21,579 nt of DNA. It comes from a virus. The stretch spans positions 1-21,579 of IMG/VR virus record IMGVR_UViG_3300001242_000100, one strand, 5' to 3'. The translations under genes and the position numbers were made by a program. The notes beneath the pieces are model-generated. The model saw nothing but the letters and a program-made list of their open reading frames with translations. It ran no database searches and was not told the DNA's origin. Of this stretch, positions 1 through 21,579 are shown piece after piece. Each line of letters starts with the position of its first letter. Position 1 is the first letter of the stretch.

Positions 1-266
1 TTTCGTAGGTGTTCCACAAATGCGCCTACCACATCACGCAGCGTTTCCATTTTCGCAATGAAATCGTCCAGTGAATCAGTTTCAGCCTTATGCAGCCTAA
101 TCTTGCTATGGCAATCGGATATTTCCAAAATAGTCATAACTTCTTTCTTACCTTTACGGGTCCAAGGTGCCACACCATGATAAGCCACAACTGCACCAGT
201 AGATGGATGCCCGTGAGGGTTTAACCACTGCCTATTTGAGTACCCGGCTCCTTTATCTTTTGCCAC
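1..266 (-). CDS. Conserved phage hypothetical protein, partial (3' end beyond left edge)
   Basis: The frame is open from a GTG at 264-266 to the window edge, giving 88 codons with the C-terminus missing. The GTG is preceded by GAGG with a 7-nt spacer and lies inside the 3' end of the next gene upstream, so it is probably translationally coupled. Visible residues include WLNPHGHPSTGAVVAYHG near the N-terminus and a central DCHSKIRLHKAETDSLDDF stretch. The combination of a WLNP..STG start with a DCH..RLH block resembles small proteins I have seen in other phages, but I know of no assigned function. No signal peptide or membrane segment is visible. Confidence 0.7.
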   Translation of the reverse strand, partial: MAKDKGAGYSNRQWLNPHGHPSTGAVVAYHGVAPWTRKGKKEVMTILEISDCHSKIRLHKAETDSLDDFIAKMETLRDVVGAFVEHLR

Positions 267-372
267 GATTTAACCTCATCACTTCCTGCTTCGTTTTTGG
301 CCACGAATTAACTATTTTAGACGCGGCCTCAAGTTGACGAACAAGCCAACCCGCCTTAAAATTGACTACCAT
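253..372 (-). CDS. 39-aa phage small protein
   Basis: This very short gene starts at ATG 370-372 behind AAGGAGGGAGCTGAA, a strong ribosome binding site, and stops at TAA 253-255. It overlaps the GTG start of the following gene by 14 nt and begins 13 nt after the stop of the preceding one, so it fits the tight gene chain. The product is basic, with a WLVRQLEAA helix followed by SWPKTKQEVMRLNRGKR. Short phage proteins with a similar Trp-Pro..Lys pattern are common and uncharacterised. The call rests on the ribosome binding site and packing, not on a known family. Confidence 0.65.
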   Translation of the reverse strand: MVVNFKAGWLVRQLEAASKIVNSWPKTKQEVMRLNRGKR

Positions 373-385
373 TTCAGCTCCCTCC

Positions 386-1204
386 TTATACCTTTTTAAG
401 CGCAGCTAGCTCCTTCGCCAGATCGGCTACTGTTGCTTTTATAGTGGCGTCTTTTAGTCTTATAGGTATAGCCCCATACCTATCCAAACTAACTTTGTAC
501 CTCTCTTTGAACTCTTCTGGTGTAAGGTGAGAGGATAGAATTGTAGACTTGCCCCTTAGCCTGCGCTGGTCTATGAACGCAGAACAGGTAGCCTCAGTGA
601 ATCCTGAGTTCGCCTTGTACACAGTTCCAAGCATACTAAGGCAAGCTATATCTGCGGCTTCCATAGCATCTATAAGCGCAGAGTCTTGGAATGTCTTAAC
701 TTCCTCCATGAATGTAGTAAGTGGGACCATGCAACATTTCAACTTACTTCTAACCGCCGATTTAAGAATGTTTGAAGCAGCCAGCATAGCTCCGTCTTCG
801 AATTCACTGTAGAAATAAAGCACTCTGCCTAAGCTGGAAAATCCTATAGGATCTTCCAGTATTTGTGAATACAGGTTTAGGTTTTCTCCTGTAGTAGCAG
901 GCAGCTCATTCCTGTCGATATACATAGGCGGTATTCTGGCTATTGTATAATGTATTGCCCTAAGCTTTTCTTCGTGACTGTGTTCTGTCAATTTATATTT
1001 CCTCCAATACGCCTCATGGCACCTACTAACTATGCTAGGCAAGTCCAAGGCCACTCTATCCAGTTGGTCGCTTCCGTACAGCTGAAATATACCTTTAAGA
1101 TATGGTTTCGGTATCGTAAGGTATTTTCTAAATATCATGCTGTCCTTAAGTGTGTAGTTGGCGTTAAGCGGCCTTAGTAAGTTTCTTACTGGAACATTAT
1201 CCAC
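386..1204 (-). CDS. Degenerate DnaC-like helicase-loader homologue (AAA+ fold, eroded ATPase motifs)
   Basis: The 272-aa product starts at GTG 1202-1204, overlapping the previous stop as TAGTG. Residues 90-240 follow the order of DnaC/IstB-type loader ATPases: an IPPMYIDRNEL segment, a Y....EDP helix, GRVLYFYSEFEDGAMLAASN where the P-loop should be, KCCMVPLTTFMEEVKTF, then ADIACLSMLG where LLVIDDLG is usual, and KSTILSSHLTPEEFKERY matching the sensor-1 segment. The P-loop Gly-Lys-Ser/Thr and the Walker B acidic residues are absent, so ATP hydrolysis is unlikely. Its neighbour two genes upstream is a DnaB-type helicase, the expected partner, which supports a loader-derived role. The assignment is from motif order read by eye; an unrelated protein cannot be excluded. 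Confidence 0.55.
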   Translation of the reverse strand: MDNVPVRNLLRPLNANYTLKDSMIFRKYLTIPKPYLKGIFQLYGSDQLDRVALDLPSIVSRCHEAYWRKYKLTEHSHEEKLRAIHYTIARIPPMYIDRNELPATTGENLNLYSQILEDPIGFSSLGRVLYFYSEFEDGAMLAASNILKSAVRSKLKCCMVPLTTFMEEVKTFQDSALIDAMEAADIACLSMLGTVYKANSGFTEATCSAFIDQRRLRGKSTILSSHLTPEEFKERYKVSLDRYGAIPIRLKDATIKATVADLAKELAALKKV

Positions 1205-1569
1205 TATTTTCCCCTAGCAGCTTCCATCTCAGCTTTTGTTCTTCGCTTGCGCTTCTGCTTTTGGTTTACCGGAACGGCCACAGGCTTTTCTTCAACCTTT
1301 ACAGCTTCAACTTCTTCTTTAGGTGTTCTGGTCTTTTTCGGTCCTTCCTTAGCAGGTGCCTTCTTTTTCTTTCTAATGCTTTTAGGTTCTACGAAATTAG
1401 GTATGCCGTACTTAGTCAGATACTTCTGCTCTATAAGCAGGGCTTTAATCTTTTCGTAGTTCTCAGTGTAGGTTTTGCACAATTCTTTCACCTTTATCGC
1501 ACAGCTATAAACACAAATTAGGGCATTTATCTGGCACTGCCCTCCGTCCTTCTCGCACCATACTATCAT
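1204..1569 (-). CDS. Cys-rich N-terminus, Lys-rich tail hypothetical protein
   Basis: The 121-aa product starts at an ATG preceded by TTGGAGG and overlaps the upstream stop by four bases (ATGA). The first 31 residues hold five cysteines (C5, C12, C19, C23, C31), suggesting a metal-binding or disulfide-linked head. It is followed by a helical segment (VKELCKTYTENYEKIKALL) and a YLTKYGIPNF motif. From about residue 65 the sequence is low-complexity Lys/Glu/Pro/Val, ending in KRKRRTKAEMEAARGK, typical of a disordered nucleic-acid-binding tail. Placed between the loader-like protein and a zinc ribbon, it may belong to the replication group, but no function is recognised. Confidence 0.7.
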   Translation of the reverse strand: MIVWCEKDGGQCQINALICVYSCAIKVKELCKTYTENYEKIKALLIEQKYLTKYGIPNFVEPKSIRKKKKAPAKEGPKKTRTPKEEVEAVKVEEKPVAVPVNQKQKRKRRTKAEMEAARGK

Positions 1570-1760
1570 TTTGCCTCCAATGGCTCATAAATGCGCTCAA
1601 AATTATCTGGATTTCCACCACCTCTCCAGTAGTCATTCCCTCCATCTATAAAAATGGAGCCACAGCTACACGAAACCCAGTCATGTCTATGTACTGAGAC
1701 TATAATACCTCCGCACTTCAAACACTTTGCTTTATTTTTGTACTTTTTATCTTCTTCCAT
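1566..1760 (-). CDS. DUF7695-like zinc-ribbon protein
   Basis: The 64-aa protein has a zinc ribbon made of KCLKCGG (C14, C17) and SCSCGS (C32, C34), then a FIDGGNDYWRGGGNPDNFE tail. The paired ribbon followed by an invariant-looking FxDGGNDYxRxGGNP block is the hallmark of the small DUF7695 family found in phages and bacteria, whose role is unknown. The start ATG is preceded by AAGGAGGTGACAAA. It lies 36 nt downstream of the helicase gene, with a copy of the dispersed GTAGAA palindrome in the gap. The family name is from memory of the motif. Confidence 0.75.
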   Translation of the reverse strand: MEEDKKYKNKAKCLKCGGIIVSVHRHDWVSCSCGSIFIDGGNDYWRGGGNPDNFERIYEPLEAK

Positions 1761-1778
1761 TTTGTCACCTCCTTGTGG

Positions 1779-1794
1779 GTAGAACTTGTTCTAC
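1779..1794. repeat. Dispersed palindrome copy 1 (GTAGAACTTGTTCTAC)
   Basis: Six-base inverted arms GTAGAA/TTCTAC enclose a four-base centre. The copy sits between the helicase stop TAG (1797-1799) and the ribosome binding site of the DUF7695-like gene. As minus-strand RNA it would form a six-pair hairpin with a CAAG loop just 5' of AAGGAGG. Confidence 0.8.
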
Positions 1795-1796
1795 TT

Positions 1797-3152
1797 CTAG
1801 AATGCCAGATCTTCAAATTTACAAACATCAAACCTTCTCAACAATTTAAACGGTTTAAGGGCCGGCTCGTTAGGTACTGACTGAAAATTCCTAAAAGCTT
1901 TGTATGCCACTGTAGACGTTCCTGCTTCCTTGTCGCCATTTTCCTGTTTGAGGATAAGGCATAGATCGCAGTCCGCAATTATTCCTCCACCCCACCTAAT
2001 CTTATCTTCTTTTTCGTCTAACTGCACTGGTGTTATAATCCTGCAGTCGTTGTTTCTGGCGAACGTTTTAAGGTCTCTACTTCTAGCCAGAAGGTATTCC
2101 CATGATGCTAATGTTTTGTCTCCACCTCCCCTCGGAACTAACGAGATATAGTCTAGTACAAACGTTCGGACATTCTTCATGTCCACCATCATCTGCATGT
2201 AAAGGAATAATTTGTCCCAAGACCCAGGCTTGTCTGGTATAAAGAATCTATTTTTCTTAGGGGCAAAATGATCCCAGAACAAAGGCCACCACTTGTCGGC
2301 ATCTTCATTCTTAGTCTGCTCAATGAAATCTTTCATGTTAGGATTAAAATCACACAAATGACGGACTTCGGCCTCTCGCAGGGCTAGCCGCTGTTCATTT
2401 GTTAGCATATTACTGGTTATTAGCCCAACATTAATTTCACTTTTAGATGCAAGTATCCTCATCTTAACTTCTGTCTGACTCATCTCGTAAGAGATGTAAC
2501 AAGAAGACCCTTCATAATTTTCATGCCCGTAGGTTAGAAACTGTAGAGCTAGTAGCGATTTACCAGCTTTACTAGGAGCACCTACTAATGTTAAACTTTT
2601 TTCTGCAAAAGGACCATGCATATCTAGCGAAGTCAGCCCAGACTTTCTGAAATTGTACTGGACGCTCTTACCAGCAAGGCGGACCATATCACCAGAATCT
2701 AGGTTATCTCCAGCCCCATGTTGGAACATACTTTCGTACATCTCTTTCATAACAGCCACCGCGTTGTCTTCGTCCCGCTTGTCCACTGAGTCTACTAGCT
2801 TTCCAGCGCCGTCTAGTATGCACCTAAACTGATACTGAGTATGTAGTTTTTTAATTAGATCATCCGTGGTGATGCCTGATGTGTCCTTGGCTTTTATGTC
2901 TGAAATAAGATCTACGTAGAATCTCTGCTTGTCTGGGTTGGCTACCCTGTTTGTAATCTCCATCTTTAGAACGTCCCACCCAGGAAGTTGATAATGGGTA
3001 GTAAAATGAGTGCCTATGATGGTGTATATGTTCTGAAGCTCTTTGTTTCCGAATAGCTCTGTAGGAACTGCCATCAATAATTCTGGAGATTTCGATTCTA
3101 CTATTTTTTTCAGTATCAGCATCTCTGCTTGTGTATTTACTATTTTTGACAT
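1797..3152 (-). CDS. DnaB-family replicative DNA helicase (SF4)
   Basis: The 451-aa product has the two-part layout of phage replicative helicases: an all-helical N-terminal domain (about 1-145) and a RecA-like C-terminal domain. Visible motifs are Walker A GAPSKAGKS (191-199), the SYEMSQTEVKMRI segment (221-233) matching the SLEMs..ql..R block of DnaB, Walker B FVLDYIS (331-337) and a ITPVQLD (373-379) block matching the conserved Gln motif. It would be the hexameric ring helicase unwinding DNA at the phage fork. The gene starts behind AAGGAGCAACT and is the first gene after the leftward promoter at 3258-3286, with a leader of about 100 nt. No separate primase domain is visible in this protein. 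Confidence 0.9.
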   Translation of the reverse strand: MSKIVNTQAEMLILKKIVESKSPELLMAVPTELFGNKELQNIYTIIGTHFTTHYQLPGWDVLKMEITNRVANPDKQRFYVDLISDIKAKDTSGITTDDLIKKLHTQYQFRCILDGAGKLVDSVDKRDEDNAVAVMKEMYESMFQHGAGDNLDSGDMVRLAGKSVQYNFRKSGLTSLDMHGPFAEKSLTLVGAPSKAGKSLLALQFLTYGHENYEGSSCYISYEMSQTEVKMRILASKSEINVGLITSNMLTNEQRLALREAEVRHLCDFNPNMKDFIEQTKNEDADKWWPLFWDHFAPKKNRFFIPDKPGSWDKLFLYMQMMVDMKNVRTFVLDYISLVPRGGGDKTLASWEYLLARSRDLKTFARNNDCRIITPVQLDEKEDKIRWGGGIIADCDLCLILKQENGDKEAGTSTVAYKAFRNFQSVPNEPALKPFKLLRRFDVCKFEDLAF

Positions 3153-3257
3153 AGTTGCTCCTTACTGGCGTTTTTATGAGTTGTATATTTGATTGTGGAA
3201 TAAGTTGTAGTTAATTAACAGAATGGAGATGCAAGTGAATCATCAAAATGAAGGCGT

Positions 3258-3286
3258 ATTATACCACAGCAATTGATAAATGTCAA
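3258..3286 (-). promoter_or_regulatory. Leftward sigma70 promoter with consensus boxes
   Basis: On the minus strand TTGACA (3281-3286) and TATAAT (3258-3263) are separated by exactly 17 bp, and upstream is an A/T-rich UP-like stretch. It points into the helicase operon; transcription should start near 3251. The -10 is set in TGTGGTATAATAC, the same 13 bases as at the divergent promoter. Confidence 0.9.
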
Positions 3287-3374
3287 GCTTTATTTTTAAC
3301 TTTTTTGTGGTCAATACCACTTATTTTCGGGGAATATAAAATTATTTTTCAAAAAGTGAAAATAAAGCTTGACA
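3281..3374. repeat. 16-bp perfect inverted repeat carrying both -35 boxes, AT-rich centre
   Basis: TGTCAAGCTTTATTTT (3281-3296) is exactly repeated in inverse orientation as AAAATAAAGCTTGACA (3359-3374). The 62 bp between are very A/T rich and contain a smaller palindrome GTGGT-CAAT-ACCAC (3307-3320). The symmetry gives each promoter the same -35 and UP region and could be an operator, or an unwinding region for replication. Confidence 0.85.
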
Positions 3375-3397
3375 AAATCGCAAAAGTGTGGTATAAT
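3369..3397 (+). promoter_or_regulatory. Rightward sigma70 promoter with consensus boxes
   Basis: TTGACA (3369-3374), a 17-bp spacer and TATAAT (3392-3397) on the plus strand, set in TGTGGTATAATAC. It is the only convincing plus-strand promoter in a window where all genes read leftward. The start site should be near 3404, giving RNA antisense to the gene at 3488-3748. Confidence 0.85.
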
Positions 3398-3403
3398 ACA
3401 ATC

Positions 3404-3517
3404 TTCGAGCCAAAGCGAAGAAGATTGCTAATAGGTTGGTTTTAAGGTTTACTGTTTATAGCCTTTTCTTTTACCTTTACCCTGTGTCTACCCCGCCCGA
3501 AGGGCGGGAGGCGTTTT
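3404..3517 (+). ncRNA. Predicted short plus-strand RNA (antisense/sRNA)
   Basis: Starting from the consensus rightward promoter, a transcript of about 110 nt would end at a GC-rich hairpin followed by TTTT. Its 5' end can fold (AATCTTC at 3400-3406 pairs with GAAGATT at 3420-3426, or CTTCG with CGAAG), and no open frame with a ribosome binding site lies within it. The 3' end overlaps the coding end of the gene at 3488 in antisense. It does not look like a tRNA: no T-loop GTTCGANTC-like sequence is present. Existence is inferred from promoter and hairpin only. Confidence 0.45.
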
Positions 3518-3748
3518 AATGAGAAATTTATCAATCTTAGCTTTATTCTCAAGTGTATCTATCAAGTCTTCACGGTCTTCTATAATACTACAAAGGTCGT
3601 AATTCTCTTCTTCAAGGTCTTCTATCTCTTCCCTCAACCTATCATTCTCATTTTCATTAAACTTTGAACGTTCATACTCACAAGTAACGCACATACTTCT
3701 AGGGCTTAGCTCATGTACTTCTCTATCGCATTGGTAGCATCGTTTCAT
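3488..3748 (-). CDS. Zinc-finger plus coiled-coil small protein
   Basis: The 86-aa product begins with a CYQC (C4, C7) and CVTC (C20, C23) pair, a typical four-Cys zinc ribbon, followed from about residue 28 to 70 by a strongly charged heptad-like segment rich in Glu, Leu and Asp (LREEIEDLEEENYDLCS), so a parallel coiled-coil dimer is likely. The start is behind AAGGAGGTAAA. The last codons lie in the GC hairpin at 3492-3508. It is the last gene before the promoter region. No function is recognised; a small DNA-binding or adaptor role is possible. Confidence 0.7.
   Translation of the reverse strand: MKRCYQCDREVHELSPRSMCVTCEYERSKFNENENDRLREEIEDLEEENYDLCSIIEDREDLIDTLENKAKIDKFLIKTPPALRAG
3492..3517 (+). 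terminator. GC hairpin with short T-run, rightward terminator candidate
   Basis: CCCGCCC (3492-3498) and GGGCGGG (3502-3508) form a seven-pair stem with a GAA loop, followed by AGGCGTTTT. The T-run is short and offset, so strength is uncertain. The same bases encode the PPALRAG C-terminus of the minus-strand gene ending at 3488. Confidence 0.45.
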
Positions 3749-3761
3749 TTTACCTCCTTCG

Positions 3762-3777
3762 GTAGAACATGTTCTAC
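3762..3777. repeat. Dispersed palindrome copy 2 (GTAGAACATGTTCTAC)
   Basis: A perfect 16-bp palindrome, extended to 18 bp by flanking G/C (3761-3778). It contains the TAG stop codon (3774-3776) of the GatB/YqeY-domain gene and ends just 5' of the AAGGAGG of the next gene. Confidence 0.85.
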
Positions 3778-4214
3778 CCTGCCAATAGTTCCTTAGTTAT
3801 TTTAGCGGCAACCGCTCCGTCGTATAGACCAGCGTAGTTTTCTTTAAGGAACTTCATAACATCTTTAAGTTCCACCTGGCCCTCTCCAGCGTCACGCGTA
3901 ACTTTTATGTACTTATGCGCAAGGGCTGTCAACTCATCTGTGCTAAGCTGCTTAGGAAGATATCCATTCAGGATAGCTATCTCAGCTTCCCTAGCATCAA
4001 TATACGATTTAACGTCAGGTAGCCTATCAGAATACCTTATGCACTCGTTAGCATTATTTATAAACTTTTTAACTACGGCCACAAATTCGGCGTCTGAGGG
4101 GTTTTTATTTACCTTAGTGGCCTCACCTATTAGCGTGCCTAATAAGTCCTTTCTGAGGCCATCCTTGGCCCTCAGAGCACCTATTCTGTCAGCCCTAACA
4201 TCGTCTATTAACAT
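3774..4214 (-). CDS. GatB/YqeY-domain protein
   Basis: The 146-aa product matches the full length of bacterial YqeY proteins: an N-terminal helix (ADRIGALRAKDGLRKDLLG), a central IDAREAEIAILNGYLPKQLS block corresponding to the signature AexEi.il..YLPkqls, and a C-terminal helical segment (LKDVMKFLKENYAGLYDG) matching the gkvMk.l..k..G.adg region. YqeY is the domain shared with the tail of tRNA-dependent amidotransferase subunit GatB, where it contacts tRNA; the stand-alone protein's role is not settled. The start overlaps the preceding stop (TAATG) behind AAGGAGG, and the stop TAG lies inside a dispersed palindrome. Confidence 0.85.
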   Translation of the reverse strand: MLIDDVRADRIGALRAKDGLRKDLLGTLIGEATKVNKNPSDAEFVAVVKKFINNANECIRYSDRLPDVKSYIDAREAEIAILNGYLPKQLSTDELTALAHKYIKVTRDAGEGQVELKDVMKFLKENYAGLYDGAVAAKITKELLAG

Positions 4215-4612
4215 TACGCAGCCTCCTTAGGAGGCATACAATTGTCGCATAGGCAATATACCCACCCATCTATGTTTTTAATGCAGTCATATTGTAGCTC
4301 TCCACACTTTTCGCAGGTGATGCTACACTTTCCCTCAAAAGCCCCCAAAGCAGTCTCAACGCCATACCCTACTTTATCGGGGTAGGTTACGTAGCACCTA
4401 GCCTGCCCGAACTTTTCCTTTATCTGGAAAATTTTAATTTCGTGAGGCCCACCGTTATGTGTGCGTTGCCATTCAAGGCTCTTTAGAAAATCTTCTACGT
4501 GCCTGGCCCAGCCTACTCCGCATTCAATTCCGCGCACAGGTTTACCTTCTTTGTCAGTTTCAAAGAGGTGAATATACTTCTGCTCCAATTCATCGTACCA
4601 ATGTTTTAGCAT
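4214..4612 (-). CDS. Phage zinc-ribbon protein of the GVGW...KEKFG...CEKCG type
   Basis: The 132-aa product shows a layout common in phage hypothetical proteins: an ECGVGWARHVEDFLKSLE opening, a IKIFQIKEKFGQARCYV core strand pair, then a C-terminal four-Cys ribbon (ITCEKCGE, C99 and C102, and CLCDNC, near 121-126) joined by DGWVYCLC. I know the family only as uncharacterised. The ATG lies behind GTGGAGGCACAACT and overlaps the upstream gene by 7 bp. A DNA- or RNA-binding ribbon is likely from the Cys pattern. Confidence 0.75.
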   Translation of the reverse strand: MLKHWYDELEQKYIHLFETDKEGKPVRGIECGVGWARHVEDFLKSLEWQRTHNGGPHEIKIFQIKEKFGQARCYVTYPDKVGYGVETALGAFEGKCSITCEKCGELQYDCIKNIDGWVYCLCDNCMPPKEAA

Positions 4613-4818
4613 AGTTGTGCCTCCACTACTGCCCTAGCGCAGTTAATAGCGTCTTTGTGTCTGCCCAGTCTGCTAAGCTCGCCTTTGCGTATCTGCCGTA
4701 TTAGCATACGCAGGGTATTCCTAGCATGGTGCTCATTCATGTCACCGACAGCGATAACCTCCATATCCTTAGTTACCCACAGTTCTTCGTCCTTGTAGTT
4801 GTTGTCTCTAATTGGCAT
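4606..4818 (-). CDS. 70-aa phage hypothetical protein
   Basis: The product opens with a LWVTKDMEVIAVGDM strand pair and continues with HHARNTLRMLIRQIRKGEL, a basic amphipathic helix. Short phage proteins with a W.T.dg..i.i.dM followed by an H..N....L helix are frequent and have no assigned role. The ATG is behind AAGGAGGTAAAA, an ideal ribosome binding site. It overlaps the following gene by 7 bp and so probably shares its mRNA. Confidence 0.7.
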   Translation of the reverse strand: MPIRDNNYKDEELWVTKDMEVIAVGDMNEHHARNTLRMLIRQIRKGELSRLGRHKDAINCARAVVEAQLC

Positions 4819-4836
4819 TTTTACCTCCTTGTAGTG

Positions 4837-5070
4837 TTAGCAATTTCCGTCTTCTTTTATTTCGAATTTAACTTTTCTCTGTTCTCCTACGAAGAACCAG
4901 TACTCGGTTTGTTCCAGTCTCCACCTACCAACGGCCTTCTCGACAGACTTGCATCCACAGTTGGGGCAGCAGGCGTATGAATTAGTCCATATAACAGTCC
5001 CAAAAGTCCAGTCGCAATTAGTACACCTATGCCCTATCTCGTAGCGCCCATACTCCACTAGTGTTTTCAT
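4837..5070 (-). CDS. Zinc-ribbon small protein
   Basis: The 77-aa product has a four-Cys ribbon, RCTNCDW (C16, C19) and CCPNCGCKS (about C34-C39), with extra cysteines close by. The C-terminal half (WRLEQTEYWFFVGEQRKVKFEI) reads as beta strands. Start overlaps the stop of the upstream membrane protein gene as ATGA, behind GGGAGGTACGTCTAA. No function recognised. Confidence 0.7.
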   Translation of the reverse strand: MKTLVEYGRYEIGHRCTNCDWTFGTVIWTNSYACCPNCGCKSVEKAVGRWRLEQTEYWFFVGEQRKVKFEIKEDGNC

Positions 5071-5342
5071 TTAGACGTACCTCCCGGATATTTAGTATAG
5101 TATATAGCTAGGGCTGTCCATGTCCCATTGCCTAGCATTACAGATAGGTTCCCTAAGAATGATAGAGGTTGACACAGCGCAGTGTAGTAGACTATGTTCC
5201 ATACACCTATTAGTGTGAAGAATGCTTGTGGACCCCAAGATATACCAGCCACCATTTTATCTCTTCTTAACTTGAACACATTAACCCACACTATAATTCC
5301 TGCTATGGCGACTAGTATTGCGTTTATTGCGTCTACATTCAT
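5067..5342 (-). CDS. Small multi-spanning membrane protein
   Basis: The 91-aa product has about three hydrophobic segments: AINAILVAIAGIIVWVNVF (near 5-23), AFFTLIGVWNIVYYTALC (about 40-57) and FLGNLSVMLGNGTWTALAI (about 62-80), with KLRRDK between the first two as a cytoplasmic loop under the positive-inside rule. It overlaps the helicase stop by one base (TAATG) and the zinc-ribbon gene by four, so it is co-translated. Role in the phage is unknown; inner membrane location is inferred from hydrophobicity only. Confidence 0.75.
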   Translation of the reverse strand: MNVDAINAILVAIAGIIVWVNVFKLRRDKMVAGISWGPQAFFTLIGVWNIVYYTALCQPLSFLGNLSVMLGNGTWTALAIYYTKYPGGTSK

Positions 5343-6667
5343 TAAGAGCTTACCTCATACTTTAACTTTCTATAGAATTTGTCTCTGTTGTTAGCAAAAA
5401 TTTCAGCAAGATACCCCTTATCCCTGAAATCTATGACCCAAGGTTTCGGCTTACCATCAACTTTTCTAACAACCCTACCAGTTATTTGCTGTGTATCCTT
5501 CAAATTGTTGTTAGGTTTAGTCATTACAACACAATCAGCCGATGGGAAGTCTACCCCTTTGTCCATTTTTTTAGATACAAACACAAAATCAAGCTGGCCA
5601 GTTTCAAACAGGTGCTTGACTTCTCTATCTCTTTTAGCTGAAGTTGTGCCTACATAGACTATGGTTCTAGCACCACTCCGAGTCATAACAGTGCTTAGTA
5701 GTTTTGCTTGGTCTACTTTAATACATACTACAATTGTTCTTCGTTTTTCTGCTAAACACTTTTTAAGTACGCCGTATATAACGGCCATTCGTTTCGCAGA
5801 TTTAGCCAACGACGGTAGTATCTTGCTTCCAAAGTCATTAGGAACCTCGGACTCCCAAGCGACTCCTGTATCGACCCACTCAACTGTAGGAATAAGTGCG
5901 TTATTATCAACCATTGTAACACATACCGGCGCTATAAGATCTTCCAGGATTCCTGTTGATAGGTTTTTGCTAAAGAAAGTTGCGCTGCACCCTATGCGGT
6001 ATTTTGTGTCAAGGCGCATCATGACTTCTTTGAAGGTGGCTGCTTTAACAACGTGCGCTTCGTCTATCAGAACGCACCCAAACTTAGAACGCATAGCTGC
6101 AAGCAGCGCTGGGTTTCGGTGCAGAAGCTGGAATGTTGTTAAACAAACATCTCCAAACTTGTTTGATTTTGCGTTTAGAATGTCAATTTTTTTGTTGTAG
6201 ATAAGATTGTAAGCGTCGGCCCAGTTGGCTGCGATATTGACTTGATCCGTCAAGAGGAGCGTCTTATTTCCAAGCTGCCCAGCTACGTAAGACATTACAA
6301 CGGTCTTACCAGTGCCACACCCCGCGCTCAAGGTTCCTGAGAATCTTTCTCTGACGTGGTTAAGAAGATTGTTGGCAGGTTCTACCTGATAATCTCTGAA
6401 TTTAAATTCAGGGTTTAAAACAAAAGGAGCAGCGATAGGCTCACCGCTACTCCTGCAATCTACTATCGTGCTCCCCAGCAAACTAGCCACTACTTCTAAC
6501 TTATGCATACTAGGAGGAAGATAAGCAACTCCATCTTTGTACACGTAGTTATAAAATACTTCACCTGTTCTTGAGACGTAGGAAAACATGTTAAGTATCA
6601 CACCCTTAAGTGCTTCGTCGTCTGGCAGAACTACTTTGGCCGCATTGCGAACCTCAATTATACTCAT
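5342..6667 (-). CDS. SF2 DNA helicase, UvsW/XPB-like
   Basis: The 441-aa product has the full SF2 motif set: FRDYQVEP Q-motif-like segment (90-97), Walker A AGCGTGKT (115-122), LLLTDQ (137-142), DEAH (202-205) in CVLIDEAHVV, motif III GCSATFF (226-232), a Ia/IV region TIVVCIKVDQAKLL (311-324), VSKKMDKGVDFPSAD (364-378) and motif VI QQITGRVVR (393-401). This set with a FRDYQ..A start is typical of the phage UvsW/RadD-like branch, which remodels forks and R-loops and can switch off origin-type initiation. Residues 1-85 form a family-variable N-terminal domain. Its start is behind AAAGGAG. Confidence 0.88.
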   Translation of the reverse strand: MSIIEVRNAAKVVLPDDEALKGVILNMFSYVSRTGEVFYNYVYKDGVAYLPPSMHKLEVVASLLGSTIVDCRSSGEPIAAPFVLNPEFKFRDYQVEPANNLLNHVRERFSGTLSAGCGTGKTVVMSYVAGQLGNKTLLLTDQVNIAANWADAYNLIYNKKIDILNAKSNKFGDVCLTTFQLLHRNPALLAAMRSKFGCVLIDEAHVVKAATFKEVMMRLDTKYRIGCSATFFSKNLSTGILEDLIAPVCVTMVDNNALIPTVEWVDTGVAWESEVPNDFGSKILPSLAKSAKRMAVIYGVLKKCLAEKRRTIVVCIKVDQAKLLSTVMTRSGARTIVYVGTTSAKRDREVKHLFETGQLDFVFVSKKMDKGVDFPSADCVVMTKPNNNLKDTQQITGRVVRKVDGKPKPWVIDFRDKGYLAEIFANNRDKFYRKLKYEVSS

Positions 6668-6676
6668 AAAGCTCCT

Positions 6677-6982
6677 TTATAAGATCCCTTCTTCCTTAGT
6701 TCTGAGGTAGTCGAATATGGCCGAAGCAAAAGTCTCAGGGTCTATGTAGTCTTCCAATATAGGCCACAACAGCGGTCCACTAAGGCCGTCGTCGCTGGCT
6801 ATAAAGTCTTCTTTGATGTGGCCCCACCAAGGTTGCTTCTTAGCCCATTTAAGAAGCTCACCGTAGTATTCCCAATCGCTCCAGAATCCTATGGACGATG
6901 TTACGCTGTAGTTATTAAGTCTCTGGAATTTTCCTCCCATTTTTTCAATGAGATAGGTTTCTCTTTCCTCTTTAAATTGCAT
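6677..6982 (-). CDS. Hypothetical protein, Trp-rich
   Basis: A 101-aa acidic protein with unusually many aromatic residues (FWSDWEYYGELLKWAKKQPW at about 33-52, then LLWPILEDYIDPETF). No Cys pattern, signal or membrane segment is present. The ATG is behind AAAGGAGGCTAT, and the stop is 9 bp before the SF2 helicase start, so it belongs to the same operon. No family is recognised. Confidence 0.65.
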   Translation of the reverse strand: MQFKEERETYLIEKMGGKFQRLNNYSVTSSIGFWSDWEYYGELLKWAKKQPWWGHIKEDFIASDDGLSGPLLWPILEDYIDPETFASAIFDYLRTKEEGIL

Positions 6983-6999
6983 ATAGCCTCCTTTGGTGG

Positions 7000-7015
7000 G
7001 TAGAACATGTTCTAC
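7000..7015. repeat. Dispersed palindrome copy 3 (GTAGAACATGTTCTAC)
   Basis: A perfect 16-bp palindrome, 18 bp with flanking G/C (6999-7016). It contains the TAG stop (7012-7014) of the phosphatase gene and precedes the AAAGGAGG of the downstream gene. Confidence 0.85.
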
Positions 7016-7683
7016 CTTCTTTTGTACCCATCAACCTCGTAGAAGATGGCGTTGGTAACATCGCACATAGTAAACTTACCACCGAACACTCCGGCAGTGT
7101 CTAGATTAATCCTGTTTTCGCGTATTTCTGGGCCATACTCGTTAGCTGAGTGCCCGTGGATTACCTTCTTACCGAAGTCATGAAATGAGTATAAGAATTC
7201 TCCTCTTATCCATGTCATATCTTCTTCAGTTTGCTCTTCTAAAGGAATGCCAGGACGGAGCCCAGCGTGAACAAATAGGTACTCTTCAGTCTCGTACCTA
7301 TACGGTAGGTCGTTTAGAAATTTGTAGTGCTCTTTAGGGAAGTCCTCTATAAACGGCCTTTTAAGCATGCCTGCATTGTAATCTCCTAGGTAGCTTTTAA
7401 TTGTTGTGTTACCACCATTGAACAGAAATATGTGGTGGGACAGTCTTCCTTTCAAATATTCTAGTAATAGGTCTTCGTGGTTTCCCCTCAACACTATAGT
7501 TTTTGGGAACAACTCTTGTATTTTTATCAGAATATCTATCATCTTTTTACTATCAGGCCCTCTGTCGATGAAGTCTCCTAGGACTATTAGCCTGTCTTCT
7601 TTGGTAAGCTTAGCCTTTTGGAGAAGTTGTATGAATTGGTTGTAACACCCGTGTATGTCCGATACTACTAGTAGTCTCTCCAT
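7012..7683 (-). CDS. PPP-family metallophosphoesterase (lambda phosphatase-like)
   Basis: The 223-aa product carries every calcineurin-like motif in order: SDIHG (8-12), GDFIDRG (36-42), GNHED (67-71), a HAGLRPG block (139-145) and HGHS (176-179). These ligands hold two metal ions and the fold length equals that of lambda protein phosphatase and the symmetrical Ap4A hydrolases. It could remove phosphate from host proteins or hydrolyse dinucleoside polyphosphates; substrate cannot be read from sequence. The ATG lies behind AAAGGAG. Its stop codon is supplied by a dispersed palindrome. Confidence 0.9.
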   Translation of the reverse strand: MERLLVVSDIHGCYNQFIQLLQKAKLTKEDRLIVLGDFIDRGPDSKKMIDILIKIQELFPKTIVLRGNHEDLLLEYLKGRLSHHIFLFNGGNTTIKSYLGDYNAGMLKRPFIEDFPKEHYKFLNDLPYRYETEEYLFVHAGLRPGIPLEEQTEEDMTWIRGEFLYSFHDFGKKVIHGHSANEYGPEIRENRINLDTAGVFGGKFTMCDVTNAIFYEVDGYKRR

Positions 7684-7694
7684 TTTATGCTCCT

Positions 7695-8057
7695 TTAGCT
7701 ATTTGCATGGTTATATGCAATAACTGCTGCTTTTATGTCTTGCCATTGTTTTAGAGTTACTATTGTTGAAGCAGCCTTTGTGCCTTTAAGCTCCGGCTTT
7801 TGTAGCACGTAAAAGGTAAAGGTAGCCCCTAAATAAGATCTTGGATCTATACCATCCATCTGGCTTGTTCCTACCAGTGGGTTATGCGATACCATTCTCA
7901 CATTCCCGAAACAGAAATCCTTAGTGTAGCGCAGAGTTCTGGGAGGAGTAGTATCACCAAATTCGTCTTTAAAATGGATCTGCTCTAGCACAGTAACCTT
8001 AACCATCTTTCTTTTGTCCTTGTCTATAAGCTCACCCTTAATCTTGATATGTCTCAT
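7695..8057 (-). CDS. EQTH-family paralogue 1
   Basis: This is the leftmost of ten related small proteins. An in-frame ATG at 8072 exists, but AGGAGG lies inside that extension, six bases before the ATG at 8055-8057, and that start gives MRHIK, aligning with the other members. The 120-aa product has the family pattern: N-terminal strand MRHIKIKGEL, the strand VKVTVLEQIHFKDEFGD (H conserved, T replaced by I in EQTH), a variable middle, and the C-terminal helix WQDIKAAVIAYNHANS. It overlaps the 52-aa gene upstream by 20 bp. Function unknown; it stands alone among unrelated genes, unlike the block at 17-19.5 kb. Confidence 0.8.
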   Translation of the reverse strand: MRHIKIKGELIDKDKRKMVKVTVLEQIHFKDEFGDTTPPRTLRYTKDFCFGNVRMVSHNPLVGTSQMDGIDPRSYLGATFTFYVLQKPELKGTKAASTIVTLKQWQDIKAAVIAYNHANS

Positions 8058-8196
8058 CGTCATCCTCCTCATATAAGTCAGATAGTTCTTCCTCTATTAC
8101 AGACTTTTCATTTCTACGATCATAGTCTTTTATAGAATTCATTCTATGCCCAGGTCTTGGAATAGGCACTCTAATTTGTTTGAAAGGAAGTGCCAT
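8038..8196 (-). CDS. 52-aa hypothetical protein (short gene)
   Basis: The gene starts at ATG 8194-8196, sharing a base with the TAA stop of the upstream gene (TAATG) behind AAAGGAT, and ends at TAA 8038-8040 inside the next gene. The product begins MALPFKQIRVPIPRPGHRMN and ends in a very acidic tail (EEELSDLYEEDDDE), so it is a basic head with an acidic tail. The AGGAGG used by the next gene is formed by its acidic codons, which links the two in translation. No family is recognised; the gene is supported by position and coupling only. Confidence 0.6.
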   Translation of the reverse strand: MALPFKQIRVPIPRPGHRMNSIKDYDRRNEKSVIEEELSDLYEEDDDETYQD

Positions 8197-8384
8197 TATT
8201 TATCCTTTACGTATTTTGGGAGACAGTAAACGTCCCTTATCCCATACATATAGTCCAATTTTTGAAACCTATCCCATGTAATCTTAGCGGACTGCTCGCA
8301 CGCAGCTCTAGTGGTAAACTCTTGAGTAGTTACACTAGCTCCGCCATATACAGACATAACTATAAAAAGAATCCAAGTTCCCAT
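8196..8384 (-). CDS. Small phage protein with N-terminal signal/anchor segment
   Basis: The 62-aa product opens with a hydrophobic stretch (MGTWILFIVMSVYGGASV) that could be a signal peptide or membrane anchor, then carries two cysteines (C29, C54) in TTRAACEQSAK and DVYCLP, as if for one disulfide after export. Small phage proteins with an N-terminal hydrophobic segment, a EF.T..AC helix and a late Cys are widespread and unassigned. The ATG is behind GAGGAGGATATTTAA. It overlaps the following gene by one base. Confidence 0.7.
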   Translation of the reverse strand: MGTWILFIVMSVYGGASVTTQEFTTRAACEQSAKITWDRFQKLDYMYGIRDVYCLPKYVKDK

Positions 8385-8406
8385 TTAAATATCCTCCTCT
8401 ATAAGG

Positions 8407-8592
8407 TCACCTACTAGGCGGCACGTCCTCCACACCTACTAACCACCAGAAATTTTCGTTTGGGTCATATCTTTCAATTAACGCTACTGTTTCTAACCAA
8501 TAAATAGTATTTTTGAATGTGCGCGGAAACCATAAAAATTTTATCCGTGTCCGCTCTTCCCAATCCAGCGGTTTCCCTAGGTTAAATCTCAT
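8407..8592 (-). CDS. 61-aa hypothetical protein
   Basis: I place the start at ATG 8590-8592, five bases after GGGGGTG, rather than the TTG-type codon six residues upstream that overlaps the ligase stop. The product begins MRFNLGKPLDWEERTRIKF and contains IYWLETVALIERYDP and FWWLVGVEDV, mostly predicted strands with many aromatics. It is probably co-translated with the ligase, whose TGA ends two bases earlier. No family or function is recognised. Confidence 0.65.
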   Translation of the reverse strand: MRFNLGKPLDWEERTRIKFLWFPRTFKNTIYWLETVALIERYDPNENFWWLVGVEDVPPSR

Positions 8593-8594
8593 TT

Positions 8595-9947
8595 TCACCC
8601 CCAACTGCACTCGCTTTTGTCAAATCTTTCCCTAACAAAAACGCAATGTCTCATGTTATTATCCGCCGTAATCTCTTTGTATATGACTTCAACAATAACC
8701 CCCACCATTTTCCCGCGTTTATGCCTTAGCCACATATCAAGACCAAGATCATCACCCCACCCACCCATTACTTTACCGGAGATGGTTCCATCTCCTACAA
8801 GCATGGTTCCTAGTGAGCCTTCGTTCTTCGTGCCTTTGGTTCCTTCAAAGCAATCTTCAACTCTAAGATCGGCGGTGTAGAATTCTTTAACTTTTATGTT
8901 AGAGTAGCTACGTTTAAACTGGTAAACATCTTCCTTATCTTTTACCATTATACCTTCTTCATTAGCAGCAACAGCTTCCTTGAACATTCTAACAATATCC
9001 TCTTTGTTGTATGCCAGCCTAGTCACTGACATTTGTATGCTTGGCAAGGGCCTGTCTAGTCTTTCGAATAACCCTGTCAGCTCAGTCTTCCTATACTTAA
9101 GAGGCTTGCATGTGCCATTAGTACCTTGTGTAAGAAAATAGTCATAGTCAATTATATCCCATACCTTGTAGCCCAAGCAGTCACGCATCTCTTTGTCGGG
9201 ATAGGTTCCTTGTTTGGATTTAGCCATAGACAGCCCCTGAGCAAACTGCCAATTTTTACCGGCGTCGTAGTTCTTTTTTGCAGTTTTGCAGTTAGGGTTG
9301 TATTTAATACCTATCGCCTCACCGTCAAGAACAAACTTAGTTCCGGGGCGGAGTTGCATAATCTGAGGAATAAGGTGATCTAGTGTAAGTATTTCAAGAC
9401 CTTCTCTAGAAAAGAATCGAACAGTCTCTCCGTCGCATATCGCAATTACCCTGAAACCGTCGAACTTAATCTCAACTATAGCCGGATATTTAACTTTATC
9501 CCAATGCTGTTCTCCAGATTTAGGCTCAACCATAGGATGGGCCAGCATAACATCAAACACAGGAATTAGATTAGGAAAGGCTTTATTTATAGTGCTGGAG
9601 CTTACTCCGGCTTTAAGATCACGTTTGATTACTTTCGCTACCCACTCAGCTGATTCTTTAGTGCATTTAGCTAAGAGGCGTTTAATCATACCTCTAGCCT
9701 CTGTTGGGGTAGTTGTGTGCTTGGCTAACAGATCAAGCAGAAGGAAAAGCTCCTGTGATATGTCAGGCTGCACTACGTTGTACGCCACAGGCTCGTCCAA
9801 CTGCTGAACTCTATACGTCAAGTAAGGATTGTAGGTGTACCAGAGAAGCTTCTTTAGCGTCTCAGTTTCGTTCTTCCTTAATATTTCTTCTTTTCCATTC
9901 TTTGAGGCTTCTTTTGCCAGCAAAGATAATGTATTAAATTCTTTCAT
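8595..9947 (-). CDS. ATP-dependent DNA ligase (T4/T7-like)
   Basis: The 450-aa product has the nucleotidyltransferase motifs in order: motif I VEIKFDGFR (K161 the AMP-accepting lysine), motif Ia-like FFSREG (178-183), motif III LDGEAIG (207-213), motif IV EGIMVKD (331-337) and motif V IKVKEF (351-356), followed by an OB-fold domain. The N-terminal helical region has KRDLKAGVSSSTINKAFP and FDVMLAHP, matching T4-type ligases. It seals nicks in phage DNA at the fork and in repair. The start overlaps the stop of the EQTH gene upstream (TAATG) behind AAGGAG. Confidence 0.92.
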   Translation of the reverse strand: MKEFNTLSLLAKEASKNGKEEILRKNETETLKKLLWYTYNPYLTYRVQQLDEPVAYNVVQPDISQELFLLLDLLAKHTTTPTEARGMIKRLLAKCTKESAEWVAKVIKRDLKAGVSSSTINKAFPNLIPVFDVMLAHPMVEPKSGEQHWDKVKYPAIVEIKFDGFRVIAICDGETVRFFSREGLEILTLDHLIPQIMQLRPGTKFVLDGEAIGIKYNPNCKTAKKNYDAGKNWQFAQGLSMAKSKQGTYPDKEMRDCLGYKVWDIIDYDYFLTQGTNGTCKPLKYRKTELTGLFERLDRPLPSIQMSVTRLAYNKEDIVRMFKEAVAANEEGIMVKDKEDVYQFKRSYSNIKVKEFYTADLRVEDCFEGTKGTKNEGSLGTMLVGDGTISGKVMGGWGDDLGLDMWLRHKRGKMVGVIVEVIYKEITADNNMRHCVFVRERFDKSECSWG

Positions 9948-10297
9948 TATTTCTCCTTGAAGTACTCGTTGTATTGCTCAACTGCTTCTTTTATGGCTGG
10001 CCAGAACTCTTGTGGTATAGGGTACTCTACGCGCTTATCCCAATCTGAGATTCCATTAACGTATAGCTCTGCTCCGTTACTACGCTCAATGAAATGGTCT
10101 AGAGGGCCTTCCAGTTCCTCGTCATAAGGAGAGTCTATTCCATCAGATACTAAATCTATAACCCCCTTATACGTGGCACAAGAGAACCTACTAATACCGT
10201 CACCAAAAGTAGCCCCTATATTAGTTTGCTCCAGCACTGTAACATAGGCCAGGTTTTTGTCATCAGACAGCCTAGCCCTAACCTTTAAATGCTTCAT
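9947..10297 (-). CDS. EQTH-family paralogue 2
   Basis: The 116-aa product begins MKHLKVRARL, has the strand YVTVLEQTNIGATFGDGISRF (EQTN variant of EQTH, FGD kept) and ends in WPAIKEAVEQYNEYFKEK, the family helix. The middle is longer and acidic (DSPYDEELEGPLD). Its ATG follows AAGAGGTGATAG and overlaps the preceding gene by four bases; it in turn overlaps the ligase start by one. Codon use is like its neighbours (ATA, CTA and AGA present). Function unknown. Confidence 0.8.
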   Translation of the reverse strand: MKHLKVRARLSDDKNLAYVTVLEQTNIGATFGDGISRFSCATYKGVIDLVSDGIDSPYDEELEGPLDHFIERSNGAELYVNGISDWDKRVEYPIPQEFWPAIKEAVEQYNEYFKEK

Positions 10298-10431
10298 CTA
10301 TCACCTCTTGTGCCGTAATTAGGATTGATGATTGTGGCTACGCATCTAGGGCAATGCAATACCCGACATACGGTGCAATCATCTTTATTGAAGCTAGTTT
10401 CCTTACCGCAGCAAGGGCATTTAATAGTCAC
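10294..10431 (-). CDS. 45-aa double zinc-knuckle protein
   Basis: An open frame extends further upstream, but it runs into the ThyX-like gene and the palindrome; TAGGAGGTGTAAA five bases before GTG (10429-10431) marks the start. The 45-aa product contains CPCCGK (C5, C7, C8), DDCTVC and LHCPRC, enough Cys for two zinc sites, then a short VATIINPNYGTRGD tail. It is one of at least eight Cys-rich small proteins here. No function recognised. Confidence 0.65.
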   Translation of the reverse strand: MTIKCPCCGKETSFNKDDCTVCRVLHCPRCVATIINPNYGTRGDR

Positions 10432-10447
10432 TTTACACCTCCTAAAG

Positions 10448-10463
10448 GTAGAATATGTTCTAC
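10448..10463. repeat. Dispersed palindrome copy 4 (GTAGAATATGTTCTAC)
   Basis: The arms GTAGAA/TTCTAC are intact, with centre TATG instead of CATG. It contains the TAG stop (10460-10462) of the ThyX-like gene and sits just 5' of the TAGGAGG of the 45-aa gene. Confidence 0.8.
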
Positions 10464-10951
10464 TTCTTAAATAAATTTCCGCAGCATTTAAGCTCTGGGC
10501 ACACCCCGTTTCTGAACTCACATTCCCTAACCATGTACTTGGGTAGGTAAGGGTCTACTAAAGCAACAGCTTCCTTAATAGCTTGCATCACTTCTTGTGT
10601 TTCTTTAGATGCTTGTCCGCACAGCCTCTTTCGGGACATATTGATAAGTGCTTCGGCGTTAATTAACATTGAATGATTTATCTTAGTTAGTCGGTTAGCT
10701 AACTCACCGCCTCTATCTTCGCGGTTAGTGCCTACAAAATGCTCAACCCCAAATTTATGACGCACGAGATGAACGGAAATGAAGGTCATTATGTTCGTAA
10801 TAGAACACCAGAACCACTGGGTCCGTATTGGGCTATGCATATTTCGATATATCTTATCTAGAGTCATTTTACTTTCTCTACCCCGCATGGTGGCAGAGCA
10901 AGCGGCTCTTAAAATTCGTTCGTCAGTCAACTTTGTAACTGTTACTTCCAT
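10460..10951 (-). CDS. ThyX-like protein with divergent signature
   Basis: The 163-aa product resembles flavin-dependent thymidylate synthase. TLDKIYRNMHSPIRTQWFWC corresponds to the H.SpfEH.. helix, and HLVRHKFGVEHFVGTNREDR (61-80) sits where RHRxxSxNEqSxRY is expected. The second half, INAEALINMSRKRLCGQAS and PKYMVRECEFRNGVCPELKCC, matches the C-terminal region of phage ThyX relatives. It is shorter than typical ThyX (about 220-250 aa), and the signature serines are replaced, so normal dUMP methylation is doubtful. The start is behind AAGAGGCTGTTGC and overlaps the previous gene by 10 bp. Fold assignment is by eye. Confidence 0.6.
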   Translation of the reverse strand: MEVTVTKLTDERILRAACSATMRGRESKMTLDKIYRNMHSPIRTQWFWCSITNIMTFISVHLVRHKFGVEHFVGTNREDRGGELANRLTKINHSMLINAEALINMSRKRLCGQASKETQEVMQAIKEAVALVDPYLPKYMVRECEFRNGVCPELKCCGNLFKK

Positions 10952-11268
10952 GCAACAGCCTCTTCATTTTCTATAGAGGCTCCGCCGTCTTCAAGTTCCC
11001 CGGACCAATCAATTTGCGCGCGTATCCATTCCCTAAAATCCTTCGATAAAAACTCTCCCCAACGGTGGGACAGCATCGCTTTGGCCGTAATGTCATTACT
11101 GAACTTCCGCAACACAACAGGCAACTCCTCCACCAGTTCATCGAACATAAAATCTCTACTGTTTACGTAGCCGGTTTGTCGTTTGTAGTCAACGTAATCC
11201 AACACGCTGAAAGACGGAGGTGACGGGAATCCTACGTGTATTAGTGCTTTGACTTCAACTTCTTTCAT
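10942..11268 (-). CDS. Hypothetical protein
   Basis: A 108-aa acidic protein starting MKEVEVKALIHVGFPSPPSF behind AAGGAGGTAGCCC. The middle DELVEELPVVLRKFSNDI and the segment LSHRWGEFLSKDFREWIRAQI read as amphipathic helices. It overlaps the RHH regulator gene by 14 bp and the ThyX-like gene by 10 bp, so all three are likely made from one message starting at the promoter near 11.48 kb. No motif or family is recognised. Confidence 0.65.
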   Translation of the reverse strand: MKEVEVKALIHVGFPSPPSFSVLDYVDYKRQTGYVNSRDFMFDELVEELPVVLRKFSNDITAKAMLSHRWGEFLSKDFREWIRAQIDWSGELEDGGASIENEEAVAWK

Positions 11269-11446
11269 GGGCTACCTCCTTGGCTTTTTGGTTATCTCTA
11301 GCTAAGGAAAGTAGCAAGTCTCTGATAACGGTTGATCGGTTGACCTTCTGTGGGGTGAAAGATTTCTTTTTAGCTTCTTCCACCAGTTCGTCAAGCAGAG
11401 TGATTTCAGGTGGATAAAGAGACAGGCTTATTAGTTTGTGGGCCAT
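11255..11446 (-). CDS. Ribbon-helix-helix transcriptional regulator
   Basis: The frame is open to 11500, but the ATG at 11444-11446, five bases after AAGGAGG, is the start; it lies about 20 nt downstream of the predicted transcription start. The 63-aa product has the Arc/MetJ/CopG pattern: a short N-terminal strand (HKLISLSLYP) that would pair in the dimer and enter the DNA groove, helix A (PEITLLDELVEEAKKK) and helix B (NRSTVIRDLLLSLA). Such phage proteins usually repress their own promoter; inverted arms flank this one. The fold call is from the pattern, without a search. Confidence 0.75.
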   Translation of the reverse strand: MAHKLISLSLYPPEITLLDELVEEAKKKSFTPQKVNRSTVIRDLLLSLARDNQKAKEVAHERS

Positions 11447-11455
11447 TGGCACCTC

Positions 11456-11496
11456 CTTGGTTAATTTTTGTATTATATCACAAAATATCAACCAAG
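11456..11496. promoter_or_regulatory. Inverted arms flanking RHH promoter, operator candidate
   Basis: CTTGGTT (11456-11462) and AACCAAG (11490-11496) are perfect inverted copies, and the match continues at nine of ten positions inward (CTTGGTTAAT against CTTGGTTGAT). They bracket the -10 box and spacer of the promoter of the RHH gene. One arm overlaps the ribosome binding site region and the other the -35. Confidence 0.5.
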
Positions 11497-11500
11497 TCAA
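11472..11500 (-). promoter_or_regulatory. Leftward sigma70 promoter upstream of RHH gene
   Basis: Minus-strand TTGACT (11495-11500), 17-bp spacer, TATAAT (11472-11477). Start expected near 11465, giving a leader of about 20 nt before the RHH ATG. The -35 lies at the very end of the upstream EQTH gene. Confidence 0.8.
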
Positions 11501-11853
11501 GCATAAAATGCGTTATATGCTAAAATGGCGTCCTTTATTTGTGGCCAGGCTTTTACGGGTATTCTTAAAACGAAGGTGTCACGTTCTAGGTCATCATGTC
11601 CTTTTAGAAAAACAAGGTAACGAGCCGGTGAGGCGAACTTTACCCCTCTAGAGTAGGTTTCAAGTTTGCCTAAATCTACAAACTCCATAAAACTCCATGA
11701 TAGTAGCACTACTTCGCCATACTGGAAGTACGATGCATACGTGGCGCCTTTTGTAGCAAAATCTGCCCCTATGTGACTCTGCTCTACTATTCTTAACTCA
11801 GCTACATTAGTGTTTTTTTCAAGAATAGAAGCAACAACCTTTATATGTTTCAT
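11497..11853 (-). CDS. EQTH-family paralogue 3
   Basis: The 118-aa product starts MKHIKVVASIL and contains AELRIVEQSHIGADFA (EQSH variant) and the C-terminal WPQIKDAILAYNAFYA. Its middle, YLVFLKGHDDLERDTFVLRI, closely matches paralogue 10 (YYVFLKG....EDNFELSI), so the two form a subgroup. The ATG is behind AAGGAGTGACTT, where the preceding gene's GAG-TGA stop forms the ribosome binding site. Its last bases carry the -35 of the RHH promoter. Function unknown. Confidence 0.8.
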   Translation of the reverse strand: MKHIKVVASILEKNTNVAELRIVEQSHIGADFATKGATYASYFQYGEVVLLSWSFMEFVDLGKLETYSRGVKFASPARYLVFLKGHDDLERDTFVLRIPVKAWPQIKDAILAYNAFYA

Positions 11854-11856
11854 AAG

Positions 11857-12153
11857 TCACTCCTTGAAGTGTTCGTTGTATGCCAGTACGGCTTCTTTAA
11901 ATCTAGCGTACTCGCCAATAGGAAGTAGTATGGGGTTTAGGTCACTTGCTCTTTGCCTTCCGCGCACCCATACCTGGTTGTCACGGCCTTTACAAGGAAG
12001 CACAGAACTGCTTAGCACACACCCATTGTGGATAAAGTCCCTGTTTTCTGTGCCAAACTCCTCCTCAATGTGAGTCTGTTCAGTTATTACTACACTAACC
12101 TCTTTGTACGAGGGCGGAATTAATTCCGCCCTATACTTGATATGCTTGTACAT
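11857..12153 (-). CDS. EQTH-family paralogue 4
   Basis: The 98-aa product is the shortest intact member: MYKHIKYRAELIPPSYKEV, VVITEQTHIEEEFGTE with the full EQTH and FG, GCVLSSSVLP, a VWVRG strand and FKEAVLAYNEHFKE. Because it has little beyond the shared elements it approximates the minimal domain. The ATG is behind AAAGGAGTATAGGT. It is followed after 3 bp by paralogue 3, suggesting tandem duplication. Function unknown. Confidence 0.85.
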   Translation of the reverse strand: MYKHIKYRAELIPPSYKEVSVVITEQTHIEEEFGTENRDFIHNGCVLSSSVLPCKGRDNQVWVRGRQRASDLNPILLPIGEYARFKEAVLAYNEHFKE

Positions 12154-12155
12154 AC

Positions 12156-12890
12156 CTATACTCCTTTTAGAAGCTTCAATGATTTTCCAAGGTTCCTGTT
12201 GCCTATATACGGGCGAACATACTGGCTAAAGAACTTGCTGTGCTTGGCCTGTTCTTTTATTTCAGGCGGCATTTTCAAGAACTCCAGTTTGATGGCCCTA
12301 CGTATGCACTTGGCTCTATCCAAACTGGTTGTGCCACTGAATATAGCCCATTTGTGCAATAGCACTGGAGGGTCTATGTTTGGAGGACGCCGCTCACATG
12401 TACCGTCAGTTTTAACATATACAGAATCAAGCAGCCTCGGCTCCATTTCGGTATAGAGTTCACGGGTCTTAATGAACTCAACAGACTGGTCCTTCGTATT
12501 GTATTTAACTATTGGGTAGTCGTACAAATACGGAGTTATCCTTTTAACTATGGTTTCTGCCTTGTTCATTATGTCCCTCGGCACAACCTTGTATGCCTCC
12601 AGCCAGAACACATAAACACTATCCCCTTCTACGTACCCTACATTAGCAGGTTTGTAAATGAGTTTTTCCTTCATTTCCTCAAATATCTGCCGCTTCTCCA
12701 GACATAAATCTCTATGCCACATGTAGTTTACTGCTGTTGCCAGCTCTCGCTTTACGGCCATATCGTATGCCAGCTGGTAGAAATTTATAGCACCGGCAAA
12801 ATTAAGCTCCTTCTCCGCTTCTTTCCCTTTAAGGAAATATACGCGAGATGGGCTTATTCTAAATAGTTTATCTTCTTCTGCTTTTGTCAT
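12156..12890 (-). CDS. Hypothetical protein with TPR-like N-terminus
   Basis: The 244-aa product begins with a segment resembling one helical tetratricopeptide unit (AEKELNFAGAINFYQLAYDMA at about 25-45), followed by Trp/His/Cys-containing helices (NYMWHRDLCLEKRQIF). The rest has a YVFWLEAYKVVP strand region and a basic C-terminus (RPYIGNRNLGKSLKLLKG). ATG is behind AAGGAGATACA and the stop is 3 bp before the paralogue 4 start. No named family is recognised, and the TPR reading is weak. Confidence 0.65.
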   Translation of the reverse strand: MTKAEEDKLFRISPSRVYFLKGKEAEKELNFAGAINFYQLAYDMAVKRELATAVNYMWHRDLCLEKRQIFEEMKEKLIYKPANVGYVEGDSVYVFWLEAYKVVPRDIMNKAETIVKRITPYLYDYPIVKYNTKDQSVEFIKTRELYTEMEPRLLDSVYVKTDGTCERRPPNIDPPVLLHKWAIFSGTTSLDRAKCIRRAIKLEFLKMPPEIKEQAKHSKFFSQYVRPYIGNRNLGKSLKLLKGV

Positions 12891-12925
12891 TGTATCTCCT
12901 TCACCTATAGTAGGCTTCTTAGAAT

Positions 12926-13471
12926 TTACATACTATCTTTGTACAGATCACCTTTGTAAGCAATGTCCAGCATGATAGTAACAAGCATCCTCTCGTCAGG
13001 ATACTCCTTTACCAGACGTTCTTCTAGGGTTCCTTCGGACAAACGTTTCGGCCTGTGCCTAGTCATAGATGCGTCTATGTAGTCAGCTATAGCCACTAGT
13101 ATAGATATATCAAATAGTTTCTTAATCGTAGGAAAAGAAAACTCTCTGGGTATATCTCTAACATCTATTCCATACCCTCCACCGGATATCATCCTGTGAT
13201 GCATACCTGAGCATAGCCCTGTAAATAGCATTCGCTTCTTTAGCTCTAAGTACCCACCTATAGCATGACCTTTAATTAACTCGTACTCTTCCTTAGTTAT
13301 TTCCCTGTCAGAAAACAGTTCGTCAGGAAGTTTAAATTTGCCGGTGTCATGGAACAGCCCAGCTAGGAAAGCTGCGTGATGATCTTTTCCAGTCTCTCTC
13401 GCAGCTTCCCTAGCAAGTCTAGCTACACGTACTTCATGTGCAATTATACCGTCAGCACAGGCCTTGTCCAA
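12926..13471 (-). CDS. HD-GYP-like cyclic-nucleotide phosphodiesterase
   Basis: The start is TTG (13469-13471), six to seven bases after AAGGAGG; no ATG fits that site. The 181-aa protein is almost only an HD-GYP core: H12, HDTGK (41-45) with a following LPDEL, GH (68-69), HH (91-92), SGGGYG (96-101) in place of dGsGYP, and IADYIDASMTRHRPKR (128-143) matching the iaDvyDAlts.RpY block. The family hydrolyses cyclic dinucleotides such as c-di-GMP or 3'3'-cGAMP using two or three metals. The GYP signature is altered (GYG), so the substrate may differ. It carries no sensor domain. Confidence 0.8.
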   Translation of the reverse strand: MDKACADGIIAHEVRVARLAREAARETGKDHHAAFLAGLFHDTGKFKLPDELFSDREITKEEYELIKGHAIGGYLELKKRMLFTGLCSGMHHRMISGGGYGIDVRDIPREFSFPTIKKLFDISILVAIADYIDASMTRHRPKRLSEGTLEERLVKEYPDERMLVTIMLDIAYKGDLYKDSM

Positions 13472-13485
13472 AATAAGCCTCCTTG

Positions 13486-14025
13486 TTAGAAAAAATCGTC
13501 TAATACGTACATGTCGTACTGCGGTGCTGCTTTTTTCTTTTTGACCTTTTCTGCAGCCGGAGGCTTACTAACAGAAGCCTCAACCTTTTCCTTCTTCTCA
13601 GGTTTAGGTTGCACCGCAGATTCTTTTTTTGCTCTATCAGGGTCCACATGTTCCACGCCTATAACTATAATAGGCGCATCTTTATCTGGAATCTTAACCC
13701 AAGGAAGCTCCTTTAAGCTACGACCTATTACGTCAGACCTAGCTCCAGCTAGCAGCCTACCAGCCTCACTCAACGCCTCGGTCTTTGTGGCGGCTGGTAG
13801 ATATGTCTCCACTACGCCACAGCCAAGCGCAGATATTACTGTTCTGTAGGCATTCTGTATGTTGCGGTAGTAGTCTTCATTAAGCCCCAGATATCCTCCG
13901 TCAACGTCGCACATAACCCGGCCCCCGTGGCCAGATATACGCCCTACAATGTAGTCGCGGTATTCTTTACCCCCGCGGTGGAAACCAACAGGCTTCGTAG
14001 TTATAACCAAATCGCCGTTTGCCAT
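13486..14025 (-). CDS. Hypothetical protein with SSB-like acidic, Phe-ending tail
   Basis: The 179-aa product has a folded N-terminal part (about 1-125, beta-rich, with DYIVGRISGHGGRVMCDVDG), a Lys/Pro/Glu/Ala-rich linker (about 130-168) and the end YDMYVLDDFF. A disordered linker followed by an acidic C-terminus that ends in Phe is the layout of bacterial SSB (DDDIPF) and of several phage ssDNA-binding proteins. The N-terminal domain is not recognised as an OB fold, so this is a hypothesis. The start overlaps the peptidase stop (TAATG) behind AAGGAGGACGATAAGTA. Confidence 0.7.
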   Translation of the reverse strand: MANGDLVITTKPVGFHRGGKEYRDYIVGRISGHGGRVMCDVDGGYLGLNEDYYRNIQNAYRTVISALGCGVVETYLPAATKTEALSEAGRLLAGARSDVIGRSLKELPWVKIPDKDAPIIVIGVEHVDPDRAKKESAVQPKPEKKEKVEASVSKPPAAEKVKKKKAAPQYDMYVLDDFF

Positions 14026-15245
14026 TACTTATCGTCCTCCTTGGTTGATTTTGTTTCTTCCGTTACAGTAACAGGATCGCCCTCTTTGCCGACATGGAAG
14101 GGGTCTTTTGTATCTGTAGTTTTGGTCTCACCTATAAGTTTGAAATACACTTCGATCTGCTTGTGTATCTCATCGTCAGCGTCAAGGTAAACGTCACGAA
14201 GATATTTTAAATCTTCGTCGGTTAGTAGCTCCATAAGTCCGTTCATTATCTCGCCGCAAGTGTCATCGCAGTCACTCCACTGGTAGCCGCAAGACATACA
14301 GAACCCTCCCTGCGTAACGAACTTAAGCGCAAGATCTATGGTTGACCGTCCTACGGAGTCAATCCATAAAGTATCCGAACTCTGCGTAGTAGTCGTAGTC
14401 GTAGGGAGGTTGTTCTTTTTTCCGTTGTCAGTCCCTTTATACTCATACGGCTTGTAGTTGTTGACATACTTCACCTTAGCAGTAGCCGGGTATAGCTTGT
14501 CGATAGGAGCCTTAAGCATGCCCATCACCCTGCCTATGGTCATGTACATTTCGTCAATGTGCATGTACTCATTTGCTGAATGCTGCTGGTAGTATCCGAT
14601 TGACAAGTTTACCGCAGGAATCAAATACTCTTCCTGCAGATCAGCAATGTCAGAGTACGAGCCGTGGCTGCTCCTGAACCCGAAACTTTCAACGTAATTT
14701 ATAACTTCGGTTGGTAACTTAGTTCCGTAAGTAACCCAATCATTACAGCCTTGGCGGTCCATTTCAACAAACAATCTGGTGTTCCTGTTGTCGTACTTCT
14801 TGAACACTTCAGTTGCAACGAACACCCGCACGCCTTTGCCTCCGCTTTCTTCGCCGTTTGTAAGAATGACGCTAGGCATCGGGAGCTTTTCTTTTCGGCA
14901 TCTTCGCACAAGGTCGATGCAAGCAAAAACACCAGCGCGATCATCTCCACCAAGAACGCCTGTGGAATTTCGAAGAACGTTCCTGTTCTGCACAAGATTG
15001 TAGACCTTTCCTGCATGGAATTCATGACGAGGTTTTTCACCCACTTGGAGTTGCGGGTCGCGAACGGTGTCCATGTGAGCAACTATGCATATCGGGCTGT
15101 CGCCAACTGCGTACACGAAGTTATCGCTGTGTATGTATACGTTTTTATATTCACTGCCTAAGAATTTTGTAGCAGCGGTTACTACTTCAAGTGTTGTCAT
15201 GCTCAGAACTTCCTGAACGGTACTCATCAGCTTTGTAGGCTTCAT
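14025..15245 (-). CDS. M20-like zinc metallopeptidase with C-terminal Cys extension
   Basis: The 406-aa product has dinuclear metallopeptidase motifs: VAHMDTV (H57, D59), GGDDRAG (D101), NGEESGG (E132, E133), FVEMDRQG (D163) and YYQQHSANEYMH (H222), with a SYSDIADL segment between. The order and spacing fit the M20/M42 clan of aminopeptidases and deacylases, here about 260 residues. An unusual extension follows: a six-Thr linker near 282-287 and CMSCGYQWSDCDDTC (C316, C319, C326, C330), then a helical stretch and a charged tail. Substrate is unknown. The ATG is behind AAGGAGG with a longer (9 nt) spacer. Confidence 0.82.
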   Translation of the reverse strand: MKPTKLMSTVQEVLSMTTLEVVTAATKFLGSEYKNVYIHSDNFVYAVGDSPICIVAHMDTVRDPQLQVGEKPRHEFHAGKVYNLVQNRNVLRNSTGVLGGDDRAGVFACIDLVRRCRKEKLPMPSVILTNGEESGGKGVRVFVATEVFKKYDNRNTRLFVEMDRQGCNDWVTYGTKLPTEVINYVESFGFRSSHGSYSDIADLQEEYLIPAVNLSIGYYQQHSANEYMHIDEMYMTIGRVMGMLKAPIDKLYPATAKVKYVNNYKPYEYKGTDNGKKNNLPTTTTTTQSSDTLWIDSVGRSTIDLALKFVTQGGFCMSCGYQWSDCDDTCGEIMNGLMELLTDEDLKYLRDVYLDADDEIHKQIEVYFKLIGETKTTDTKDPFHVGKEGDPVTVTEETKSTKEDDK

Positions 15246-15279
15246 ATGAAATATCCTCCTTGTGTATTGCTAGGTTGAA

Positions 15280-15295
15280 GTAGAACTTGTTCTAC
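15280..15295. repeat. Dispersed palindrome copy 5 (GTAGAACTTGTTCTAC)
   Basis: Arms GTAGAA/TTCTAC with centre CTTG, between the stop of the 526-aa gene (15301) and the peptidase gene's ribosome binding site. Same sequence and orientation as copy 1. Confidence 0.8.
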
Positions 15296-15300
15296 CCTTG

Positions 15301-16881
15301 TTACCCTACCTCTTCCGTGAAGTCCTCCCACCCAGCCGGAAGATCGGCGTAGCGAGGCTTGACCTTAGCGCCTACCTCTTTACCTTTGCGCTTGGCGTCG
15401 CATGCCGTACAAAGTTCTTCCCCATCAGCTCTGTACTTATTGTGGTACATTTCTCCACAATCTTGGCACTTGAACGCAACACCCCCAAGACAGTTATTGC
15501 AAACCCTGCCGACGTATTTGTGGTAAGTTACGTTATCCGTTAGATGGTACAGGCCACACACAGAACAATGCATAAACTTAGGTACGCATTCACCGCACAC
15601 TTTACCGACACCGGCAAGCTCTTTTAGTTTACGTGTGTCTTCTTTAAGGCCACAATGTGAGCACAAAGTAAAGTGTTTTTTGTCGCATGCTGTACAAACG
15701 TTTCTGCCTTTAATAACAGTAACATTTCCTTTTTCGTGCCACTCACCACAATACGAGCAGTTACTGTACTTAGCATCAGTGCAGCGCTTGCATATAAGCT
15801 GGTTATGTACAGTGTTCATGGTGTCCATGTTATGGCGCTCTCCGCACACTTCACACGTTCCCCTAGCCTTACCGTAGTGGCCTCGGCAGGTTCCGCCTTG
15901 TTTGTATGTGGTTGTAATTCCACACTCAAGGCACATAGCTGGGGCAAACTGTAAAACTGGCATTTCGTACGCCACCTTAGCCGGGTAAGAAAGATCTATC
16001 CCATAGTTGTCAAAATAGAGTGCTGCGGTGTAGTGGTGATCTTCTGCCGTTGCGTACTTAATTTTACCAGGCGTAAAAGTAATACCGTGCTTAGTAAGGA
16101 ATTCATTTTCAATCCCAAATTTTGCCGATACCTTTTCTTCAAGGAATGCTCTGGCGGCATCACGCTCAAACCCGAAATATGCACCATAAGATTTTGGCTG
16201 CACGATGTACCCTTTGTCCGTAATAGCCATCCAGGTTCTTCCGAGCTTGTATATCTCGGCGTCTGTCATTTTAGCCGTCTCCTTAGCTATAAATGAGATC
16301 AGCGATATGCCGTCAGAGGCGTAGGCAATGTTTCCGTTGTAGTTTTCATGCCCAAAACTGTGGCACGAGCTAAAGGCGGCGTTGTCGGAAGCTGTAAGAA
16401 AATCTAGCAGATTGGTAGAAACTACGAGCTTCCTGCCAGATTTTATAACGTCTCCTAGCCTCGGCAGAAACTGCTTGCGGTTACTGAGCTTAAGTTCAGG
16501 GGCGCAATATTCGATTATCTCGTCATTGTCCTCAAGCTGCTTGGCAAGAATTTTAGATATCTTACCCGGCTGGCCTTTCATAATAATCTCATTTTTAACC
16601 AGAGATATAGTAGAAAGGTCAATCTGATTACCCTTTTGCACAGCCTGATGCAGTAGATGCGCAACAACAGAGTAAGCAACAGGGTAATCCTTCCGCAGCA
16701 TCTGTTCAGATTTGACCATAGGGATCTCAACGCGAAACATGTTGTCTTCGTTAAGCCCAACCATAGCGTCGATTTCAGCCTTAGCCTTGCGCATTGTGGC
16801 ATACACTTTGTCAAGCGCGCCTGTAGGAATCCTGCGCTTTCGCAAAACCAATTCAATAGTTTTCAGCATTTCTTTGTTCAT
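15301..16881 (-). CDS. Large protein with SSCHS domain and zinc-ribbon array
   Basis: The 526-aa product has two halves. Residues 1-310 include a helical start and STNLLDFLTASDNAAFSSCH (155-174) followed by GNIAYASDGISLISFIAKE and LGRTWMAIT, a layout I associate with uncharacterised phage and bacterial proteins carrying an S-S-C-H-S motif. Residues 315-495 hold eleven CxxC pairs (from C317/C320 to C491/C494), read as about five successive zinc ribbons separated by His/Tyr-rich loops. Such arrays usually bind nucleic acid or proteins. The ATG is behind AAGGAGGGCCTTA. Enzymatic activity of the first half is possible but unproven. Confidence 0.75.
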   Translation of the reverse strand: MNKEMLKTIELVLRKRRIPTGALDKVYATMRKAKAEIDAMVGLNEDNMFRVEIPMVKSEQMLRKDYPVAYSVVAHLLHQAVQKGNQIDLSTISLVKNEIIMKGQPGKISKILAKQLEDNDEIIEYCAPELKLSNRKQFLPRLGDVIKSGRKLVVSTNLLDFLTASDNAAFSSCHSFGHENYNGNIAYASDGISLISFIAKETAKMTDAEIYKLGRTWMAITDKGYIVQPKSYGAYFGFERDAARAFLEEKVSAKFGIENEFLTKHGITFTPGKIKYATAEDHHYTAALYFDNYGIDLSYPAKVAYEMPVLQFAPAMCLECGITTTYKQGGTCRGHYGKARGTCEVCGERHNMDTMNTVHNQLICKRCTDAKYSNCSYCGEWHEKGNVTVIKGRNVCTACDKKHFTLCSHCGLKEDTRKLKELAGVGKVCGECVPKFMHCSVCGLYHLTDNVTYHKYVGRVCNNCLGGVAFKCQDCGEMYHNKYRADGEELCTACDAKRKGKEVGAKVKPRYADLPAGWEDFTEEVG

Positions 16882-16902
16882 TAAGGCCCTCCTTGCCGTT
16901 TT

Positions 16903-17091
16903 TTATTTCTTCTGAGCTGCCTCGATAAGCTTGGTAAGCTTTGCTCTCTCCTTCTTTGCACCTACACCTGCACCCAACCGCTTATCCAGCCGGTCGATTT
17001 GCTGCTGCGGCGTAAGAAGGCCCCTCTGTTCGGCCCTAACCTGGGCGTCTTTACGTCTCTGGTCTTTTCTTTCAGGTGAATTAACAATCAT
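16903..17091 (-). CDS. Small basic phage protein
   Basis: The 62-aa product is highly charged and helical: ERKDQRRKDAQVRAEQRGLL, then TPQQQIDRLDKRLGAGVGAK and a closing KERAKLTKLIEAAQKK. The TPQQQ..LD.RLG.G.GA.KER.kL block recurs in many phage small proteins of unknown role. The ATG is behind AAGGAGGTCTACC. It follows paralogue 5 after 36 bp and precedes the zinc-ribbon array gene. Confidence 0.7.
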   Translation of the reverse strand: MIVNSPERKDQRRKDAQVRAEQRGLLTPQQQIDRLDKRLGAGVGAKKERAKLTKLIEAAQKK

Positions 17092-17127
17092 GGTAGACCT
17101 CCTTGTGCTTGGTAGTGTTTCGTTTGG

Positions 17128-17553
17128 TTACTTCCACCCCTTCTCTTCAAGTAGCCGTCTGAAGCGCGCTGCTTGTTCTTTTGCTTCAATAACTAGCTTG
17201 GCTTCTTCTACTTCCCGCGCAGCAATCGCTTCGTCGGTAAAGTAGGTGTTGTACTTTTTTACTGCTATTTTTAGCTTCTTCCAGCCATCTGCGTGAATAA
17301 CACAGGACCTAGACGGATGCCCTACTGGTGCGTTTAGTAAGTCTCTAGACAGCACCCTAAACTCAGCACCAGTAGTTGGGCCTGGTCGGCCATACGAAGA
17401 GCTGGCAAGTCTGAACTTTGTAGTAGATATAAATCTTCGACTTTTATCTCCGAAATCTACGTAAGCGTGCGTCTGCTCCAGTATAGTTACTCTACAAAGT
17501 TCGAAATTATGCTCCGGGAGTAATTCTCCTTTAATCTTAATGTGCTTTGCCAT
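17128..17553 (-). CDS. EQTH-family paralogue 5, with coiled-coil tail
   Basis: The 141-aa product starts MAKHIKIKGELLPEH, contains CRVTILEQTHAYVDFGDKSR with intact EQTH and FGD, and LKIAVKKYNTYF as the family helix. Unlike the others it then continues for about 30 residues as a charged helix (AAREVEEAKLVIEAKEQAAR) ending in RRLLEEKGWK, a likely coiled coil. The ATG is behind GGGAGGTTC. A strong hairpin lies upstream, between it and paralogue 6. Function unknown. Confidence 0.82.
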   Translation of the reverse strand: MAKHIKIKGELLPEHNFELCRVTILEQTHAYVDFGDKSRRFISTTKFRLASSSYGRPGPTTGAEFRVLSRDLLNAPVGHPSRSCVIHADGWKKLKIAVKKYNTYFTDEAIAAREVEEAKLVIEAKEQAARFRRLLEEKGWK

Positions 17554-17573
17554 GAACCTCCCTTCTTAGAATA

Positions 17574-17596
17574 GGCTGCGCTTAATAAGCGCAGCC
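17574..17596. terminator. Strong hairpin after paralogue 6 (terminator-like)
   Basis: GGCTGCGCT and AGCGCAGCC form a nine-pair stem around TAATA. It lies between the stop of paralogue 6 and the start of paralogue 5. The minus-strand side continues TATTCT, not a full U-run, so it may stabilise mRNA ends rather than terminate. Confidence 0.55.
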
Positions 17597-17613
17597 TTTA
17601 CTCATCCGTAGTA

Positions 17614-17958
17614 TTACCCGATAATTACCGTGCATACATCCGCTTTTTTCGGAGCCGGTGCAGGCACACATGCGAAGTACTTGTTATAGGCTTCGACAGC
17701 GGCTTTGAATTTGGCGTAGGTGGTTATGGGCATGGTGAGGGTGTAGTTGTTGCGGTAGGCGTTGTGGCCGCGAACAAAAACTTTATTGGCACCATCTACC
17801 TCAGGGTAAGCTGCGCTAGCAATGGTAAACCCACAGTGGGTAAACCTATCACTGCAGTCCCCGAAGTTGCTGTTAATATGAGTTTGCGAAAGGATCTGAA
17901 CTTTTACAGTCTGGAAATCAGGAGCCACCGGGGTTACTTTACACGTAATTTTTTTCAT
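17614..17958 (-). CDS. EQTH-family paralogue 6, with ADxCxVIxG tail
   Basis: The 114-aa product starts MKKITCKVTPVAPDF, then VKVQILSQTHINSNFGD (SQTH variant), a FVRG strand and FKAAVEAYNKYF. After this comes an Ala/Pro linker (CVPAPAPKK) and the C-terminal ADVCTVIIG, a motif shared with paralogues 7 and 8. Codon use is richer in C-ending codons than in most neighbours. ATG is behind AAGGAGGAAAATTA. It is bracketed by two GC hairpins. Function unknown; the tail may be a docking peptide. Confidence 0.82.
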   Translation of the reverse strand: MKKITCKVTPVAPDFQTVKVQILSQTHINSNFGDCSDRFTHCGFTIASAAYPEVDGANKVFVRGHNAYRNNYTLTMPITTYAKFKAAVEAYNKYFACVPAPAPKKADVCTVIIG

Positions 17959-17982
17959 TAATTTTCCTCCTTGGAATGTTGT

Positions 17983-18002
17983 GGGGCCGCTTAGGCGGCC
18001 CC
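17983..18002. terminator. GC hairpin after paralogue 7 (terminator-like)
   Basis: GGGGCCGC and GCGGCCCC form an eight-pair stem with a TTAG loop in the gap between the stop of paralogue 7 and the start of paralogue 6. No U-run follows on the minus strand. Confidence 0.5.
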
Positions 18003-18016
18003 TGTGTGAAATAGAA

Positions 18017-18367
18017 TTAGCCGACGATTACAGCACACGCATCAGCTTTGGGAGCCGGTGGAGCACAGACAGCGTTTACACGGTTGTACTCTTTGACCGC
18101 CTCAACAACTTTCGCCCACAGCTTTTTGCCAACAACGACGGTGTTTCCGTTTTTGGCAGCGTCGGACCCACGGAGCCAGATGGTGTTATTGTCATCTTTG
18201 TCACGGGCGGGGTGCTTGTTGGAACCGAGGACGATTCCGTTGGAAGCGCGGAACTTGTTGCTGTAGCCCTTACCGAAGGCGTATCCGGTGTGGGTCTGCT
18301 CGGTAACATTAAACATGACCTTATTGTAGTTCGGGTTCACCACGGCCTGAAGTATAACTTTTTTCAT
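18017..18367 (-). CDS. EQTH-family paralogue 7, codon-optimised, ADxCxVIxG tail
   Basis: The 116-aa product starts MKKVILQAVVNP, has FNVTEQTHTGYAFGKG, then ASNGIVLGSNKHPARDKDDN and IWLRG, nearly identical in layout to paralogue 8, and VVEAVKEYN. It ends in an Ala/Pro linker and ADACAVIVG. Nearly all Asn, Lys, Gly, Thr and Ile codons end in C or are otherwise of the preferred type, and rare AGA/CTA codons are avoided, in contrast to most genes here, which suggests strong expression. The ATG is behind AAAGGAGGAATTCTC. Gaps on both sides hold GC hairpins. Function unknown. Confidence 0.83.
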   Translation of the reverse strand: MKKVILQAVVNPNYNKVMFNVTEQTHTGYAFGKGYSNKFRASNGIVLGSNKHPARDKDDNNTIWLRGSDAAKNGNTVVVGKKLWAKVVEAVKEYNRVNAVCAPPAPKADACAVIVG

Positions 18368-18415
18368 GAGAATTCCTCCTTTGTCTTTCGGGCATAGCCC
18401 TACAGTTAACTTGGT

Positions 18416-18447
18416 AGGAGGCTAACCGACTCCGCCGGAAGCCTCCT
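18416..18447. terminator. Hairpin between paralogues 8 and 7 (terminator-like)
   Basis: AGGAGGCT (18416-18423) and AGCCTCCT (18440-18447) pair as an eight-base stem. A second small stem GGGC-ATA-GCCC lies at 18390-18400. The 120-bp gap 18368-18487 has no gene. A weak -35/-10-like pair (TTAACA, TAAATT) on the minus strand is not convincing. Confidence 0.5.
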
Positions 18448-18487
18448 TGTATATAAATTTATTCAGTTGTTCGCTACTGTGTTAATA

Positions 18488-18889
18488 TTAGCCGATGATT
18501 ACAGCGCAGAAATCAGCAGGCTGTGCCGCAGGCTTACGCGGTGCCGGAGCCTTGGGAGCTGCATAGCAGCGAGGATCTGCGAAATCGAAGGCATTGTACT
18601 CTTTAACAGCAGCGACGATTTTTTCCCACTCAGCTTTGGTACATTCAACTGCGGAATCGTTGCTTTTCGCCTTGGAGCCACGCAGCCAGATAACGTTCTT
18701 CTCATCTGTGTCGCGTGCCGGGTGGCTGTTGGAAGCAAGAACGATGCCGTTGCTGGCAACGAACTTACGGGGGTCAAGGCTCCGCACGTCACCGAAGTCG
18801 CGTCCTTTGTGTGTCTGCTCCAGCACTTTAAAGAGCACCTTCGTAAAGTTGGGAACGACTTGTGCGGTAATCTTGATGTGTTTTCTCAT
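18488..18889 (-). CDS. EQTH-family paralogue 8, codon-optimised, ADxCxVIxG tail
   Basis: The frame is open to 18931, but AAAGGAGG lies eight bases before the ATG at 18887-18889, giving MRKHIKITAQVV and 133 aa. It has FKVLEQTHKGRDFGD, ASNGIVLASNSHPARDTDEK, VIWLRG and IVAAVKEYNAF, then a longer Ala/Pro/Lys linker (APKAPAPRKPAAQ) and ADFCAVIIG. It is the closest relative of paralogue 7 and shares its biased, C-ending codon use. A dispersed palindrome copy lies 14-20 bp upstream of its ribosome binding site. Function unknown; abundance is inferred from codons. Confidence 0.83.
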   Translation of the reverse strand: MRKHIKITAQVVPNFTKVLFKVLEQTHKGRDFGDVRSLDPRKFVASNGIVLASNSHPARDTDEKNVIWLRGSKAKSNDSAVECTKAEWEKIVAAVKEYNAFDFADPRCYAAPKAPAPRKPAAQPADFCAVIIG

Positions 18890-18922
18890 GGTAAATCCTC
18901 CTTTTGTTTGTATGCTGTTTAG

Positions 18923-18938
18923 GTAGAACAAGTTCTAC
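18923..18938. repeat. Dispersed palindrome copy 6 (GTAGAACAAGTTCTAC)
   Basis: Arms GTAGAA/TTCTAC, centre CAAG (18 bp with flanking G/C), between the stop of paralogue 9 and the ribosome binding site of paralogue 8. Its centre is the reverse complement of copies 1 and 5. Confidence 0.8.
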
Positions 18939-18952
18939 CTTCCCAACAGTGG

Positions 18953-19522
18953 TTAATGTTTATTCCTGTTTCCTCCGAAGTAGACCTTTTGATAGGCACG
19001 CTCCGCGCGCCAAGGCTCTACTTTTTCTTTAGCCGGTCTTTCCTTAACAGGAACACCAACCTTTTTGACTGCTGCGCTTATGGAACTCTTTTCTTTTTCT
19101 GGTTCTTTTACATCATGAAACTCGTTGTACGCTTTTACCGCCTGCTTGAACCGATCATAGGTTTCTTTGCCAAGCTCGAACGATACTTTTCCTACATCGC
19201 TAGGACGAAACAAAAGAACTACACAGGTTCGATAGTGCAGACCTGGCTCATATTCACTAATTCTACCAAGCTCCAGAGAATACAAGTTAAGAGCATCTTC
19301 ACCCTCAACTTTGTGGTTGAACACCTTAGACTTGTCGTTAAAATTTTCACCAAAATGAGTCTGTTCGGTTATAGTCACCTTAACGGTTTCAAATAACGGA
19401 GGTGTTATTTCCGCCTTATATTTTATGTGTCTTCTAACTTTTTTAGTAACAAAAGCACCTGTAACCCATTCGTACCGTTCAGGGTAAGTCTCTCCCTCAT
19501 GGTAGGTGTAGTATTTATACAT
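18953..19522 (-). CDS. EQTH-family paralogue 9, extended at both ends
   Basis: The 189-aa product has an N-terminal extension of about 30 residues rich in Tyr (MYKYYTYHEGETYPERYEW) before VRRHIKYKAEIT, the family start. VTITEQTHFGENFNDKS keeps EQTH, with N in place of the G in FG, and YDRFKQAVKAYNEFHD is the family helix. A Lys/Glu/Pro-rich tail of about 45 residues follows. The ATG at the outer start has GGGAGGGCTAAA before it, so the extension is real; no start codon with a good site lies nearer to VRRHIK. The gene overlaps no neighbour. Function unknown. Confidence 0.8.
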   Translation of the reverse strand: MYKYYTYHEGETYPERYEWVTGAFVTKKVRRHIKYKAEITPPLFETVKVTITEQTHFGENFNDKSKVFNHKVEGEDALNLYSLELGRISEYEPGLHYRTCVVLLFRPSDVGKVSFELGKETYDRFKQAVKAYNEFHDVKEPEKEKSSISAAVKKVGVPVKERPAKEKVEPWRAERAYQKVYFGGNRNKH

Positions 19523-19533
19523 TTTAGCCCTCC

Positions 19534-19797
19534 CTATGTAAAGATGTAGCCACTAATTTTCAACAGCGCCCTACAGGATTTACATAGGTCCGAAAAAGAA
19601 GATACCTCTTCTCCATTTTCGTCTGCGTCGCCGACAGTGGCTCCATCGTCTGAATAGTAACTTCCTTTACAGCACCAACATCCTTTCTTGTCGGAGTGCT
19701 CTCTGCCATTAACCCTTTCAACGAATGGGTCTTCTGATGTTTCTCCTACTTCTAGGATTGGGTTTTCCTTGTTAAATTTATTAAGATCAAAGTCCAT
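19534..19797 (-). CDS. Cys-rich acidic small protein
   Basis: The 87-aa product has CWCC (C40, C42, C43) and LCKSC (near 72-75), four or five ligands for one zinc site separated by an acidic loop (SDDGATVGDADENGEEV). The N-terminus is acidic and probably disordered. The ATG is behind GGGGGTAAA, and the TAG stop overlaps the ribosome binding site region of paralogue 9. No family is recognised. Confidence 0.65.
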   Translation of the reverse strand: MDFDLNKFNKENPILEVGETSEDPFVERVNGREHSDKKGCWCCKGSYYSDDGATVGDADENGEEVSSFSDLCKSCRALLKISGYIFT

Positions 19798-19837
19798 TTT
19801 ACCCCCGTAGAAACGTTTTAAGTTAGTTAAGGCTACC

Positions 19838-20431
19838 TTACCCTTTATCTGAAAATAAGTCCAGTTGTAGCTCAGATTTGGGCTCCTCAGCTATGGTTTC
19901 TTTTTCTATGACAGGGGCAATATAGTCCTCTATCTTAAATTTCTTAGCTGCGGTCTTTAGAGGAGGCGAATATCCCCAACTTAACGGTTTTTCCTGCGCC
20001 AGAAATTTGGACAATTTGAGCTTAGGCATGCGGGGCACGGTCAAATCTTTTTTGTCGTACATGTAAATTTTACATGCGTTAGCTATGCTGTCCTCCATAG
20101 AGCCTCTAGTAACCAGGAGATTTAGCCTCTCTGCTTCTATGAAAATGGCCCACATATCACGCTTGAAATCAGCGCGTATTGCTTCAGGCACGTAATCGTA
20201 ACTGCATACCCACAATTTACACTGCAGTGCCTTTACAGTGCATCCCCCAATCCCAAGGTATTTACAGTTAACGCAGCAGAAGTTTTCTCCTTCCCTTCTA
20301 CGATGACGCTCGCAAGCTCCGCCGCTAATATGGCATGGATCGTAGTCAACCAGAAGTTGCAAAGTTCTATCATACAGATTGTTGAAAATAGGGATGAGCT
20401 TTTTAGCGTAGTCGTATTCTCCTACTGGCAT
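19838..20431 (-). CDS. Cys-rich protein ending in sliding-clamp-binding motif
   Basis: The 197-aa product has a Cys-rich domain at about 33-77: DPCHISGGACERHRRREGE, then FCCVNCKYLGIGGC, LQCKLWVC, at least eight cysteines in a pattern (CC..C..L...GCtv..L.CK.w.C) I have seen in uncharacterised bacterial and phage proteins. A helical middle is followed by a charged linker and the C-terminal LQLDLFSDKG. QLDLF is the canonical bacterial beta-clamp-binding pentapeptide QL[SD]LF, and its location at a disordered tail is typical of true clamp ligands. The ATG is behind AAAGGAGGTGTTAC. Enzymatic activity is unknown. Confidence 0.72.
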   Translation of the reverse strand: MPVGEYDYAKKLIPIFNNLYDRTLQLLVDYDPCHISGGACERHRRREGENFCCVNCKYLGIGGCTVKALQCKLWVCSYDYVPEAIRADFKRDMWAIFIEAERLNLLVTRGSMEDSIANACKIYMYDKKDLTVPRMPKLKLSKFLAQEKPLSWGYSPPLKTAAKKFKIEDYIAPVIEKETIAEEPKSELQLDLFSDKG

Positions 20432-20443
20432 GTAACACCTCCT

Positions 20444-20765
20444 TTAATCTTTGAAATACTCGTTGTATTCGTTAACCGCAGCTACTACCTCAGGCCAACG
20501 CGCAAATGGAATTGACAGTTCGAAGTTATCTTCGTTTTTGTTATCTCCTTTGAGGAAAACATAATAGTGCTCACCTTCAAGAAAAGCCTCCGGCCTTCCC
20601 AAATCACTCATTAATATGACTAGATTCGATGCCTTAAATTGATCTTCATATGCTCGGTCTTCGTAGGCACACCCGAACTCTTTATACACATGGGTCTGCT
20701 CTATTATTCTGACGCGCATTCTATCACCTTCGTCAGGCTTAGCTATCAGGCTTAATGTGCTTCAT
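20444..20765 (-). CDS. EQTH-family paralogue 10, frameshifted near the start
   Basis: ATG at 20763-20765, six bases after GGAGG, opens MKHIK, the family start, but that frame stops at TAA 20739-20741. Skipping one C at 20749-20750 continues as LIAKPDEGDRMRVRIIEQTH, exactly what the family alignment predicts, through VYKEFG, VFLKG and WPEVVAAVNEYNEYFKD. Either the gene has a one-base insertion or it uses a +1 frameshift. An internal ATG at 20717-20719, after AAGGTGATAGA, could yield a 91-aa protein lacking the first strand. A 9-bp direct repeat TCAGGCTTA (20733-20741, 20746-20754) surrounds the site. It is closest to paralogue 3. Confidence 0.75.
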
Positions 20766-20775
20766 TCATGACCTC

Positions 20776-21579
20776 CTACTCGATGGTTATAAGGTACGTT
20801 CCAGTATCCTTTGCATTATCTTTTTTGGTTGTCTTTGCCGGCGTGTTCTCGTAAGTTACAGCAGACACTTTTTCTTCGACTTTTCGCACAAGATCAACCT
20901 CGACCACACCTTTAGGCTTCACTCCCCTTCTAGCCTTCGGTTTAACCTCAGCCACTACTGCCGCTTCTTCTACCTTCTTTTTAGCTGCTGGCTTCTTAGT
21001 CACAACAGGCGGAGGTAGAACTTCTTCTACCTTTGGAGGCTCTACTACAGGTGCTTCAATTTTGTTTATATGTACAATCTTATTTCCAGGTATGTACCCC
21101 TTGTAGTTGTACGTGCTTCCTACACGGGTCCAATCTGCATGCTTACTGGCCAGCCCAAACACGAAGTCTCCAGCAGTTTCGTCGTAGCAAACAGAAAAGT
21201 CTTTACGTTGATTATCACAATTAGGTAACGGGCACCAAGGAACTTTAACGTCACCAAGGGCTTCATGATAAACCGCAGGAACTCTGTAGTCGCAGAGAGT
21301 ATCCATAGAGTATAATTCAGTCTTTCCCTGTTTCTTCATGGCTTCGATTACCTGGGTTCTATATGCAGCCGATACGCATTTAACATCCCCATAATACGGG
21401 TATTCATCTTTGGCCATATTTTTACGGTATATCATCCACCTTGCGACTGGCTTTCCATCTACCATGAGATAGCAACCTTTAGCGTAGGGCTGGTAGTGAT
21501 ACCACGCAGAAGGGTAAACCCCAGTATCATCAGCCACTTTAGGCCAAACCTTTCGGCTAATGTCTCCCCAATAGTCGTT
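20776..21579 (-). CDS. Pro/Lys-rich-tailed hypothetical protein, partial (5' end beyond right edge)
   Basis: The frame is open to the window edge (267 codons seen). A GTG at 21535-21537 could start it but has no ribosome binding site, and the in-frame residues before it (DYWGDISRKVWPKVADDTG) look coding, so I treat the gene as cut. Residues up to about 150 form a folded part with Tyr/Trp-rich strands (PSAWYHYQPYAKGCYLMVDG) and a CPLPNCDN pair. The rest is a low-complexity Val/Pro/Lys/Glu region (VEEVLPPPVVTKKPAAKKK). The TAG stop overlaps the ribosome binding site of paralogue 10. No function recognised. Confidence 0.65.
   Translation of the reverse strand, partial: NDYWGDISRKVWPKVADDTGVYPSAWYHYQPYAKGCYLMVDGKPVARWMIYRKNMAKDEYPYYGDVKCVSAAYRTQVIEAMKKQGKTELYSMDTLCDYRVPAVYHEALGDVKVPWCPLPNCDNQRKDFSVCYDETAGDFVFGLASKHADWTRVGSTYNYKGYIPGNKIVHINKIEAPVVEPPKVEEVLPPPVVTKKPAAKKKVEEAAVVAEVKPKARRGVKPKGVVEVDLVRKVEEKVSAVTYENTPAKTTKKDNAKDTGTYLITIE

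Follow-up and report, generated by a model that had tools for sequence, protein, structure and literature searches.

The stretch of viral DNA analysed here (the window, 21,579 nucleotides in full) carries two perfect sigma70 promoters that point away from each other upstream of a dnaB-like gene. Our best explanation, to which we give a probability of roughly 0.55, is that they form a divergent early pair, in which the leftward member would provide the mRNA for DnaB and other replication proteins and the rightward member a structured small RNA, encoded in several copies. Host RNA polymerase would take both promoters upon entry of the DNA, transcribing dnaB and the replication genes that follow from the leftward one, and an untranslated RNA of ~110 nt with two or three stem-loops from the rightward one. 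This RNA would end before running far into the opposing genes, at a GC-rich hairpin (in the window and in a second copy at 55 kb of the parent contig) or by the action of Rho at a C-rich stretch (in the related contigs G003 and G006), and, if it acts in trans, would most likely bind a host protein or a host RNA.

All the bases of the window are identical to positions 32,881-54,459 of a 113,294-base IMG/VR contig, G001. By its gene content this contig is a T5-like phage, a distant relative of phage T5 of E. coli: the large terminase (TerL) finds its best matches in Demerecviridae, at ~30% identity, the family-A DNA polymerase is best matched by Vibrio T5-like phages, further genes of T5 type encode a DnaB-like helicase, NrdD and a nuclease-like protein, and genes for a DNA ligase and a Thy1-like protein are also present. 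The early genes of G001 run leftward, and the structural genes rightward from ~92.5 kb. A leftward direction had been described earlier for all genes of the window, and this holds for the likely genes around the site. No named phage with a close DNA match of more than 2 kb was found for the window, and a tRNA search of the window gave no hit. The minus strand also encodes, between 7695 and 20719, about 10 paralogous small proteins with a motif like V-x-I-x-E-Q-T-H-x-x-x-x-F-G (for example at 9947-10297, 11497-11853, 11857-12153, 17128-17553, 17614-17958, 18017-18367, 18488-18931 and 20444-20719), of which additional copies are present in the rest of the 113-kb contig.

The leftward promoter (3258..3286, minus strand) has its -35 box TTGACA at 3286-3281 and a TG-extended -10 box TATAAT at 3263-3258, and faces dnaB. 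The rightward promoter (3369..3397, plus strand) is built in the same way, with TTGACA at 3369-3374 and a TG-extended TATAAT at 3392-3397. Both match the sigma70 consensus at 12 of 12 positions with a 17-nt spacer, in agreement with the preliminary description, which had reported exact TTGACA-17-TATAAT for the two. Its claims of an identical -10 context and of a 16-bp repeat shared over the UP/-35 region were also confirmed, the 13-mer TGTGGTATAATAC being common to both -10 boxes and the 16-mer AAAATAAAGCTTGACA to both UP/-35 regions (3281..3296, minus strand, and 3359..3374, plus strand), exactly in each case. With a Markov model of order 1, the expected number of exact TTGACA-16..18-TATAAT sites in a sequence of the window's length is 0.007 for both strands together, compared to the two found. 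The match to consensus supports the view that both promoters are ordinary in kind, i.e. strong promoters of the host sigma70 type such as T5-like phages use early. Early and replication genes of a T5-like phage lie ahead of the leftward promoter; the rightward one is not so placed.

The mirror symmetry of the pair had been taken to suggest duplication by inversion or joint control, a reading that the complete contig and its relatives do not support. G001 has 8 perfect promoters, and 12 with at least 11 of 12 matches together with the conserved context. Promoters at 79085, 84906, 85186 and 87459, of both directions, are preceded by the UP/-35 module that the window pair shares, and the whole 29-mer of the rightward promoter is repeated without change at G001:79085. 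As judged from these repeats, both window promoters are copies of one early-promoter cassette, of which the contig has roughly 12, in both orientations. The symmetry arises because two copies of the cassette stand in opposite directions, and since the 16-mer belongs to this dispersed cassette, it is not unique to the pair and no pair-specific operator is needed. A divergent pair controlled by an operator was rejected on the same grounds, the 16-mer being dispersed rather than specific to the pair and the promoters lying apart in the related contigs G002 and G003; no tight mirror pair was found in the relatives. The same cassette was detected by blastn before genes or tRNAs of other phages, where the matches may perhaps be due in part to convergence on the sigma70 consensus. 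As a separate observation, the other viral contigs L053, L067, L082, L085, L097 and L127 each carry several consensus promoters with a GC-rich hairpin within a few bases, in a layout that is roughly TATAAT-NGNAAATTCG-stem-loop, and these units are a possible second promoter-hairpin family.

The first gene downstream of the leftward promoter is that of the DnaB-like replicative helicase (1797..3152, minus strand; Pfam DnaB_C 2.4e-14, PHROG 19 1.2e-37). The sequence between promoter and start codon (3153..3251, minus strand) is expected to form an unstructured, 100-nt 5' leader of the dnaB mRNA (fold z = +1.25). What stands behind leftward promoters of G001 are ribosome-binding sites, genes or tRNAs.

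The rightward promoter had been described as unexplained by any gene. The absence of a gene was verified, as no likely rightward gene lies behind it in the window, whereas it can no longer be called unexplained, because it reads into a non-coding structured unit. The first part of this unit, H1, starts 1 nt past the -10 box and is an inverted repeat with a GA/GAA internal loop (3399..3427, plus strand; z = -4.3), of the form CAATCTTC-GA-GC-CAAA-GC-GAA-GAAGATTG. It is followed by H2, a second stem region with the core ATAGGTTGGTTTTAAGG (3431..3485, plus strand) that is weak in the window copy and strong in the 55-kb copy, and by H3, a GC-rich hairpin CCCGCCC-GAA-GGGCGGG (3492..3508, plus strand) with TTTT 5 nt later (3514-3517). 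H3 is likely a terminator, though an imperfect one, as AGGCG stands between the hairpin and four T only, which makes a poor intrinsic terminator. From the promoter and the hairpins we infer a short non-coding transcript with its ends at 3404 and 3517 (plus strand), the start being assumed 7 nt after the -10 box.

This RNA is probably non-coding, and no ORF conserved between copies of the element was found. A small rightward protein was considered because of a GGAGG followed by an ATG at 3519, which opens a 27-codon frame in the window. The frame is not conserved in the 55-kb copy, which reads ATG AGA ATG TAG, and the candidate was therefore rejected. On the minus strand, a small ORF of 86 aa (3488..3748; PHROG 35568) overlaps H3 with its 3' end, tail-to-tail. 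Searches against Rfam gave no match at the gathering score in the window, where only chance matches appeared at a loose E-value, and only tRNAs in the whole 113-kb contig.

The element stands behind four rightward promoters of G001, at 36249 (3369 of the window), 55315, 79085 and 92340, with gene-less sequence behind each. In these four copies, the inverted repeat begins 0-4 nt after the -10 box, and the first 40 nt fold with -11.4 to -19.7 kcal/mol, compared to -0.1 to -6.5 kcal/mol behind the other eight promoters and a background with mean -5.0 and sd 3.2 kcal/mol. H1 reads GCATTCATC-GA-GCC-GTTA-GGC-GAA-GATGAATGC at 55 and 92 kb and GCATATCTT..AAGATATGC at 79 kb. The succession of a stem of at least 7, GA, an inner stem, GAA and the returning stem occurs three times in the 113 kb, both strands included, always directly behind these promoters. 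Three stems are predicted for the 55-kb copy (z = -6.6); the second has 18 bp and a 2-nt bulge, the third is GC-rich. The second stem is also present in the 79-kb copy (z = -3.3), whereas in the window copy (z = -2.6) it is weak and comes with the same third stem (H3) as in the 55-kb copy, so that two stem-loops near the 5' end are predicted for the 55-kb and 79-kb copies and are weak in the window. The H3 region is 93.8% identical over 64 nt between the window and 55-kb copies. The 55-kb copy adjoins a gene (G001:55498-57033) for a phage protein that resembles, by eye, nicotinamide phosphoribosyltransferase and has many relatives in viral contigs.

Three related contigs, G002 (64 kb), G003 (59 kb) and G006 (106 kb), have dozens of genes in common with G001 at roughly 25-74% identity; their dnaB homologues are 45% (G002, G006) and 38% (G003) identical to that of G001 by tblastn. 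The comparison with related phages that the preliminary description had proposed came out in its favour, as a consensus promoter upstream of dnaB is kept in G002, G006 and G003. In all three, this promoter belongs to the same family and points away from dnaB, against the genes, and behind it come a hairpin or hairpin-like 5' end, a core and a C-rich, G-poor tail. The core, TATAGACT-N-TAAGGTT, is common to elements of G002, G003 and G006 and is found nowhere else in those contigs. The sites that face dnaB in G002 and G003 are weaker (TTGACA-18-TATAGT and TATACT, as read by eye), and the two promoters lie apart there, with an endonuclease-like gene inserted nearby, located between dnaB and the element at G002:35240-36355 and G003:11056-12063. 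Two more copies of the element were found in G006 (3451 and 18948) and one in G009, all with the GA/GAA hairpin and another arm sequence, AGTC/GACT. In the copies upstream of dnaB in G002 and G003, H1 does not have the GA/GAA form, and the G003 stretch folds no better than shuffled sequences (z = +0.7). The elements of G001 are repeated in G005, a contig from a near-identical strain.

Since MAFFT alignments (A2, A4 and A5) misalign arms of unequal length, the pairing of H1 was compared by hand. The arms vary while the pairing is kept in CAATCTTC, GCATTCATC, GCATATCTT and the AGTC of the relatives, which are four arm sequences, all self-complementary, drawn from few independent sequences. Within the sample compared, which is one phage clade represented by few related samples, the position, orientation and design of the element are conserved while the arms change with pairing kept. 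It could be argued that these are ordinary consensus promoters only, and that hairpins and conservation are by-products of recent cassette copying among related phages, as recent shared stretches of 85-94% identity do exist between the 55-kb and 92-kb copies and between the window and 55-kb copies. We regard this as distinctly improbable, because the arms differ and yet pair, the hairpins stand only behind the four rightward promoters, and the element stays upstream of dnaB though DnaB has diverged to 38-46% identity.

The tails of three elements in the relatives are within the top 0.04-0.2% of windows for C-rich, G-poor composition, and they would fit Rho-dependent ends where a hairpin terminator is missing. 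As no such tail is present in the window and 55-kb copies, Rho is proposed for those three elements alone. A short transcript with a terminator, from a promoter that upstream of dnaB and in most other places points against the genes, could also belong to a cis-acting insulator, in which the rightward promoter and its terminator would collide with or block leftward read-through from early genes further upstream and leave dnaB under the control of its own promoter, the RNA itself having no job. Such an insulator appears unlikely, since it accounts neither for the kept pairing of the arms and the conserved RNA core nor for the copies at the boundary of early and structural genes (G001:92340, G006:3451 and G009:9454).

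The place of the transcription start bears on whether the element works as RNA or as DNA. Transcription usually starts on the seventh base past the -10 box. In the window this base is 3404, within the 5' arm of H1. The canonical start falls inside this arm in the forms at 55 kb and 79 kb as well, and immediately after it in the G006 form. Most of the arm would therefore be left out of the RNA, and H1 may act partly as DNA. Either initiation takes place unusually near the -10 box, or it is as DNA that the outer arms of H1 are important, in the form of a hairpin in the melted or displaced strand. The outer arm precedes the canonical start, whereas H2 and H3 lie downstream of it, inside the inferred transcript, so that any role of theirs must be played at the RNA level.

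An inverted repeat that spans the start site and could act as DNA would also suit a transcript-primed replication origin, in which the rightward promoter melts the DNA, its RNA primes synthesis, hairpins formed by the inverted repeats in the displaced single strand assist in loading the helicase encoded by the neighbouring gene, and the four copies serve as several origins. The AT-rich intergenic places of several dispersed copies and the position of the element next to dnaB in three phage lineages agree with this, and T5 itself reportedly replicates from several origins. H2 and the conserved core, with their RNA-like features, lie fully downstream of the start, and the RNA tails are C-rich, whereas G-rich ones are expected for stable R-loops; an origin is thus an unlikely explanation in our judgement.

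We return to a structured RNA as the preferred product of the rightward promoter. Several strong promoters for one type of RNA suggest that the product is needed in quantity, hence a role in trans, and trans action is also suggested by the conserved structure and core in combination with these promoters. That the RNA acts in trans early in infection is nevertheless a proposal to which we give somewhat less than even chances. The two stem-loops predicted near the 5' end of a putative early transcript with a strong promoter also recall the put RNA of phage HK022, a two-stem element of ~70 nt with which an early sigma70 transcript begins; putL occupies the same position and is of roughly equal size (PMC9378689). 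The stem-loops could, as in HK022, bind the transcribing RNA polymerase so that it ignores pauses and terminators, and the transcript at G001:92340 does point toward structural genes. At the dnaB-upstream and most other sites, however, the promoter has no gene to read, and the strong hairpin or the C-rich tails behind the element would be pointless under read-through, which makes this reading very improbable.

Beyond the clade, the promoter-plus-hairpin pattern was absent from 84,980 bacterial and archaeal genomes, and a scan of all viral contigs for the hairpin pattern gave only unrelated hairpins, some of them intergenic. No GAG..GAA hairpins were found in T5 (first 120 kb) or in Vibrio phage phi 3. 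In L282, L287, L291, L292, L293 and L295, intergenic hairpins with a TC-GA-GC..GC-GAA-GA core were observed, none of them following a consensus promoter; hairpins with the GA/GAA loop seem to be stable and in general use.

Strong phage promoters that face no gene are usually passed over. Here, such a promoter marks a repeated, conserved and structured element, which several T5-like lineages keep beside the gene for the replicative helicase. Should the RNA be made, it would probably be among the most abundant early transcripts, and would offer a direct way into the handling of host transcription or the start of replication in such phages. A published description of the element was not found in the literature searched, and we file the rightward unit, as a candidate defined by its sequence, under phage non-coding RNA units with their own strong promoter. 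More tentatively, and with considerable doubt, it may represent a new multi-copy element, made up of a consensus promoter and, joined to it, an inverted repeat that spans its start and runs into a structured non-coding early RNA; this would be a dedicated early device (a host-factor-binding RNA or a transcript-primed origin) of several T5-like phages, with a similar form in unrelated Vibrio phages.

The similar form is that of the Vibrio Zobellviridae phages 172P1 (L316 1207-1560), 275E43-1 (L317 1200-1480) and 1.293.O (L319 600-880), where the same cassette stands back to back, one promoter leading to the first early gene and the second into a gene-poor, long, C-rich and G-poor stretch that starts with a short hairpin. 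As these pairs belong to another phage family and have another hairpin sequence, the likeness is one of layout and homology is not implied.

T5, placed in the same phage group by TerL (~30% identity) and the set of replication genes, also has strong host sigma70 promoters, some of them tied to the repeat blocks a, b and c of its record (PMC7472727), and putative early promoters are annotated up to T5P38 in record AY587007. In the stretches of that record examined, early promoters and genes are oriented alike, unlike the rightward promoter here, and none is annotated directly before the helicase-like ORF110. The put RNA of HK022, likened here by layout and not by sequence, serves the genes behind it, whereas the present element is directed mostly against genes and its RNA seems to stop at once. 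Finally, like the phage-encoded small RNAs reviewed in PMC12197685, the predicted RNA is short and non-coding, here with its own promoter; unlike them, it has no Rfam match and is encoded in four dispersed copies per genome, each with a consensus promoter and an inverted repeat that spans the start.
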